From assembly GCA_019720975.1 (NCBI GenBank), contig JAGVSJ010000006.1:17971-81970 (forward strand): 64,000 nt of DNA. The letters run 5' to 3'. The translations under genes and the position numbers were made by a program. Each line of letters opens with the position of its first letter. The first letter of the stretch is position 1. The stretch is from Candidatus Sysuiplasma superficiale. Lineage in GTDB: Archaea > Thermoplasmatota > Thermoplasmata > Sysuiplasmatales > Sysuiplasmataceae. Positions 1 to 64,000 of the stretch are shown here, piece after piece. The notes beneath the pieces were generated by a model, which saw only the letters and a program-made list of their open reading frames with translations, was not told where the DNA came from and did not search any database.

Positions 1-256
1 CAACGATCTCCTCTCCGAAGGTGCTGTCTATGGAAGAGGCGAAGAGAACCGCTGCATCTGACATGTAGAGAGACTGTAACAGCGGTTGCACCCTCTCGGG
101 GTATGTCTGCGGCACGGTGATGCTAACAGCCATATCCCCTTCGCGCTTGTCGAATATCAGCAGATCGCTTGCTGTGCCCTTCTTTGCAATCCTGGAGGCA
201 ATCGAAGAAAGAACTTCGGTAGTATCTCCAACAAATACAACATTTGCGAACCTCAA
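1..256 (-). CDS. EF-Tu/SelB-like translation-factor paralogue (partial, N-terminal part)
   Basis: Not in the ORF track because it runs off the left edge. The minus strand is open from a TTG at 256 with a good ribosome binding site (GGAGGTGG, 268-261) about 5 nt before it, and reads LRFANVVFVGDTTEVLSSIA, then KKGTASDLLIFDKREGD and further on DAAVLFASSIDSTFGEEIV. The KKGT-SD pattern, a conserved P..YPE stretch and the DAA..F...ID.TFGE segment resemble an archaeal EF-Tu/SelB-like family whose N-terminal domain has lost the usual P-loop. I see no GxxxxGK(S/T) motif here. About 85 residues are visible; the EF-Tu domain 2-like part would lie outside the window. Function unknown; family assignment from memory of the pattern. 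Confidence 0.55.
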   Translation of the reverse strand, partial: MRFANVVFVGDTTEVLSSIASRIAKKGTASDLLIFDKREGDMAVSITVPQTYPERVQPLLQSLYMSDAAVLFASSIDSTFGEEIV

Positions 257-379
257 CAGCCCACCTCCACGAACACCGCAGATTGCACGAAGCCCGGAGA
301 ATTGTGACAGAGTGGCAGACAGCATTTATTCATACACATCCACTTTCCTGAACAGTGAGCGCGGTGCAGGACGCGGAAT

Positions 380-1063
380 TCAGCTTTTGGGTTCATTGCA
401 GTTTGGGCACGAGTGCATGAATGCGGGAAATGAAGCGCCGCACTTTTTGCACTTCACCATGTCGGCATGCTGTCTGGATGGACCAGTTGCGGGAGGAACT
501 GTGAACGGCTGTGACTTAACCTGTGACTCGGGCTGCCTTGCCTTTGCCGGCGGCTGGCTCTCCTTCTGCTGCGCCGTCGTATGTGACGGAGGCTGTTCCT
601 GATGCTCGACCGCGCTCTGCGGCATCTGTACACCTGTTGCTCTCAGCTTTACTGCAGAAGCAATCAGAAATATGCCGGGGAGGATACCAAAAAGGATTGA
701 TATGATGCCCCAAATTATCGCCCGCTCCTCCGCAGATGAGAAATGCCCGGTGTCGATGAACGAAGTGACGTGCAGCTTGATGAATGCAACCTCGAGTATA
801 CAAACAAATACCACTGCGATCAGGTAGACGGCAAACCAGAGATAGGAGGTGGAGTAAGAGGCTGCGTTTGGATTCACCAGGACATAACCGGGCGCCGAAT
901 ATTTGAAATAGTAATAGAATGAGATGATCGCAAGAACAACTGCTGCAGGTATCTCAATCAGAGCAACTATCTGCGCCCAGAAGGCGTGACTCCTGGCTTC
1001 TCTGGCAGTAGTCGGCAGCCATGGTGGCGTCTCCTCTGATGTGAAAAAGTTAATCTGGGTCAA
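380..1063 (-). CDS. Three-TM membrane protein with C-terminal zinc ribbon
   Basis: Starts at TTG 1063 behind GGAAGGA. Three hydrophobic segments are clear (around residues 29-50, 70-95 and 113-140), followed by a Pro/Gln/Ser-rich linker and a C-terminal zinc ribbon CKKCGASFPAFMHSCPNC. The architecture places the ribbon on a flexible tether, probably in the cytoplasm. I do not recognise the family and assign no function. A second protein with membrane segments plus a C-terminal zinc ribbon lies at 23586-24614, so this organisation recurs. It is divergent from the nuclease gene at 1194, with 130 nt between them for both promoters. Confidence 0.75.
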   Translation of the reverse strand: MTQINFFTSEETPPWLPTTAREARSHAFWAQIVALIEIPAAVVLAIISFYYYFKYSAPGYVLVNPNAASYSTSYLWFAVYLIAVVFVCILEVAFIKLHVTSFIDTGHFSSAEERAIIWGIISILFGILPGIFLIASAVKLRATGVQMPQSAVEHQEQPPSHTTAQQKESQPPAKARQPESQVKSQPFTVPPATGPSRQHADMVKCKKCGASFPAFMHSCPNCNEPKS

Positions 1064-1116
1064 GACATTCCTTCCCTGTCAGCAGCATTTATTCTGACAT
1101 CTGACCGATTGGACAA

Positions 1117-1131
1117 TCGATATTTATTACT
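1117..1131 (+). promoter_or_regulatory. TATA-like element for the CDIN1-like gene
   Basis: The AT-rich run tcgatatttattac lies about 65 nt before the TTG at 1194, implying a leader of roughly 35-40 nt. The leader contains the ribosome binding site aaggtga at 1183-1189. Confidence 0.4.
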
Positions 1132-1193
1132 ATCTAGTTGTGCAGTAACTGTCCGGAAATGGATGTTCCAGCATACAGAATGAAGGTGAATGT

Positions 1194-1961
1194 TTGAAAA
1201 GAGAACTGTATTCCGAGATATATTATTCGCTGAGAAGGCCAGAAGACATAAAGCCGATGGCTGAAAAGTTCAAACTGCCCGAAGAACTCATGCTCGTCAT
1301 ATACACTCAGAAGACCGTGCGTTATGCCACCAAGGATTACTACCAGATAGTAGAGATGGGGCCGACACTTCTGAAGCGCTGGAAAGCAGGTGAACCAATG
1401 GTCAGGATAGCGAGACGCCTCAACTTTCCGCCAATACTTCTGGGTCTTATACTAATGGGCCAGAACGGTACAGGGCGGAAGAAGTTCTGGAAGATGGTGC
1501 GGGATCCTGACAGCATTCAGGACAGACGGCTCAGATCTGAGATAGCTGCGATAAGAAAAGCAGACATACTTTACTCACCTGAAGGAGCAGAGGTACAGAA
1601 ACAGAGGGGCATAAAGGGGGAAGAAAGGCTTTCCGAATGGCTGACCAGGCATGGCGTCACGTTCAGGACAGAGAAGGATCTTAGGGGGAAATTCCCCAAG
1701 ACGCCAGATTTTCTCCTCGACAAACCAATCGAATTTGATGGTTACTCCATAAAATGGATAGACTCCAAGGCATCGTTCGGTGACGATATAGAAATAAGGA
1801 AGAACAACAGGAGACAGTTTCACCAGTACGTTAGCCTGTTTGGAAAAGGATTTGTGCTCTACTGGTTCGGTTTTCTCGATGACGTTGCGGTCGATGAAAA
1901 TGTAATGATCGGGGATGCAAGAACGCTTGATCGCCTTTCCAAGGTACTTGATAACAGCTAA
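1194..1961 (+). CDS. CDIN1/C15orf41-like TPD-motif nuclease
   Basis: Starts at TTG 1194, four nucleotides after aaggtga. Residues 1-100 are helical and HTH-like (RIARRLNFPPILLG). The C-terminal half has a PD-(D/E)xK-like core: GIKGEERLSEWL at 139-150, KTPDFLL with the TPD signature at 170-172, and WIDSKAS with candidate catalytic D190 and K192, then a beta-rich end. The TPD signature with an N-terminal HTH-like region matches the archaeal/eukaryotic family that includes human CDIN1 (C15orf41), the Codanin-1 partner mutated in congenital dyserythropoietic anaemia I. A DNA or RNA nuclease role is inferred from the fold. It sits 63 nt upstream of a second PD-(D/E)xK-type gene on the same strand. 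Confidence 0.8.
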   Translation: MKRELYSEIYYSLRRPEDIKPMAEKFKLPEELMLVIYTQKTVRYATKDYYQIVEMGPTLLKRWKAGEPMVRIARRLNFPPILLGLILMGQNGTGRKKFWKMVRDPDSIQDRRLRSEIAAIRKADILYSPEGAEVQKQRGIKGEERLSEWLTRHGVTFRTEKDLRGKFPKTPDFLLDKPIEFDGYSIKWIDSKASFGDDIEIRKNNRRQFHQYVSLFGKGFVLYWFGFLDDVAVDENVMIGDARTLDRLSKVLDNS

Positions 1962-2024
1962 AATGACGCAGGATGAGAAAGGAAGGCAATCGTTTTTATC
2001 CAATGTGGTTGAAGTAAACTGCAC

Positions 2025-3008
2025 ATGCGTTCACGCCCGTTCTCAGCAGGAGAAGTGGAAAAGTACAGCTACTGCCCCCTCAGCTGGTGGCTCTCCGGAC
2101 CTGAAGAGGAGATGACAGAGGAATTCAGCGAAGGAAATGCAGCTCACAGTCGACTCAATACGCAGCTCAGCGAACTGTCCGGCCGGCAGAGGGAAGCGGG
2201 CATATACAGCCGAATGATCATGTATTACGCAATTACCGCGACTGTTCTCGCATTCATCGGAATTTCTGTGCTGAAATTTGACCGGAAGACAGCAATATCC
2301 CGAATACTGCTTCTTCTCGCCATTGTCTGGCTCCTGATGGCAATATCCATCCTGTATCTGTCACAGAGGGAGTTCTACAACACAAAGATTATGACTGAGA
2401 GGGTTGTCCTTTTCCTTGCGATTCTTTCAATGGTTCTGTCCATATTATCTGTAACCATACTTCAGGTCAACGCGTTTCTTGCCATGATCCTTGAGAGTGC
2501 TTCATTGTTATGGCTCATCGGAGCATCCTCCTTCCTATATCTTGACCTCTGGTCTGAGAGAAAGGCGGAAATGCTCGGAAGCAATATCAATGTGAACGGC
2601 AAGATCATCTACATCGGAGATGACAGTCACCCTGTCCTCAGTTCTTCAGATGGCAGCCTGTCGGGGCGTCCTGATTTCATAGTTGAGAGGGATGGCATGC
2701 TCATGCCTGTGGAATTCAAATCGGGGAGAGTTCCATCCGGGCCACTGTTTTCCCATATCATGCAGATTTCCGCATATTGTAGGCTCGTCGAGGACAACTT
2801 CGGTTCCAGGCCGGACTATGGTCTCATATATTATGGCAGGAAGAGCTTCACAGTTGATTTTGATGATGAGGTTGAGAAGCTGCTGAAAACAAAACTGGAG
2901 GAGATGAAACGGAGCTGGGAAACTGGGCAGGCACACAGGAATCACAACCGCCCCGGTAAATGTGCCAGATGCTCCAGGCGGGCAAGGTGTCCTGAGAGGC
3001 TTGCCTGA
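2025..3008 (+). CDS. Membrane-embedded Cas4/RecB-like PD-(D/E)xK exonuclease homologue
   Basis: The ends of this 327-aa protein match the Cas4 pattern: N-terminal Cys17 (YSYCPLSWW), His41 after GNAA, SGRPDFI with D217, EFKSG with E230 and K232, QISAY with Q247 and Y251, and a terminal CARCSRRARCP cluster (C313, C316, C322). With Cys17 these give the four cysteines that bind an iron-sulfur cluster in Cas4/AddB-type nucleases. About 110 residues with four strongly hydrophobic helices (about 65-83, 91-113, 126-148, 150-175) are inserted between the His motif and the nuclease core. The ATG start at 2025 has an AT-rich cgtttttatcc upstream and no ribosome binding site, so it may be leaderless. No CRISPR array or cas gene is nearby. 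Role inferred: a membrane-tethered exonuclease. Confidence 0.8.
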   Translation: MRSRPFSAGEVEKYSYCPLSWWLSGPEEEMTEEFSEGNAAHSRLNTQLSELSGRQREAGIYSRMIMYYAITATVLAFIGISVLKFDRKTAISRILLLLAIVWLLMAISILYLSQREFYNTKIMTERVVLFLAILSMVLSILSVTILQVNAFLAMILESASLLWLIGASSFLYLDLWSERKAEMLGSNINVNGKIIYIGDDSHPVLSSSDGSLSGRPDFIVERDGMLMPVEFKSGRVPSGPLFSHIMQISAYCRLVEDNFGSRPDYGLIYYGRKSFTVDFDDEVEKLLKTKLEEMKRSWETGQAHRNHNRPGKCARCSRRARCPERLA

Positions 3009-3010
3009 TC

Positions 3011-3316
3011 CTACTTCTTCATCATCTTCTCAATGGATCTCTGTATTTCGTTGATCTGTTCCTTCATAGAGAGCATTTCAAGCTCGAATGGAGTGAAATC
3101 TCCCCTTTCGAGGAGGCGGTGAGCAATTGTTATTCCAAGGAATATTGCACCTATTACGGCAAGAATAGCGATTGTTACGAGCGAGAAGACAAATAGATAG
3201 AAATTGGCAGCAATCGATGATACTCTGACCAGGCCGGTAAACTGAAGGAACTCGAATATTACCAGTATTGCGATCACCGACATCCAGATTGCTGTCATGA
3301 ATGATATCCTAGGCAT
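3011..3316 (-). CDS. Small two-TM protein with C-terminal coiled coil
   Basis: The ORF track begins at 3364, but ATG 3316 is preferred: it follows GGAGGGAAGGAGCG and overlaps the stop of the upstream gene (TAG 3309-3311), which indicates translational coupling. The 102-aa product has two hydrophobic helices (about 5-25 and 35-65) and ends in a charged helix, ELEMLSMKEQINEIQRSIEK, likely a coiled coil on the cytoplasmic side. Family not recognised. It probably works with the exported protein encoded just upstream. It is convergent with the Cas4-like gene with a gap of only 2 nt. Confidence 0.65.
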   Translation of the reverse strand: MPRISFMTAIWMSVIAILVIFEFLQFTGLVRVSSIAANFYLFVFSLVTIAILAVIGAIFLGITIAHRLLERGDFTPFELEMLSMKEQINEIQRSIEKMMKK

Positions 3317-3800
3317 CGCTCCTTCCCTCCATTGAACTGACATACGGTGTCTGACCAAGTACAATCACATGGAGGCCGTTGCGGGGGATATACTTGACGA
3401 GTGTGCTGCCTGAGGCTGACTCGTTCACAGTAACAGTGGCATTGAAGTAGTAAATGCGACTCGCTGAAAGGTCCAGAGCACTCGAAGTCATATTCAGATG
3501 TTCCGTATGTAACTCGAATCCAAGATAGTAGACATTGTTCCCGTATTTCGAATACTGAAACATCACGCCACTGGCATTCCAGTATGTCACACTGACTGTT
3601 ATGTTCCTGTAAAGATAGGGACCGAGTGCGCCATGTATGAGGAGTGTGATATTGCCGCCATAGTACGCGAGCATCACCGAAGGATAACCCGGATAGCTGC
3701 TCGCCTGCCTAACAGACATTGATGCTGCAGTGTAGATATTGACAGCCACCAGCACAATTACGATGAAAAATATCAGAAAATTTCTGAATCTTCCTGACAT
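3309..3800 (-). CDS. Membrane-anchored extracytoplasmic protein
   Basis: Start set at ATG 3800 (MSGRFRNFL), preceded by GGCAGGTGGCGG, rather than the longer ORF in the track. The roughly 163-aa product has one N-terminal hydrophobic helix (IFFIVIVLVAVNIYTAA), serving as signal or anchor, followed by a beta-rich Ser/Thr/Tyr/Asn-rich domain with several N-x-S/T sites. No enzymatic motif is visible. It is coupled to the downstream two-TM coiled-coil protein. Function unknown. Confidence 0.65.
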   Translation of the reverse strand: MSGRFRNFLIFFIVIVLVAVNIYTAASMSVRQASSYPGYPSVMLAYYGGNITLLIHGALGPYLYRNITVSVTYWNASGVMFQYSKYGNNVYYLGFELHTEHLNMTSSALDLSASRIYYFNATVTVNESASGSTLVKYIPRNGLHVIVLGQTPYVSSMEGRSDA

Positions 3801-3914
3801 GATAACCGCCACCTGCCGTGCATGAACCTTACACCGAAGGTCTTTCCCTGCATTCATTCTGTAAGGAGCACATGGATGGCATATACAATAAAGCTATATT
3901 CGATCTACCATGCC

Positions 3915-4136
3915 CTAAAAATCGAAATCTTCACCGTTCTCTTCGTTGTATGCGCCGTAGATCCGCCTATTCATCAGAGCGGTTATTTCGGGAGTTTTCA
4001 GCTGGAAAAGATCGCACTGGTAATGTGGCCCCACATTTTTCTTCCTAGCTATGCAGTATCCCATGAGCTCGCCCGGATTCCCCTCAGGCCTGTGATCCCA
4101 GTTTATGCACTTGACACACAGATTTGTTTTTTCCAT
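3915..4136 (-). CDS. Small four-cysteine protein (putative metal-binding)
   Basis: A 73-aa ORF with CVKCINWDH, GYCIARKK and YQCDLF: four cysteines in a CxxC-x(n)-C-x(n)-C arrangement that could bind zinc or an iron-sulfur cluster. The tail is acidic and ends NGEDFDF. The ATG is placed 25 nt after a TATA element and has no ribosome binding site, consistent with a leaderless mRNA. Family not recognised. Confidence 0.55.
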   Translation of the reverse strand: MEKTNLCVKCINWDHRPEGNPGELMGYCIARKKNVGPHYQCDLFQLKTPEITALMNRRIYGAYNEENGEDFDF

Positions 4137-4160
4137 GCAGGCGGACCATCAGGTATGCTC

Positions 4161-4170
4161 TATAAAACCA
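4161..4170 (-). promoter_or_regulatory. TATA box of the four-cysteine protein gene
   Basis: Minus-strand gttttata ends 25 nt before the ATG at 4136, the spacing expected for a leaderless archaeal transcript. Confidence 0.5.
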
Positions 4171-4209
4171 TTGCCCGGGTAAAATCAACAATGTAACATT
4201 ACAGCCGAG

Positions 4210-4297
4210 TAGCGGGGGATCGATTTGAACGATCGTTCTTCGGGTAACCCATAATAATTATGAGCCCGACGGGATGTCCTGGCTACCCCACCCCGCT
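4210..4297 (-). tRNA. Initiator tRNA-Met (CAT) with a 13-nt intron
   Basis: Read on the minus strand: acceptor AGCGGGG/CCCCGCT with A73; A1-U72 and three G-C pairs in the anticodon stem (TCGGG/CCCGA) are initiator hallmarks. The D arm resembles the archaeal initiator form GGG-TAGCCAGG. The T arm is GATCG-TTCAAAT-CGATC. The anticodon loop CTCATA is interrupted after position 37 by ATTATTATGGGTT, followed by A38. CTCAT can pair with ATGGG of the intron (5 bp), leaving the 3-nt bulge TTA at the 3' splice site: a relaxed bulge-helix-bulge target for the archaeal splicing endonuclease. The spliced length is 75 nt and no CCA is encoded. Confidence 0.93.
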
Positions 4298-4378
4298 ATA
4301 TGTTGCATGTGAATGGTGCTATCATAATAAACTTTTCATTCAATCAGGTTCAGCGTCAGGATCCGGCAGATGTGAGTT

Positions 4379-4711
4379 TCAGAAGAACTTCCGTATCCTC
4401 ATCAGGTCTTCCAGCGATGCCTTGAACTGGACCTTTTTGGTTGCCCATGCCTTCATTGGACGTATTGTTCCATTGAGCAATCCAGATAACGTCGCTTCAT
4501 CTGATACTATCTTGATATCCGGATTGTCAACACGGCCTTCATGGAAATCCCCCATCACATTATCCTTGAGACTGAAACAGAAGCTCCTTCCGTCTTTAAG
4601 TTCTATCTGGACTGTTCTCGTCATGCCCTCAAGCTCCTTCTTGAGAGTGTTATCCCTGGCAACTCTTGCATTGAACTTGTCTATCGCACCGTTAATTAGA
4701 TCCTCTATCAT
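4379..4711 (-). CDS. SCP2 sterol-carrier-family protein
   Basis: 110 aa. The C-terminal half has the SCP2 pattern: hydrophobic strands, DNPDIKIVSDEATLSGLLNG, then KKVQFKASLEDLMRIRKFF. The family binds lipids or acyl chains in a hydrophobic tunnel; its archaeal ligand is unknown. The ATG follows GGGTGAA. The gene lies 4 nt downstream of the RNase HII gene on the same strand, so they are probably co-transcribed, although no functional link is obvious. The initiator tRNA gene follows on the same strand. Confidence 0.82.
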   Translation of the reverse strand: MIEDLINGAIDKFNARVARDNTLKKELEGMTRTVQIELKDGRSFCFSLKDNVMGDFHEGRVDNPDIKIVSDEATLSGLLNGTIRPMKAWATKKVQFKASLEDLMRIRKFF

Positions 4712-4715
4712 CGGT

Positions 4716-5357
4716 TCACCCGAATTCGTTCAGGTTTTTAATCCTGATGAAAGATATTATCCTTTTGGAGGTTTCCCAGCTCCTGCGGCAATAAGGGGGC
4801 AGAACACCATTCTTTCTTACATAGGACGAGATGAAGTCGATTGTCGCTGAATCTCCGGGATAGCCGCTTCCGATATCTTCACCAAGTTCTTCTGCTATCT
4901 CACTTATGATCCTGTCCCTGGTGACCTTTGCAACGATGGAGGCAGCCGAAACTGCAGGATAGCGGATGTCAGCCCTGTGCTCAGCTACCACCTTCCTGCC
5001 CGTAATGCGACACATCTCAGCTGAAAAACGCTTACAGTCAACGTCGGGAGCATCGACAAATGCCACCTCCGAATCAAAATGCCTGATAAGCGATGCAAAA
5101 TGCAGCAGTTCAAGCCTGTTAAGCGAAGAATGAGCGACAGCCATGTCGATTTCTTCAGGCCAGACGACTGAGATTCGCCAGCTGGAAATGCTGCCAAGAC
5201 TCCTGAAGATCGCATTCCTTCTCTCTTCGGACAACTGTTTCGAATCTCTGACGCCGATGGATACAAGTTTCTCTGTGTCACCCAGGAGAGCACAGAGGAC
5301 CATGGGACCAATCACCGGTCCTCTTCCTGCTTCATCCGCGCCGAGCTGGTAGACCAT
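4716..5357 (-). CDS. rnhB: Ribonuclease HII
   Basis: Removes RNA from RNA/DNA hybrids, including Okazaki primers and misincorporated ribonucleotides. Start chosen at ATG 5357 (MVYQLGADEAGRGP) because the family begins a few residues before this motif; the track ORF adds 38 unlikely residues. The DEDD catalytic set is visible: D8 and E9 in GADEAGRG, D102 in VDAPD, D148 in VAKVTRD. The 213-aa length is normal for archaeal RNase HII. A second, RNase HIII-type enzyme is encoded at 28575-29456. Confidence 0.95.
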   Translation of the reverse strand: MVYQLGADEAGRGPVIGPMVLCALLGDTEKLVSIGVRDSKQLSEERRNAIFRSLGSISSWRISVVWPEEIDMAVAHSSLNRLELLHFASLIRHFDSEVAFVDAPDVDCKRFSAEMCRITGRKVVAEHRADIRYPAVSAASIVAKVTRDRIISEIAEELGEDIGSGYPGDSATIDFISSYVRKNGVLPPYCRRSWETSKRIISFIRIKNLNEFG

Positions 5358-5734
5358 TTGCACACCGCTGCTGAGACCTGATGATTGCGTATTAACTGAT
5401 AAAGATATATGCGGCCAATTCCCGACTCCTTTGAGCTCACATTCAATTGAATCCCTTCTGTTGACAATCAATGTCGTTATGACAGACAGATGTTCCGGAT
5501 GAACAACCGTCAGGTGTCATCACAGAGAGTGTGACTCCCGGGCGGAATGACTTTGCGCCTGACCGTAAGCAAAATGGAGCAGGGCTGTCTTGTGATCAGG
5601 GCGAAAGACGCGGAAATCCAAATAACGCGGCATACAAACTGGCTCTTCCGCCGGCAAATTTTAAAAGCATGTTGTCCGTATGACTCATAGAAACATTCAT
5701 TGCCCGGTGAACTTACAGTGAAAAAGGATGCACA
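5358..5734. other. Intergenic region between divergent rnhB and TPR gene
   Basis: 377 nt without a convincing ORF on either strand. It should hold the rnhB promoter on the minus side and, on the plus side, an AT-rich caaattttaaaag element (about 5654-5666) that could serve the TPR gene. I found no RNA gene or repeat. Confidence 0.4.
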
Positions 5735-6238
5735 GTGATTGAAATGTCAGAGGATGCAAAAAAGGAGCTTGAAGACGGAATTCAACTGCTGAATGAGGGA
5801 AGGGCCGAGGAAGCGATAAAGAAATTCTCGAAGGTGACCAAGATAGATCCAAAGAACGCCGAAGCCTACTTCTGGAAGGCAGAGGCATCCCTGGCTCTGT
5901 CACAGGTGACGGTGGAAGAGATACTCGCACTGTACAAGAAGGCAATAGAGTACGATCCGAATAATGCGTATTACCAGAGCTCTCTTGGATTTTTCTGCGC
6001 CGAGAATGGAAGGTTCAATGAGGCAGAGGCTGCGTACAACCGTGCCGCAGAGCTAGATCCGGAGTCCTCATCACAGTTTTACTCTGAATTTGCCTCGGAA
6101 TATGCAAGAAAAGCGCCTGTATTCATGGAACGTTTCCTTGACGAAAAAACAAGAGAGATGATTCAGAAGAAGGCGCTCAAATATGCCCTGAAATCGATAA
6201 TGATGGATGAGGAGACAGCAAAGAAGTTACTTGTATGA
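5735..6238 (+). CDS. Tetratricopeptide-repeat protein
   Basis: 167 aa; GTG start at 5735 after AAAGGATG (an ATG three codons later is possible). At least three TPR units are visible: DGIQLLNEGRAEEAIKKFSK, AEAYFWKAEASLAL...ALYKKAIEYDPNN and YYQSSLGFFCAENGRFNEAEAAYNRAAELDP, followed by a basic helical tail. The repeats usually form a protein-binding solenoid. No signal peptide, so it is cytoplasmic; the partner is unknown. The 45-aa zinc-finger ORF starts 21 nt downstream and may be co-transcribed. Confidence 0.85.
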   Translation: MIEMSEDAKKELEDGIQLLNEGRAEEAIKKFSKVTKIDPKNAEAYFWKAEASLALSQVTVEEILALYKKAIEYDPNNAYYQSSLGFFCAENGRFNEAEAAYNRAAELDPESSSQFYSEFASEYARKAPVFMERFLDEKTREMIQKKALKYALKSIMMDEETAKKLLV

Positions 6239-6258
6239 CGTGCCGGGGATGACCTCGT

Positions 6259-6396
6259 TTGAATCTTGAAGGCTTTTGCCACATTTGCGGGGCCACAGCC
6301 GCTCTCACCTGCAGGTTGTGCGGGAGACTGACCTGTCGATCGCACCTTGATAGAAGCGGTATCTGTTCAAGTTGTGCGAAAGGGAGGAGTGTGTAA
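6259..6396 (+). CDS. 45-aa HIT/B-box-like zinc-finger protein
   Basis: Missing from the ORF track because of its size. TTG start at 6259, TAA at 6394-6396. The product is almost all finger: CHICGATAALTCRLCGRLTC, then SHLDRSGICSSCAKGR. The spacing CxxC-x8-CxxC-x4-C..H-x6-CxxC provides seven Cys and a well-placed His, enough for two cross-braced zinc sites as in zf-HIT or B-box fingers. It lies 21 nt after the TPR gene on the same strand, in a region otherwise empty on the plus strand. A weak GGGGATGA precedes the start. Role unknown; protein- or RNA-binding is plausible. Confidence 0.72.
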   Translation: MNLEGFCHICGATAALTCRLCGRLTCRSHLDRSGICSSCAKGRSV

Positions 6397-6426
6397 ACCG
6401 CTCGACTGAGGTCTGTTTTGCCTCCC

Positions 6427-7116
6427 TTATACCTTGAAGCCGAGCCATCTGAGACCCTCCACGAATCCCTTGCCATGCTCTGCCTCTGCACTGTAATCGG
6501 CCGCTTCTTTCACACTGTCAGGCGCATTCCCAACAGCGATGCCGTACCTGCACCCTTTCAGCATTTCGATATCGTTTTCTCCGTCCCCGAAAGCGGCCAT
6601 TTCCTCAACATCAAGGCCCATTACAGATGCTGCCCTCCTGACGGCTCCGAATTTGAGATAGTTATTGCTCTCTATGTGTATCGCAAAACCGCTGTATTCC
6701 ACATGAACACTGAAGGGTTTCAGAATCCTTCTGACAATGTCAGGATCCACATTTGGTTCAAGTGCTATCTCTGTAACTCTCCATCTGTCGGTGAAAAGTC
6801 TCTCCACCTTCATCTGCTTTCTCAGGAAATCGTATGCCTTCTGAGGTTCCTGCACACTGTTGAGATATTCAACCTTCTGGTTGTAGTAGAGTATGCCTCC
6901 GTTTTCTGCAACTATCGCTCCGTCGAGACCTATCATCTTAAGGAAAGAGTAGGCTATTGGCAGAACGTTGCCTGTTGCAAGTATAACCCTGATGCCGCTG
7001 TCAGCAACCTTTCTCAAAGCTGCAGCCGCGTCGAAATCCAGTCGCCTGTTTCTGTCTGTCAGGGTACCATCGATGTCAGTGACTATCCCCTTTATCCCAG
7101 AAATCTTTGCCTTCAA
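6427..7116 (-). CDS. pgp: Phosphoglycolate phosphatase, archaeal HAD type
   Basis: Hydrolyses 2-phosphoglycolate to glycolate. HAD motif I is TDIDGTLTD, motif II lies in ILATGN, and motif III/IV is AAFGDGENDIEML. The C2-type cap between them matches the archaeal family of about 225-230 aa, close to sucrose-phosphate phosphatases. Start placed at TTG 7116 after GGAGGGATTAACAA; the track ORF begins 60 codons earlier with unlikely sequence. Other small sugar-phosphate or phosphoserine-like substrates cannot be excluded. Confidence 0.85.
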   Translation of the reverse strand: MKAKISGIKGIVTDIDGTLTDRNRRLDFDAAAALRKVADSGIRVILATGNVLPIAYSFLKMIGLDGAIVAENGGILYYNQKVEYLNSVQEPQKAYDFLRKQMKVERLFTDRWRVTEIALEPNVDPDIVRRILKPFSVHVEYSGFAIHIESNNYLKFGAVRRAASVMGLDVEEMAAFGDGENDIEMLKGCRYGIAVGNAPDSVKEAADYSAEAEHGKGFVEGLRWLGFKV

Positions 7117-7258
7117 ATTGTTAATCCCTCCGGAACGCTCCCTGAGCGCTGTGCTCCGGGTGGCTGTTTGGCTGCCTGAATGTGACCCTTCAGGTTCCAT
7201 CATGCAGAATGCCCTGCTGCCCAGCCGGGCATCCTGAATGCTTGAGGCTATTGCTGAC

Positions 7259-7273
7259 TCAGATATATATTTG
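7259..7273 (+). promoter_or_regulatory. TATA-like element upstream of nac
   Basis: tcagatatatatttg lies about 43 nt upstream of the nac ATG. It would give a short leader of about 15-20 nt. Confidence 0.4.
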
Positions 7274-7313
7274 AGGAACTGCTTTTGTACGTGCACTGTG
7301 TTTCAGTGATTGT

Positions 7314-7694
7314 ATGATACCAGGATTAGGACGGATTGATCCGCGCCAGATGAAGATGGCAATGAAGAAGATGGGGCTGCAGACGGAGGAGATAGATGAT
7401 GTCACCGAGGTGATAATAAGGACAGGGACCAAGGAATATCACTTCACGAAACCCTCCGTTGTCATGGTAAAGATGTCCGGGCAGCAGATATACCAGGTCA
7501 CAGGGGAACCTACTGTCGGTCCTCTAACCTCCAGCCAGAGTGGAGAAAAAACTCAGGCACCTGTCTTCAATCAGGAGGACATAGATCTTGTCATAAGTCA
7601 GACAGGCTGCACGGCGGATCAGGCACGCCAGGCACTTATGAAGACGGATGGAAGACCTGCCGATGCAATAATAATGATACTATCGGGAAATTAG
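7314..7694 (+). CDS. nac: Nascent polypeptide-associated complex protein (NAC)
   Basis: Binds nascent chains at the ribosome exit tunnel as a homodimer in archaea. The 126-aa protein starts MIPGLGRIDPRQMKMAMKKM, has the beta-barrel NAC domain (EVIIRTGTKEYHFTKPSV...QIYQVTGE) and a C-terminal UBA domain (NQEDIDLVISQTGCTADQARQALMK shortened at the end). Length and layout are normal. The AT-rich agatatatatttg at 7261-7273 may be its TATA element. Divergent from the phosphoglycolate phosphatase gene. Confidence 0.95.
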   Translation: MIPGLGRIDPRQMKMAMKKMGLQTEEIDDVTEVIIRTGTKEYHFTKPSVVMVKMSGQQIYQVTGEPTVGPLTSSQSGEKTQAPVFNQEDIDLVISQTGCTADQARQALMKTDGRPADAIIMILSGN

Positions 7695-7745
7695 GCTGTG
7701 GCCGTCTGCGTAAATTAAATATCAGTAACTGTTCAGGCTGAATCA

Positions 7746-7831
7746 GCCCTGGTAGTGTAGTGGCCTATCATCCAAGCCTGTCGACATAAGGCAGACAGCT
7801 TGGGACTCGGGTTCAAATCCCGGCCAGGGCG
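7746..7831 (+). tRNA. tRNA-Asp (GTC) with a 13-nt intron
   Basis: Acceptor GCCCTGG/CCAGGGC, T arm CTCGG-GTTCAAATC-CCGG, anticodon stem CAAGC/GCTTG and loop CTGTCG...A, with GTC at 34-36. The intron ACATAAGGCAGAC sits after position 37. CTGTC pairs with GGCAG of the intron over 5 bp, leaving bulge ACA at the 3' splice site, the same geometry as the initiator tRNA intron at 4210-4297. The spliced product is 73 nt. CCA is not encoded. Confidence 0.95.
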
Positions 7832-7898
7832 CCGGTTCCTTGACTGAAGAATACCGGTCTGTCAGAATTTTAATAACAGTAACTGCATTTTCATTCCC

Positions 7899-8201
7899 AT
7901 GGCGGAATTCAGATGTCATCAATGCTCGAAGATAATGGGCACAGGTGAAAAGTTCACTTTTGTAAGGAAGGGACCGGTACATCTCGACTGCCTTGTTTCT
8001 TCGAAAAGGAAGGAGATAGCGGAGGAAAAGGTGCAGGAACTCAAACTGCTTTCATCTGTCCTGGAATCTGAACTACAGCACCTTGTCAATCTTCTGTCGC
8101 GGAAAGCCGACGATGAAAAACTGGACACTGTAATCAAAAACAAGATCAAAGAGATGGAGAAGGCAAGCGGTGAAACAACAAGGCTCATCTTTGAGCTTTG
8201 A
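7899..8201 (+). CDS. DUF2175-like LIM-type zinc-finger protein
   Basis: 100 aa. The N-terminus FRCHQCSKIM...EKFTFVRKGPVHLDCL has a CxxC...HxxC metal site like archaeal DUF2175 proteins; the rest is a long charged helix, probably a coiled coil (SSKRKEIAEEKVQELKLLS onwards). No signal peptide. It starts at ATG 7899 with little leader and follows the tRNA-Asp gene. Convergent with the deacetylase-family gene with 18 nt between stops. Function unknown. Confidence 0.6.
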   Translation: MAEFRCHQCSKIMGTGEKFTFVRKGPVHLDCLVSSKRKEIAEEKVQELKLLSSVLESELQHLVNLLSRKADDEKLDTVIKNKIKEMEKASGETTRLIFEL

Positions 8202-8219
8202 ACCTTTCCTGAGCAGACT

Positions 8220-9206
8220 TCAGAGACGCCAGTGAGATGAAAATATGTCGAGCGAAGACCTGACCCATCCTATACCCACTCCTTTGCGGTCATGGACAAC
8301 GTCGAACCTTGTGTTATATGGTTCACCGCAGACTCCTGCTACCAGTCCGCACACCACGTCAGAAAGCGCGTCAGGATTATATCCGCCTTCAAGAACAATC
8401 GACAATGGCGGACCGAGGGACGCCAGTCTGGAAATGCACTTCACATAACCCCCCGTGGAAAGCGTTAATGATGCAAGCGGGTCGAGATAGTGCGCGTCAA
8501 TTCCCAGACTCACTATGATAACACCCGGCGAATACTGCCTGAGGACAGGCATTATCACTGAATCGAAGGCAAAATCAAAGGTACTGTCCCCCGAACCGGA
8601 AGGAAGTGGCAGATTCAGATTGAAGTATTCCCCCTCCCCACTTCCAATCTCCCTGGCTTCTCCGGTTCCAGGATAAATACCACTCTGATGGGTTGAGATA
8701 TAAAGGACGTTCCTTTCTCCGTAAAATATATCGCTCGTCCCATTGCCGTGATGGACATCTATGTCCACTATTGCGCATCTGGACTGACCGCAGTTTCTGG
8801 CAGCAACTGCAGCGTTATTGAAATAACAGAAACCTCCACCGTAGTCCTTTCCGGAATGGTGCCCGGGGGGTCTGATCAGCGCCATCACGCAACCGCCAGA
8901 CTCAATTGAATGGAGGGTAGATGAAATAGCACACCCTGCGGCCATTGCAGATATACTGTATGTTGAAGGATAAACCGGGGTTTCCTGGTCCAGATAGCGA
9001 ATCCTCCATTGTCTGATACCGTCGATGTAGGAATGAGAATGCACTGTTCCAAGCTGTTCCGCCGAAGCAGCGGAGCCCTTGAGAAATCTGAATGAAAGAG
9101 GGCTTTCCTCAAGCCCCTTCACAATTGAAATGAGTCTCGAAGGTGACTCAGGGTGCCCTGGAATATGCCTGTGCTCGAGGAACAATGGGTCATAATATAT
9201 GTCCAT
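8220..9206 (-). CDS. Histone deacetylase/acetylpolyamine amidohydrolase family protein
   Basis: Zinc-dependent amidohydrolase of the HDAC/AcuC/AphA superfamily. Visible motifs: RPPGHHSGKDYGGGFCYFNN, with the tandem catalytic histidines; DIDVHHGNGT, giving zinc ligands Asp and His; SLGIDAHYLDP, giving the third ligand; and LEGGYNPDAL with the transition-state tyrosine. Start taken at ATG 9206 (MDIYYDPLFLEHRHIPGHPE), where the family normally begins; 14 more codons are possible. No histone gene is in the window, so the substrate may be an acetylated polyamine, lysine side chain or small molecule. It lies 87 nt downstream of the MocA-like gene and could be read through from it. Confidence 0.9.
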   Translation of the reverse strand: MDIYYDPLFLEHRHIPGHPESPSRLISIVKGLEESPLSFRFLKGSAASAEQLGTVHSHSYIDGIRQWRIRYLDQETPVYPSTYSISAMAAGCAISSTLHSIESGGCVMALIRPPGHHSGKDYGGGFCYFNNAAVAARNCGQSRCAIVDIDVHHGNGTSDIFYGERNVLYISTHQSGIYPGTGEAREIGSGEGEYFNLNLPLPSGSGDSTFDFAFDSVIMPVLRQYSPGVIIVSLGIDAHYLDPLASLTLSTGGYVKCISRLASLGPPLSIVLEGGYNPDALSDVVCGLVAGVCGEPYNTRFDVVHDRKGVGIGWVRSSLDIFSSHWRL

Positions 9207-9292
9207 GTGATGCGCACTCCGGCTAAGGGGAGAAGGATGGGACTTCATACATCTTGTTCATCATGAAGGTCATCCCGCCGCTTTTCCTGAAC

Positions 9293-9901
9293 TCATTTTG
9301 AAACCCTGCGAAGTATTTCAATGTCATCCTGTGTATCAATATCCCTTAGCTGGACATCGTCAACTTCGATACACACCACACTACTTCTTGATGCCGCCAT
9401 GACCGCAGAACCACCTGTTTCTCCCTTCAGCCCGCGTAACAGCGGAAAGTACTCTGAAGGAAAGAGAGCGGGGTTTCTGAATCTGCCATTGACGCAGCAT
9501 GCGATTATCTTGCTCCTGTTCTTCATGTGCTCACACATGATTCTGCTGAGCAGCGGAGCAGTGACAAACGGCTGATCTGCGACCATCAGCAGAACAGCCC
9601 CGCTGTCTGCGCAGTATTCCAAACCCTTTCTGATCGATGATGAAATGCCTTCATCCCTCTGTTCGTTGATGACAACAATTACACTTTCAGGCAGCGATGC
9701 CCCTGAAAGGTGTTGTTCTGCAAATTCTCTGCTAGTGACAAAAACCACCTTCCTGCATCCTGCGGCCAGGCTCGCATCGATCGCTATCCTGAAAAGCGGC
9801 CTTCCGCAGAACAACTCTGACAGCTTATCCCTGCCCAACCTTGAGGATTTACCCGCAGCAAGGATCACAATGCTGACATCAGATGTGTGCCCGTCAAACA
9901 T
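9293..9901 (-). CDS. MocA-like molybdenum cofactor nucleotidyltransferase
   Basis: 202 aa, GT-A-type nucleotidyltransferase of the MobA/MocA group. The signature VILAAGKSSRLGRDK, a VINEQRDEGISSSIRKGL segment, VADQPFV (metal-binding DxP) and GETGG are visible. MocA transfers CMP to molybdopterin to make the cytosine-dinucleotide cofactor used by xanthine-oxidase-family enzymes. Located 7 nt after the CoxG-like gene and divergent from the XdhC-like and hydroxylase subunit genes, which supports a role in their cofactor supply. A related small NTP transferase role cannot be excluded. Confidence 0.82.
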   Translation of the reverse strand: MFDGHTSDVSIVILAAGKSSRLGRDKLSELFCGRPLFRIAIDASLAAGCRKVVFVTSREFAEQHLSGASLPESVIVVINEQRDEGISSSIRKGLEYCADSGAVLLMVADQPFVTAPLLSRIMCEHMKNRSKIIACCVNGRFRNPALFPSEYFPLLRGLKGETGGSAVMAASRSSVVCIEVDDVQLRDIDTQDDIEILRRVSK

Positions 9902-9908
9902 CTGGGCA

Positions 9909-10346
9909 TCACTTCTCGAATGCTTTTCTGAATGATTCTACAAGCTGTGCTATATATTTCTCTGATGCATTCTGCACCATTCTGCTGCCCATAGTGGCTG
10001 CAAGTCCACCGATTGTCACATCTGCGCTCCACTTTACCCTGGAACGGCCCTGTTCTTCAGAAATGTCGCAGTAGCCGTGGAAATCGACGGAACTTCCAGA
10101 TCCAGAGCCGTTTCCCTGTATCTCGGCGTGTGACTTAGGTATCCTGTTAAGTATCCTCATCCTGAGATTGAACCTGCCCTTTATGAATGAGAGACCAACC
10201 CTGACTGTCATTCTTATATCCCCTGACTCTGTGACTTCCATATTTTCAACATCCGGGACAAGCGAGGCCATTCTGTGGGCGTCGGTCAGGAAATCAAAGA
10301 CACTGCCAGCATCCGCCTTCACCTCAAATTCGCCAGTAAATTTCAT
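9909..10346 (-). CDS. coxG: CoxG-family SRPBCC protein
   Basis: 145 aa. MKFTGEFEVKADAGSVFDFL starts a START/SRPBCC-like fold; LVPDVENMEV and the C-terminal helix SEKYIAQLVESFRKAFEK match the CoxG family. In bacterial cox clusters CoxG is associated with assembly or membrane placement of carbon monoxide dehydrogenase. This version is short and lacks the long C-terminal anchor of many bacterial CoxG proteins. A TATA-like catatattttc (10378-10388, minus strand) lies about 32 nt before the ATG, back to back with the xdhC promoter. Confidence 0.88.
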   Translation of the reverse strand: MKFTGEFEVKADAGSVFDFLTDAHRMASLVPDVENMEVTESGDIRMTVRVGLSFIKGRFNLRMRILNRIPKSHAEIQGNGSGSGSSVDFHGYCDISEEQGRSRVKWSADVTIGGLAATMGSRMVQNASEKYIAQLVESFRKAFEK

Positions 10347-10377
10347 GTTCTTACCGGGTCGTAGAAGCTGTGTTTGA

Positions 10378-10388
10378 AAATATATGTT
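10378..10388 (-). promoter_or_regulatory. TATA-like element of coxG-mocA
   Basis: Minus-strand catatattttc, about 32 nt from the coxG ATG at 10346. Divergently paired with the element at 10445-10453. Confidence 0.4.
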
Positions 10389-10444
10389 TTGTATTCAGAG
10401 CTGCGTGACAGAGTCCATACAGAAATCGTTTCCATTGCGAAACG

Positions 10445-10453
10445 ATTTATAAG
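10445..10453 (+). promoter_or_regulatory. TATA box of the XdhC-like gene
   Basis: atttataag ends 23 nt before ATG 10477, giving an almost leaderless transcript; this supports the shorter start over the TTG at 10462. Confidence 0.5.
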
Positions 10454-10476
10454 ACGCATGTTTGATCACTCAGGGA

Positions 10477-11298
10477 ATGAAGAATCTGGACTTCATCAGG
10501 AAAATGAACGAGCTGACACAGGAAGGAGTCCCGTTTGCTGTAGCCACTGTGGTTAGAATAGAGGGTTCTTCGCTTGGAAAGCCGGGATTCAAGGCGATAG
10601 TCTCCGGAGAAAATGTCCTGTTCGGTAGCCTTGGAGGTGTATGTCCTGAAGCAGTTATTGTTACAACTGCAGAAGATGCGATAAAAAGCAACAAGCCGAA
10701 ACTTGTGAGGATCCACCTTGAAGAGGCCGGGAAGGCCATTGAGGGGATGGCAAGGGCGGAAAGTGAGGACGATATTTATGTGGAAACATTCTGCGGCGGG
10801 ATGATGGAAGTGTACGTGGAACCGTTCAGGCCGGCCGAAAGGCTCGTAATAATTGGTCAGGGAGGCAAGGATGATGTCGAAGATGCCCTAGTCAGGCTTG
10901 GCCGTCTTCTTGACTTTGAAGTGCTGGTGATTGACAGAACGCCAGTGCTTAGCGAGAAGCCTGACGCAATACTGAAGGACGTAAAGGACGATCTGTCCAA
11001 TTTTGAATCAAGGGAGAGCGATTATGTGGTCCTTCTAACGAAGGGCGCATATGACATACCTGCACTCAAGGGGCTTTCGGAAAGAAATGTCAGATATATC
11101 GGCATGCTCGCCAGCAGGAAGAGGATAAAGGAGGATTTCGAGCAGCTGAGGTCACTTGGAGTCGGAGAGAATTTCCTCGAACGCATACATTCCCCAATAG
11201 GGCTGGACATAGGTGCAGTTTCGCCTGAAGAGATTGCTTTGAGCATTGCAGCCGAGATTGTAAGCGTGAGAAGGAACAGAGGAAGGCCGCAGAAATGA
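10477..11298 (+). CDS. XdhC/CoxI-family molybdenum hydroxylase maturation protein
   Basis: Bacterial XdhC binds molybdenum cofactor, supports its sulfuration and delivers it to xanthine-dehydrogenase-type apoenzymes. The N-terminal part has VATVVRIEGSSLGKPG and a GSLGGVCPEAV stretch equivalent to the GS.GGG(C)E loop; the C-terminal Rossmann-like domain has IIGQGG and YIGMLASRKR, ending SPIGLDIGAVSPEEIALSIAAEI, as in the family. Start ATG 10477 selected from promoter spacing. The gene precedes the three hydroxylase subunit genes on the same strand with a 124-nt gap holding another promoter. Confidence 0.9.
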   Translation: MKNLDFIRKMNELTQEGVPFAVATVVRIEGSSLGKPGFKAIVSGENVLFGSLGGVCPEAVIVTTAEDAIKSNKPKLVRIHLEEAGKAIEGMARAESEDDIYVETFCGGMMEVYVEPFRPAERLVIIGQGGKDDVEDALVRLGRLLDFEVLVIDRTPVLSEKPDAILKDVKDDLSNFESRESDYVVLLTKGAYDIPALKGLSERNVRYIGMLASRKRIKEDFEQLRSLGVGENFLERIHSPIGLDIGAVSPEEIALSIAAEIVSVRRNRGRPQK

Positions 11299-11389
11299 GG
11301 CCGATGCCGGTCCGCTGCACCCGCCTTAACGCTTTCACGGATGAATATCAGCTCTGTTTCCGGAAGTCAGTGCGGCTCTAGTTAAATTT

Positions 11390-11400
11390 ATCTTAAATAT
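11390..11400 (+). promoter_or_regulatory. TATA box of the molybdenum hydroxylase operon
   Basis: atcttaaatat ends 22 nt before the ATG at 11423, with no ribosome binding site between, indicating a leaderless first gene. Confidence 0.5.
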
Positions 11401-11422
11401 CAGTGCATTATTTCCATAACTC

Positions 11423-12301
11423 ATGACACCTAGCAGATTCACATATCATGCCCCGGGTAACCTTGTGAATGCGCTCAGACTTGTTGCAGAATCAGGTGAC
11501 GAAGCGAAGGTGCTGGCGGGAGGACAGAGCCTGATACCGCTTATGAAGCTCAGATTTGCTTCGTTTCCGACTATTATTGATCTTTCAGGAGTGAAAGAGC
11601 TTCACTATATCAGTGTGGAAGGAGGTTCGCTGAGACTCGGTGCCATGACTACAACAGGTGAGGTAGAGAAATCAGGCGCAATACCGGATACACTCGGCGC
11701 TCTGAAGGATGCCGTTTCTCATATCGCCGATCCATTGGTCAGGAATATGGGTACAGTGGGAGGTAACGTCTGCCACGCTGATCCCGGAAATGATCTTCCG
11801 GCCGTTATGATCGCGCTCTCGGCGATGTTCGTTCTGAAGCGCGAAAGAGGGGAAAGAAGGGTGGCGGCAAGGGATTTTTTCATCGATTCCTTCACCACAG
11901 CAATAAAGAGCGGTGAACTTCTCACAGAGATTCTCATTCCTCTACCTGAAGGAAACACAGGCAGCTCTTACCTGAAACAGAAGAGACGCGCCGGAGACTA
12001 TTCGATTGCAGGTGTTGCGTCGTCACTGACGCTGGATGCCAAGGGAAAGATAGCACATGCTGCCGTTGCACTGACTTCCCTTGGCCCGAAGGTTATCGTT
12101 GCCGCAGAAACTGAAAAATTCCTGCTAGGGAAGAAACCAGAGATATCAGTTGCGGAAGAGGCTGGCAGTGTTGCAGCGGGGGAGGCGCAGCCTTCCGATG
12201 ACTTTTATGGTACCGCGGAATTCAAATTGAACGTGCTTAGGAGATTGATGCAGGAATCGATAATTCTTTCAGCAAAGAGAGCTTCGGCAGGAGTTGGGTG
12301 A
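11423..12301 (+). CDS. Molybdenum hydroxylase, FAD-binding medium subunit (CoxM-like)
   Basis: 292 aa. Contains the two flavin-binding loops of the CO dehydrogenase/xanthine dehydrogenase medium subunit: [13 protein letters not shown] near residue 32 and [17 protein letters not shown] near 110. The C-terminal CODH_FAD domain is present ([14 protein letters not shown]). It passes electrons from the iron-sulfur subunit to the final acceptor. Its stop overlaps the small-subunit GTG by 4 nt, indicating translational coupling. Confidence 0.93.
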
Positions 12302-12801
12302 AGATGGATGAGGTAAATGTCAGAATCGACGTAAACGGCGTAAACAGAGAGGAGAAAATTGAGCCCAGGACGCTGCTTGTCCATTTCCTGAGGGAGAATC
12401 TGGGCCTGACAGGAACACACATAGGATGCGATACGTCAAACTGTGGCGCTTGCACTGTACTCCTTGACGGAAAGGCGGTTAAATCCTGTACCGTCCTTGC
12501 CGTCCAGGCCAACGGAAGGAAGGTTCTGACCATCGAGGGTCTCGGCAAGGGAGGTCTCCATCCGATACAGAAGGCTTTTCTGGAGAAACAGGCGCTGCAG
12601 TGCGGCTACTGTACGCCTGGCATGATAATGAGTGCATACTGGCTTTTGAGTGAGAACCCCAGCCCGGATGAGGAGCAGGTGAAAAGAGGGATAAGCGGTA
12701 ACCTGTGCCGGTGCACAGGCTACAGAAGCATAATAGAGGCGATAATGCTCGCTTCAAAGGAGATGAGTGCTGGAAGGACGCACGGAAGGGATGGAAGGTG
12801 A
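12298..12801 (+). CDS. Molybdenum hydroxylase, [2Fe-2S] small subunit (CoxS-like)
   Basis: 167 aa with both clusters: the plant-type ferredoxin site [10 protein letters not shown]...C and the helical-domain site QCGYCTPGM...NLCRCTGY. It relays electrons from the molybdenum site to FAD. Start is GTG 12298, overlapping the coxM-like stop; ATG 12304 is an in-frame alternative. The stop is directly followed by the large-subunit start. Confidence 0.95.
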
Positions 12802-12802
12802 A

Positions 12803-14812
12803 ATGATGTCGGCTATTGACGGTTTTGTCACAGGTCAGGGACGTTACGTCGATGACATAAAGCTTCCTGGAATGATGAGGATGTATGTTGTCCGTAGCCC
12901 TTATGCGAGAGCTAGAATACTGAAAATAGAGGGTGGACTCAACGGACATGAGGTTCGTGGGTCAATGAGTTCGGTGGGAGAAGGGGCAACAGAAGGATCG
13001 ATGGAGCTTCAGGAACCTGTACTTTCCACCAGTACTGTAAACTATGTGGGACAGCCGGTCGCGGCCGTCTTTGGCGACAATCTGTACGAAGCTGAAGATC
13101 GTGCGGAGACGGTCGAGGTTGAGTATGAGCCGCTGAAACCTGTAATCTCAATTAAGGAGGCTTTGGAGTCAGAGCCTATACACAGATCTGCAAAGACAAA
13201 CATAATGTCTGACACGTGGCTTGGAAAGGACTTTGAAATCGATGCACCGGTAGTGCTTGAGGACAGATTTGTGAACAGAAGGGTCGCGACAAATCCTATC
13301 GAAACCAGAGGCATTGTGGCGGACTATTCCGGTGATAAGCTCACTGTCTGGATATCGACACAATCCGTACACAGCATAAAGGAGGGGTTATGCGAAGCCA
13401 TGGGGCTGCAGCCCCAGAAGGTCAGGGTAATCCAGACCGATACAGGAGGTGCGTTTGGTCTGAAGGGAGCCCTGTATCCTGAGTACGTGATAGCAGCCTT
13501 TGCCGCCATGAAATTCAGAAAACCTGTGAAGTGGATTGAGACAAGGAGGGAACATCTTTCAGCAAGCCATCCAGGCAGAGGAGCTGAGGGAAGGATGAAA
13601 CTCTTTGCCGACAGACAGGGAAAGATACTGGGATTGAAAGGGGAGGTGATAGTTGACGGGGGTGCATATTCCGGAGGCATGGGTGAATTCGCCCCGGGAT
13701 TCATAGGCTATCAGCTCACAGGGCCGTACGCAATACAGAATGCACATGTCCGTGCGATGTCTGTTTTTACCAACAAACCGCCTCACGGACCGTATAGAGG
13801 AGCCGGCCGCCCTGAGGCTGCTTTCTTCATCGAAAGGATGATGGACATGCTGGCAGACGAACTGGGTATTGATGCAGCAGAACTCAGGCTGAAAAATGCA
13901 ACAACAGAATCTTTCAGATCGCCTCTCGGAATGAAGATCGATGCATCACATGATTTCATAGCAAAATCCATAGAGGAGCTGGAGTACAGGAAGCTTTCAA
14001 GGGAGAAGAAGGCGGGCTTCGCATGCTTTGTACTTGTCCCGGCGACGCAGCCAGGTGAAAGTGCAAGGATTGTCGTTAAGGAGGGGAAGATAAAGGTCTG
14101 GCTGGGGGGAAACACGCATGGACAGAGGCATGATATTTTTGTAAAGAAACTGCTGAATGAGGAACTTGGTGTTCCCGAAGATAAGGTTGAACTGGAACGT
14201 GGAGACACGGACATGCTCGAGGCTGGTGTTGGCGCATGGGGGAGCAGATCTGCAATGATGGCGGGAACGGCACTGATCATGGCTGCGAGGAAGATAAAGG
14301 ACCAGACAGAAAAGGAATTCGGGAAGTACTCACCTGAGCTACTTCTGGCCAACGAATACGATGAATATCACTTCGAGAAGTTCAGGGAATCGCTAAATTC
14401 TTTCGGAGCGAATCTCGCTACAGTAAGTATAGATCAATATGGAAACGTGAACGTTGATGAATGTCGCAGTTACTATGATGTCGGGAATGCGCTCAGCAGG
14501 GAATCTGTGATCGGCCAGATAACAGGCGGATGTCTGCAGGGCATCGGACAGGCACTTTATGAAGAGGTGGCGTATAACGAAGACGGTCAGCTTCTCACGT
14601 CGAGCATATCAGATGCAGGTGTCCAGTCTGCGCTAACTCTACCGAGGTTTGTAATCAGGATTGCAGAGAACAGGTCGAGGCTCCCCCATGGAGCAAAGGG
14701 CCTCGGAGAGAGTCCGACAATTGGAGTACCCAGCGCTGTTGCGAGAGCCATAGAACTTGCAAGTGGGAGAAGGATACGCGAAACACCTGTGAGGCCCGAA
14801 ATGATCGTTTGA
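12803..14812 (+). CDS. Molybdenum hydroxylase, molybdopterin-binding large subunit
   Basis: About 669 aa from ATG 12803, placed after GGAAGGTGA; the track ORF starts 12 codons earlier inside the small-subunit gene. Motifs of the xanthine oxidase family: GQGRYVDDI at the start, GAFGLKG, GPYRGAGRPEAAFF, NTHGQRHD, GAWGSRSAMM and the catalytic Glu in AKGLGESPTIG. The active-site loop is PYRGAGR, the form II/general hydroxylase type, not the AYxCSFR loop of true CO-oxidising CoxL, so the substrate is more likely an aldehyde or N-heterocycle. It is also about 100 residues shorter than typical CoxL, mainly in the second half. Acts with the two subunits upstream and the XdhC, MocA and CoxG-like helpers. 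Confidence 0.9.
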   Translation: MMSAIDGFVTGQGRYVDDIKLPGMMRMYVVRSPYARARILKIEGGLNGHEVRGSMSSVGEGATEGSMELQEPVLSTSTVNYVGQPVAAVFGDNLYEAEDRAETVEVEYEPLKPVISIKEALESEPIHRSAKTNIMSDTWLGKDFEIDAPVVLEDRFVNRRVATNPIETRGIVADYSGDKLTVWISTQSVHSIKEGLCEAMGLQPQKVRVIQTDTGGAFGLKGALYPEYVIAAFAAMKFRKPVKWIETRREHLSASHPGRGAEGRMKLFADRQGKILGLKGEVIVDGGAYSGGMGEFAPGFIGYQLTGPYAIQNAHVRAMSVFTNKPPHGPYRGAGRPEAAFFIERMMDMLADELGIDAAELRLKNATTESFRSPLGMKIDASHDFIAKSIEELEYRKLSREKKAGFACFVLVPATQPGESARIVVKEGKIKVWLGGNTHGQRHDIFVKKLLNEELGVPEDKVELERGDTDMLEAGVGAWGSRSAMMAGTALIMAARKIKDQTEKEFGKYSPELLLANEYDEYHFEKFRESLNSFGANLATVSIDQYGNVNVDECRSYYDVGNALSRESVIGQITGGCLQGIGQALYEEVAYNEDGQLLTSSISDAGVQSALTLPRFVIRIAENRSRLPHGAKGLGESPTIGVPSAVARAIELASGRRIRETPVRPEMIV

Positions 14813-14892
14813 CATGGTTTTGACTGTTCAGTATGTCTCACAGGATAGAGGGAAAATACTTCTGCATGGACAATGTTTATTCGATCCCTGTA

Positions 14893-14908
14893 AAATAATA
14901 CTTAAAAA
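14893..14908 (+). promoter_or_regulatory. TATA-like region before the glycosyltransferase gene
   Basis: aaataatacttaaaaa, roughly 30-45 nt before the TTG at 14939. Confidence 0.35.
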
Positions 14909-14938
14909 CATGAAAGGGACAGTAAGGCCCGATAAAGA

Positions 14939-16618
14939 TTGCAAAATCACTCCGAACTTAATTCATCACCCGGGCATGTTGGCCTTGATGAGAGATCCCG
15001 TCGAGTCGGTAAATTCTTCTATTCTGTGCTCTTCTCGATCTTCATCACACTGGAAGCAGCACTTGCACTTTTCATCATAAACTGGCATCATGCCGCATCC
15101 GTGGCTCTGTTTTTTGTCCTTTCGTTCATCTTCCTCATATCCTCCTACGGAACCGCGAGGCAGCTGGTATCGCTCGTCACAGGCTACAGGAGTCTTCCTT
15201 CCCTGCATAACGCACCGGCCGGAAAGCATGTGGCAATGCTTTATACAACGATGAACGATGTTGTTCCAGAGTGTCTCGATTCCATCTCTCAGACATATCC
15301 CTGTGACGTTTTCATACTTGATGACTCGACGGATGAGGCGAAGAAACGTGTTGTAGACACTATTGCTTCAGTGAAGGATTACAGAATAATAAGAAGGAGT
15401 GAAAGGAAAAGTTACAAGGCTGGTGCAATAAACAACTGGTTCATCAAGTTTGGGAGAGATTATGATTACATTGTGCTGCTCGACTCAGACTCTTATCTTC
15501 CGTCGGACTGGGTGGAGGAGGCACTGAAATTTGCCGAGCACCCGTCTAACGGTAACGTGGCCGTTTTCCAGGGCATGATAAACATATGGAATCTTGATAC
15601 ACGCTTCGTGACAGTTCAGGCCCCCATGTCAAGGATAGGGCAGTTCACCTGGGAGGAGAAGCTTGCCAATGAACTTGACGCCGTATTCTGTTACGGACAC
15701 AATGTGATGATAAGAATGGATGCACTCCGCCAGATTGAAGGTTTTGTTGAAGGGTATGTCTCTGAAGATTTTGCGACTGCGGTCAGCCTCTCTGAACTGG
15801 GCTGGAAAACAAGGTTTGTGCCACTTCACACGTATGAGGCAATGCCGGAAAACGTGAGGGGATTCATAAGAAGACAGAACAAATGGACGCGAGGGGCTAT
15901 GGAGTTCTTTACACTGAGCAGGAAAGGAATTTCCCGCGGAAAGAAATTTATTCTTCTGCAGACACCGCTTGGACACATAACAAACCTCCTGATGCCCGTC
16001 GGAATGTTCCTTACCATCTACGGTTTCTCGTCCACCAAATCCGGGGCTTCGGGTTTCATCTCGTCATTTATTTCCAATCCGCTTCAGACCTACTGGTCTG
16101 TTCCGATACTGCGTTTTGTACTGCTCTCAGCAATTTTCTTTTCAGCCATATCAGCGGCTGTCCGTTTCAGAACAGGAATAGGGTATGTCGCAAACCTCAG
16201 GTACAGGCTGTTGAGTGCTGCAATCAGCTCAATATCCATCCCCTATGAGATTAAAAGCATGCTTTCCTACATAGTCACCGGACTGAAGAATATACCGGTC
16301 ACACCCAAGAACGAGGATGTGTTGAGCTTCAGGGAGGTGTTGTCTATTTCCAGATATTCCCTGATTATTGAAGTTGCACTTTTTGCGGGCATAGTGTACG
16401 TGAACCCTCTGGGTGGTGTATTCAATCTTACCTGGTTGATACCCATGATGGTGGCTCCGGTTGTAATCACAAGGATGAGCCGCAAGGAGCAAACGCATCC
16501 ACTTGCCAATGAGATGAGCGCCAGAAAATCCACATGCCTCTATCCAGATCCCGCAGGCGTTCATAGGTCACTCGCGCACCCGCTCAGCACACACGATCCG
16601 GCGGGGACACGGAACTGA
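14939..16618 (+). CDS. Membrane GT2 glycosyltransferase (cellulose-synthase-like)
   Basis: 559 aa. An N-terminal pair of membrane helices (about 25-70) precedes a GT-A domain with FILDDSTD (first Asp pair), LLDSDSYLP (DxD metal site), SEDFATAVSL (the ED base motif) and RRQNKWTRGAMEFF (the Q-x-x-RW-type product motif). At least four further helices follow. This is the processive GT2 layout, assembling or exporting a polysaccharide across the membrane. The TTG start has no strong ribosome binding site and is the least certain point. The next genes (sugar kinase, sugar nucleotidyltransferase) suggest a shared surface-glycan pathway. Confidence 0.85.
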   Translation: MQNHSELNSSPGHVGLDERSRRVGKFFYSVLFSIFITLEAALALFIINWHHAASVALFFVLSFIFLISSYGTARQLVSLVTGYRSLPSLHNAPAGKHVAMLYTTMNDVVPECLDSISQTYPCDVFILDDSTDEAKKRVVDTIASVKDYRIIRRSERKSYKAGAINNWFIKFGRDYDYIVLLDSDSYLPSDWVEEALKFAEHPSNGNVAVFQGMINIWNLDTRFVTVQAPMSRIGQFTWEEKLANELDAVFCYGHNVMIRMDALRQIEGFVEGYVSEDFATAVSLSELGWKTRFVPLHTYEAMPENVRGFIRRQNKWTRGAMEFFTLSRKGISRGKKFILLQTPLGHITNLLMPVGMFLTIYGFSSTKSGASGFISSFISNPLQTYWSVPILRFVLLSAIFFSAISAAVRFRTGIGYVANLRYRLLSAAISSISIPYEIKSMLSYIVTGLKNIPVTPKNEDVLSFREVLSISRYSLIIEVALFAGIVYVNPLGGVFNLTWLIPMMVAPVVITRMSRKEQTHPLANEMSARKSTCLYPDPAGVHRSLAHPLSTHDPAGTRN

Positions 16619-16947
16619 CCGTGTACTGACTGGAATGGACAGAGGAAGTGGAATGAAACGTATACTCCCAATGCATCTACTGAACCGAATAAAGGCCTGC
16701 GGAGCAGTTTCAAACCATATTTCAAACGGTGTATTTGCACGATGAGGGCGAGGCCGGACCCACTAATGATGATGAAGGGCGCACTGAGAACCTTGCTGAC
16801 CTCACCATACACCCCTTTACAGAAAGGCAAGTGCATCATTTATCATGATTTCAAGAATTTTGGTTGACAGATACGTGACCGCAAAAGATAGATAAAGAAT
16901 TGACAATTTCACTGCATCTGTCAGACATAAGGAGGAAGTGAAGTGGA
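16619..16947. other. Intergenic region before the sugar kinase
   Basis: 329 nt. No ORF with coding character on either strand; the minus-strand ORF at 16561-16839 overlaps the glycosyltransferase end and looks spurious. The right end has an AT-rich stretch (agatagataaagaattgac) and the kinase ribosome binding site aaggagg. Confidence 0.4.
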
Positions 16948-17940
16948 TTGCGTGGAAGCAGCCGAATGATCATGTCCAGAACTCCTCTCCGTATAAGCTT
17001 TCTCGGTGGAGGAACGGATTTGCGTGAATATTACATATCCCGAGGCGGTGCTGTAGTATCGGCTTCCATAGACAGATATATACACATAATTGTGAACAGG
17101 AAATTCGATGAAAAAATCAGAGTTTCATACTCGAAAACAGAAATAGTTGAATCGGTCGACGAACTGAAACATCCACTTGTCAGGGAAGCGCTGAAGATGC
17201 TTGGCATTGATAAAGGTGTCGAGATTGTGAGTATTTCCGACATACCTTCAGAGGGCACCGGCCTTGGTTCATCCAGCAGCTTTACGGTTGGCCTTCTCAA
17301 TGCACTCCACGCTTGGATAGGTGAACATTCACCTGCAAGGCAGCTCGCAGAGGAAGCCTGCAGAATAGAAAGGGAAATAGTAAGAGATCCCGGAGGAATG
17401 CAGGACCAGTATATTGCAGCCTTCGGTGGATTGCGCCTCTTTGAGTTCATGCCAAACGGATCCGTCCATGCAAATCATGTTCTGATGAGCGACGAAGGGA
17501 GAAGGATGCTGGATGAGAGCCTGATGCTCTTTTACACGGGGATCACCAGAAGCTCATCATCCATTTTGACGGACCAGATACGGGGCATAGAGGGGAAAAT
17601 CGAAAACTACGACAGAATGAAGAAGATGGCATACAGATGCGCAGAACTCCTTGAAAAGATGGATATTGAGGGTGTGGGTGGCCTGCTGGATGAGGGATGG
17701 AACATCAAAAAGTCCCTCAGCAACGGCATTTCTAACGGCAGGATAGACGAATTCTATGAGAGGGCAAAAAGGGCAGGGGCCTACGGCGGAAAGATTACTG
17801 GTGCCGGAGGTGGCGGCTTTCTGCTGCTTCTTGTGGATCCGGCAAAGAGACATGCTGTCTCCAGTGAGCTGTCGGAGCTCAAGCAGGAGCTTATTTCAAT
17901 CGATGCGCTTGGCAGCAGGATAGTCTATGTGGGCGACTGA
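16948..17940 (+). CDS. GHMP-family sugar kinase (HddA-like)
   Basis: Phosphorylates a sugar phosphate, in the HddA subgroup D-glycero-D-manno-heptose 7-phosphate at C1. The start SRTPLRISFLGGGTDLREYY is the HddA/fucokinase-type N-terminus, followed by the ATP loop GTGLGSSSSFTVGLLNA, DPGGMQDQYIAAFGG and the terminal KITGAGGGGFLLLL loop. About 330 aa, typical. A strong aaggagg lies 12 nt before TTG 16948; an ATG at 16966 is an alternative. With the nucleotidyltransferase at 19264 it could form a sugar-1-phosphate activation route. The exact sugar cannot be read from sequence. Confidence 0.88.
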   Translation: MRGSSRMIMSRTPLRISFLGGGTDLREYYISRGGAVVSASIDRYIHIIVNRKFDEKIRVSYSKTEIVESVDELKHPLVREALKMLGIDKGVEIVSISDIPSEGTGLGSSSSFTVGLLNALHAWIGEHSPARQLAEEACRIEREIVRDPGGMQDQYIAAFGGLRLFEFMPNGSVHANHVLMSDEGRRMLDESLMLFYTGITRSSSSILTDQIRGIEGKIENYDRMKKMAYRCAELLEKMDIEGVGGLLDEGWNIKKSLSNGISNGRIDEFYERAKRAGAYGGKITGAGGGGFLLLLVDPAKRHAVSSELSELKQELISIDALGSRIVYVGD

Positions 17941-18389
17941 GCAATGATGGTGCCATTGCCAGCTGCGGTGGCTGCGGGCTGAAATGGGCTGTCTTGGATC
18001 TCAAGGGCAATTGAGTGAGGAGGACACTGATGGTGTTGCTCCATTGGCCGGTGAGTTTTTCGCATAATCAATGAGACTGGCAACGGCAATTAGCTCACAT
18101 TTGCAGTTGACTACATGGAGCATCATCTCCTTCTCTGCACCATTGCCGTTAACGATGAGGAGTTTTACATGACGGACGCGTACAACGTAATGCGGTGCTG
18201 ACACATCACATACGCTGAGCATGGAATAGAAGGTGAGAAGAATTGGCTTGTGACTTTGCCAGGAAGACCGTAAGATGTGGACAATTAAATACATGGTCTG
18301 ACTATGCGATCGAAGTCATCGGTAAAGCACGCTCTGCTGATGCCCTCATGCGGCAGCTTTGATGGCTGACCTGTAGATGGAGATGCCTG
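17941..18389. other. Gap of about 450 nt without a clear gene
   Basis: No convincing gene. A 97-codon minus-strand ORF (18001-18294) starts with ATG but has no ribosome binding site or recognisable domain; its middle (VVRVRHVKLLIVNGNGAEKE) is the only part that looks protein-like. A short plus-strand ORF covers the same bases. This may be a degraded gene, an unannotated small protein or a long leader for the coiled-coil gene. Confidence 0.35.
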
Positions 18390-19259
18390 ATGCCAAAAAG
18401 AACCATCGGAGAACTTGAAAAGGCTGAGGAAAAATATTCTGCTCTGGTCGAAAAGAGAGACAAGCTCAACAGTGATGCTGCTGAGATCAGAAAAGTGCGC
18501 GATATGCTGAACGATCAGAAGAAGAAACTCTTTGATGAGGTTCTGTCCATCAAAAAACTGAAGGACGAAAAGGCCTCTGAGATGCGTTCCCATAAGCAGA
18601 AGAGAAATGAACTCAACGCAAGGGCAAAGGAACTTATTCAGCTGAAGAGACAACTGTACAGGAGTGCGCCTGACAATGATATATACCGCGAGATTGAGAG
18701 GCTGAACAGAGAGTTCGAATACCTTGAGAGAAGACAGCAGACTGAAGCTCTCACCATACAGGAAGAGAATGAGGTCATACAGAAGATGAGAAACAACCTT
18801 TCGGAGAGGACAAGACTCATGTCAATATCCTCAAAGGGAGAGGAGATCGCAGGCAAACTCACTGATATCAATTCACAGATTGACAGCATATTCATGGAGG
18901 CGAGAAGGGAGCATGAGGCAGTCACGTCACTCTATGCCGAAGTGCAGGCGCTCGGCGAACAGATGTCAGTCAAATTGAATGAGGCGTCAATACTTGTTAG
19001 CGAATCAAACAGGAAACACAAGGAATATATTGAAAAGAAGGAGGAGGCCGACAGATGCCATGCGGAGGCAATGGAGATGCGCTCATTCATACTTGAAAGA
19101 AGGAAGGAGAGAAGGGAGAAGGCGATCGAAGGCCGGAAAGCAATCCACGAGCAGAACTTGAATGTCAGGAAAACGCTTTTTGACGAAAAGGCAAGCGAGG
19201 AGGAAGCTGACAGACAGTTACAGGAACTGCTCAAGAGGGGAAAGATCAGCCTGAGGTGA
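18390..19259 (+). CDS. COG1340-type archaeal coiled-coil protein
   Basis: 289 aa, almost entirely heptad-like charged helix rich in Glu, Lys, Arg and Leu (for example LNDQKKKLFDEVLSIKKLKD), with no membrane segment or catalytic motif. Length and composition match the conserved archaeal coiled-coil family COG1340, whose role is unknown. The TGA stop lies within the ribosome binding site GAGGTGAT of the following nucleotidyltransferase gene, so the two are probably translated from one mRNA. Confidence 0.82.
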   Translation: MPKRTIGELEKAEEKYSALVEKRDKLNSDAAEIRKVRDMLNDQKKKLFDEVLSIKKLKDEKASEMRSHKQKRNELNARAKELIQLKRQLYRSAPDNDIYREIERLNREFEYLERRQQTEALTIQEENEVIQKMRNNLSERTRLMSISSKGEEIAGKLTDINSQIDSIFMEARREHEAVTSLYAEVQALGEQMSVKLNEASILVSESNRKHKEYIEKKEEADRCHAEAMEMRSFILERRKERREKAIEGRKAIHEQNLNVRKTLFDEKASEEEADRQLQELLKRGKISLR

Positions 19260-19263
19260 TATC

Positions 19264-20364
19264 ATAAAGGCGGTTGTACTGGCCGGCGGCGAAGGCACGC
19301 GGCTCCGGCCACTTACTGAAAACATACCAAAACCACTCATACCTGTTGCAGGTAGACCGTGTGTTGAATATGCTTTGCGATCACTTGTGAAGGGCGGATT
19401 TGAGTCAATAATAGTAACAACCGGCTATCTGTCTGATAAGCTCATCAGAAGGGTGTCGGACGGAAGGCATGTCGGTGCTTCGGTTGTATACTCCTTCGAG
19501 CCGGAACCGGCCGGAACTGCAGGAGCGGTGAAGGCCGTTTCATCGTTCCTTGACTCCCCTGTAGTTATAATGAGCGGAGATACGCTCATGGATGTTGATA
19601 TTGCGGCAATATACAGGGACCATATTCGCAGCGGAGCGGCCGTGACCATGGCTGTCACTGCTGTGCAAGATCCTTCAGAGTTTGGTGTCGTTGAGCCGGA
19701 TAGCGACGGATTTGTCCGGAGATTTCAGGAAAAGCCGAGAAGGGAGGAGGCTTTTTCAAACCTCGTAAATGCCGGCGTGTATGTAATAAATCGGGAAGTA
19801 ATCGACATCATCCCTTCTCAGACGCAGTACGATTTTGCTAAGCAGCTCTTTCCGCTTTTACTTCAGAAGGGGATGAAGATAAAAACTCACAGGATAGAGG
19901 GGATATGGCTCGATATAGGCAGGCCACAGGATCTCCACCTGGCAAATCTGGCAATAGTGGATGCTGAGGGAAAGGTGCAGGAGCTTCCCGGTTGCACTGT
20001 GTCCGGAAAGATGATAATGCTGCAGAGACCCGTGTACGGCAACGATGTGGAGTTCAGAGGAAGGTGTTACATAGGGAGGGATGTGAAGCTCGAAGACAGG
20101 AACACCATCATCAACTCATGCCTCTACGACGGCGTTCATATAGGTTCGGAGACGAGAATTGCTGAAAGCATGCTTCTGGAAGATTCAAGGGTAGGGAAAA
20201 ACTGTGACATTGTTGAAACAATCCTTTCGCCAAATTGCAGGGTTGGTGACAACGTCCGCCTTGAAAAATCGGTGATTGGGGAAGGTGTTTTCATCAAGGC
20301 GAATTCGAGTCTGATCGGAGCAAATATATCCCCGCAGCCCAGGGCACACAGGAGTGAACATTAG
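19264..20364 (+). CDS. Sugar-1-phosphate nucleotidyltransferase with left-handed beta-helix; apparent AUA start
   Basis: The track begins at TTG 19375, but that removes the catalytic loop. The open frame upstream encodes IKAVVLAGGEGTRLRPLTEN and KPLIPVAGRP, the signature of glucose/mannose-1-phosphate nucleotidyltransferases. No ATG, GTG or TTG lies between the in-frame stop at 19252-19254 and this motif. The family starts MKAVVLAGG, which corresponds to ATA at 19264, three nucleotides after a perfect GAGGTGAT. Further motifs: EPAGTAGAV, SGDTLMDVD (metal site), EKPRREEAFSNLVNAGVYV, and a hexapeptide-repeat C-terminal domain from about residue 245 (VEFRGRCYIGRDVKLED). It should activate a sugar for glycan synthesis. 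A sequencing error turning ATG into ATA is the main alternative. Confidence 0.88.
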   Translation: MKAVVLAGGEGTRLRPLTENIPKPLIPVAGRPCVEYALRSLVKGGFESIIVTTGYLSDKLIRRVSDGRHVGASVVYSFEPEPAGTAGAVKAVSSFLDSPVVIMSGDTLMDVDIAAIYRDHIRSGAAVTMAVTAVQDPSEFGVVEPDSDGFVRRFQEKPRREEAFSNLVNAGVYVINREVIDIIPSQTQYDFAKQLFPLLLQKGMKIKTHRIEGIWLDIGRPQDLHLANLAIVDAEGKVQELPGCTVSGKMIMLQRPVYGNDVEFRGRCYIGRDVKLEDRNTIINSCLYDGVHIGSETRIAESMLLEDSRVGKNCDIVETILSPNCRVGDNVRLEKSVIGEGVFIKANSSLIGANISPQPRAHRSEH

Positions 20365-20369
20365 ACGCC

Positions 20370-21470
20370 TCAGAGTATGCCTGCCTGCGTAAGCTTTTCC
20401 GGCAGGTAGGTGTCGGTAACATAGTCGAGACCATACTTTGCCAGCGCCTGCTGTTCAGCCTTCTTCCTGTTCTCCAGCATGGTCTCGATCTCTGATTTCC
20501 AGAAGGGGTCATTGAAACGCGGATCCGTTAGTTCGGCTTCGAGTGCCTTTACATCCACGTCAGACAGTTTGTCTGTGGGAAGATCGTAATTAAGTATATC
20601 CGATGCAGTTATACCGATGAACTCTGCCGTCGGCGTCGCAAGATATTCAGATATATGCGCTGTCTTGATTGCGCCGTAGGCAATCGACGCGTGTATCCTG
20701 AAAGACCATGGATCGCCATCTGTAAAAGTGACGACAGGCAGATGCAGTTCCTCGTTCAGCCTTTTGATGAAGCGTCTCGTACTTCTTGCAGGCTGTCCCT
20801 TCAGGTGGACAAGTATGGCACGGAATTTCTCATCGAAGCCATTCTCCACCAGTCTGTCGAACATACCTCCTGTCTCTATGGCAATCACAAAATCTGCGTC
20901 TGAAGAGAGCAATCTTATCTTGTCTTCCTCGACGTTATATGGTATACTGTATCCCGAGTCACCGACATCGTCCCTGCAGTTGATCTTCTTCTTCTTTCCT
21001 TTCCTGTCTGTCTCCTCAACCGTCATATTTCCGATTACACGGGCACCGTCCTCTTCCGGCCTGAGCTTGAAATCCTCCCTCAGGCACTTGGTTATTATTT
21101 CGAGATCCTCTGCAAGTTTGTCTGACTCATCCTGCGAATTGAATTTGGCCTTTCCCCAGCCTTCGGAGATGTAATACATCTCCCTCAGAGTCGATGACTT
21201 TGCCTCCTTTATCATCTGATCTATGAACTCCAGCATGTAGACCGTCCTGAGAAGCATGTAGGCGCCGACGGCTTTTTTTGCACTCCTGATACCGGTTGCC
21301 CTGCCGTACTTCCAGACGTTCGATTTGCTGTCAAACCTTATATTTGCCTTGGTTCGAAGAGGCAGTACCATTTTTGGTATGTCCCCGCCCTCTAGCTGAT
21401 CATAGACCGATTCTGCGATTTCAATAAGTTTCTGTCTTGCTATTGCAGTGTGACCTTCATCATTCTTCAC
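20370..21470 (-). CDS. top6A: DNA topoisomerase VI subunit A (Spo11-like)
   Basis: 366 aa. Cuts both DNA strands through a tyrosine in the WHD domain; the motif [10 protein letters not shown] holds the catalytic Tyr. The Toprim domain is seen as [13 protein letters not shown] and [10 protein letters not shown] (DxD). GTG start at 21470 overlaps the end of the B-subunit gene by 11 nt, the usual B-then-A archaeal order. Length is normal. The type IIB enzyme relaxes and decatenates DNA in replication. Confidence 0.97.
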
Positions 21471-23448
21471 TCAGTTCCCCTCCTTCCTCATCATAGTCTG
21501 CCTCCTCCTCGTTATCCTTCAGTTCTCCTTCCAAATCGAATGTCTTTATACCCCAGTCACCTGGCAATGGTTCCGCTCCTATCACCATAACCGGATTGAT
21601 TTCACTGACATAGATCTCATTTTCAGTGTAATCATCCCTTTCCACTCCTTTCAGTGCAAAGTTCACCGTGACGATTCCAAGAGGCTGAAGTCTGCCTATC
21701 TCCCATGTCAGTTTGCCATCATCGGAAATCTCGACTGGATGGGGGGTTAAGGAGGATCTGTCGAGATTTGCGGCAGGAATAAGTGCATGAAGCTTAAGAT
21801 CCTGTTTCTTTGAGGTGTAGTTTCTTATCCTAATCGTGGAAATAGCGGCTCTCTTCTTTGAGTCGTATTCCACAGAGTCTTCAATGTAAATGACGTTCAT
21901 TATCTTGGTTATGGTTCTTGATATGTCAGGTACCGGCTTGCTCAGTACAGCAGAAGTCTTTTCGGCGATCTTCGGTATTATTTCGGTCACGATGTCAAAC
22001 TTAACGGAAGCTTTGCTCTTGGTTTCCTTCTTGTTGAGGTGGGATTTCAGGTTCCTGGCACATATCTTGAGCGCGAGGTCTATCTCCTGCATTATTTCAG
22101 GTATGGCAGCAATAGCCTCCTTGGATTCTGATGTGAATGGGAGTTTTGTCGATAGCACATGCACGAGAATCACAGCCGGGCCGAACGGTATACCTGTCCC
22201 TCCCCGCTGCTCAAGTCCGTATCTTCTCCAGTCCACATTCTCTATTGCCTGGGTGATTGCGCATGCACCCTGCTGATACAGCAGAGGGACACGGTTGGCG
22301 TATCTCATAATTGTGACAGGCTGATCAGGCTGGAGCTCACCTCCGTAGACTATACCCACTTCCACCTGAAACGGATTCCCGTTATAGACTGCAGGCTGTC
22401 TTGTAACCGGCTGTGCGTAGAATTCAGGCTTCAGGCTCCCCAGCACGTTCTTCAGTCCACGCTTTATCAGAGATTCACCAATCGGGCTTAGGCAGTCTGT
22501 CTGAGGTGCCATTATCTTTGTCTGGGATATTGCACCGAGCAGTGCCTTTGCCTGCTCAAGCGTTATGTCCTTCGGTCTCTTTTCAGGAGATATCATTGCC
22601 TTTTCGCATATCTCCCTGGCTACCCTGTCGCTGATACGCGAGAATTCATTCTTCAGAAAGGAAGCTAGGCGCTTCTCATCTGTATAGGAAAGCATGTTTA
22701 TGAGCGTTCCAATTTCAAGGCCATAGGGGTGTGGCTGTATCTCAATTGCCTTCGGTGGCATGGTGTCTGTAGCCCTTTCAAACCTGTAGGTCCTTCCGTC
22801 AGGGTCGGTGTAAGTGATTGTGGCGTGCGGATTTACGACCGCTGTGCTTCTGAGATATTCCATCACGGACTGCTTACCTGTGACGTATCTCCCCACAGTC
22901 GCGAACTCAACCTTTGTACCGTGTGGTATCCTCTTCCCTTCCTCCTCCCAGATGACGTGGTCTTCTCTCAACACGACAGGTTTGTTCTTCTTAGTATCTA
23001 TTGTCAGATCAATGTCATTGGCAACATCGGACTCAGCAACCTTTGATCGTATGTGTGTTGCCTGTCCTGTTGTTATCTGTGAATACATCACCACAGCGGA
23101 AATGCCAATGCCCTGCTGCCCTCTTGACTGCCTTATGGCGTGGAAACGTGACCCGTACAGCAGACGGCCAAAGACGTTGGGTATCTGTGTCCTGACAACC
23201 CCTGGACCATTATCCATCACGGACACCCTGTACTCCGTCTGGTTTATTTTCGAAATTGAGACGGAAATATCGGGCAGAATCATGGCCTCCTCACAGGCAT
23301 CAAGCGAGTTGTCCACAGCTTCCTTCACTGCGACGATAAGTGCCTTCACAGTGGAATCGAAACCTAAAATCTGCCTGTTCCTTTCAAAAAATTCCGAAAC
23401 GGAAATTTCCTTCTGCTTTCTGGCCATCTCCTCTGCTATTGTTGCCAT
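21460..23448 (-). CDS. top6B: DNA topoisomerase VI subunit B
   Basis: ATPase subunit of topoisomerase VI. GHKL motifs: [13 protein letters not shown] (motif I with catalytic Glu), [19 protein letters not shown] and [13 protein letters not shown]; the transducer domain carries the switch lysine region ([12 protein letters not shown]). About 662 aa from ATG 23448 ([16 protein letters not shown]), plus an acidic tail ([16 protein letters not shown]). The longer track ORF adds 27 residues with no family support. Cultivated Thermoplasmatales lack this enzyme, so its presence matters for placing the organism. Confidence 0.96.
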
Positions 23449-23515
23449 CCCATCCGACCTGAACTCACCTGTATCCTCTCTTTCCAGGCGATTTCGTCTG
23501 GAAGTAGATAAAACA

Positions 23516-23528
23516 CTGTATATATACA
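23516..23528 (-). promoter_or_regulatory. TATA-like element of top6B-top6A
   Basis: Minus-strand gtatatatacagt lies about 70 nt before ATG 23448, implying a leader of about 40 nt. Confidence 0.4.
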
Positions 23529-23585
23529 AAACGCCGACATGGACATTCTCACCCGACTCTCACATGTTGCGATAAGCGCATGTCA

Positions 23586-24614
23586 TCAATCGAACTTTTC
23601 ACCACAGCTGCTGCACACCTCGGCATCCTCAGAAACCTCCGCCCCGCAAGAACTGCATGTCCATTTCTCCTTCTTCACTGTCCTTGGCTCCTGTCTCCTT
23701 GGCATTCCACGATACTGTGTCTTTGGCGGTGATGTGTTCTTGCCGGAACGATCATTCGCTTCCTTCATTGGATTAGGGCGCATGGCAAGGAGCCTGTCCT
23801 TTCTCCTGTTGTTCTGCCTTATGAGAAGAAATACAAACACTATGCCGAAATAGAATATACCGACAAAGATGAACGTCCCCACGCTGTCGGAGATTATTAT
23901 TCCGGAACTCATGAGAGAAACGAAGGTGGAGGAAGGTGTGGCGGTAGATGCGGTCGATACAGATGTTTTTATCCAGGTTCCGGAGCTGTTGAGAGCAAAA
24001 TAGTACACAAACACGAGTCCGGAAGCAAGTGTAGTGTTGTATACAAAGGTGGTGACTGTCTTCCCTGTGGAAGAGGATGAGGTCGACTCTACCATCATGG
24101 TTGAATTTACCACTGTTCCTAGATCGGAGAGTTTCAATATAACAACGTGTGCAGGTGACAGAGTGTGATTTCCCGCATTGCTGAGCACCGTGGCTTCAAA
24201 TGTAAAAACAGTATGTCCGTTTCCCATGGAAGGTGTGACGCCGCCGCCCTGAAAAGTGATGTTTGAACCGGGAGGTACGGTTCCCGGAACAACATCATGG
24301 CTTGAGTAAATCACGTTGGAATAGCTCACGTCAGTCATCAGCGCCACCACAAGAAGAAACACCAGACCAGCGAGCAGTATATTCCTGATCCTCCTGTTTC
24401 CCATGTAATAAGGAAGGGCGAAACCTATGACCGGCACAAGAAGATATGTGAGGATGAAAAAAGGTGCTGCTATGAGCATGAGTGCGGTGAAGAGACCTGA
24501 TATCAGGAAGGCGATAGCTACACCTTCTCTCTTTCCTCGAAGACTGAGAAGACGGGAAATTATGTTCGCGGGTGAACCGCGGGGTGGCCTGCTGTTCTGG
24601 CTGCCAGATGCCAT
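23586..24614 (-). CDS. Membrane protein with extracytoplasmic domain and C-terminal zinc ribbon
   Basis: 342 aa. Order: basic N-terminus, three helices within about residues 30-95, a Ser/Thr-rich beta domain outside the cell (about 100-230), one more helix (about 245-268, FIFVGIFYFGIVFVFLLI), a basic linker, and a C-terminal ribbon WTCSSCGAEVSEDAEVCSSCG. The CxxC-x12-CxxC ribbon is of the double-zinc-ribbon class and should face the cytoplasm. Not recognised as a named family. Its organisation resembles the protein at 380-1063 and may connect outside sensing to a cytoplasmic partner. Confidence 0.75.
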   Translation of the reverse strand: MASGSQNSRPPRGSPANIISRLLSLRGKREGVAIAFLISGLFTALMLIAAPFFILTYLLVPVIGFALPYYMGNRRIRNILLAGLVFLLVVALMTDVSYSNVIYSSHDVVPGTVPPGSNITFQGGGVTPSMGNGHTVFTFEATVLSNAGNHTLSPAHVVILKLSDLGTVVNSTMMVESTSSSSTGKTVTTFVYNTTLASGLVFVYYFALNSSGTWIKTSVSTASTATPSSTFVSLMSSGIIISDSVGTFIFVGIFYFGIVFVFLLIRQNNRRKDRLLAMRPNPMKEANDRSGKNTSPPKTQYRGMPRRQEPRTVKKEKWTCSSCGAEVSEDAEVCSSCGEKFD

Positions 24615-24820
24615 CTATACTTATCTCTCGGACATCTACAGAAGACATCACGATATAACTGTTTGCAGGAAGCTGCATCGTGTTCTCATCTGTTTTCCGG
24701 TCGATGCAATTCGTGAAAATCTTCAGGAATAACACTATAATATAAACAGACATTGGTGAGTGGCAGGATAAAGAAATATTTGCCATAACACTCCCCTGAT
24801 CAAAGAGAGAAGCTGATTGA

Positions 24821-25921
24821 ATGCCTAACATAGAAGAGCAGATTAGAGAGATTGAGGAGGAGATCAAAAATACCCCATACAACAAGAAGAGCCAGCATCA
24901 TATCGGTCTTCTTAAGGCCAAAATGGCCCGGCTGAGAATGGAATCCGAAAAGAGAAAGTCTTCCGGGGGAACGGCAGAGGGGTACGCTGTCAGGAAAAGT
25001 GGAAATGCGACCGTTGCACTCGTTGGATTCCCATCTGTTGGAAAATCGACTGTCCTGAACAGGATCACCAATGCAGAAAGCGAAGTGGGGGCGTACGCTT
25101 TCACAACACTCACAGTTATACCTGGACTGATGGAGTACAAGGGAGCGAAGATACAGATTTTGGATCTGCCGGGGCTTATAAAGGATGCGTCTAGAGGGAA
25201 GGGAAGGGGGAGGGAGGTGATATCAGTTGTGAGGACATCTGATCTCATCGTCCTGATGGTTGATGTTTTTGAGAACAATGTCTCCGTCCTTCTGAACGAA
25301 CTTCACGCAAGCGGAATAAGAACCAACACGGAGAAACCGAACATATCAATAAGCAGGAAGCCCAGAGGCGGGATCAGCGTCAACTTTACAGTCAAAAACA
25401 CAAAGCTCACTGAGAGGGACGTGAAATCGATATTAGGTGAATTCCAGATATACAATGCCGACGTTGTAATCAGGGAAGATGCTGATGACGACAGACTGAT
25501 AGATGCGATAACAGGCAACAGGACATACGTGAAAGCGTTCCTGTGCATAAACAAGCTTGATCTGGCATCGGAGGCGACTGTAAGCGGACTCAGAGAAAAA
25601 TATGCTTCCCTTGATCCTATCGCAATTTCCGCAGAGAAAGGTGTCGGTCTTGACGAGCTGAAGGAAAAGATATACAGAAAACTGAGCTTCATCAGGGTTT
25701 ACATGAAGCCCCCAGGGAGAGAAGCAGATATGAAGGAACCCATGCTTATCAGGGGTGGAAGCACCATAGGTGAGATATGTGATTCCCTTCACAGGGATCT
25801 AAGGAGAAAGTTCAGATATGCAATCATATGGGGGCCTTCATCCAGATTTCCCGGGCAGACAGTTGGTGTGGATCACGCAGTCGCCGACGGTGATATAATA
25901 TCCATTATTGCAAGGAGATGA
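24821..25921 (+). CDS. DRG-family GTPase with TGS domain
   Basis: 366 aa, archaeal homologue of eukaryotic DRG1/DRG2. N-terminal helical region, then G1 GFPSVGKST, G2 TTLTVIPG, G3 DLPGLIKDASRGKGRG, G4 NKLD and G5 ISAEKG; a DRG-type S5D2L insertion splits the G domain, and the C-terminal TGS domain ends HAVADGDIISIIARR. DRG proteins associate with ribosomes and translation. The Obg-like G domain is intact. Convergent with the permease gene, 4 nt between stops. A TATA-like aaagaaatatttg is at about 24767-24780. Confidence 0.95.
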   Translation: MPNIEEQIREIEEEIKNTPYNKKSQHHIGLLKAKMARLRMESEKRKSSGGTAEGYAVRKSGNATVALVGFPSVGKSTVLNRITNAESEVGAYAFTTLTVIPGLMEYKGAKIQILDLPGLIKDASRGKGRGREVISVVRTSDLIVLMVDVFENNVSVLLNELHASGIRTNTEKPNISISRKPRGGISVNFTVKNTKLTERDVKSILGEFQIYNADVVIREDADDDRLIDAITGNRTYVKAFLCINKLDLASEATVSGLREKYASLDPIAISAEKGVGLDELKEKIYRKLSFIRVYMKPPGREADMKEPMLIRGGSTIGEICDSLHRDLRRKFRYAIIWGPSSRFPGQTVGVDHAVADGDIISIIARR

Positions 25922-25925
25922 TTCC

Positions 25926-27194
25926 CTACAGGTTAAGGGACAGCAAGAGAACAGTGAACAGAAGCGAAACCAATGTGATTGGCAGACCGTATCTCATGAA
26001 CTCTGCAAGTGAAATATGTATGCCTTCCCTTCCTGCTCCTCTTGCGACTATGACGTTCGCAGCAGCTCCTATTATGGTTGCATTGCCAGCAAAGGTTGAG
26101 CTCAGTGCCAGTGTGACCCATATTTTGGTTGTCGGAACAGTGCTCTGGACTACAGGAGAAAGGAGAAGAACCGCAGGCACATTGCTTGTCAGGTTTGACA
26201 GGACGGCCGAAAGCACGGTCATACCCGCTACCGTCCCCGCAGATCCTCCTGAGAGCTGCTGGAATCCGGATATCACAGAAGAAAGAAGACCTGATGATTC
26301 CACACCGGCTATCAGTATGAAAAGCCCTATGAAAAACATGAGTATCCCCCAGTCGACCTTCTGCAGAACCTGCTGATTGTTATCTTCAGAAATGAAAGGA
26401 GTGATTAGCAGTGCAGCAATACCGCCCGTTAGTGCTATCACCGATATCGGAATGCGGAAGATTGATGAAGTGTAGAACCCCAGGAATACAAGCACAAGAA
26501 GCGACGTCATTATCCTGACAGGCCACTTTCTTACCCGAAACACAGGTGCGGCTTCGTCAGGAGCATGTAATTTTCTGCGATTAAAATGGACCCTCCCGAT
26601 GACGAGTGCGATTATGAAAGCCGCAGCAAGCGACAGTATTGTAGGCGTTAATGCGAGTAGAGTGAAGGTATGAAACGGGACACCAGAAACACTCGCAATG
26701 TAGGCATTCTGGGGGTTGCCCACTTCGGTGGCAGCACTACCCACATTTGCGCTTATGGCCTCCATTATAAGATAGGGCACAGGCTGAACATTCATCCTCC
26801 TGGCCGCCCTTATCACCACAGGGGTGAATATCAAAACAACTGCGTCATTCAATATGAAGGCAGAAAGCAATGCGGTTATGCCGCACACGGTTCCAAGCAG
26901 ATATGCCGGATTTCTCGAGCGGGAAATCAGATTTGCAAACCAGATGAAGAAACCGGTGGAATCCATCGATGCAACTATTAGCATCATTCCCAGAACAAGC
27001 ACAATAGTATTCCAGTTGATGCTCTGGATGGCGGCAGAGGGAGGGAGTATGCCAGTTACCATCATAAGCGCACCGCCTGCGAGCGCAGCTGCAGGAAGTT
27101 CAATCCTGCTTCTTCCTCTCCTGTTGAAGGAAATCAGGGAATAGGTGAACAGAAATATTACAAGGGCTGCCACTTCTGAAAATGCACCCGACAT
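25926..27194 (-). CDS. ArsB/NhaD (ion transporter superfamily) membrane permease
   Basis: 422 aa with about eleven hydrophobic helices. The paired re-entrant signature SANVGSAATEVGNPQNAYIA and its second-half counterpart SSTFAGNATIIGAAANVIV, plus SAFILNDAVVLIFTPVV, fit the ArsB/NhaD/CitMHS group. Possible roles are arsenite efflux, Na+/H+ exchange or dicarboxylate uptake. No ars genes are nearby, so no substrate is assigned. Starts at ATG 27194 with an AT-rich aacattaattag upstream. Confidence 0.85.
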   Translation of the reverse strand: MSGAFSEVAALVIFLFTYSLISFNRRGRSRIELPAAALAGGALMMVTGILPPSAAIQSINWNTIVLVLGMMLIVASMDSTGFFIWFANLISRSRNPAYLLGTVCGITALLSAFILNDAVVLIFTPVVIRAARRMNVQPVPYLIMEAISANVGSAATEVGNPQNAYIASVSGVPFHTFTLLALTPTILSLAAAFIIALVIGRVHFNRRKLHAPDEAAPVFRVRKWPVRIMTSLLVLVFLGFYTSSIFRIPISVIALTGGIAALLITPFISEDNNQQVLQKVDWGILMFFIGLFILIAGVESSGLLSSVISGFQQLSGGSAGTVAGMTVLSAVLSNLTSNVPAVLLLSPVVQSTVPTTKIWVTLALSSTFAGNATIIGAAANVIVARGAGREGIHISLAEFMRYGLPITLVSLLFTVLLLSLNL

Positions 27195-27269
27195 TGGCGG
27201 AATGCAGAAACATTCCTGCTAATTAATGTTACACACACCTCAAGCTCTGGCACAAGGCAATTCCAATCT

Positions 27270-27280
27270 GTTTTAAATAG
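27270..27280 (+). promoter_or_regulatory. TATA box of hisS
   Basis: gttttaaatag ends 22 nt before the hisS ATG at 27303; no ribosome binding site, so the mRNA is probably leaderless. Confidence 0.5.
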
Positions 27281-27302
27281 AATCATACATTGGTTAATTG
27301 CC

Positions 27303-28559
27303 ATGATACAGCGTCTCAAAGGAACGAGGGATTTCAGTCCGGAAGAGATGTCGAAGAGAAGACGCCTCGAAAGCATCCTCAGGGAAATTTCATTGAGATA
27401 CGGTTTCAGGGAGATACAGACACCAGTCATTGAAAGCTCAGAGCTTTTCGTTCTGAAGTCGGGGCCAGGGATACTCGAGGAGATGTATGTTTTCAAGGAC
27501 AAAGGCGGCAGGGAAATTGCGCTGAGGCCGGAACTCACTGCACCGATAATCAGATTTTTTGTAAATGAGCTATCGAACTATCCTCTTCCGCTGAAAGTGT
27601 TCTGCATATCACCTGTATTCAGGTATGAGGAGCCGCAGAGCGGCAGATACAGGGAGTTCGTGCAGTACGACGTCGAAACCATAGGTGCAGAAACACCAGA
27701 GGCGGATGCAGAGCTTCTCATTCTTGCCTCGGACATATGTTCTAAAGCGGGTCTGAAGAACATAAGGATAAGGATCGGGCACGTCGGAATAATCAGGGAA
27801 AAGCTTGATGAGGCAGGTGTCCCGGCGGAGAGACAGTCAGAATTCCTGCACCTAATGGACAGAAAGAAGCAGGATGAAGCATCAAAATTCCTGACAGATC
27901 TGGGCATCGCAAGGGATGTTGCAGACTCAATAGTTGGCGTATGCCAGATCAGCGGCGGGGCGGGAGTTCTTGACAGTCTCAAAGGCGAGAGAGCTGATTA
28001 CATGAAGAAGGTAATCTCAATCCTGAAGTCTTCGGGAAACAGGTTCTTTCAGGTCGACATGGGGGTTGTAAGGGGGCTCGATTATTACACTGGCGTTGTA
28101 TTTGAGATAGATGCACCGGATCTCGGTGCAGAGAAGCAGATATGTGGCGGCGGATCCTATTCTCTTTCCAGACTTTTCGGTGGCACATACGTCCCGTCGA
28201 CAGGCTTCGCTTTCGGATTTGACCGTCTGCTCATCGCTATGGAGAAGGCAGGATGGAAGGCGGAGAAAGAGCACATAGATGCATTTGTCCTTGCAGTGTC
28301 TGCCGGAGAGAGCGGAAAGATGATGGAGATTGCAGCCATGCTGAGAGATAATGGAATTATCACCGAAGCAGATCTCATGGGCAGAAATATTAGCAAGGGG
28401 CTGAAGTATGCCGCTGCCAGAAACGCAAGCTTTGCCGTCATTGTCGGAAGCAAGGAAATGGCTGCTGGGAAGGTGACGCTCAGGAACATGAAAAGCGGAA
28501 AACAGGTGGAAACTGAAACTTCACTTCTCCCGGAACTTATAAAAAAGGGCGGAAAGTGA
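27303..28559 (+). CDS. hisS: Histidyl-tRNA synthetase
   Basis: Class II aminoacyl-tRNA synthetase, 418 aa. Motif 1 region around GFREIQTPVIE, motif 2 FRYEEPQSGRYREFVQYDVE, the HisRS-specific motifs GLDYYTGVVFE and CGGGSYSLSRLFGG, and motif 3 GFAFGFDRLL are all intact, followed by an anticodon-binding domain (AFVLAVS...). Starts MIQRLKGTRDFSPEE as in archaeal HisRS. Convergent with rnhC, 15 nt apart. Confidence 0.97.
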   Translation: MIQRLKGTRDFSPEEMSKRRRLESILREISLRYGFREIQTPVIESSELFVLKSGPGILEEMYVFKDKGGREIALRPELTAPIIRFFVNELSNYPLPLKVFCISPVFRYEEPQSGRYREFVQYDVETIGAETPEADAELLILASDICSKAGLKNIRIRIGHVGIIREKLDEAGVPAERQSEFLHLMDRKKQDEASKFLTDLGIARDVADSIVGVCQISGGAGVLDSLKGERADYMKKVISILKSSGNRFFQVDMGVVRGLDYYTGVVFEIDAPDLGAEKQICGGGSYSLSRLFGGTYVPSTGFAFGFDRLLIAMEKAGWKAEKEHIDAFVLAVSAGESGKMMEIAAMLRDNGIITEADLMGRNISKGLKYAAARNASFAVIVGSKEMAAGKVTLRNMKSGKQVETETSLLPELIKKGGK

Positions 28560-28574
28560 GATATCAAGCGTGTA

Positions 28575-29456
28575 TCACGCCTGCAATCTGAAATTTGCCT
28601 TCCCGAACTTCCTGAAAAAATCAATTCCTTTCTCACTTATCATCGAGCGGGCAAATGCGGAAGCCTTTTTTCCTCCTCCTGCAGGTATTTCCGCACCCAG
28701 CTTTCTTTCCAGTTCCTTCAGCCTCCTCATGAATTCTGCGGACGCGATTATCGAGGCTGACGCCACAGATATTTCCCTCTCACCACCGGTAACAGCGTGC
28801 AGTTCAATACCTGGAAGCATTGATTTCATCTCATTAAGACGTGATGAGGCAAAGAATCTGTCTATCACAGCGGCGGTGCAGCTGTTTCGAACGCAGAGAT
28901 TTCGGATCACCTTTGAATGTGCCCACATCAGGATGTCATTGATATTACCCGCCTCATCATACATCTCATTGTACCTTTCCGGAGAGATGGATATGACTTC
29001 AATTTTCTCCCTACCGACAGTCGATTCTATAAATTTCGACAGCCTCATAATCTCAAGACTGGAAAGCTTCTTTGAATCTGTCACACCGGAGATAAATAGC
29101 TTCCCGGCGGTTTCATTTTCAACACATACGCCAGCAACAACAAGAGGGCCGAAATAATCGCCCTTTCCCGCCTCATCAGTACCGGCCCAGCTATCCTTCA
29201 TCTCGATTCCAAGCACTTTCCTGACGTAGTCGTTGTAATCTATTCTGAAATTTTGAAAGTAATGGATCACAGTCCTGGAGTAAAGATCATCCTTCAGCTC
29301 GCACAGCACCGTTCCGGTGTCATATATGGAGACTGAATTCCCTTCCCTCTTCAGCACGTTCACTGCGTTGTGGCGTGAAAGGGAAAAACCCAGCCCGGAT
29401 ATGAACGATACCGCGTCAGCGCCCTTGTCCGGAGGAATTCTGAATCTGAACCTCAC
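28575..29456 (-). CDS. rnhC: Ribonuclease HIII
   Basis: 293 aa. The N-terminal about 80 residues resemble the TBP-like substrate-binding domain that distinguishes RNase HIII from HII. The catalytic domain opens SWAGTDEAGKGDYFGPLVVAG (Asp-Glu pair, and the GKGDYFGPLV signature of HIII rather than GRGP of HII), then VTDSKKLS, AVIDRF (third acid) and VASASIIASAEF. GTG start at 29456. RNase HIII is mainly bacterial and uncommon in archaea; an HII is also encoded in this window at 4716-5357. Confidence 0.92.
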   Translation of the reverse strand: MRFRFRIPPDKGADAVSFISGLGFSLSRHNAVNVLKREGNSVSIYDTGTVLCELKDDLYSRTVIHYFQNFRIDYNDYVRKVLGIEMKDSWAGTDEAGKGDYFGPLVVAGVCVENETAGKLFISGVTDSKKLSSLEIMRLSKFIESTVGREKIEVISISPERYNEMYDEAGNINDILMWAHSKVIRNLCVRNSCTAAVIDRFFASSRLNEMKSMLPGIELHAVTGGEREISVASASIIASAEFMRRLKELERKLGAEIPAGGGKKASAFARSMISEKGIDFFRKFGKANFRLQA

Positions 29457-29581
29457 GGAACGTGATACGGCGGCATCATAAAGAAACTTTCCCGGATCAG
29501 GAGGAAGTGACAGTTACCGAAAACATATCGACTGTCCGGAAATCAATGGAGCATATCGGCTCAACCCAAAAAGGGCATCAA

Positions 29582-30508
29582 TTATTTTGCTTCCTTCACC
29601 TGGCCCTCGCCGAAGGAAATTGTGCATAGTGAAGCGCCTGACACAGCAAGAATCACCAGCAGGAGACTGACTGCTGTTAGTGGAATAGCGATGAACAGTG
29701 CGCCGAGGAGAAGGGTGAATACTGGGATCATTGACATCAGTACCGACGCCAGGGTGAATCCCGAGATTCTGGAAGATACAAAAAAAAGGTAGTAACCGGC
29801 GAACATCGAGGTTATTCCTATGATAAGCAATATGAACAGCTCCTGCATGCCGGGCACCTCCAATGGCGTGCCTGGATCAAGCAGCAGGAAAAGTGGAAGA
29901 GATATGAGAGCTGAAACAAGGAAAGTGGGCGAAAGGATGCGGGCCATTCCGTCAGCCTGTATCCTTCCGTTAATGTAGACGTAAAAAAAAGATATAAGAA
30001 CCGGATCCGCAATAATCAAAATCAGTCCCGGAAGTGAATGAACGCCAAACCTTCCGCCGTAGACCGAAAGTGCGATGGCTGAAGCCACAAGGACAAGGAG
30101 ACCGGGAAGAAAGAGGGAAAAATTCGGAACAAACCTGTTTCTCCCAAGCGCAAAGATGATCACAGGTGAAAGGATAGCATCGCCCACGAGTATGAATGTT
30201 GATGTCAGAACTCCTCCGTTGATACGGGCGGAAAGAATTATGACGATCTGTGAAGAAAGATAGCCCGTGGCAGGTACAAATATATCTGCTTTTCTTGAGG
30301 GCAGTTTGATCCCCCCGCCTGAAAAAAAGCCGAATGCGATAAAGGAGAGTCCTCCCACAACAGAAGGATATGCGAACAACGCGAACGAACTTGCAGAACC
30401 CAGCATGTGAAGGAAGATGTAGTAAGTGGACCAGACAAAAGCTGCGGCCACAGCAACAACTGATCCTACTATGATTCTTCCGTTCATCCAGACCGAGTTT
30501 ATTCTCAT
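29582..30508 (-). CDS. DMT-superfamily (EamA-like) transporter
   Basis: 308 aa with about ten hydrophobic helices in two repeats of five, the drug/metabolite transporter layout; each half has the EamA-type small-residue-rich first helix. Starts MRINSVWMNGRI at 30508 after AAAGG; ATG 30487 is an in-frame alternative. It lies 86 nt downstream of lysA on the same strand, so amino-acid or diaminopimelate-related export is a possibility, but this is only positional inference. Confidence 0.78.
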   Translation of the reverse strand: MRINSVWMNGRIIVGSVVAVAAAFVWSTYYIFLHMLGSASSFALFAYPSVVGGLSFIAFGFFSGGGIKLPSRKADIFVPATGYLSSQIVIILSARINGGVLTSTFILVGDAILSPVIIFALGRNRFVPNFSLFLPGLLVLVASAIALSVYGGRFGVHSLPGLILIIADPVLISFFYVYINGRIQADGMARILSPTFLVSALISLPLFLLLDPGTPLEVPGMQELFILLIIGITSMFAGYYLFFVSSRISGFTLASVLMSMIPVFTLLLGALFIAIPLTAVSLLLVILAVSGASLCTISFGEGQVKEAK

Positions 30509-30594
30509 TGGCTAAAAACCTTTCCTGCATTATTGTGGCCAGGGAGGGTGTAATCGTCCAGGAAAAACAGTCTGACCCTGTTCCCTCTCTTCTC

Positions 30595-31878
30595 TCAGAG
30601 AAGGGAAGGGGGTACCCTTTGCCGAGAAAGCATTTCTGCAAAACCCTCCCTTTCACGCGTGAGTTCCGCCCTGCCGCCAATGATCATGACTTCTGCTGCC
30701 AGAGGGCGGCCGTTGTATCTGCTGCCCATGGAGAAACCGTAGGCACCGGCATTGAGTATTGCGAGTATATCACCGCTTCTTGCACTTGCAAGCATCCTGT
30801 TTCTTGCTATTATGTCGGTATTTTCGCAGATCTGGCCCGTTATGTTCACTCTTGATTTTGCTCTCCTGGTCATCGCGTTGGCAATCAGTACCTCATGGTA
30901 GGCGCCATAAAGGGCAGGTCTCAGCAGGACGTTCATTCCCGCATCACAGCCGACAAAGGTAGAATATGAGCGTTTGACGTGTGTCACTGAGGAAAGAAGA
31001 ACAGTCGAATCTCCAACAATGTACCTTCCCGGCTCAATTACAAGCTCCGGATTACCGATGCCGCTGTTACTGGAGAGTGCCTCTTCAAATGCGTTCACAA
31101 CAAGCTCGGCGGTGTGCGTGATATCAAGCTCATTTTCCGAGGGGCCATACGGGATGCCAAAGCCGCCTCCTATGTCTATGAAGTCAAATGAAATTCCCAG
31201 TTCCCTTGAAACGTCAGAAGCAACTTTCATGAGCCTGCCCGTTATCATACCGAAATAATTGCAGTCAAGTATGTTTGAGCCTGTCATCATGTGCATTCCG
31301 AAGCGTTTTATGCCCAGTTTCGCAGCCGTTCGGTAGGCGGCTATCGCCTCCCTTTCCCGCATTCCAAATTTGGCTGCAGGTCCTGCTGTTGTTATGCCTG
31401 CAAATCCTCCCTTTCCTACCCCAGGATTAATCCTGAACGATATGATTTCCGGCTTACCGAACCTGACCAGACGATTTAGGAGCGGCCCGTCATCCAAATT
31501 TATGGTCACACCGGACTCGAGGGCAAATTTCAGTTCCTCATCAGAATTATAATTCCCGCTGTAGAGTATTTCCTCAGGCCGGTAACCGGCAAAAGTTGCG
31601 AAGTATATCTCCGGTATTGATGAACAATCTGCGGATGCTCCCTCTCTCTTCAGCAGTCGGAGAACCGCGAGATTGCTGTTCGCCTTCAGGGCATAATGAA
31701 TCCTGAACCTTGTTCTCTTTGAACTGAATGCTCTGTGGATTCGCCTGTAGTTGGAAACAACACGTGCGGAGGAGGTAACGAAAAGGGGAGTGCCGAATTC
31801 TCTGACAAGCTCCAATGAATTCACACCCTCGATGAAAAGGGACCCGTTCCTTTCTGTGAGATGTTCCTGCAAGACCAT
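30595..31878 (-). CDS. lysA: Diaminopimelate decarboxylase
   Basis: Converts meso-diaminopimelate to lysine with PLP. 427 aa. PLP lysine K65 in HYALKANSN, phosphate-binding GGGFGIPYG, EPGRYIVGD, the active-site Cys segment ICENTDIIAR (equivalent to CESGD of LysA) and GAYGFSMGSRYN near the end are visible. Related ornithine/arginine decarboxylases lack this combination. A TATA-like ttttatgc (31909-31916, minus) is about 31 nt upstream of ATG 31878. Confidence 0.9.
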   Translation of the reverse strand: MVLQEHLTERNGSLFIEGVNSLELVREFGTPLFVTSSARVVSNYRRIHRAFSSKRTRFRIHYALKANSNLAVLRLLKREGASADCSSIPEIYFATFAGYRPEEILYSGNYNSDEELKFALESGVTINLDDGPLLNRLVRFGKPEIISFRINPGVGKGGFAGITTAGPAAKFGMREREAIAAYRTAAKLGIKRFGMHMMTGSNILDCNYFGMITGRLMKVASDVSRELGISFDFIDIGGGFGIPYGPSENELDITHTAELVVNAFEEALSSNSGIGNPELVIEPGRYIVGDSTVLLSSVTHVKRSYSTFVGCDAGMNVLLRPALYGAYHEVLIANAMTRRAKSRVNITGQICENTDIIARNRMLASARSGDILAILNAGAYGFSMGSRYNGRPLAAEVMIIGGRAELTREREGFAEMLSRQRVPPSLL

Positions 31879-32086
31879 ATGAACGCCAGGATTGCATTGT
31901 ATTCATGCATAAAAGGAGCATGTCCGTGGAACGGAGCACGTCATAGCCTGTCTCCTGCAATTGTTTGAACCAATCAATATCGAATACACACCCGCTTACT
32001 GCATGGGCTCCGATGTTGATTGAGCGGCGGATTCGCTGTATTAGCCATTGAAGAATCCATTTGCCTGAAGCGGGTCACCGGGAAAC

Positions 32087-32097
32087 GTTTATATTGA
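32087..32097 (+). promoter_or_regulatory. TATA box of the rpl7ae operon
   Basis: cgtttatattg, about 72 nt before the rpl7ae ATG, giving a leader of roughly 45-50 nt, long for this window. Confidence 0.5.
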
Positions 32098-32121
32098 AGC
32101 AGATGTGTTCGAATATAAGCA

Positions 32122-32153
32122 GATGCCCATGAATGATGAAGATGCTTGGCATC
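32122..32153 (+). promoter_or_regulatory. Hairpin with box-C-like loop in the rpl7ae leader
   Basis: GATGCC (32122-32127) pairs perfectly with GGCATC (32148-32153). The next three bases CAT can pair with ATG (32142-32144) beyond a 3-nt CTT bulge. The loop contains atgatga (32133-32139), the box C consensus that L7Ae recognises in C/D RNAs. In Sulfolobus L7Ae represses its own mRNA through a leader kink-turn, so a similar control is possible. I could not build a canonical tandem G-A kink-turn, so this is a candidate only. Confidence 0.35.
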
Positions 32154-32169
32154 CGAATGAGGTATTTAA

Positions 32170-32541
32170 ATGGCAAAACCAGCATATGTCAGGTTTGAGG
32201 TTCCAGCGGAACTTTCGGAGAAGATATACCAGATCGTCGAGTTGGCCAAAGACGGAGGCAAACTACGAAAGGGTACAAACGAAGTCACCAAGGTGATTGA
32301 GAGAGGGGAGAGCAGCCTTATAGTTATGGCTGAGGATGTTGACCCGCCAGAAATACTTGCTCACCTGCCTCTTCTGTGTGAGGAGAAGAACATTCCCTAT
32401 GCTTACGTTCCAAAGAAGGCAGAGCTCGGAACTGCCGCAGGATTGGACAAGCCAACCGCATCTGTAGCAATAATTGATGCGGGAAAGGGAAAACAGATGA
32501 TTGAAGCGGTGACCGAGGAACTGAAGAAATTGAGGAAATAG
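32170..32541 (+). CDS. rpl7ae: Ribosomal protein L7Ae
   Basis: 123 aa. Kink-turn-binding protein of the large ribosomal subunit, also a core component of C/D and H/ACA guide RNPs and of RNase P. Matches the family throughout: [18 protein letters not shown] (RNA contact loop) and [23 protein letters not shown] 32170 is 5 nt after tgaggt. First gene of the conserved rpl7ae-rps28e-rpl24e-ndk-infB cluster. Confidence 0.97.
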
Positions 32542-32551
32542 GTGATCGCAC

Positions 32552-32761
32552 TTGCCGGATGACAGCATTCCTGCCGAGGTCGTGGAGATAATCGGCAGGA
32601 CGGGGATGACAGGGGAGGCGACACAGGTCAAGGTCCGTGTCTTGGACGGAAGAGACAAGGGAAGGATCATTACAAGGAATGTGATGGGGCCGGTAAGGGT
32701 CGGAGACGTCCTGATACTCAGGGAAACGGCGAGAGAAGCGAGAAAACTGTCAATCAGATGA
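32552..32761 (+). CDS. rps28e: Ribosomal protein S28e
   Basis: 69 aa, small-subunit OB-fold protein. [33 protein letters not shown] and the C-terminal [11 protein letters not shown] are the family signature. TTG start at 32552, five nucleotides after aggtgatc; 10 nt after rpl7ae. Confidence 0.95.
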
Positions 32762-32773
32762 GGTGTCTTGGCA

Positions 32774-33172
32774 ATGGTGGAAAGAAGAAGCTGCAATTTT
32801 TGCGGCAAAGATATTGAGCCTGGAAGCGGGCGGATGTATATCAGGACAGATGGGACCGTTTTCCATTTTGACAGGCACAAGTGTTATACCAATTTCATAA
32901 AACTCAAGAGGATACCAAGAGAGACGAAGTGGTCCACACTAAGCTCCAGCGCATCCCGATGGAAGGACAGGCCAAGGAAAAAGAGTGAATCGGGCCAGCG
33001 GAGGTATGTTCCGAAAGACCTGGCGTCAAAGCTAAGGAAGGAGCAGGGAGCGCGGGAGGAGGAAGCAAAACCACACGAAGAAGAGACTGGCGAAGAGAGC
33101 GCGAAGGAGAATGATGGGACTGCAGGGAGCGCTGAAGGACAGTCATCAGCCGATGAAAACAAAGGTCAGTGA
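32774..33172 (+). CDS. rpl24e: Ribosomal protein L24e with long acidic tail
   Basis: The first about 65 residues are the L24e zinc finger (RSCNFCGKDIEPGSG...FHFDRHKC), a large-subunit protein. ATG 32774 is preferred since it is 8 nt after GAGGTG and begins MVERR like the family; TTG 32768 is also open. About 70 extra residues follow, rich in Glu, Lys, Gly and Ser and probably disordered (EEEAKPHEEETGEESAKEND). Most archaeal L24e proteins end near residue 60-70. The frame is continuous with no frameshift, and the next gene begins 6 nt later. Confidence 0.93.
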   Translation: MVERRSCNFCGKDIEPGSGRMYIRTDGTVFHFDRHKCYTNFIKLKRIPRETKWSTLSSSASRWKDRPRKKSESGQRRYVPKDLASKLRKEQGAREEEAKPHEEETGEESAKENDGTAGSAEGQSSADENKGQ

Positions 33173-33178
33173 TCGACA

Positions 33179-33631
33179 TTGGCGGAGAGAACCTTTGTTA
33201 TGGTAAAACCCGACGGTGTTCAGAGGGCACTTGTCGGTGAAGTGATTTCAAGGTTCGAGAAGAGGGGTCTCAAACTGATTGCGGTGAAGATATACAGGAT
33301 TCCCACAGACATAGCGGAGAGGTTTTATGGCGAGCACAAAGGCAAGCATTTTTATGATTCCCTCATACGATACATAACATCTGGTCCTGTTGTATGCATG
33401 GTATGGGAAGGGGAGGAGGCAGTTTCTGTTGTTAGGGCGATGATGGGCAAGACAAACCCGGCAGAGGCGGCTGCGGGAACAATAAGAGGGGATTTTGCAC
33501 TGCATCCCGGAAGAAATGTCATACACGGTTCAGACTCCGAGGCTTCGGCAAAAAGGGAAATTAACCTGCTCTTCAATGACTATGAACTGATAGACTACAA
33601 GAGGATTGACGCCGAGTGGTTAGTAGAATGA
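33179..33631 (+). CDS. ndk: Nucleoside diphosphate kinase
   Basis: 150 aa. Transfers the gamma-phosphate between nucleoside triphosphates and diphosphates through a phosphohistidine; the active-site His is in [13 protein letters not shown]. Starts [20 protein letters not shown] at TTG 33179. Normal length and fourth in the ribosomal operon, where it also lies in other euryarchaea. Confidence 0.97.
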
Positions 33632-33640
33632 GGTTACCCC

Positions 33641-35389
33641 ATGCCCGTAAGACAGCCTATCGTGACTGTGATGGGTCACGTGGACCATGGAAAGACGACA
33701 ATACTTGACAGCATCAGGGGTAGCTACGTAGCGGCGGGGGAGTCCGGGGGCATCACGCAGGGTATAGGAGCCACTGAAGTTCCAATAGAGAGGGTTGCAA
33801 GACTCTGTGCCGACATCAGGGGCGGAATGCAGTTCACCATTCCCGGGCTCCTCTTCATCGACACGCCAGGCCATCACGCGTTCGTATCAATGAGGGCAAG
33901 GGGGAGTGCACTTTCTGACATTGCAGTTGTTGTCATTGACATAAGGGAAGGTGTCATGCCACAGACTGTTGAGTCAATCAAGCTGCTGAGAAGATTCAGG
34001 ACACCGTTTGTCATAGCGGCCAACAAGATAGACCTTATTGAGGGCTGGAGAAGCGGTTCCTTTGAATCGTTCATTTCATTGCTTCAAAAGCAGAGAGAGG
34101 AAGCCATAGAAAGGCTCGACAGTGCGTTATACAAGATTGTCGGAGATCTGAGCAGCCTCGGTTTTTCGTCAGAACGATATGACAGGATCAAGGACTTTAC
34201 CAGAAATGTCGCCATTGTTCCGCTTAGCGCCAAGACAAAGGACGGAATACCGGACCTTCTCCTCGTTCTGACCGGACTTGCACAGAGGTATCTGGAACAA
34301 CGGCTGGACAGCGAGGATGGACCAGCGCAGGGCACAATAATCGAAGTAAAGGACGAAAAGGGGTTCGGAACTACGGCAGACACAATCATTTACTCAGGCA
34401 CACTGCGGGTCGGAGACAGGGTTGCAATAGGTGTGAAAAACGGAGTCAAGACAACAAGGATCAGAGGCATATTCAAGGCGAGACCCCTCGGAGAGACGAA
34501 AGACCCGAAGGAACGCTTCGCACCTTTCCAGTCTGTCAGTGCCGCTGCAGGCATCAAACTGCTCCTCCAGGATACTGAGGACATTAATGCCGGCGCGCCA
34601 ATTTACGTTTACAGGGATGATCCGTCTGAGGTGGCGGAGAAGATAAGAAGGGAAAGCGAGGTAGGTGTCTCATTCGATGAAACTGGAGTGCTTATCCGGA
34701 CTGATGCCATCGGTTCACTCGAAGCATTGCTCCTTGAGGCCAGGGACAGGGAGATTAGGATTGAAAGAGGCGAGACGGGCCCGGTCACAAGAAGAGACAT
34801 CATAGAGAGATCGTCGAAGACAGATCCGCTTGACAGGGCCATACTTGCATTCAATGTGCCGGTGCTGCCGGAGGCTGCTGAGGAACTGACTAACGCTGAT
34901 GTAAAGGTCATCAGTGGTGATGTGATATACAGCATACTTGACAATTTCACAAAGTGGAGGGACCAGAAAAAGGAAGAACTGATGAACAGGAAGAGGAAGG
35001 AAATGGTATTCCCCGCAAAACTTCTGATCCTTCCGAACCATGTCTTCAGGCTAAGCAAACCCGCAATAGTTGGTGTTAGGGTGCTGGCAGGTCAAATTAC
35101 ACAGGGTACGGGTCTCATCAGGGCAGACGGAAGGGAAGCTGGAAAGCTGAGGAGCATAAGGGCGGGAGAACAGCCCAAGACCGTTGCTGTTGCAGGTGAG
35201 GAGGTAGCCATAGCCATAGAGGGCCCAACTGTTGGAAGGCAGATATCCGAAGGCGATATTCTCTACAGTGACATGCCTGAAGAAGACGCGAGGAAGATAA
35301 CCCCAGAAGAACTTACATTCGACGAGGCACAGATCCTTGATGAGATAAGGAATATCAAGAGAAAGTCAGATCCATTCTGGGGAAACTAG
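33641..35389 (+). CDS. infB: Translation initiation factor aIF5B
   Basis: 582 aa, GTPase that promotes ribosomal subunit joining and initiator tRNA placement. G1 GHVDHGKTT, switch I region GITQGIGATEVP, G3 DTPGHHAF, G4 NKID and G5 SAKT are present, followed by domain II (GTIIEVKDEKGFGTTADTII), domain III and the C-terminal beta-barrel (GEEVAIAIEGPTVGRQI). ATG 33641 is 10 nt after ndk. Length is typical for archaea. Confidence 0.97.
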   Translation: MPVRQPIVTVMGHVDHGKTTILDSIRGSYVAAGESGGITQGIGATEVPIERVARLCADIRGGMQFTIPGLLFIDTPGHHAFVSMRARGSALSDIAVVVIDIREGVMPQTVESIKLLRRFRTPFVIAANKIDLIEGWRSGSFESFISLLQKQREEAIERLDSALYKIVGDLSSLGFSSERYDRIKDFTRNVAIVPLSAKTKDGIPDLLLVLTGLAQRYLEQRLDSEDGPAQGTIIEVKDEKGFGTTADTIIYSGTLRVGDRVAIGVKNGVKTTRIRGIFKARPLGETKDPKERFAPFQSVSAAAGIKLLLQDTEDINAGAPIYVYRDDPSEVAEKIRRESEVGVSFDETGVLIRTDAIGSLEALLLEARDREIRIERGETGPVTRRDIIERSSKTDPLDRAILAFNVPVLPEAAEELTNADVKVISGDVIYSILDNFTKWRDQKKEELMNRKRKEMVFPAKLLILPNHVFRLSKPAIVGVRVLAGQITQGTGLIRADGREAGKLRSIRAGEQPKTVAVAGEEVAIAIEGPTVGRQISEGDILYSDMPEEDARKITPEELTFDEAQILDEIRNIKRKSDPFWGN

Positions 35390-35486
35390 GCACGGTCTCT
35401 GTTGCCTGAGGCACAAGAAAGGACACAGGGATTCGCGGCTGCCTTGATGTTCGAAAAGTTAATAGCGACTCCCGGAAATACCACAC

Positions 35487-35864
35487 ATGATGCATCTTCC
35501 GTCTGAGCTTGAAGCAATGGCTGTCATACCCGCACTTCGTTCCATGCTCGCGAGAGAATTGCTGAGCAAGGGTGCAATGAATCAGACTCAGGTTGCCGCA
35601 CTTCTCGGCATAACGCAGGCTGCAGTGAGCAATTATATGACCGGTGCAAGGGGAAAGGATGCACAGTACCTGAATGATCCCGAGATAAGGGTACGCGTCT
35701 CAATTCTGGCGTCACTGCTGGACGCCAGGCCAGACAGCAGGACAGTCGCAAGGGGCCTGACTGATCTAACAGAATTCATAAGAAAACACAGGCTCATGTG
35801 CGTCATACACAAGGAAGTGGATCCTGACCTTGATGTTGACACGTGCCACATCTGTGACGGGTGA
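35487..35864 (+). CDS. COG2522-type XRE-family transcriptional regulator
   Basis: 125 aa. The HTH is plain: MNQTQVAALLGITQAAVSNYMTGARG. The C-terminus MCVIHKEVDPDLDVDTCHICDG gives three cysteines and a histidine that could bind metal, as in COG2522 archaeal regulators. Starts at ATG 35487 or 35490. Target genes unknown; it lies about 100 nt after infB and convergent with the gene at 35904. Confidence 0.8.
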   Translation: MMHLPSELEAMAVIPALRSMLARELLSKGAMNQTQVAALLGITQAAVSNYMTGARGKDAQYLNDPEIRVRVSILASLLDARPDSRTVARGLTDLTEFIRKHRLMCVIHKEVDPDLDVDTCHICDG

Positions 35865-35903
35865 TACAGAGATACACTCTGCTTCAGGGATTAGAGAACC
35901 GAA

Positions 35904-36611
35904 TCACTTCCTGATATGTGAGACATGCATGAGACCGACAACTCCATGGCAGTTACTTGTCGTCGCAACGCCGATCCTTATAATGTTCTTGCCGGAAGCC
36001 TCTATCAATTCCTCCAGACCTGAAAGCGAGTTGAGTATGCCGGATACAGGTATGCTTCCGACTCCCCAGGCGTAATGTTCTGTCTTGTATACAACAACAG
36101 CGTCCGCATCATCCGACATCTTCTCGGGAACGAGTTTCGACAGATCCCACGTTCGCTCCGACCTGATTGCAGGGCAGATGGCAGGTTCAATGCAGGAGAA
36201 TGGACACAGCCATGCTGCAGCGCTTATGTATCTGACACTTCCGGACGCCTTTTCGAACGGGAGGCCGAATACGCTTTCAACGCTGACCTGTCTGACTTCA
36301 ATTCCATCCCTTTTCCTCAAATATTCGGCAGTCAGGTCAAACAGAAGGTGCGGGGCAATATGGGCAGGGATCAGCTGATCTCCGGCGGATATCTCTCCAT
36401 CGAGGAAGTAACGGAGAAGGTAGGAAAGCCAGTCAGAAACAATCGTTTTCACCCGCCTCTCGCCTGCAAATTCAGCCGCAGCAGGAGGCTCGACATTCCT
36501 GTCCACGACGACTATGGTCCCTCCAGCAATCTTGCCGGCATCCATTGCCTTCAGAAGACTTCTGGTCTGACGGATGCCGTAGCACCCGCCTCCCACAACA
36601 GTTATGCGCAC
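35904..36611 (-). CDS. Conserved hypothetical with Rossmann-like N-terminus and cysteine motif
   Basis: About 235 aa. The N-terminus RITVVGGGCYGIRQTRSLL is a dinucleotide-binding-like betaalphabeta turn with an added Cys; IVVVDRN ends the second strand. The middle carries CPFSCIEPAICPAIRSERTWDL, a four-Cys segment that could bind metal, and the end is ATTSNCHGVVGLMHVSHI. Start placed at GTG 36611, 25 nt after a TATA-like sequence, rather than TTG 36620. No family name is recognised with confidence; a redox or cofactor-binding role is possible. Confidence 0.6.
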   Translation of the reverse strand: MRITVVGGGCYGIRQTRSLLKAMDAGKIAGGTIVVVDRNVEPPAAAEFAGERRVKTIVSDWLSYLLRYFLDGEISAGDQLIPAHIAPHLLFDLTAEYLRKRDGIEVRQVSVESVFGLPFEKASGSVRYISAAAWLCPFSCIEPAICPAIRSERTWDLSKLVPEKMSDDADAVVVYKTEHYAWGVGSIPVSGILNSLSGLEELIEASGKNIIRIGVATTSNCHGVVGLMHVSHIRK

Positions 36612-36634
36612 GTGAGACAAAAGCTGCTACAGCT

Positions 36635-36646
36635 CTATATATCATT
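36635..36646. promoter_or_regulatory. Shared TATA-like element between divergent genes
   Basis: ctatatatcatt is near-palindromic. Read on the minus strand it is about 25 nt before GTG 36611; read on the plus strand it lies 40 nt before ATG 36687. Confidence 0.45.
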
Positions 36647-36686
36647 ATCCCCTTATCTGGGAATGTGCCGCCGCCGGTCGGAGTAA

Positions 36687-37604
36687 ATGACTGAGGACAA
36701 GAAGAAAGCTGGAGATAGCGATAGAGTTTTTCTCTCAATCCTGGCAATTTTCGTCATACTTCTGGCAGTTTCAATAATGACTGATGCTGCGGCACACAGG
36801 ACCGCACTCTTGAGCACAACGGGCAATGACATAGTATATTCCGGCAGTTTCGGCATTTCCGTATTTTCGCTCGTTGGCATATTGCTCATTGCACTGATGC
36901 TCTTTGACATTGTTCTTCTTCTTTTCGGTTCGCGCCCAGTCTTCACAAAGGGGAGTTATCAGCAGAAAAAGAAAGGGGGCATTGCCCAGAACATTGCACT
37001 TTCCATTCTTTTCCTCTTCATTGTCATCGCCTTCCTCTACATATATGGCGGTGATTTCTCGTCTGGAGGAGGACTCAGCAGAAGTTCAAGGATATCCTCA
37101 TTGAATTCCACGTCACCGTTGCAGGGCATAAATTTCGGAACATCTTCGCTGGATCAGGCTGCAGGCCCCATCATCATTGCAGGAGTTGTTCTCACTGCCG
37201 TCCTCATCATTCTGACTGTGCTCACCGCCGTCAGGGTTGCGGAGGAGCCAGAAAGGAAAGAGATGCTTAAGACCGAAACAGATGAGCTGAAGAAAGGAGT
37301 ATATGAAGTGACGACATCCGACGATCCGAGAAACGCAATACTTGAGATGTACAGAAAGCTCTGCGATCTGCTGGTCTCGAGTGGAGCACGGAACAGACCT
37401 GAATGGACCGCAAGGGAGTTTGAGTCTGAAGCCAGATCCATCCTCGGCTTGCATGACAGCCAGCTCACCGAACTGACCCTTCTGTTTGAGGAGGCTAAGT
37501 ACAGCACACATCAGATGGGTAAAGAGGAGAGAAGGAAGGCGGCTGAAATACTGGAAAGAGTTGTCTCGTCTGTAATATCGGGCAGGGGGGAAGGGACTGA
37601 TTGA
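36687..37604 (+). CDS. DUF4129-type membrane protein
   Basis: 305 aa. Four hydrophobic helices (about 14-30, 55-80, 95-115 and 158-182), then a cytoplasmic helical domain: PRNAILEMYRKLCDLLVSSG, RPEWTAREFESEA and LTLLFEEAKYSTHQMGKEER, the pattern of DUF4129 C-termini, which usually appear beside MoxR and DUF58 genes. First gene of a seven-gene run to 42804. Preceded by cggag. Function within the MoxR system is not established. Confidence 0.82.
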   Translation: MTEDKKKAGDSDRVFLSILAIFVILLAVSIMTDAAAHRTALLSTTGNDIVYSGSFGISVFSLVGILLIALMLFDIVLLLFGSRPVFTKGSYQQKKKGGIAQNIALSILFLFIVIAFLYIYGGDFSSGGGLSRSSRISSLNSTSPLQGINFGTSSLDQAAGPIIIAGVVLTAVLIILTVLTAVRVAEEPERKEMLKTETDELKKGVYEVTTSDDPRNAILEMYRKLCDLLVSSGARNRPEWTAREFESEARSILGLHDSQLTELTLLFEEAKYSTHQMGKEERRKAAEILERVVSSVISGRGEGTD

Positions 37605-37608
37605 AATA

Positions 37609-38127
37609 TTGAGCAGAGATTGGAGGGTTGCGACGATCATCCTTGTTTCAATTATGACTCCGCTGTCCTTCCTCCTCCTTCACGCCCTACGTCTTCAGAC
37701 TGCGCCTGCCGTTTTTGCTGCAGTCATTGCCACATCACTTATTGAAACAATAACCATAATTTCTGTACTGAGCAGTGCAGGAAAGAAGGGTGGGGGAAGC
37801 CGCAGAAGGTGGAAGGGCAGAAGCGATTTCGGCAGTCAGGTAAGACGTGCAGAAATGGCATTGTCGGGAAAGGCATACAGCCAGGAACTTGTACTTCGTG
37901 AGGTACAGAATATCTTCCTGGAAAGAATAGCCATGAAAGCGGGGATATCACAGAATGAAGTGAGAAGAATGATTGAGGATGGTTCTTTGAATGACCGGCT
38001 CACAAGAGAACAGCTTGAAGTGGCCCTGGCAGTAGTGACCTGCAGCTCAGGACGACATGGTGACCGTGACAGGAAATTTTTTGAAACCAGCCTCAACAGG
38101 TTTTTTGATATTGTGGAAGAATATTGA
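37609..38127 (+). CDS. Two-TM protein of the MoxR locus
   Basis: 172 aa from TTG 37609, four nucleotides after the upstream stop. Two N-terminal helices (about 7-25 and 30-52), a basic patch (GGGSRRRWKGR) and a helical cytoplasmic region (QELVLREVQNIFLERIAMKAG). No named domain recognised. The close spacing to both neighbours shows that it belongs to the operon. Confidence 0.7.
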   Translation: MSRDWRVATIILVSIMTPLSFLLLHALRLQTAPAVFAAVIATSLIETITIISVLSSAGKKGGGSRRRWKGRSDFGSQVRRAEMALSGKAYSQELVLREVQNIFLERIAMKAGISQNEVRRMIEDGSLNDRLTREQLEVALAVVTCSSGRHGDRDRKFFETSLNRFFDIVEEY

Positions 38128-38133
38128 GGTGAT

Positions 38134-39087
38134 TTGCTGGATACCGCACAGGTCAGGGAAATATCTGAACAGATCCTGGATGAGATAGAAAAGTCTGTTA
38201 TCGGAAAGAAGAATGTTCTGACAGCCATGCTGACGGCAATCTTTGCCAGCGGGCACATACTTATAGAAGATCTTCCGGGACTCGCCAAAACACTGATTGC
38301 AAGAAACCTGTCAGCGGCTGTCGGATGCAATTTCAGGCGTATACAGTTCACGCCGGATCTGCTGCCATCGGACGTAACCGGGGCAAACATATTTGACAGG
38401 AGGACAGGAGAATTCAGGCTCAGGAAGGGACCGCTTTTCACAAATATGCTTCTGGCGGATGAGATAAACAGGGCTCCGCCAAAGACCCAGGCCGCACTGC
38501 TGGAAGCGATGCAGGAAGGTCAGGCAACAATAGAAGGGGAAACACATGTTATCGAACCCCCCTTCATTGTGATAGCAACACAGAATCCTATAGAGTACGA
38601 GGGCACATATCCTCTCCCTGAAGCACAGCTTGACCGTTTCATGGTGAGGATTGCAGTGGGCTATCCCGGAAGGGCCGAAGAGGCCGAAATACTGCGAAGG
38701 AGAAGAGAAAGGAGAAGAGAAGAGCAATGTGCTGAAGAGGTGATAGACAGGGAGACGTTGCTTGAGATACAGAAGACGACTGAGACGATCCATGTTTCCG
38801 ATGACGTTCAGGATTACATTGTCGACATAATACGCTCCACCAGAAATCACAGGTCGGTGGAGACAGGCGCATCCCCAAGGGGAACACTGGCACTGATGAG
38901 GCTGAGTATGGCATCGGCCTGTATGAAGGGAAGGGATTTTGTAATACCGGATGACGTGAAGGAATTTGCTGTTTTTGCGCTCGCGCACAGGATAATACTC
39001 AAGCCGGACCCGTGGCTCAGGGGAATGAAGGCGGAGAGCATAATATCAGAGGTTCTGGAGAAAACGGCAGTACCCAGGATGGAATGA
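38134..39087 (+). CDS. MoxR-family AAA+ ATPase (first copy)
   Basis: 317 aa. Walker A is EDLPGLAKT, Walker B LADEINR with PPKTQAALLEAMQEGQ, sensor 1 IATQNPIEYEGTYPLPEAQLDRF, and a C-terminal lid. These are classic MoxR features. Such ATPases act as chaperones that assemble or activate partner complexes, commonly with a DUF58 protein, as encoded next. TTG start after GAGGTGAT. Confidence 0.93.
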   Translation: MLDTAQVREISEQILDEIEKSVIGKKNVLTAMLTAIFASGHILIEDLPGLAKTLIARNLSAAVGCNFRRIQFTPDLLPSDVTGANIFDRRTGEFRLRKGPLFTNMLLADEINRAPPKTQAALLEAMQEGQATIEGETHVIEPPFIVIATQNPIEYEGTYPLPEAQLDRFMVRIAVGYPGRAEEAEILRRRRERRREEQCAEEVIDRETLLEIQKTTETIHVSDDVQDYIVDIIRSTRNHRSVETGASPRGTLALMRLSMASACMKGRDFVIPDDVKEFAVFALAHRIILKPDPWLRGMKAESIISEVLEKTAVPRME

Positions 39088-39138
39088 GCTACGGAGAAAA
39101 ATCTTTCACTCATACTGGTCTTCGCTTCCATTCTTCCA

Positions 39139-40338
39139 GTGCTTCTGTTTCTTACAGGCGACGTCGTCTACGGACTGCTCTTCGCGGCTGCTTCTGCAGT
39201 CATAACTGTGTCCAGATTTGTGTTTTCTGACTTCTCCAGTATTACTGTCGAGTGCACTGTCCTGCCCCGGGAAATATATGCGGGGGATGACATCACCATC
39301 AGTCATCGCTTCAGATCATATCGTGGCTCTGTGTTCATAGTCTCTGTTCTGCAGAGGTTTCCTGAAGGCATGGGTATCGGTGACATAGCCTATGAATGCC
39401 TTGTCAGGGGCGAAAGAAGACTGGATTTCGTTTTTCATGTCGGCGGTGCCGGCATCTTCCCGGTTGATCCGCCCCAGGTGAGGGTGTATGACATTTTCAG
39501 GCTGAGGAGCATGCCTTTGAGCAGTGGTAACGGGTACCATATCTCATCGATGCGCCGTGTGGAGAGAATAGACGCAGGCGTTGTCAGACCCTTTCACTAC
39601 ACCATGCAGGCCGGTAACATAGTCTCAGCGTTTGCCGGCAGTGGGATTGAATTTCACTCTGTTGTCAGTTACGCCGGCAGTCCTGAATCCAGAAGAATAA
39701 ACTGGAAAACTACAGCCAGAACGGGTGAACTGTGGTTCAACCGCTATTCGAGTGAAAGGAGCGGTACGGCTGTCATTCTACTCGACCTCAGACAGATAGC
39801 CTCAGATGAAGAGCTCACAGTACGGTTTGCGGAGAGGGCAGTGCAGGCTGCACTGTCTTTCGCATACAGTTCGCTGCAGGAACGCAACGCTGTAGGAATG
39901 ATCGCAATCGGTGAGAGAGTGATCAGCATTCGGACAGATTTCGGAAGGAGGCATTATGAGAGAATATCACGGGCTCTGATGCTTATGCGCCCTTCAAGAG
40001 AATATTCGCCTGTCAGGCTTGACGCAGCAGCCAGCAGATACGCACACTATGCTTCACAGCTGATCGTCATAACACCTCTGCATGAGAGGGATGATGTGGA
40101 TTCAATTGCATCGCTTTCCATTTCGCACAGGGACATACTGCTTGTCGTGCCGATGCTCCACCACAGAGAGAGTGCTGCCTCAGCAATGCAGATAGCGGCA
40201 GAAATTACACGCCTGAGACAGCAGAACAACGCCATAGCCGCATCCCGCTTCTGTCGAACGTTTGTCTGGGAACAGGACGTGGATCTTGGCATGATTTCCG
40301 AACTGCCAGGTTATGCTGCCGGGAGGATGAGAAGATGA
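39139..40338 (+). CDS. DUF58 protein (MoxR partner)
   Basis: 399 aa. Two N-terminal hydrophobic stretches, a beta domain, then the DUF58 block SPESRRINWKTTARTGELWFNRYSSERSG and a VWA-like C-terminal fold (AVILLDLR, ending in a short helix set). The GTG at 39139 is the first standard start. The open frame extends back to the moxR stop and encodes more of a membrane helix (LSLILVFASILP), so the true N-terminus may be about 12-16 residues longer with a non-standard start. Ends overlapping the next ATG. Confidence 0.88.
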   Translation: MLLFLTGDVVYGLLFAAASAVITVSRFVFSDFSSITVECTVLPREIYAGDDITISHRFRSYRGSVFIVSVLQRFPEGMGIGDIAYECLVRGERRLDFVFHVGGAGIFPVDPPQVRVYDIFRLRSMPLSSGNGYHISSMRRVERIDAGVVRPFHYTMQAGNIVSAFAGSGIEFHSVVSYAGSPESRRINWKTTARTGELWFNRYSSERSGTAVILLDLRQIASDEELTVRFAERAVQAALSFAYSSLQERNAVGMIAIGERVISIRTDFGRRHYERISRALMLMRPSREYSPVRLDAAASRYAHYASQLIVITPLHERDDVDSIASLSISHRDILLVVPMLHHRESAASAMQIAAEITRLRQQNNAIAASRFCRTFVWEQDVDLGMISELPGYAAGRMRR

Positions 40339-40847
40339 GACGGAACAGGCTGGAAACTGCGGGATACGCCGTAACGGCTGTCCCCTCACTTCTCATGTCT
40401 CTGTTTTCATATCCCGCTCACTACGTTCCTTTTGCAGTCGTTGCTGCCGCTGTCTTCGTGATAAGCCTGGCAGGAATAAGAACGGCCGGATTCGCACTGA
40501 ACCTTTCAGCCCTCCTGCTCTTCGCGTACGGACAGAGATTTTCCCTTCCTGATGTTGCAGGAGACATACTCATTTTCGTTCTGATATCTGCCTCAGCAAT
40601 TGTTCCTGCCTGCGGAAACGTCACGCCAGTATCCGAAGCCGCTGACCGAATAATCACACGCCTGATCCTCCAGCTGTCCGGAAGTTTCCTGGCCGCGCTT
40701 CTTGCAGCACTGGCTGTTGTTATCATCGCTGAGCAGCTTGGCTTCAGCATAAACAGTATTGCGCTGCTTGTGCCTTTCCTGGGCGGAGCACTGCTGGCTC
40801 TCCTGTTTCTGGCAGGCCGGATAGAGAGAGATTCAGAAAGGGGTTGA
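40335..40847 (+). CDS. Membrane protein of the MoxR locus
   Basis: 170 aa with about five hydrophobic helices and almost no soluble part, ending in a basic/acidic tail IERDSERG. ATG overlaps the DUF58 stop by 4 nt. Family not recognised; likely a membrane partner of the DUF58/MoxR pair by position. Confidence 0.7.
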   Translation: MRRNRLETAGYAVTAVPSLLMSLFSYPAHYVPFAVVAAAVFVISLAGIRTAGFALNLSALLLFAYGQRFSLPDVAGDILIFVLISASAIVPACGNVTPVSEAADRIITRLILQLSGSFLAALLAALAVVIIAEQLGFSINSIALLVPFLGGALLALLFLAGRIERDSERG

Positions 40848-40951
40848 TTCTGCTGCCGCAGCGTACAAATAAAAGGCGACAATTTAATTAATGAAATGGC
40901 ATAGTGTAACCCATCCTGGCCCAGGGCCAGCCAATTGCACGGAGGATTTAG

Positions 40952-41905
40952 GTGCGCGAAGCATCGCTGACACAGGATACACTGTATGAAGCTGTCAGGG
41001 AAATCAAATCGAGACACTCAATTGTCGGCCGCGATGAGGAGCTTGCGGAAGCGCTGATGTGTGTCTCTGCCGGAAGGCACATACTCATAGAAGGACCGGT
41101 CGGCGTCGGAAAGACAGTCCTTGCATCATCAATAGCGGAGTACCTTGGCAGACCGATATTCAGGGTTGACGGTGATGAGCGCTATACGGAGCAGAAACTG
41201 ACAGGATGGTTTGATCCGCCCGCTGTGATGCAGAGGGGGTACACACATGAGTCGTTCATAAGCGGTCCTCTGTCGAACGCCATGACGCAGGGCGGCATAC
41301 TTTTCATAAATGAACTAAATCGTCTGAATGAGGGAGTACAGAATGTACTTCTTCCCGCGATGGATGAGGGCAAGATAGAGATACCCCGGATAGGAACGAT
41401 TTACGCAAAGGAAGGTTTTTTGATAATATCCACACAGAATCCGCGTGAATTCATCGCAACAAGCTCGATATCCGAAGCACTCTCCGACAGATTTGAACTC
41501 CTTCCTCTTTCATATCAGAGTGAAGCGGAGGAAAGAGAGATAGTAGAAAGGAGAACAGGAACACGGGACAGGAAAGTTGTTGAGACGATAGTCGCCATAA
41601 TCAGGGAAACGCGCGTACATCCCTCTGTGAGGCGTGGTGCCTCGATTAGGGCGGCAACAAGCATGGCTGCAATAATGAACTATCTCGGAACCGATGTAGA
41701 AGACTACAGGAAGGCAGCCTATCTGGCGCTTCCCACAAGGATCGAGCTGAGGGAGGACTCGAAGAAGAACGTTTATGAGATTATCGACGAGATAATAGAC
41801 AAAGCAGTCTTTTCTTCGGCATCACTCAAGCCCGAGGCGAAGCCCCAAGACGCTGTTGAGGATACGAAGGGCACCGGTGAGGAAAAAAAAACGATCAGGA
41901 AATGA
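40952..41905 (+). CDS. MoxR-family AAA+ ATPase (second copy)
   Basis: 317 aa. Walker A EGPVGVGKT, Walker B LFINELNRLNEGVQNVLLPAMDEG, sensor 1 ISTQNPREF and an arginine finger in SDRFELL. It belongs to the MoxR/CbbQ/NorQ/CoxD-like group and is clearly diverged from the copy at 38134. A charged tail (KGTGEEKKTIRK) extends past the lid. GTG start after GGAGG. Overlaps the VWA gene by 4 nt: the ATPase-VWA pair is the usual unit that remodels or loads metalloenzymes. Confidence 0.92.
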   Translation: MREASLTQDTLYEAVREIKSRHSIVGRDEELAEALMCVSAGRHILIEGPVGVGKTVLASSIAEYLGRPIFRVDGDERYTEQKLTGWFDPPAVMQRGYTHESFISGPLSNAMTQGGILFINELNRLNEGVQNVLLPAMDEGKIEIPRIGTIYAKEGFLIISTQNPREFIATSSISEALSDRFELLPLSYQSEAEEREIVERRTGTRDRKVVETIVAIIRETRVHPSVRRGASIRAATSMAAIMNYLGTDVEDYRKAAYLALPTRIELREDSKKNVYEIIDEIIDKAVFSSASLKPEAKPQDAVEDTKGTGEEKKTIRK

Positions 41906-42804
41906 GCCCTGAGCCTGAGAGCGCATTTGAGATCATGCAGAGGTTGAAGGGCATAGTCGACATACCTTCAGGAACCAGTGATGAGGTTGTCTGGTCCATT
42001 GCAAAGAATTACCAGAAGATAAGACTTAAGGCAAAGGATCCGTCGCTTGTCCAGGCGGCGAAGAAGATCGCGATCAGGGCAATAATAGACCGGACGTTGC
42101 ACCAGCTCGGCCCGACAAAGATGCCGATGGTCAGAAAGAGGGTCGAGTACGCCCCTGGGGAAGAGGGTGAGATAGATGTATCCGGCACTCTGGACAACAT
42201 CCATTCGCTCAGGGAAATTAACCCGAAGGACATAATACTTGAAAGAAAGGAACTCAAGCACATTGCCTGCGTACTAATGATTGACGCCAGTCTCTCAATG
42301 ACCGGCGAAAAGCTTGCAATGGCAACCAGTTCGATAGCCGTTCTCGCCCACAGACTGAAAGGTATCGAGTACGGCGTCGTCCTCTTCGAAAACAGGGCCA
42401 ATGTCATAAAGAAAATGGATGCTGAGGCTGATCTTGAAAAACTGATAGGCGATCTGCTTGACCTCAATGCAATGGGATATACCAACATTGAGGAAGGATT
42501 GAGGGCAGGGATAAATGAGCTCGAAAAGGCGAAAACCACCGACAGAATTGGCATAATAGTCACTGACGGCAATTACACAATGGGACACGATCCAAGACAG
42601 ACAGCGTCGCTGTTTCCGAAGCTGCACGTTATAATGACAACCGGTCTTGATGCAAGGGAAGACATATGCAGCGGCATGGCGCAGAGGGGGAAGGGGAAGA
42701 TGTACGAAATCAAAAATTATGAGGAGATGCCGGGTGTGCTTTACAGCATCATAAAGACATTCCATCTCAGACTCCACCAGAGAGGCGGTATGAGGGAGAA
42801 ATAG
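41902..42804 (+). CDS. VWA-domain partner of the second MoxR ATPase
   Basis: 300 aa. N-terminal helical part, then a von Willebrand A domain with the MIDAS motif DASLSMTGEK, the Thr in GYTNIEEGL and the Asp in IVTDGNYTMG. Comparable to CoxE, CbbO-C-terminus and BchD-type partners. No membrane segment. Translationally coupled to the ATPase. Its target is not shown; the molybdenum hydroxylase at 11.4-14.8 kb is a conceivable client, since CoxD/CoxE mature that enzyme class. Confidence 0.88.
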   Translation: MSPEPESAFEIMQRLKGIVDIPSGTSDEVVWSIAKNYQKIRLKAKDPSLVQAAKKIAIRAIIDRTLHQLGPTKMPMVRKRVEYAPGEEGEIDVSGTLDNIHSLREINPKDIILERKELKHIACVLMIDASLSMTGEKLAMATSSIAVLAHRLKGIEYGVVLFENRANVIKKMDAEADLEKLIGDLLDLNAMGYTNIEEGLRAGINELEKAKTTDRIGIIVTDGNYTMGHDPRQTASLFPKLHVIMTTGLDAREDICSGMAQRGKGKMYEIKNYEEMPGVLYSIIKTFHLRLHQRGGMREK

Positions 42805-42890
42805 GTCCGCTCCCTGTTCATTTGTGGCGATGCCTGTTCCCTTTGCCGAACTTCCCGCCGGTAAAAACAGATTAATAACATCAACCCCGT

Positions 42891-43961
42891 ATGGACGCAC
42901 GAGATGACAGAAGGATGTCTTCATACAGAATAACCCTGATACCTGGCGACGGGATTGGACCCGAAGTGACGGATGCTACGGTGAAGGTCCTCGAGGCCAC
43001 CGGGATCAATTTTGAGTGGGATGTGGTTGAGGCAGGGGAAAAGGTGATCGCCAGGGAAGGGACTCCCCTCCCCCAGCAGGTTCTGGACAGTCTGAAGAGG
43101 AACAGAGTGGGAATAAAGGGTCCTCTGACAACACCCATCGGCGGAGGGTTCAGGAGTGTTAATGTTGCACTGAGGCAGATGCTGGATCTGTATGCCAGCG
43201 TCAGACCTGCAAGATCCATTGCTGGGGAGGGCACGCTTTACACCGACATTGACCTGGTGGTCATAAGGGAGGCAACAGAAGAACTCTATTCAGGGGTGGA
43301 ACACTGGATAGACAGGGAACATTCGGCGGCAGAAAGCATATCGATTGTGACAAGGAAGGCCTCCGAGAGGATAGTCAGGTACGCGTTTGAGTATGCAGTC
43401 AGGGAGAAGAGGAGGAAGGTCACTTCTGTTCACAAGGCAAATATACTCAAGACCACCGGGGCTCTCTTTCAGGAGGTCTCACAGAAGATTGCTAGGGAAT
43501 ACCCCCAGATACAGTTTGAGGAGAGGCTAATAGACAACATGGCGATGCAGCTTGTGAAGAAGCCTCAGGAGTACGATGTCATTGTCACAACAAATCTCTT
43601 TGGAGACATACTGTCAGATCTGTGTTCAGGCCTGGCTGGAGGACTTGGAATTACACCCGGCGCGATAATAGGGGACAGCATAGGTCTTTTCGAACCTGTC
43701 CATGGCTCAGCTCCGAAATATGCCGGACAGGACAGGGTGAATCCTGTTGCCACAATTCTCTCAGGGGAGATGATGCTCCGCTACCTCGGTGAGCGTCAGG
43801 CGGCAGACAGGGTATGGAATGCTGTCTATGACACAATAAAGGAGAAGAAATTTGTCACGTATGACCTCGCACTGCCAGGATATACGCAGAGGCCGGTGCA
43901 GCCCTCAACTTGCTCCCGGATGGCTGCGGAGATAGCAAAAAAGGTAAGGGAGAACAGCTGA
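42891..43961 (+). CDS. NAD-type isocitrate dehydrogenase-like enzyme
   Basis: 356 aa beta-decarboxylating dehydrogenase. [32 protein letters not shown], the catalytic Tyr region [16 protein letters not shown], the Lys in SVHKANILK and metal ligands in [15 protein letters not shown] are present. The [12 protein letters not shown] segment favours isocitrate over 3-isopropylmalate, although homoisocitrate dehydrogenase is close. It would produce 2-oxoglutarate in the citrate cycle. ATG 42891 follows an AT-rich gattaataac; ATG 42915 is possible. Convergent with the beta-CASP gene, 10 nt apart. Confidence 0.85.
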
Positions 43962-43971
43962 AACAGGCGCT

Positions 43972-45201
43972 TCACAGTTCTATTGTTTCGCCTTTCCTTG
44001 GCATCAACACCTTTCTGCCGTCCATACTGTCGGCCAGCATCCTTCTCTTCTCCCCGTCGCCGTGAACGAGTATGACTGTTTCGGGATTGCACCTTTCGAC
44101 GAAGGAGAGCAGTTCGCTGTGGCCCGCGTGGGCGGAAAGATCAAAGCGTGCCACCTCACAGTTTATCTTTTCGATGACACCGTTGATTTCGAGATGCCCT
44201 GTGCTTAGGAGTCTGTGGCCGTTCGATTCCTCCACCTGGAAACCGCTTATGAGTATACCGCTTTTCGGATCGTCCTTTATCCGCTCAATGTAGCTCAGTG
44301 CAGGTCCTCCATCGAGCATTCCGCTTGTGGTGACGATCACATCTGCCCTGTCACTCCTGAAGCGATCCTCGTTTGTCTCCACCTCATACGCTTTGAGGCA
44401 GGCACGCCTGAGATTTGAAGGGGATGCAACGAAATCCTTTGAACGCATGTATATCGTGTTGACCTTGCGCCCCATTCCATCCACCCAGATATTCAGCCCC
44501 GTTTTTTCCAGAATCAGAAGAAGCTCTTGCGTTCTACCAACAGCAAACGCAGGCAGTATGGCCTGCCCGCCCCTTCCAACTATCTCCTCAACCTTATCCG
44601 TCAGCTGGTCTTCGACCTGTCTCCTTTCCGGATGTTCCCTTCCTGCGTATGTGGATTCAACAACCATCACGTCCGTCCTGACTGCTTCAGCACCCTGAAC
44701 CAGCCTCGTTTCCGCAGTGTGTATGTCGCCTGTGAAGAGCACGTTCCTTTCCCCCCTTATCTCAAACATTGCAGCGCCAGGTATGTGACCTGCCTTCCTT
44801 GGGACGAACTCTGTTCCGCCTATCTCGAAGGGTGTGCCAAATCGTTCGATGTCGAAGAGCTTCATTGCATCGTCAACGTCGGAGAATTCGTACGGTTCGC
44901 TGTATCCCTCCATCCTTGCAACCTTTATGCTGTCCAGCATCAGGAGACGGCCAACGTCCTTTGTAGGCATGGTGGAGTGAACGGTGACAGGGTAGTTCGC
45001 TGTCAGCCACGGTATCATTCCTGAATGGTCGACATGGGCGTGGGTGAGGACAATCTCATCGACAGCAGGGGCAGGCAAGGGGTAGACAGGCGGATCGCGG
45101 GGTATCAACCCGTAGTCGAACATAACCTTCCCGAATCCGTCCTCCATCATCACGGCAAGTCCGCCGACCTCATCAGCACCGCCAAAAAACCTGAATTTCA
45201 A
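43972..45201 (-). CDS. Beta-CASP metallo-beta-lactamase RNA nuclease (aCPSF2-like)
   Basis: 409 aa, processes RNA ends. MBL motif 2 THAHVDHSG, motif 3 GHIPGAAM, motif 4 FTGDIHT; the beta-CASP part has motif A VVESTYAGREH, motif B DLSAHAGHSE and motif C LVHGDGEKR. There are no N-terminal KH domains, so it is the aCPSF2/RNase J-type rather than aCPSF1. TTG start at 45201 after AAGGTG. Confidence 0.93.
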   Translation of the reverse strand: MKFRFFGGADEVGGLAVMMEDGFGKVMFDYGLIPRDPPVYPLPAPAVDEIVLTHAHVDHSGMIPWLTANYPVTVHSTMPTKDVGRLLMLDSIKVARMEGYSEPYEFSDVDDAMKLFDIERFGTPFEIGGTEFVPRKAGHIPGAAMFEIRGERNVLFTGDIHTAETRLVQGAEAVRTDVMVVESTYAGREHPERRQVEDQLTDKVEEIVGRGGQAILPAFAVGRTQELLLILEKTGLNIWVDGMGRKVNTIYMRSKDFVASPSNLRRACLKAYEVETNEDRFRSDRADVIVTTSGMLDGGPALSYIERIKDDPKSGILISGFQVEESNGHRLLSTGHLEINGVIEKINCEVARFDLSAHAGHSELLSFVERCNPETVILVHGDGEKRRMLADSMDGRKVLMPRKGETIEL

Positions 45202-45354
45202 TCAAACACCTTCCTCATCCGATGTAAAACTGCAGGACGAATGCTACGGATAAATGGCACAGTGGAACACTTTCCCTGACCTGTTTCCTGATTTCATCAT
45301 TCCTGCTCCATCAGGTCTCACATTGTCTCCGTAATTAACCTTTTCCCAAAAGAG

Positions 45355-46329
45355 CTACCTTCTCATCCTTGGGTCCAGTATGTCCCTGAGCCCGTCGCCG
45401 AGAAGATTGAGGCCTAATGAATACAGGAGAATGGCCATTCCTGGAACAACAAATGTCCAGGGATACTGTAGAGCCTCGATAATACCTATACTCTTGTACT
45501 GGAAATAGGTGGCAAGATTCCCCCATTCCGGCAGATAGATGAAATTGATGCCAATGTTGATGTAATCGAGTGCAGCAAGAAGAAGAACCACACTGCCCAC
45601 GTCCAGTGACATCTGTACGAACACAGGATAGACAGAATTTGGTATTATGTGTTTGAATACAGTCCGGACGGTGTTTGAGCCTGAGGCTTTTGCCGCTTCG
45701 ACGTATTTAAGTTCACGTACAGACAGTACCTGCCCTCTCACCAGCCTTGCGTACGTGGGCCACCATATGATGATGAAGGACACCACGAGCAGAGTGATCA
45801 CACCACCAGGCACATGGTCGAAGTCCTGCCTGAAAACAACAATCATGGCTATTGCAAGAACAATGAATGGAATGGAGAAGAATATGTCGGTTATGCGCAT
45901 CAGTATGTCGTCCACGACACCGCCCTTGTAACCGGCAAAAGCGCCGAGAAGTATACCGATCGTGGCGCCTGAAAGAACAACTGCGAGCGATATCCCGAGG
46001 TCCACCCTTGCGGCCTTGATGATGGCAGGCAGAAGGTTTATGCCGAAGTACGTGGTGCCAAGAGGGTACCTCCATGACTGGAACCACGGGATGTAGTTGT
46101 TGAGGAGGTTCTTCTGCGGATAAAGCACATAAGGATTGCCGCTCGTAAGCACAGGTGAAAATATGGCCAGAAGAACAAAGAAGGATGTCATGATGAGCCC
46201 GGCAAGTGCAAGAGGGCTCTGTTTGAAGTAATAAAACTGCCTGCGGAACTGGGCGATCCGCGGTGCAATGCTGCTCTGCCTCACTCCCTCCTTTCCACCG
46301 AAAGCTGTTGCCATTACATAGCACCTCAT
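45355..46329 (-). CDS. Peptide ABC transporter permease, DppC type (system 1)
   Basis: 324 aa, about six helices. The EAA loop for ATPase contact is VEAAKASGSNTVRTVFKHIIPNS. TM1 is followed by a normal short extracellular loop (YPLGTTYFGINLLPAII), in contrast to the huge loop of its counterpart at 58553. Overlaps the DppB-type gene by 4 nt. Last gene of the operon. Confidence 0.92.
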   Translation of the reverse strand: MRCYVMATAFGGKEGVRQSSIAPRIAQFRRQFYYFKQSPLALAGLIMTSFFVLLAIFSPVLTSGNPYVLYPQKNLLNNYIPWFQSWRYPLGTTYFGINLLPAIIKAARVDLGISLAVVLSGATIGILLGAFAGYKGGVVDDILMRITDIFFSIPFIVLAIAMIVVFRQDFDHVPGGVITLLVVSFIIIWWPTYARLVRGQVLSVRELKYVEAAKASGSNTVRTVFKHIIPNSVYPVFVQMSLDVGSVVLLLAALDYINIGINFIYLPEWGNLATYFQYKSIGIIEALQYPWTFVVPGMAILLYSLGLNLLGDGLRDILDPRMRR

Positions 46330-47411
46330 CCGAGACGGACCCTTGGGTCAAGATATGCGTATATGATATCAACAATAAGGTTAGCGGTGACAATGATTAT
46401 AGCGAAAACGAACACAGATGCCATTATGGATGCAAAATCATTGACAATCGCCGCCTCGGCAAGCCAGTAGCCTATACCTGGCCAGGAAAATATATCCTCT
46501 GTGATGACAACGCCGCCCATGAGAGAGGCGAGAAGGAGACCCAGGATGGTTATTGTTGCGGAATATGCGTTGCGTTTGACGTGTTTGTTTATCACACGTT
46601 TCTGCGGAAGACCTTTTGCCTTTGCTGTGCGCACATAGTCCTGCCCCATCGCGTCAAGCATGCTGGAGCGCAGAAAACGGACAATGGCACCCATACTCGT
46701 GAGGGCCACTGTAAGCGCCGGTAGGATTATGTGTTCCATTCCATTGAGGAAGGCCGGTATATCGCCGTATATCAGAGTATCGACAAGCAGAAAGCCAGTC
46801 GGCCTGGTTCCCTCTATCAGCGCACCCTGATGCACAACCCACGGCTGGAAGCTGCCAGTAGAGGTGAAGTAATATGAAGAGTTCAGAGCACCTGAAATTT
46901 GAGTGATTGGGATATATGGTGCGATTGCGAATATCAGGAGAAGCCCGAGCCAGAATGTTGGTGTTGAATAACTTATCATGGCCCAGAGCCTTGATGCGTG
47001 GTCCGGGAGTTTGTCTCTCTTAACCGCAGATATGACACCCAGTGGTATGGAGAATATAATTACAAGTATTATGGAAGCAATGGCGAGTTCAATCGTGTTC
47101 GGCAGCCTCTCCTGCATGACCTGGAATACAGGTCTGTAGGTCCCGACAAGGGTGTCGAAGCCACTGGTAAACCCCCAGTGACCTGTAAGAAGCCCCTGCA
47201 TGTAATAGAAATACTGCAGATAAACGGGTGATTTGAGATGGTATTCGGCTATGATCCTTGCCTTTGCCTCAGGTGTCCTTATCCTGCCCATGAGTGAACT
47301 TATCCACAGGCCTATGTTAACGCGTGTCAGTATGAATGTGAATGCAGTTACCCCGATAATGACAGGTATGAGAAGAATCAGTCTTCTGATGATATAGGTT
47401 GACATCTTCAT
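46326..47411 (-). CDS. Peptide ABC transporter permease, DppB type (system 1)
   Basis: 361 aa. N-terminal helix ILLIPVIIGVTAFTFILTRV, then a long outer loop and five more helices, with the EAA loop YVRTAKAKGLPQKRVINKHV. Pairs with the DppC-type protein to form the channel. A 198-nt gap separates it from the ATPase gene upstream; a TATA-like gttaaatag (about 47488-47496, minus) there may provide an internal promoter. Confidence 0.92.
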   Translation of the reverse strand: MKMSTYIIRRLILLIPVIIGVTAFTFILTRVNIGLWISSLMGRIRTPEAKARIIAEYHLKSPVYLQYFYYMQGLLTGHWGFTSGFDTLVGTYRPVFQVMQERLPNTIELAIASIILVIIFSIPLGVISAVKRDKLPDHASRLWAMISYSTPTFWLGLLLIFAIAPYIPITQISGALNSSYYFTSTGSFQPWVVHQGALIEGTRPTGFLLVDTLIYGDIPAFLNGMEHIILPALTVALTSMGAIVRFLRSSMLDAMGQDYVRTAKAKGLPQKRVINKHVKRNAYSATITILGLLLASLMGGVVITEDIFSWPGIGYWLAEAAIVNDFASIMASVFVFAIIIVTANLIVDIIYAYLDPRVRLG

Positions 47412-47609
47412 TGAGGTCGATCACACATCCTGCAGTTTTCCGACGGGTGAGGCAATTCACTCTGTTGCCGTTGTATGGGAGTCACACTATTTAACGGTTG
47501 ATTTTTGACACCTGGCACTTGCCGAGTCTGACCCCCACCCCGGGACAAGCGGGCGCAATGTCCTGGGGAAAGAGAGTATGAACCGAATTCAGCTCCGCAC
47601 ACTGGCTTT
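47412..47609. other. Spacer between ATPase and permease genes of system 1
   Basis: No ORF of note. Minus-strand gttaaatag is the only promoter-like element. Confidence 0.3.
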
Positions 47610-48770
47610 TCAGTTTGGTCTTCCAAGAACAGATTCATCGAAATGCTCTCCCGCCATCACGCTGGCCCTTTCCGCGGCCTCAATTATTCTGCTGTCCATC
47701 CTGTGAATGAGATGGCATGCAACCAGATGAGGCGTGTTGTTCCACCGCAGCAACTTCGGTTCCTTCTCCCTGCATATCTGTTCCGCGTATGGACATCTTG
47801 TCCTGAATCTGCATCCGCTCGGAGGCGAAGCGGCACTCGGGACATCACCCGAGAGTATTATCCTTTCCCTTCTCAGAAGAGGGTCGGGAATTGGTATTGC
47901 GGATATCAGTGCCTGGGTATAAGGATGCAGCGGATGGACGAACAGTTCCTCCGTTTCCGAGACCTCCACTATCTTGCCCAGATACATGACAAGCACCCTG
48001 TTGCACATAGCCCTGATAACGCTCAGATGATGAGAGATGAAGAGATACGACATATTGTTCTTCAACTGCAGGTTCCTCAGGAGATTGAGTATCTGTGCCT
48101 GAACAGAGACATCCAGAGCTGAAGTTGGCTCATCCAGCACTATGAACTTTGGGTTGAGAGCAAGTGCCCTTGCAACACAAATCCTCTGCCTCTGCCCGCC
48201 GCTGAATTCATGTGGAAAACGGTAAAGATGCTCCTCATTCAGACCGACGTCACTGATGAGAGAGGAGACCCTGTCCTTTATTTCCTCCTTTGTTCCCTCT
48301 CTGTATATCCGCAGCGGTTCGGCAAGTATATCCTTGACAAGCATCCTTGGATCGAGTGATGCGAAGGGATCCTGGAATACTATCTGCATTGTCTTCCTTA
48401 TATTCCTGAGATGTACTCCTTTTGCCTTAAAAACAGAATACTTTTCGGCTATCTCCCTGATCCTTGCAATGATCTCTTCAGCCCTCTGTGTGCTGTCTCC
48501 GATGCCTTCCAGTTCGGCATAGAGAGAATCTATCTCACCGAAAACATCATCAGGTGCATCCACGAAGGCCTGACCGGATGTCGGCTCAAGCAGCCGCAGT
48601 ATGGTTCTGCCCGTCGTTGTCTTGCCGCATCCGCTCTCTCCCACAAGACCAACTGTTTCACCCTGATATATCTGGAACGAGATATCGTCCACGGCATGGA
48701 CATAACCTATACTCCTGGCCATAACACCCGCCTTTATAGGGAAAAGCTGCTTCAGGTGTCTGACATCCAT
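47610..48770 (-). CDS. Peptide ABC transporter ATPase, DppF type (system 1)
   Basis: About 386 aa from ATG 48770 (MDVRHLKQLFPI); the track ORF starts at TTG 48806, 12 codons earlier and within the dppD-like gene. Walker A GESGCGKTT, Q-loop VFQDPFASLDP, signature LSGGQRQR, Walker B FIVLDEPTSALD, and the C-terminal oligopeptide-transporter cysteine motif GCRFRTRCPYAEQICREKEP. Unusual: about 40 extra acidic helical residues lie between Walker A and the Q-loop (DDVFGEIDSLYAELEGIGD onwards). Confidence 0.92.
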   Translation of the reverse strand: MDVRHLKQLFPIKAGVMARSIGYVHAVDDISFQIYQGETVGLVGESGCGKTTTGRTILRLLEPTSGQAFVDAPDDVFGEIDSLYAELEGIGDSTQRAEEIIARIREIAEKYSVFKAKGVHLRNIRKTMQIVFQDPFASLDPRMLVKDILAEPLRIYREGTKEEIKDRVSSLISDVGLNEEHLYRFPHEFSGGQRQRICVARALALNPKFIVLDEPTSALDVSVQAQILNLLRNLQLKNNMSYLFISHHLSVIRAMCNRVLVMYLGKIVEVSETEELFVHPLHPYTQALISAIPIPDPLLRRERIILSGDVPSAASPPSGCRFRTRCPYAEQICREKEPKLLRWNNTPHLVACHLIHRMDSRIIEAAERASVMAGEHFDESVLGRPN

Positions 48771-48780
48771 ATACAGGCCG

Positions 48781-50313
48781 CTACTGCTTACCGGAATCAC
48801 CTCCAAAAAGGAAACAGGCCACAGAATGCCCTGCAGTCACTTCAATAGTGGCGGGGACGGTCGTTCTGCATATATCCATCACAAACGGGCATCTCGGATG
48901 GAAACGGCATCCCGACGGCGGTCTGAGGAGATTTGGCACAGAACCTGAGATGGATGAAAGCTTCTTGCCTGGCATGTCAAGCCTTGGAATCGCTGAAAGC
49001 AGCCCTTTGGTATAAGGATGGAGCGGGTTCCTGAAAATTTCTCTGACAGTGCCGCTTTCCACAACAAGGCCTGCATACATCACAGCCACCCTGTCACATA
49101 TTTCAGAAATGACGCCAAGATCATGTGTTATGAGAAGTATTGATGCGTTGCTTGTCTTCTTCAGTTTGCGCATCAGGTCAAGAATCTGTGCCTGAATTGT
49201 GACGTCAAGCGCGGTTGTGGGCTCATCTGCTATCAGAAGGGACGGGTTGCAGGACAGTGCCATGGCAATCATGACTCGTTGCTGCATTCCACCACTGAGC
49301 TCATGAGGATAGCTGCTCAGTATCTTATGAGCATCCGGAATACTGACCTGTTTCAGGAGTTCCTCCACCCACACAGATGTTTCAGCCCTTATGCTCCTGT
49401 CGGCCTCGCGCCGTGCGACAAGATTGAGCCTGTGAAGGGCTATTATCCTCCTTGTCCTTCTGACCTCAGCGGAAATGCTGTTGAGCAAGTTGAGATCGCT
49501 TCCGAGCAGTATCTCATTTCTTTCCCTTTTCATCAGCTGGTCGAGCTTCTTCTCGAGCTCCAGAATGGTCTTCGCCTGTTTTGAAAGAGAGCCAATCCTT
49601 GCAATCTGGACAGCCTCGGAAACACGCCTTGAGAGTTTCTGCCCGCGCGAAACTATTATGTCATAAATCTGTATCTGCTGCCTCTGATCTTTCACAAATC
49701 TTGAAATCGAGAGCATGGCGGATTTTCTGAAATCATCACTCTGATTCCCTGAAATATCGAACTCCTCGGCGAGCCTTTTGACCTCAGTCCTGAAACCTGA
49801 AAGTTCGGAACTGCCCTTGTTCAGTATAGAGTCGACGATCTCAGATTTACGGTGCATCAGAAGCGCTTCACCAATCTGCCTTTCAACAGTCATCACCGGG
49901 TTCAGGGCAGTTGTGGGCTCCTGAAAGATCATTGAAATTTCTCTTCCCCTTATTCCCTGGAAAATCCGTTCTGTTAGTCTGATGACCCTTTTGTTCCTCA
50001 CTACCTTTATCCTATTGCCCGTGTCCACGTACTTTGCTTCATATGGAAGATAGCGGGTCAGGTTTGCTCCTTTGTAAATTATCTGGCCGGAAACAATCCT
50101 TCCAGGTGGATCCTGTATAAGCTTCAGTATGGAAAATGCAGTGACACTCTTGCCGCAGCCTGTCTCGCCCACAATTCCAAGTGTTTCGCCCTTCCTCACA
50201 TAGAGGCTCACACCATCAAGCGCCCGGACGACACCGTCATATACGAAGAAATATGTCTTTAGATCCTCTATCCTTAGCAGAATATCGGGATCCTGTTCTG
50301 TCAGGGCACTCAT
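48781..50313 (-). CDS. Peptide ABC transporter ATPase, DppD type, with large helical insertion (system 1)
   Basis: 510 aa, against about 330 in the family. Walker A GETGCGKS (49-56), Q-loop Q131 in [12 protein letters not shown], signature LSGGMQQR (339-346), Walker [13 protein letters not shown] and the terminal [15 protein letters not shown]. Two additions: about 25 residues before the Q-loop, and about 150 mostly helical, charged residues (about 158-312) between the Q-loop and the signature, within the helical subdomain. All catalytic motifs are intact, so the protein should be active. Starts [14 protein letters not shown] at 50313. Confidence 0.92.
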
Positions 50314-50486
50314 AATATATGCGGGAACACTCTAATTTATTGCCATATTTAATCGTTTTGAGATGCAGTGCTGGCCGCAGTGGATTCCATTGATTTTGTG
50401 ATACGACAACAAAAAATGTTCAATAAAACGGACGGAAAATTTTTTGGTAAGAGGTTTGAGTTTTCTACGCATTCATGCCTGATGCG

Positions 50487-53441
50487 TCAGGTTTTGACAA
50501 CTGCGAAGAGTATCAGGAAACTCAGTGTTGCTTCCGGCGAGGCGGACCATGTCATTGAGGACGGCACAATCCAGGATCTGTAGTACGTTACTGCAATGGG
50601 CTGATAGTCCCCAACAAGCATGTCGAGCTTTACAGACATGTAGTCGGAGAGCCAGTAATCATACGCCCTCTGTGAGGGTACGAGTTCGCCGGCACCCGCT
50701 GCGCTCGCATTCCACATTGTGTATATCATCTTCCACTGGTTGGGATGTGTCGTTGCATTGAATCCGGGACCCTGGAACCAGCCGTCAGGATACGAGTATA
50801 TTCCATATGGCTGTACGAAAGGTGCTGCAAAGTCTGTGGGGTCAGGATAATCGTCGATCCAGCCTAGATAATACACTGGAAGCGGATTCTGGGCAGAAGG
50901 CACAGCGGTAACGGTGAGCAAAGTAGCAAAGTTTATGTCCTGCAGGAAAGGCTTGACAGCGTGGTTGGTCGCATTCTCTATTGCCGGGATCCAGTAGGAC
51001 TCAATCATTGTGTCCTGTATCGGACTCCCGGTGATTGAGAAGATGGGGAATACTATGGAACCAGCAGCTGCGCCAGCATATGGCGAATTGTTCCAGTAAT
51101 ACTTTGCAAGCGACATGTTGTAGTACGGAACATATGGGTCCTGGGACATGTTGGATATGTTGCTGGGGTAATCTGTGAGTCCCGAAGGAATATATCCTGT
51201 GAGATTCTCTGCAAAGGTGATTCCACTGTTCTGGTTCATCGACATGTACTGGGCTTGGTTGAAAGCGTATGTGAAAGCACGCCTTACACTGAGATTTGCA
51301 AAGAACAGCGAGACCTCCCATCCATTTGTAACACCGGAAGAAGATGTTGAATAAGCGCCTGTGGAATTCTCGTAAATGATTGAGGAGGACGGGAATGAAA
51401 CTGACTGGGAGGAGAGGCTGTTGAGATCTGTGACATTTATCTGAACATTGAAGAACCAGGAGAAAAGAGCGAGTTCAGGAGTGCTGATTGAACCGGCCTG
51501 ACCGGCGTGTATCATCTTGAGGACAAGCGGCGTGGCGCTTGGCGGATAGGCACCTTCCGCGAAGTCGGCAGCACCTGTCTGGAAAGCTTCCTGTGCAACG
51601 GATTCTGAAGTGTAGTAGTAGATGGTTATGCTCGGCTGCAGAGCGCTTGGAGCAGGGTAGTCAACCGTCTGCGTGTAATTCTGATTTGGAACAAATCTTA
51701 TGACCTGGCCGGGGACGACTGCCTGAACGATATATGGTCCTGTGCCCATGCTGCCGAACTGGAGCTTGGTGTTCCAGTTAGCCGCATTCCCGTACTGCTG
51801 ATAGTTGAAGAACGCTGTAGAGAATACCTGCATGGGTGAGAATGACCCAATGGAAGCTCCGCTGGAATTTGCCCAGGCCGCATCCATCACAAAACCGACA
51901 GGCTGGGTGAGAAGCTGGAGGAAATAAACACTTGCACCGTATGATGAATATTCAGCGGCGGTGTATTTGCTGGTTGTGGAGTTTATGGATGAATTACCGG
52001 TCACCATGAAAGCAGCGTTAGTACCTTGCAGAGGAGTGTAGCCGAAGAGCGACTGGTTCGTTGTCGGAAGTATGTGGAATGTTATTGATGTTGTGTTGAA
52101 TGTGAGTGCATGGTCAACCCAGAACGGGCTGACGTTGAATGGGCCGTATATTGAATCACCCGGTATCAGTGCATGGGCAAGCAGCCAGCCCGGTCTGCCC
52201 GGATCATTTGCAAACAGCAGTGTCCTCAGCACGGAGAAATACACATCGTAGGGTGTCACTGGCTGGCCGTTGGCAAACTTGGCGGCAGGATTGATGTTGA
52301 ATGTGTAGTTGACATAGGTGACATTGCCGACAGTTTTGCTGACAAGCAGGCCGTTCTGCGTGGTTGGAACCTGCGTCGCAAGAACCGGTATGAAGGATGA
52401 AGAGCTTGTACCCGGTGTATACTGGACGAGAGGCTGATACAGATTGTATATCGCCTCGTAACTTACGGTATCATAAGCGATAGCGGGGTCGAGTGTCGCA
52501 AATCCGCCCGGTATCCATGTGGCATCCACAATTCCTGAGTGGCTCGAAGGGGAGCTTGAATGTCTGGGTGCGAAGCTACCTACAGCAGCTGTCTGGACAA
52601 AAGTCCAGGTGGACTGTGCGGTCGTGTTGTTTGTAACAGCAGTCAGTGTTACAGGGTAAATACCGGGGGTGGATATTGTTACATTGAGGAAGTTGAGGCC
52701 GTCGCTGATCTGCGTGGCATTGAATGAAGGTGAGCTTTTACCGTTCACTGAGAACTGCATTGACTTCAGGTTCCATCCTGAAACAAGCGGGTAACTGCTG
52801 AAGCTTGAGGGCAGGAGGCTGGTGACGTTTATGTAACCGCCGGAGGGGATTACATTCGGATATCCTGCGGAAAGGTTTTCGCTATTGGATGCGCTGGCAG
52901 TAACCTGTATTGCCGCAGGATACTGCTCGGCAATTACTGTTGAAGTAACGCTGGGGGTAACTGAAACAGGTATCAGATTCAGACTGTTCTCATATATAAC
53001 GTTGGATGTGGACACAACCTTGACAAGAACAAGATAATTACCCGGGGCCGGATAAGTATAGCTGACAGACGCACCGGAGGAGCCCGAGTATGTTTTTACG
53101 ACACCGTTTCCAAAATTCCATGTTACTGAACTAATCTGTGAGCTTGAGAGGCTTGAACCTGAGTAGAATGTAATCGCCGTTCCCTGGCTGGTGACGCTGT
53201 AACTTGAATATGAAGGTAGAGTTCCGGACTTGAACTTAGCAGGGGGCTTGGAAATCGACAGATATATGCCAATACCCGCCACAATCAGAATTATGACCAC
53301 CACAACAGCAATGATCGCACTCTTCGAGCGCCCGCTCTTTCCCGGGGGAGGCTGTATCGATGGCGATGGAATGCTGCCAATGCTGCTCCCTGAAGACCCG
53401 CTCGCAGATGCGTTCACAACAGAAAAACTCTTCCAGTTCAT
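50487..53441 (-). CDS. Anchored peptide-binding protein with N-terminal PKD-like domains (system 1)
   Basis: 984 aa. A Ser/Gly/Pro-rich cytoplasmic N-terminus (1-42) precedes one anchor helix AIIAVVVVIILIVAGIGIYL. Next come one or two Ig/PKD-like domains (VTWNFGNGVVKTYSG...VSYTYPAPGNYLVLVKV is the PKD signature), then an SBP_bac_5 peptide-binding domain from about residue 310 (LDPAIAYDTVSYEAIYNLYQPLV, then RRAFTYAFNQAQYM and GWIDDYPDPTDFAAPF). Many N-x-S/T sites. The C-terminus ends in a short hydrophobic stretch LSFLILFAVV. It should capture peptides for the permeases downstream. Ribosome binding site AAGGAGAG. Confidence 0.92.
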   Translation of the reverse strand: MNWKSFSVVNASASGSSGSSIGSIPSPSIQPPPGKSGRSKSAIIAVVVVIILIVAGIGIYLSISKPPAKFKSGTLPSYSSYSVTSQGTAITFYSGSSLSSSQISSVTWNFGNGVVKTYSGSSGASVSYTYPAPGNYLVLVKVVSTSNVIYENSLNLIPVSVTPSVTSTVIAEQYPAAIQVTASASNSENLSAGYPNVIPSGGYINVTSLLPSSFSSYPLVSGWNLKSMQFSVNGKSSPSFNATQISDGLNFLNVTISTPGIYPVTLTAVTNNTTAQSTWTFVQTAAVGSFAPRHSSSPSSHSGIVDATWIPGGFATLDPAIAYDTVSYEAIYNLYQPLVQYTPGTSSSSFIPVLATQVPTTQNGLLVSKTVGNVTYVNYTFNINPAAKFANGQPVTPYDVYFSVLRTLLFANDPGRPGWLLAHALIPGDSIYGPFNVSPFWVDHALTFNTTSITFHILPTTNQSLFGYTPLQGTNAAFMVTGNSSINSTTSKYTAAEYSSYGASVYFLQLLTQPVGFVMDAAWANSSGASIGSFSPMQVFSTAFFNYQQYGNAANWNTKLQFGSMGTGPYIVQAVVPGQVIRFVPNQNYTQTVDYPAPSALQPSITIYYYTSESVAQEAFQTGAADFAEGAYPPSATPLVLKMIHAGQAGSISTPELALFSWFFNVQINVTDLNSLSSQSVSFPSSSIIYENSTGAYSTSSSGVTNGWEVSLFFANLSVRRAFTYAFNQAQYMSMNQNSGITFAENLTGYIPSGLTDYPSNISNMSQDPYVPYYNMSLAKYYWNNSPYAGAAAGSIVFPIFSITGSPIQDTMIESYWIPAIENATNHAVKPFLQDINFATLLTVTAVPSAQNPLPVYYLGWIDDYPDPTDFAAPFVQPYGIYSYPDGWFQGPGFNATTHPNQWKMIYTMWNASAAGAGELVPSQRAYDYWLSDYMSVKLDMLVGDYQPIAVTYYRSWIVPSSMTWSASPEATLSFLILFAVVKT

Positions 53442-53496
53442 CTTAATTTATCTCTCCTTATGCCTTTAAGGCTATTGCCCATTACGGTTGTGCGAT

Positions 53497-53508
53497 TTAA
53501 AGCTTACC
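53497..53508 (-). promoter_or_regulatory. TATA-like element of the system 1 operon
   Basis: Minus-strand gctttaaatcgc about 57 nt before the binding-protein ATG, consistent with a leader of about 30 nt containing AAGGAGAG. Confidence 0.4.
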
Positions 53509-53585
53509 GTTCTCAATTTTGATAATTTCGTTCGTGGCTGTCCCTTTTTGTCATGCTCTGAGACACGCAATCCTGTGCATCTGAT

Positions 53586-53600
53586 TTTTATTTAAATATA
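53586..53600 (+). promoter_or_regulatory. TATA box of the CPA2 antiporter gene
   Basis: tttatttaaatata 28 nt before ATG 53629, with the ribosome binding site aaggag at 53616-53621. Confidence 0.45.
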
Positions 53601-53628
53601 GCAGGTTATACCTCGAAGGAGTAGTCTG

Positions 53629-54789
53629 ATGGACATCATCACATCCATACTGATAATTCTCGGCGTAGGCCTCGTTCTCGGGCAGCTATTCGAGCATTAC
53701 AGACTCGCAGCTGTTGCAGGGGAGATCGTAGGTGGAATTGTTCTTGGCCCGGCTATTCTCGGCATTGTCAGGCCTGACGCGGTGCTGTCAAGCCTCTCAG
53801 AGCTTTCCCTTTTCTTCATAGTTCTGCTGATCGGCATAGAGATGACGACGGAAGTTCTCTCAAGCTCCTACAGAAAGGCCCTGCCATTTTCATTCACCAG
53901 CTTCATGCTCCCGGTTGTAATCATGACAGCTATTCTGTACTTTTTGTTCAGGTTCACCTTTGCTGCTTCCGTCATCGTCTCTGTTTCAATTGGCGTGCCA
54001 TCGATTTCCATAATTTCCGTGCTCGTACGCAACTACGGACTTGTTCAGAAGCCTGGTGGAATAGTTGTTCTGTCCAGCGTCATTATTTCAGACCTGCTTG
54101 CGTTCCTGATATTGTCTGCCTTTCTCAGTAGCAGAACGGTCCTTCCTGAAGTTGTGCTGTTCGCCATCTTTCTCATCCTGCTCTTCTATCTTGACTATCT
54201 GCTTGAAAGGAATTCTGAAAAGGTGATGAAGGCCTTCACCAGACTGAGGGCGACAGAGCACGGCGAAAAGGTGATATTCGGTGTGATAATATTCAGCGGT
54301 CTGCTTGTCTCGTCCTTCTTTCAATTCATTGGAATGACCTATGTCCTTGGTGCTTTTTTCTCCGGGATGGTGATAAGTGACGTAATTGTCGGGAAGGAGC
54401 TTTTTGGTATCATCACAAGAACATTGAACCGGATGAATGAGAGCTTTTTCATACCTGTTTTCTTCACAATAGCGGGAATACAGGCTGTGATCCCGACATC
54501 GGATTATTTTGCCGTGCTGGGCTCGCTGCTGCTGATTACAGGCGGATTGTCAGCACTGATGAGCAGAAAGGTGGCTGAGAAGATTGAGCTCGGAACTGAG
54601 CCGATGACAACCGTGGGACTGCTCGGAGGCAGAGGTGCTGTTGGTGTTGTCATTGCCGGACTTGCCTTGCTCACCGGACTGATCAACTACGACCTTTACT
54701 CCGTAATTCTGTTCGGAACTGTAATACTTTCCTGTATTTTCCCCCTTCTAATCAGGGGGAAGAGGGAAGAGAACAGCCCGGATGCCTGA
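53629..54789 (+). CDS. CPA2-family Na+(K+)/H+ antiporter (Kef/NapA-like membrane domain)
   Basis: 386 aa, about twelve helices. VAGEIVGGIVLGPAILG and the ELSLFFIVLLIGIEM stretch (F.aG.e/d-type helix) in the first half, and LLGGRGAVGVVIAGLAL in the second, are the exchanger signature. No TrkA-N domain at the C-terminus, so it is a membrane-only form. It would exchange Na+ or K+ for H+. It lies between the two peptide-transport systems but on the opposite strand. Confidence 0.88.
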   Translation: MDIITSILIILGVGLVLGQLFEHYRLAAVAGEIVGGIVLGPAILGIVRPDAVLSSLSELSLFFIVLLIGIEMTTEVLSSSYRKALPFSFTSFMLPVVIMTAILYFLFRFTFAASVIVSVSIGVPSISIISVLVRNYGLVQKPGGIVVLSSVIISDLLAFLILSAFLSSRTVLPEVVLFAIFLILLFYLDYLLERNSEKVMKAFTRLRATEHGEKVIFGVIIFSGLLVSSFFQFIGMTYVLGAFFSGMVISDVIVGKELFGIITRTLNRMNESFFIPVFFTIAGIQAVIPTSDYFAVLGSLLLITGGLSALMSRKVAEKIELGTEPMTTVGLLGGRGAVGVVIAGLALLTGLINYDLYSVILFGTVILSCIFPLLIRGKREENSPDA

Positions 54790-54814
54790 ATCCGCATCCT
54801 GACACTCTTGTGAA

Positions 54815-55132
54815 TTACACTGAATAGGAGAAGAATCCGTTTGACTTCAATGCCCTGTCGTTGTGCTCATTGGCAAGCCTCTGGGAAGAAACCTCATATC
54901 TGAGTATTTCATCGAGTGTGTAGTGAAGGAAATAAGCAAGCTTTTCAAGCCTGTCTATCGGGAAAGGCTGTCTTCCAATGAGTATCTGCCTCAATGGCCA
55001 TGCAGGGTGAATCCGTGACCGGTAACCGATGATCCTGGCAAGCCTGTTAATACCGTCTGCCTGCTCTATTCCCTCCCTGATCAGAGGGATCCTGAAATCT
55101 GCGATCAACCATACTTTCCGTTTCTGTGCCAT
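54815..55132 (-). CDS. Small HTH-like protein
   Basis: 105 aa. EGIEQADGINRLARIIGYRS, then PLRQILIGRQPFPIDRLEKLAYFLHYTLDEIL, resembles an XRE-like helix bundle with a DNA-binding pattern. A TATA-like tgtttaaatattgc (55156-55169, minus) lies 23 nt from ATG 55132, indicating a leaderless mRNA. Family name unknown. Convergent with the antiporter gene. Confidence 0.6.
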   Translation of the reverse strand: MAQKRKVWLIADFRIPLIREGIEQADGINRLARIIGYRSRIHPAWPLRQILIGRQPFPIDRLEKLAYFLHYTLDEILRYEVSSQRLANEHNDRALKSNGFFSYSV

Positions 55133-55155
55133 ACAGCTGATTAATTAAGTAATTT

Positions 55156-55169
55156 GCAATATTTAAACA
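55156..55169 (-). promoter_or_regulatory. TATA box of the small HTH-like gene
   Basis: Minus-strand tgtttaaatattgc, 23 nt before the ATG. Confidence 0.5.
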
Positions 55170-55372
55170 GTTTGATTCATTTGTAGAAATCCAGGTCTGT
55201 CTGCGGCCCTAACCAGCCTGTGAAAAATGCAGAAACACCACAGCTGACGAGGACCGGGAAATACCCAATTGAATTACTGCCCGTGCATTCACTGCATTCG
55301 GCACGTGGCATTGCATGCCTTCAGAAACGAATTAATATTCACACTCTCTCATTGTCACCGCTGGATGAATTA

Positions 55373-55915
55373 ATGCATGCGTGGGCATACTTCAGAAAGG
55401 ATATCTTCGCGGTCGGTGCCTCTCTTCTCATCCTCGGAACGGCACTCTTTTTTCTTCCATTGACAACAACATCTGTACTGACCAACAGCGGTTTCGCCTA
55501 CAGCGGGCGCAATTCCTGGTACCAGTCGGGCATCCTTTATCTGCCGGCCGGCTATTCGATATCCCTTAAAATAATCTCGGGGACGCCGGCTCTTGTTGGG
55601 CTCGCCGGGTACAGCCGGTGGAATCAGTATGCTGAGGGAAATCTGAGCACACCGCCTCTCTTCGAATCAATTTCCGGTACCTCAGGTGAAATGCACTTCA
55701 CCGCCAGCCACGGCACACTGTTCTACATAGTGGCTATGCCTCTTTCTGGCACGTCTATACCCGTTCTCGAATTCATAATAGGTGCGACAAATCCGCACGG
55801 ATTTGCCGGATATTCCATGCTTGCTTTCTTTGGGGGAAGTGTTCTCATCTTCCTTTCTTTCTCGTACGAACTTTTACGTAAAAAAGCTGACAGAAGATTC
55901 AGACAAGATAGATGA
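55373..55915 (+). CDS. Two-TM protein with extracytoplasmic beta domain
   Basis: About 180 aa from ATG 55373, after GGATGA; the track ORF starts 51 codons earlier with unlikely sequence, and an AT-rich attaatattc (about 55330-55340) supports the later start. Helix 1 AVGASLLILGTALFFLPL, an outer Ser/Gly/Tyr-rich beta domain, helix 2 MLAFFGGSVLIFLSFSYELL, and a basic tail. Function unknown. Its last 17 nt overlap the convergent gene at 55899. Confidence 0.6.
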   Translation: MHAWAYFRKDIFAVGASLLILGTALFFLPLTTTSVLTNSGFAYSGRNSWYQSGILYLPAGYSISLKIISGTPALVGLAGYSRWNQYAEGNLSTPPLFESISGTSGEMHFTASHGTLFYIVAMPLSGTSIPVLEFIIGATNPHGFAGYSMLAFFGGSVLIFLSFSYELLRKKADRRFRQDR

Positions 55916-56273
55916 TGACTGCGGCAAGAATGTAGAGGAATGCAACGCCTATGTAAATGGAAGTGAGTATGAACTGCTGTTTGTATATGTAATTGAGGTC
56001 CCCTTCGCCAAAGGGGAGATTGTTGTCCATGACCTCCTTGACATACATCTTTGCGCCGAAATCCCAGAAAGCGCCTATGAACATAACACCAACGCCGAAG
56101 ATGAATAGAAGTACGGGCATTACCTGCACGTAGTTAAAGAGACCGAAGTAGGAAAAGGGGAAAGGAACTGAGAGAATCAGAATAAGTGCAAGTATCGGGA
56201 ACAGGGCATAGGTCAGCCTTGCCCTGACCATTGCGCGTCGCATTGCCTCCCTTTCTGGTTCCTCCTCTTTCAT
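55899..56273 (-). CDS. Three-TM protein downstream of peptide system 2
   Basis: 124 aa: a charged N-terminus (MKEEEPEREAMRRAMVRAR) and three hydrophobic helices (about 22-40, 50-70 and 100-123). It begins 25 nt after the fused ATPase gene on the same strand, so it is probably the last gene of that operon. No family recognised; may be an accessory subunit. Confidence 0.65.
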   Translation of the reverse strand: MKEEEPEREAMRRAMVRARLTYALFPILALILILSVPFPFSYFGLFNYVQVMPVLLFIFGVGVMFIGAFWDFGAKMYVKEVMDNNLPFGEGDLNYIYKQQFILTSIYIGVAFLYILAAVIIYLV

Positions 56274-56297
56274 CTCCGTTCTTTTATAATGAGGATG

Positions 56298-58556
56298 TCA
56301 GTCATTAAACTTGTTTCTCCTCATCTCAAGTATCTGATTGTGATCGAAATGGCAGAGATACCAGTGTGACCCTGTTCCCTGGACAGGGGGAGGTGTATCC
56401 CTGCATATCTCTGCCCTGTACGGACATCGCAGATAGAATCTGCATCCTTTCGGCACGTTAATGGCAGAGCCTATCTCTCCCTCAATCTGAAGATTTCCCG
56501 GATTCCAGTTTGGAGCGGGAATGGGTACAGCCTGCAGAAGCGCGATCGTATAGGGATGAAGCGGATTCCGTATCACCTCTTCCGTTTCACCCACCTCAAC
56601 AGCAACACCGAGATACATCACGAGTATGCGATCCGCAAGATAACGTGCGGATGCAATGTCGTGTGTTATGTAGATGATAGTTATCCCGAATTCACTCCTG
56701 AGTTTCAGCAGCAGATTCATGAAACCTGCACGCAGCGACACATCAAGCATGGAAATCGGTTCGTCCGCAATGAGCATGTCAGGCCTGAGAACGAGTGCCC
56801 TGGCAGCAGCTACCCTCTGCCTCTCGCCACCGCTCAATTCATGTGGAAAGCGCTCCAGATAGTTTTCAGGAGGAGTGAGATTAACTGTCCTGAGCGCGAG
56901 GCTGACAAGTCTCACGATCTCATTGGGGTTTCTGCTTACCTTGTGGGCCAGAACAGGTTCCTGAACTATGTCGAATATGGTCATCTTTGGATCGAGTGAA
57001 TCATAGGGGTCCTGGAATATCATCTGCGTCTGCCGTCTGAAGAGCTCGTAGCTCACGCTGCTCTCTTTCAGTGCCCCTATATCGAGCGGCCCGTTTACCT
57101 GCAGGTCCGAAGGCAAATTTTCCGAAGCCCCGGCGATTGCCCTCGACTCCTGCCTAGCTTCCACAGGGGAAGAAGAATTGACAGGGTAGTAGAGAATTTT
57201 GCCCGCGGTGGGTTTAAGCAGCCCAAGCAGTGTTTTGCCTATGGTTGTCTTTCCGCTTCCGCTTTCTCCCACAATCGCAAATATCTCATTTCTTCCTATT
57301 TCCACAGATATGTGATCCACTGCCCTTACTAGCCTTCCTTCCGAGGAACGGCTAAAAACGGAACCGAACAGTGTCCCCCTGAGATCGAAATACTTTGACA
57401 GATTCTCTGTTTTGATTATGTCATAGCTTCTGGTAGGTTTGAAGCTGTGGAATGACTCTATGAGCCTGGATGACGACATACTGGCTTTCAGTTTTCCGGA
57501 AACAAAATCGGATGCAAAATGGCAGAGGCTGTAATGGTTCTCTGAAACCATCACTGCAGGCGGATCCTCTTCCCTGCATACCTGCTGCGCGTAAAGGCAA
57601 CGCGACGCAAATTTGCATCCCTTTGTTTCGGCTATAGGGTCCGGCGGAGAACCAGGAATGCCAATTATCGGCTCCCTGGCCTTCGCCAGAGAAGGATAGC
57701 TGTCGAGCAGAGCCCTGGTGTATGGATTGGCTGATCTGACATATATATCCTCAATACTGCCGATCTCCATTATGCGCCCGGCATACATCACTGCTATCCT
57801 GTCTGCAAGCTGGGCAATCACACCTATGTCGTGGGAGATGACAATCATCGATTCGATCTCTGTCTTCCTGAGTTCCTTGAGTTCAGATATTATTCTTGCC
57901 TGGGTGATGACATCCAGACCTGTGGTTGGCTCATCCGCAATGACCAGCCTGGGCTTGAGCGCGAGTGCCATTGCTATAACTGCCCTCTGCTTCATGCCTC
58001 CGCTAAGCTCATGCGGAAAGGAGTCAAGTACAGCAGGATTCAATCCAGCATGTCTTACAGCCTCGAGAACCTTCTGAGAGATCGCATCCTCGTCCAGGTC
58101 GGTGTGGAAACGGAAGACTTCGGATATCTGCTTTCTGATCGTATAGGCTGGATTGAAGGCATTCATGGAACCCTGGAAAACAATCGATATGCCTTTCCAC
58201 CTTATCCTTGAAAGTTTCTCCGACAGTATTTTTCTCTGCTTCCTCTTCAGATGAACAGAAGACTTGCCGGAGAAATCAGGTGATGCTACTGTCTCACCCA
58301 TGAATCTTACTTCACCCGAGACTGACGCGTTTTCAGGAAGCATCGAAATTATAGCGTTTGCAAGTGTTGTCTTTCCGCTTCCGCTCTCACCAAGTATTCC
58401 CAGTGTTTCGCCGCTGCGTAAATTGAGATTTATCCTGTCAAGTGCTTTCACCACACCATCATCGGTGTCGAAATTCACTGAAAGATTGTCAACTGCAATG
58501 ACTGGCGCAGACGTGTCCTTGGCAGCTGTCCTGTAGTCAGCAACAGAACCTATCAT
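56298..58556 (-). CDS. Fused DppD-DppF peptide ABC transporter ATPase (system 2)
   Basis: 752 aa with two complete ATPase halves. First: GESGSGKTT (about 56-64), VFQGSMNAFNP, LSGGMKQR, VIADEPTTGLD, GCKFASRCLYAQQVC. Second, from about residue 385: GESGSGKTTIG, IFQDPYDSLDP, LSGGERQR, LIADEPISMLD, GCRFYLRCPYRAEIC. Both halves keep the C-terminal oligopeptide-transporter Cys motif. A linker (about 350-385) joins them in the D-F order of separate genes. Overlaps the permease gene upstream by 4 nt. One chain can therefore supply both nucleotide sites. Confidence 0.95.
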   Translation of the reverse strand: MIGSVADYRTAAKDTSAPVIAVDNLSVNFDTDDGVVKALDRINLNLRSGETLGILGESGSGKTTLANAIISMLPENASVSGEVRFMGETVASPDFSGKSSVHLKRKQRKILSEKLSRIRWKGISIVFQGSMNAFNPAYTIRKQISEVFRFHTDLDEDAISQKVLEAVRHAGLNPAVLDSFPHELSGGMKQRAVIAMALALKPRLVIADEPTTGLDVITQARIISELKELRKTEIESMIVISHDIGVIAQLADRIAVMYAGRIMEIGSIEDIYVRSANPYTRALLDSYPSLAKAREPIIGIPGSPPDPIAETKGCKFASRCLYAQQVCREEDPPAVMVSENHYSLCHFASDFVSGKLKASMSSSRLIESFHSFKPTRSYDIIKTENLSKYFDLRGTLFGSVFSRSSEGRLVRAVDHISVEIGRNEIFAIVGESGSGKTTIGKTLLGLLKPTAGKILYYPVNSSSPVEARQESRAIAGASENLPSDLQVNGPLDIGALKESSVSYELFRRQTQMIFQDPYDSLDPKMTIFDIVQEPVLAHKVSRNPNEIVRLVSLALRTVNLTPPENYLERFPHELSGGERQRVAAARALVLRPDMLIADEPISMLDVSLRAGFMNLLLKLRSEFGITIIYITHDIASARYLADRILVMYLGVAVEVGETEEVIRNPLHPYTIALLQAVPIPAPNWNPGNLQIEGEIGSAINVPKGCRFYLRCPYRAEICRDTPPPVQGTGSHWYLCHFDHNQILEMRRNKFND

Positions 58557-60817
58557 CTGCTTCTCAACCTCGGATTCACAACTTCATCAAGTCCTCTGGA
58601 AACAAAGACGAACGCAAAGACAAATGCGGTAAGGGCGATGGAGGGCGGCAATATCCACCATGGTGCTCTGGCTGCCAGGAAAAAGTTTGACAAAGTGGCG
58701 TTCAGCATTGCACCCCAGGTGGATATATCGAGCGGGGCAACACCCAGGAACTGAAGCGTGGAAACACCGGCAACAGCGCCGCCAATGCCAATAGCGGTGA
58801 AGTAGGCCAGGAGGGGTGTCATGTTGGACAGAAAATGTCTTCTCAATATCTGCATGCTTCTTGCACCGGATATCTTTGCCGCCTCTATAAACGCATGTGA
58901 TTTTATGGAGCGGACAACACCTATGAGTGTGAAAGTGGTGAAAGGCCATCCCACGAGCGTCAGAACAAGGATGATATTGGTGAGGGATGGGCCGAGGACG
59001 GATGACATGACTATTAGCAGGGCGATGAACGGAATCAGAAATATCACGAGAGATACTGTTTCGACGACTGACCCGATGAAACCTCCAAGGTAGCCAACGA
59101 TCACAGCGAAAACGACAGAAATGACTATTATACCGATTGCCACAGCTATCCCTATTTCCCAGTCATATACAAAACTCGCCACCCACTGACTCCACACATC
59201 CTGTCCATAAATGTTTGTACCGAAGAGGTACACGTTGCCTGATGGAGCATGCAATGTTGGCGGTATCGGGTTAATGTCAACGCCTGTGGTGGAATAAAGA
59301 ACAAGGTACTGGCTGCTGGTTATGAATGCAACAGTGTCTTCCCCTGAAAAGGAATCCTTTACAAGAGCCGGGGATGAGGTAGTAATTACTCCCGGATATT
59401 TTGCATGCCATTCAAATGCATCCTTTCCGCCCTGGGTTGAAACAGCTGTGAGGAAACCACTGCCCGTCGAAAGTATGAAGGAGGAGGTATCTGGCGCATA
59501 GGAAGGTGTGCTGAAATACTTGCCCTCACCCTTCGGCACCGGAATGATTGAATTGCTGTTAAGCAGCTTGTTTACGTTGCTCAATATGTACATATCCGAG
59601 GAGGTGAAAACAGCAGTGTAAGCAGGAAAGCCCGAACTGCCGTAGGATGAGGAGTAACCTGTCACTGGCGAAGCCGTCTGATATACCTTCACGGCTGTGC
59701 CGTTGCTGAGACTGAAGCCGTAAAAATAGTTCCCTGATGCGACAAAGGCCATGCTGCCCGAAACTATACCAAGCTGATAGTCCCTGGGAACGTGAATTGG
59801 AATGTCCGAATCGATGGCTGATGTAAGATTTGTCTCCCAGTTCAGTTTACCTGAGAGGGCATGAATAGATATCATGGAATTCCCGTCGGCAACCAGCACC
59901 TGCTCGGCATAAGTATGACCAGGCGTGTAATCGGATCCGACGAACACAGGCAGGGAAGGTGTCTGGTTTCCAGGCAACCTGTATATCCAGGACTGAACAA
60001 GGGGGTCCGTATAATACGCGGAAAGGTAAGTTCCCGAACTGTTTCTGAAAACAGCAAAAAGCATGCCGGGCGTGAAACCTGATGATTGCGACAGGGAGCT
60101 GTGGAATGGCACCCAGGCCGGGGGCACGGATGCTATTGACTGTGAGTTAGAGACCACAGGAAGAATGAAAGTTCTGTTGGTATACACAGTTTCATTGTCA
60201 GTCAGGTAAGGCTTTCCTGTTCCGGAACCGTGCTCGCCGGACCACTGTATCCTGCTCAGAAAGATGGTGCCGTTGTTTGTGGAGAGCAGAAGATAGTTGC
60301 TATATGACAGGGCTGAATATCCGCTTCCAACAAAGGTTGAGTAGCTCGAAAGTGGGAAAACGGACACAGGATATGCAAAGACACCGGCAGAGAGATTGAT
60401 ATCCATCAGTGAGTAGATTGTTCCATTTGCGGTAGTAGGGCTTCCGCCGAGCCCCACTCCGTAGACATGGCCAGACGGTGTTCCTGCGTATACAAGATAG
60501 CTTCCTGCAGGTGCGAGTTCAGAAGCTGTAGGAGCATATACAGTACCATTCAGTAAAAAACTGGAAGGGAGGTGCACGGACAGTTCGATCTGTGAGACAT
60601 AAGTATCCTCTGTAGGGGCATAGAAAGTCAGAGGGTTGTGCAGTGTTAGAACAGGAGAAAGGATGGCGACAGCGGCAAAGAAGACAAGCATGTAGAAACC
60701 AACCTTTCCATAGGACGACCTGTAGTATATCGCCCACTGCCTCTTGAATCTGACGTACTGAAAATGAAGACGTTCTCGTCTGAAACTCTGACCTGCTTCC
60801 TTCTGGTTCGCGGCCAT
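58553..60817 (-). CDS. DppC-type permease with giant extracytoplasmic propeller-like insertion (system 2)
   Basis: 754 aa, more than twice the DppC length. TM1 (about 36-58, VGFYMLVFFAAVAILSPVLTL) and the permease core from about 551 (YDWEIGIAVAIGIIVISVV, EAA loop FIEAAKISGARSMQILRRHF) match the family. Between them, in the TM1-TM2 outer loop, sit about 480 residues of Ser/Gly/Tyr-rich beta sequence. Repeats such as VADGNSMISIHALSGKLNWETNL, MAFVASGNYFYGFSLSNGT and ILSTGSGFLTAVSTQGGKDAFEWHA look like PQQ/quinoprotein-type propeller blades (gxxxAld..tGk..W). The frame is unbroken, so this is not a misassembly of separate ORFs. No binding protein for this system is in the window; the domain may take that role. 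Confidence 0.88.
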   Translation of the reverse strand: MAANQKEAGQSFRRERLHFQYVRFKRQWAIYYRSSYGKVGFYMLVFFAAVAILSPVLTLHNPLTFYAPTEDTYVSQIELSVHLPSSFLLNGTVYAPTASELAPAGSYLVYAGTPSGHVYGVGLGGSPTTANGTIYSLMDINLSAGVFAYPVSVFPLSSYSTFVGSGYSALSYSNYLLLSTNNGTIFLSRIQWSGEHGSGTGKPYLTDNETVYTNRTFILPVVSNSQSIASVPPAWVPFHSSLSQSSGFTPGMLFAVFRNSSGTYLSAYYTDPLVQSWIYRLPGNQTPSLPVFVGSDYTPGHTYAEQVLVADGNSMISIHALSGKLNWETNLTSAIDSDIPIHVPRDYQLGIVSGSMAFVASGNYFYGFSLSNGTAVKVYQTASPVTGYSSSYGSSGFPAYTAVFTSSDMYILSNVNKLLNSNSIIPVPKGEGKYFSTPSYAPDTSSFILSTGSGFLTAVSTQGGKDAFEWHAKYPGVITTSSPALVKDSFSGEDTVAFITSSQYLVLYSTTGVDINPIPPTLHAPSGNVYLFGTNIYGQDVWSQWVASFVYDWEIGIAVAIGIIVISVVFAVIVGYLGGFIGSVVETVSLVIFLIPFIALLIVMSSVLGPSLTNIILVLTLVGWPFTTFTLIGVVRSIKSHAFIEAAKISGARSMQILRRHFLSNMTPLLAYFTAIGIGGAVAGVSTLQFLGVAPLDISTWGAMLNATLSNFFLAARAPWWILPPSIALTAFVFAFVFVSRGLDEVVNPRLRSR

Positions 60818-60826
60818 GATTGAGCC

Positions 60827-61810
60827 TCAAATGCTTATTCTGGGGTCAAGCCATGCATGTATAAAGTCAATGAGGGAATATGCTATTATAACAATAAGGG
60901 AGATGATGAAAAGCGCGCCTTCGCTCAGCGGATAATCTTCGGTAAGCGTGGCCTCATAAAGTTTGTGCCCAATCCCAGGCCATGAAAATATTATCTCGAC
61001 TATTACAGCGCCACTTGTGAGGAGTGCAAATTCAAGCGCCATCCTGGTTGATACCGGTATCATGGCATTTCTCGCCGCGTGATGGAACATTATGGTCCTT
61101 TCAGGTATACCTTTTGCCCTTGCGGTAGTTATGTAATCCTCTCCGAGCACTGAGACCATTGCGGCACGCATCGTCAGTACATGCGCGGCAACTTCAACAA
61201 CTATCAGACTAAGCAGCGGTAATGCCATCTTGTACATGATATAAAGGAAGGCAGAAACCGTGAACATGTGAAAGTACGCAGGACTGAAACGCGATGTGAC
61301 CGGAAAGATATGATAATAAGCGACGAAGTAAACATACAGAAGTATACCGAGTATGAAGTATGGTATGGAGTTGAGGATCAGACTGGTTGTGTTGATAGCA
61401 GCCTCAGACTTTCGCCCCCTCTTCCAGGTTGCGACGATACCGATGGGAAGACCGAAAACAAACGAGAGAACGGCCGCTGTACCAAGAAGGAGGAGGGTAT
61501 AGGGCATGGAAGAGGCGATCACGTTCCATACCGTGGTGCCTCTGTAATAATCAAAGCCAAAATTGAATGTGAACATGTCCTTCAGATATATGACGAAGTT
61601 TGCAAAGTTCCATTTGCCACCTGCAAGCCCGAGTGACTTTTCAATTGATTCTAGCGTCTGTTTTGACACGTCCTTGCCACGTGCTCCTATGAGAAATAGC
61701 TGGGCAGGGTTACCCGGCATAAGCCTGTATATCACATAAATGAATACGACTGTGGAAAATATCAATACCAATGCCTGAATAATCTTCCTGGCTATCAGAT
61801 AAACATTCAT
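60827..61810 (-). CDS. Peptide ABC transporter permease, DppB type (system 2)
   Basis: 327 aa. TM1 IQALVLIFSTVVFIYVIYRLMPGNPAQL, EAA loop YITTARAKGIPERTIMFHHA and the final GHKLYEATLTEDYPLSEGALFI segment follow the DppB pattern at normal length. 9 nt separate it from the propeller-bearing DppC-type gene, so they are co-transcribed. Confidence 0.93.
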   Translation of the reverse strand: MNVYLIARKIIQALVLIFSTVVFIYVIYRLMPGNPAQLFLIGARGKDVSKQTLESIEKSLGLAGGKWNFANFVIYLKDMFTFNFGFDYYRGTTVWNVIASSMPYTLLLLGTAAVLSFVFGLPIGIVATWKRGRKSEAAINTTSLILNSIPYFILGILLYVYFVAYYHIFPVTSRFSPAYFHMFTVSAFLYIMYKMALPLLSLIVVEVAAHVLTMRAAMVSVLGEDYITTARAKGIPERTIMFHHAARNAMIPVSTRMALEFALLTSGAVIVEIIFSWPGIGHKLYEATLTEDYPLSEGALFIISLIVIIAYSLIDFIHAWLDPRISI

Positions 61811-61932
61811 TAATTACACCATACTGAAATATGCTGGGCTGAACTGATCACTAAATGGTTTAACTGGTTCTTGCTATTAAAAAATAATCAAATCGCCCGG
61901 AGGACGGGACCTCCGGACTCTAAAAAACCGTT

Positions 61933-64000
61933 TCACTGTTGTGGCGGATTCGCGCTGCCCTTGTTACCACCCTTTCTCCTGGCACTCACATACAGCACAG
62001 CGAATATCACCGTCAGGATGATGAATAGGCCTGTCAGTCCCTCAAAGAGTGCGGATGATACAGTGGTTGTCACAGTCTTTGTCTTGGTTACGGTTGTTGT
62101 GATTGTCTTTGTTACCACATAGTGTGGGACGAGATATATTGTCTCGGTAATCGTGCCGGAGCCGGTGCTAATGCCGATAGTCACCGGTGTAAGGACTGAG
62201 ACGTTCGGGGCGTTGTAGGAAATGACAAAGCTGCCATTGCTTCCGGTTGTGCCGCTGGATACAGACACACTGCCGAGGCTGACACTCACCGTGACGCTAA
62301 CTCCAGATGTTGACGGTCCATAAGGCGAATTCTCAGTGGAGTTCACATACATTGTGTATGTGCCGTTGCCTGGGAGTACCGTGACACCGTTCAGCGAGCT
62401 TTCACCCGCTATGTATGCAAACACAACTGGCGAAGGAGTGACGTTGTTCACCGACTGGTTGGAGTAAACAGTAACTCCTCCAACCTCTCCAGTCATGCCC
62501 ACAGCGGTTATCTGGAACTCGTCGAATGGGATCAGATAGTTGTCAGTATAGGACTGGGGACTGAAACCGACGAATGTGCCGTTGGGGGAATACATGGGCG
62601 TGTAGAGGCCTGGACTGAACGTTGCCATTGCGTAGCCTGTACTGTTTGTCATCAATGTAATTCCCGGGATGTAAGTGCTTCCGAAGAAGACGTTCGGGTT
62701 GAAAGCCTGAACAGGCGTTCCCGTGCTGTTAATCAACAGTCCCCTGTTGGCGCCTAGGGCATTCTGGCTCATCAGTGTGACTGGATATGAGGCAACAGGT
62801 GCGCCTGTAGTGGTGTTCACAGCCCTCACGAGCAAAGTAGTCGATGCGGTCGGGGACAGAGCGCTGTTCATTGCAGTGACGCTTATAGTCACGTTCGCAG
62901 CGGCGGTTGACTGTGCTACTTCGACTGGCAACTCTACCGGCTGCTGCACACCGAAGCCGCTCGGGTTAGTGGCCGATGTCATCTCACCGATTATATCCCA
63001 AGGTGCAGCTCCTGCGACAGCTCCTCCCGCTGCATAATCGCCGAGGAACACGTACGAGAGGAAGACACTTCCCTGAACAGAGAAGTTGACATTGGGATTG
63101 GCGGCGAGCAATACTGAAATTGTTCCATTGGCCGGGGTCACGCCAGCGATCGATGTGAGACCGTAGTCTGTGACCGAGTTGATCTGCATAACGGTCATGT
63201 TGTCTGTCATAGGAACAGGCATTGCAGTGAGCTGTGTTAGGTTGTTGGAGCCCATATCCGCCAGGTATATCTGGCCGTTCGAGCTGTCCATTGCCAGAGA
63301 AGTCGGGTTGACACCTGTTTCGTTGTATAGCGAAACCTTCATCGCTGTGGTGTTCACGACCGCCACATTACCTGTTCCGTTGTCTGCGACAAGGGTGAAG
63401 TTTGCGGCAAACGAAAGGATGGAGTCCGGTTCAGCAGTTTTGCCGATACTGATGTTCCCAATGAATGCGAGCGATGGGCTGTATACGGTGAGGTTGCCGC
63501 TTGCCATATTGGCTACCAGCACATTGCCGCTCATGTTGGTGGCGATTGCGTCAGGAGCACTTAGTTTGGGCGATGAGACTGGCGTCTTTACGCTTGTCTC
63601 ACTGGTCGTGTTGATGACTGTCAGGTTATTGGACAGCTTGTTGGCCACCATCAGGAAACCTGTCGCATTGAACGCGAGTGCGACAGGGTCACTCCCAACA
63701 CGGTAGGTCATGTTGACGACACCAGTCGTGTTGATCTGTGAAACATTACCTGACCCTGAGTTTGCAACAAATACGAACCCTGTTGCATTCATTGCGAGAG
63801 CGGCCGGCGCTGTTCCAACCGAGATATTCATGACCGAACCCAAAGTAACCGTGCTTATGACTGTGACGTTGTTTGAACCCTTATTGGCCACATAAAGCCA
63901 TCCTGCACCGTTTGCCAGCAGTGCGTCGGGATTCTTGCCGACAGTTGCCGTTCCCACTACTTGAGGTATACCTGCCGCGTTGAACGTTTCAATGGCGTAG
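61933..64000 (-). CDS. Beta-propeller surface protein with Thr-rich stalk and C-terminal anchor (5' end outside window)
   Basis: The track starts at GTG 63957, but the frame stays open to the right edge (YAIETFNAAGIPQVV), so the N-terminus is missing. Visible from the N-terminal side: about six YVTN/NHL-type blades of about 40 residues, each with LANGAGWLYVANKGSNNVTVI-like cores; a beta-rich middle of several Ig-like units; a Thr-rich stalk (TKTITTTVTKTKTVTTTVSS); one helix LTGLFIILTVIFAVLYV; and a basic tail. This is the layout of an archaeal cell-surface or S-layer-associated protein. Many N-x-S/T sites. It lies 122 nt upstream of the permease gene and may be its first operon member. Confidence 0.85.
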   Translation of the reverse strand, partial: YAIETFNAAGIPQVVGTATVGKNPDALLANGAGWLYVANKGSNNVTVISTVTLGSVMNISVGTAPAALAMNATGFVFVANSGSGNVSQINTTGVVNMTYRVGSDPVALAFNATGFLMVANKLSNNLTVINTTSETSVKTPVSSPKLSAPDAIATNMSGNVLVANMASGNLTVYSPSLAFIGNISIGKTAEPDSILSFAANFTLVADNGTGNVAVVNTTAMKVSLYNETGVNPTSLAMDSSNGQIYLADMGSNNLTQLTAMPVPMTDNMTVMQINSVTDYGLTSIAGVTPANGTISVLLAANPNVNFSVQGSVFLSYVFLGDYAAGGAVAGAAPWDIIGEMTSATNPSGFGVQQPVELPVEVAQSTAAANVTISVTAMNSALSPTASTTLLVRAVNTTTGAPVASYPVTLMSQNALGANRGLLINSTGTPVQAFNPNVFFGSTYIPGITLMTNSTGYAMATFSPGLYTPMYSPNGTFVGFSPQSYTDNYLIPFDEFQITAVGMTGEVGGVTVYSNQSVNNVTPSPVVFAYIAGESSLNGVTVLPGNGTYTMYVNSTENSPYGPSTSGVSVTVSVSLGSVSVSSGTTGSNGSFVISYNAPNVSVLTPVTIGISTGSGTITETIYLVPHYVVTKTITTTVTKTKTVTTTVSSALFEGLTGLFIILTVIFAVLYVSARRKGGNKGSANPPQQ

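Follow-up and report, generated by a model that had tools for sequence, protein, structure and literature searches.

A Cas4-type nuclease family of Thermoplasmatota with a predicted membrane insert and a possible role in chromosome upkeep

What could a nuclease of the Cas4 kind do at a membrane and outside CRISPR? The question is raised by a 327-amino-acid protein encoded in the window—by which we mean the whole 64,000-nucleotide stretch of the archaeon Candidatus Sysuiplasma superficiale that was analyzed—whose nuclease fold is interrupted by four hydrophobic helices. Our answer is that the protein is probably a housekeeping enzyme acting on DNA at the cell membrane, in a family that occurs both as one fused chain and as two separately encoded halves.

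A Cas4-type fold interrupted by a hairpin repeat

The gene has the following parts.

2025..3008, plus strand: fused four-helix Cas4-like nuclease, predicted membrane protein of 327 aa with an ATG start (Pfam, orthologues, AF2, and Foldseek)
2025..2195, plus strand: N-terminal part of the nuclease fold, with SAGEVEKYSYC (C17) and GNAAH (H41), running into helix 1 (orthologue conservation)
2196..2378, plus strand: helical hairpin repeat 1, TM1-TM2, residues 58-118 (hydropathy; hhalign against repeat 2)
2382..2570, plus strand: helical hairpin repeat 2, TM3-TM4, residues 120-182 (hydropathy; hhalign; hairpin profile)
2592..3005, plus strand: C-terminal nuclease core, with GRPD (D217), EFK (E230, K232), QxxxY (Q247, Y251), and C313-x2-C316-x5-C322 (Pfam, orthologues, Foldseek)

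The window gene encodes a Cas4-like PD-(D/E)XK nuclease. Residues 210-323 match PDDEXK_1 (PF12705) at 45.9 bits against a curated Pfam cut-off of 22 (E = 9e-12), and D217, E230, and K232 of this superfamily are in place. Cas_Cas4 (PF01930) is likewise matched above its cut-off (30 bits against 22.7; E = 6e-7), and the NCBIfam model TIGR00372 (cas4) gives 62 bits, just under a cut-off of 65. Because many members exceed the latter, automatic annotation may label the family as CRISPR-associated Cas4 and thereby hide it. The active-site residues of Cas4 (motif-I His, D, E, K, and Q..Y) are all present, as is its four-cysteine layout, with one N-terminal (C17) and three C-terminal residues (C313, C316, and C322) to hold a predicted [4Fe-4S] cluster. 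Across 30 orthologues, C17, H41, D217, K232, Q247, Y251, C313, C316, and C322 are invariant and position 230 is E or D; in the N-terminal part, the invariant set is S7, A8, E12, Y16, C17, P18, W21, G37, and H41. A preliminary description of this DNA had named the four Cys, GRPD, EFK, and Q..Y as Cas4 landmarks; its claim stands, with the landmarks and the catalytic D/E/K residues retained among homologues (E230 as E/D). Judged from its sequence, the protein is probably an active nuclease and probably carries a [4Fe-4S] cluster.

Alternatively, the protein could be catalytically idle, its fold acting as a membrane adaptor with a structural or DNA-binding task. Precedents exist in a viral nucleocapsid with an inactivated Cas4-like protein, cited in PMC5704561, and in the neighboring family of human CDIN1 (C15ORF41), a predicted PD-(D/E)XK nuclease that was inactive in its authors' tests (PMC7261414). 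Against this, D/E/K, Q, Y, H, and the four Cys are kept phylum-wide, in fused and split proteins and with few exceptions, and we consider an idle protein very improbable.

Four hydrophobic helices (residues ~64-172; by hydropathy ~65-83, 94-112, 127-145, and 150-168) lie between the part that carries C17 and H41 and the part that carries D217/E230/K232 and C313/C316/C322. Cas4 is normally a compact, soluble protein in which motif I lies close to GxxD, whereas here H41 and D217 are 176 residues apart, the four helices included. An AF2 model with 30 orthologues (mean pLDDT 83.8, but 66-74 around the C-terminal cysteines) has long helices at 32-81, 88-113, 118-144, and 150-188. The mean number of K+R per sequence is 3.5 in the N-flank, 1.0 in loop 1, 3.9 in loop 2, 0.3 in loop 3, and 3.8 in the C-flank, a charge pattern that fits cytoplasmic N and C termini. 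Taken with hydropathy and the model, this bias indicates that the nuclease is very probably embedded in the membrane, and we have little doubt about the architecture as such, which is strongly supported. Because the orthologues share it, a chance origin is excluded; a random hydrophobic stretch or a frameshift artifact is ruled out by 172 relatives in named genomes and by stop-free orthologues. That four membrane helices split a Cas4-like fold had been proposed in the preliminary description, and hydropathy, the AF2 model, and the orthologues agree on the split, with insertion into the membrane predicted. The proposal that they part an iron-sulfur N terminus from the nuclease core needs amending: C17 does precede the insert, but so does the motif-I residue H41, so that not only the Fe-S site but also the active site is divided by the insert. 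As a family, these proteins show a putative metal/Fe-S active site parted by a membrane bundle whose number of repeats varies.

Within the insert, a single helical hairpin is repeated in tandem. Repeats 1 and 2 align with an hhalign probability of 99.0 (E = 7.8e-18) and a score of 80.0, against scores of at most 16.9 for 30 column shuffles and probabilities of 1.9% and 3.0% for reversed profiles. Relatives carry one, two, or four hairpins. By hydropathy, 99 sequences have four helices in 87 cases, eight in four, and two in three, the remainder being three helices in three sequences and five in one, which we read as threshold cases, and one short fragment; the L154 protein, counted with three helices by hydropathy, has one hairpin by profile and was placed with the two-helix forms. 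The eight-helix forms are L141, L142, L143, and L149, and the hairpin profile finds four copies in three of these four proteins; on the tree these forms require four changes, so the added hairpins may have had more than one origin. For the two-helix variant L153, a model (mean pLDDT 85.8) matches the Cas4 structure 8d3l_J with a TM-score of 0.60 (normalized by target length; 274 alignment columns). An ORF near the nuclease gene of L099 has a weak hairpin match (E = 9e-4).

Variation in hairpin number (one, two, or four) alongside a conserved nuclease is what one might see if the bundle were a membrane-embedded sensor, reading a membrane or redox signal and gating the nuclease or its Fe-S cluster, so that the helices would be regulatory and more than an anchor. 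Within the helices, G79, W102, and W163 are invariant in 30 orthologues, and in the AF2 model long helices pass from the membrane directly into the catalytic half. Yet the split forms described below have one helix per subunit, which is sufficient for anchoring, and no ligand-binding residues were recognized in the protein; we regard a sensor as unlikely.

Distribution and split relatives

The nuclease family is widespread in Thermoplasmatota and spans several classes. The fused form occurs in 40 of 60 related genomes (37 full-length matches and three longer forms matched in pieces, as read from the match table, with three contig-cut fragments standing outside the count). A profile search matched 252 of 390 Thermoplasmatota genomes, some of these matches being soluble Cas4 proteins. 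Of the 172 relatives in named genomes, which were retrieved with an alignment query where a single-sequence scan gave none, the 80 kept are titled Thermoplasmata, Methanomassiliicoccales, DHVE2, Aciduliprofundum, or Euryarchaeota MAGs. Other phyla are still possible carriers, because the search patterns were specific to this nuclease family. The viral contigs searched yielded no confirmed relatives and the plasmid search no full-length ones, with partial matches to the nuclease core only, which rules out a mobile-element or virus gene. Soluble Cas4-like proteins of ~265-311 aa with another Cys pattern (LTPHDLVxYFRCP...) were also seen in family f9 (L198, L202, L203, and L204).

Twenty-one loci in families f1 (a paralogue), f9, f17, and f42 encode the nuclease as two adjacent same-strand genes, A and B, and the point at which A and B are split is the place of the membrane insert in the fused form. 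A (~80-130 aa) has Y/F-C, GxxxH, and a C-terminal helix; B (~150-200 aa) has an N-terminal helix followed by GxPD, ExK, Q..Y, and CxxC-x5-C. Most pairs overlap, and five lie end to end, 1 to 27 nt apart, when each gene is read from its first start codon; the true starts may differ. The Cys of A is kept in 21 of 21 sequences and GxxxH in 20, the exception being L194, which has Q; by inspection, all 21 B sequences keep GxPD, ExK, Q..Y, and CxxC-x5-C, with three ExK motifs reading PIEVK, PIELK, and PIEYK. In L217, the PDDEXK_1 profile is itself divided, A matching positions 2-47 (under the cut-off) and B positions 118-247. In f1 and f9, Cas4-like proteins with a single helix might be taken for degenerate forms without the N-terminal Cys, but the adjacent gene encodes the missing part, and we dropped that reading. 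The window's own genome also has a split A-B paralogue (G000:C9, ~18964-19814, minus strand; L191).

In a tree built from trimmed sequences without the helices, a starred branch (99/97) separates the fused forms from the rest, and another (97/93) unites them with the split forms of f17 and f42. The split forms of f9 and f1 fall outside with weak support, and a grouping of all membrane forms is not rejected (p-AU = 0.449). This suggests, with weak deep support, that the split form came first and was followed by fusion and hairpin duplication.

CRISPR, known nucleases, and neighboring genes

The nuclease shows no positive link to CRISPR. Cas1 was not found in its own genome (95% complete), the window holds no CRISPR-like direct repeat array, and of the genomes that carry the fused form 9 of 40 have Cas1, compared to 8 of 20 of those without it. 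Together these results rule out a CRISPR adaptation gene, and they agree with the earlier remark that no CRISPR is nearby; neither cas1/cas2 nor a CRISPR locus, which mark CRISPR-associated Cas4 (CAS-Cas4), lies alongside the gene.

Among known proteins, Cas4 (TIGR00372/PF01930, CRISPR-associated and solo) shares with the window family the PD-(D/E)XK core, the motif-I His, and the four Cys in equal order, and differs in that the family has two to eight membrane helices, or a split, between motif I and GRPD, and that the window nuclease is without a cas1/cas2 partner. The best PDB fold matches of the AF2 model by Foldseek are type I-C Cas4 (8d3q/8d3l), human MGME1, Cas4-Cas1, and Dna2. The nuclease domains of MGME1, Dna2, and AddB/AdnAB have the fold in common with the window nuclease, but the matched entries are not described with an inserted membrane bundle, and the window gene is without a helicase domain. 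A survey (PMC5704561) divides Cas4 into CAS, MGE, and solo forms. With the solo forms the family shares its non-CRISPR location and mainly vertical inheritance in archaea; the survey's main text, from which the word transmembrane is absent, mentions no form with membrane helices like those of the window family. We found no literature on membrane or split Cas4 among open-licence papers, a scope within which absence is no proof.

Three further genes flank the nuclease gene in the window.

1194..1961, plus strand: TPD/CDIN1-like PD-(D/E)XK protein (PF14811, E = 1.6e-40), 63 nt upstream of the nuclease gene
3011..3364, minus strand: convergent small membrane protein, 2 nt from the nuclease stop
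3309..3857, minus strand: partner gene of the small membrane protein, with one N-terminal hydrophobic helix and a probably exported domain; no Pfam match

In 35 of 101 loci, spread over at least six families, the gene immediately before the nuclease gene is a codirectional TPD (PF14811) gene. The TPD protein has no match in the PDB; like the window nuclease it is a predicted PD-(D/E)XK protein, but CDIN1/TPD is a separate protein and family, at most a partner and not a homologous subunit. Through the neighboring TPD gene, archaea give a way to approach the activity of CDIN1, which is implicated in human disease. The small membrane protein adjoins the nuclease gene in 31 of 101 loci, one of them from another class, and has two hydrophobic stretches, a C-terminal heptad-like stretch, and a conserved FTPFEEEML; by the hairpin profile it is unrelated to the repeat and is not a further hairpin copy. 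Two other minus-strand genes recur: a membrane protein with a C-terminal zinc-ribbon-like motif (window 380-1063), near the nuclease gene in 28 loci, and a 73-aa protein with several Cys (window 3915-4136), conserved in 29 loci and without a Pfam match.

In f17, 6 of 6 loci have the gene order smc, a kleisin-like gene (~257 aa), A, B, and TyrRS, and a flap-endonuclease gene is close by. With three more smc-A-B loci, smc and the kleisin-like gene precede A-B in all nine f17 loci where A-B was found, from nine genomes and eight genera (L239-L243, L249, L250, L251, and L254). The smc, TyrRS, and flap-endonuclease genes were identified by Pfam in L239 and by similarity in the other loci; the kleisin-like label of the 257-aa protein, on which Pfam is silent, comes from position and look only. 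A-B beside smc is absent in three other f17 genera and in the f1, f6, f9, f13, and f20 genomes examined. For non-CRISPR Cas4, which is without a settled function, a conserved, naturally split membrane form near smc is a concrete place to test nucleases of the solo-Cas4 type.

Chromosome upkeep or envelope DNA

We see about as much reason for belief as for doubt in the explanation that, taken whole, fits these data best: a cytoplasm-facing, membrane-embedded nuclease for chromosome upkeep outside CRISPR. A Cas4-like nuclease, probably with a [4Fe-4S] cluster, would have its fold broken always at the same position, after H41 and before the GRPD strand, and copies of the repeated two-helix hairpin, hence membrane helices in even number, would fill the break. 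An even count would leave both halves of the fold in the cytoplasm, C17 and H41 on the N-terminal one and D217, E230, K232, and three Cys on the C-terminal one, and there they would jointly form a single active site and a single Fe-S site at the membrane face. In the split relatives, two single-pass proteins would need to pair in the membrane, and we lean toward A and B doing so. The nuclease most likely would trim or cut single-stranded or branched DNA at the membrane in chromosome replication, segregation, or repair, beside a CDIN1-like nuclease or SMC-kleisin in some lineages. This role in chromosome upkeep, to which we give slightly less than even credence, is indicated because the commonest codirectional neighbors are the CDIN1-like gene and, for the split form, smc and the kleisin-like gene; no single pathway emerges, because neighbors vary, smc being confined to one family, TPD to roughly a third of the loci, and a secreted LTD-PLD-PKD protein to 13. 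Against it, genes can be inherited side by side without working together, and the gene for the small membrane protein is convergent and not cotranscribed with that of the nuclease. More tentatively, the family might form a phylum-wide system in which a Cas4-type site and an Fe-S cluster are completed between membrane-anchored halves—two single-pass proteins, later fused with one, two, or four hairpins—and which couples the work of condensin (SMC-kleisin) or of a CDIN1-like nuclease to the membrane.

The preliminary description had instead suggested that the enzyme acts on incoming or exported DNA, a role that our evidence does not support: the gene is found in two-thirds of the related genomes and in several classes, our searches gave no relatives on viral contigs and no full-length copies on plasmids, and its neighbors point to chromosome upkeep. 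A related possibility is that the nuclease guards the envelope, degrading or processing virus, plasmid, or free DNA as it enters at the inner membrane face, perhaps together with DNA-handling surface proteins. A membrane location would suit such a role, solo Cas4 has been proposed to act in uncharacterized defense or repair (PMC5704561), and a secreted LTD-2xPLD-PKD protein is encoded directly upstream of the fused gene, often overlapping it, in 13 loci. The broad, vertical-looking distribution and the lack of viral and full-length plasmid relatives speak against it, as do the facts that no uptake machinery was noticed adjoining the nuclease gene and that a search of the window's own genome gave no LTD-PLD protein, a weak negative given a distant query. 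We therefore rate a guard function as rather unlikely, and prefer the chromosome-directed enzyme; an envelope or extracellular DNA role stays open through the 13 loci with the secreted protein. These are L109 (5344-7983), L062, L069, L070, L083-L086, L089, L091, L094, L095, and L098, its domains having been checked in two of them and in a relative in L158. The latter is a fourteenth case, in which the LTD-PLD gene lies ~1 kb downstream of the nuclease gene.
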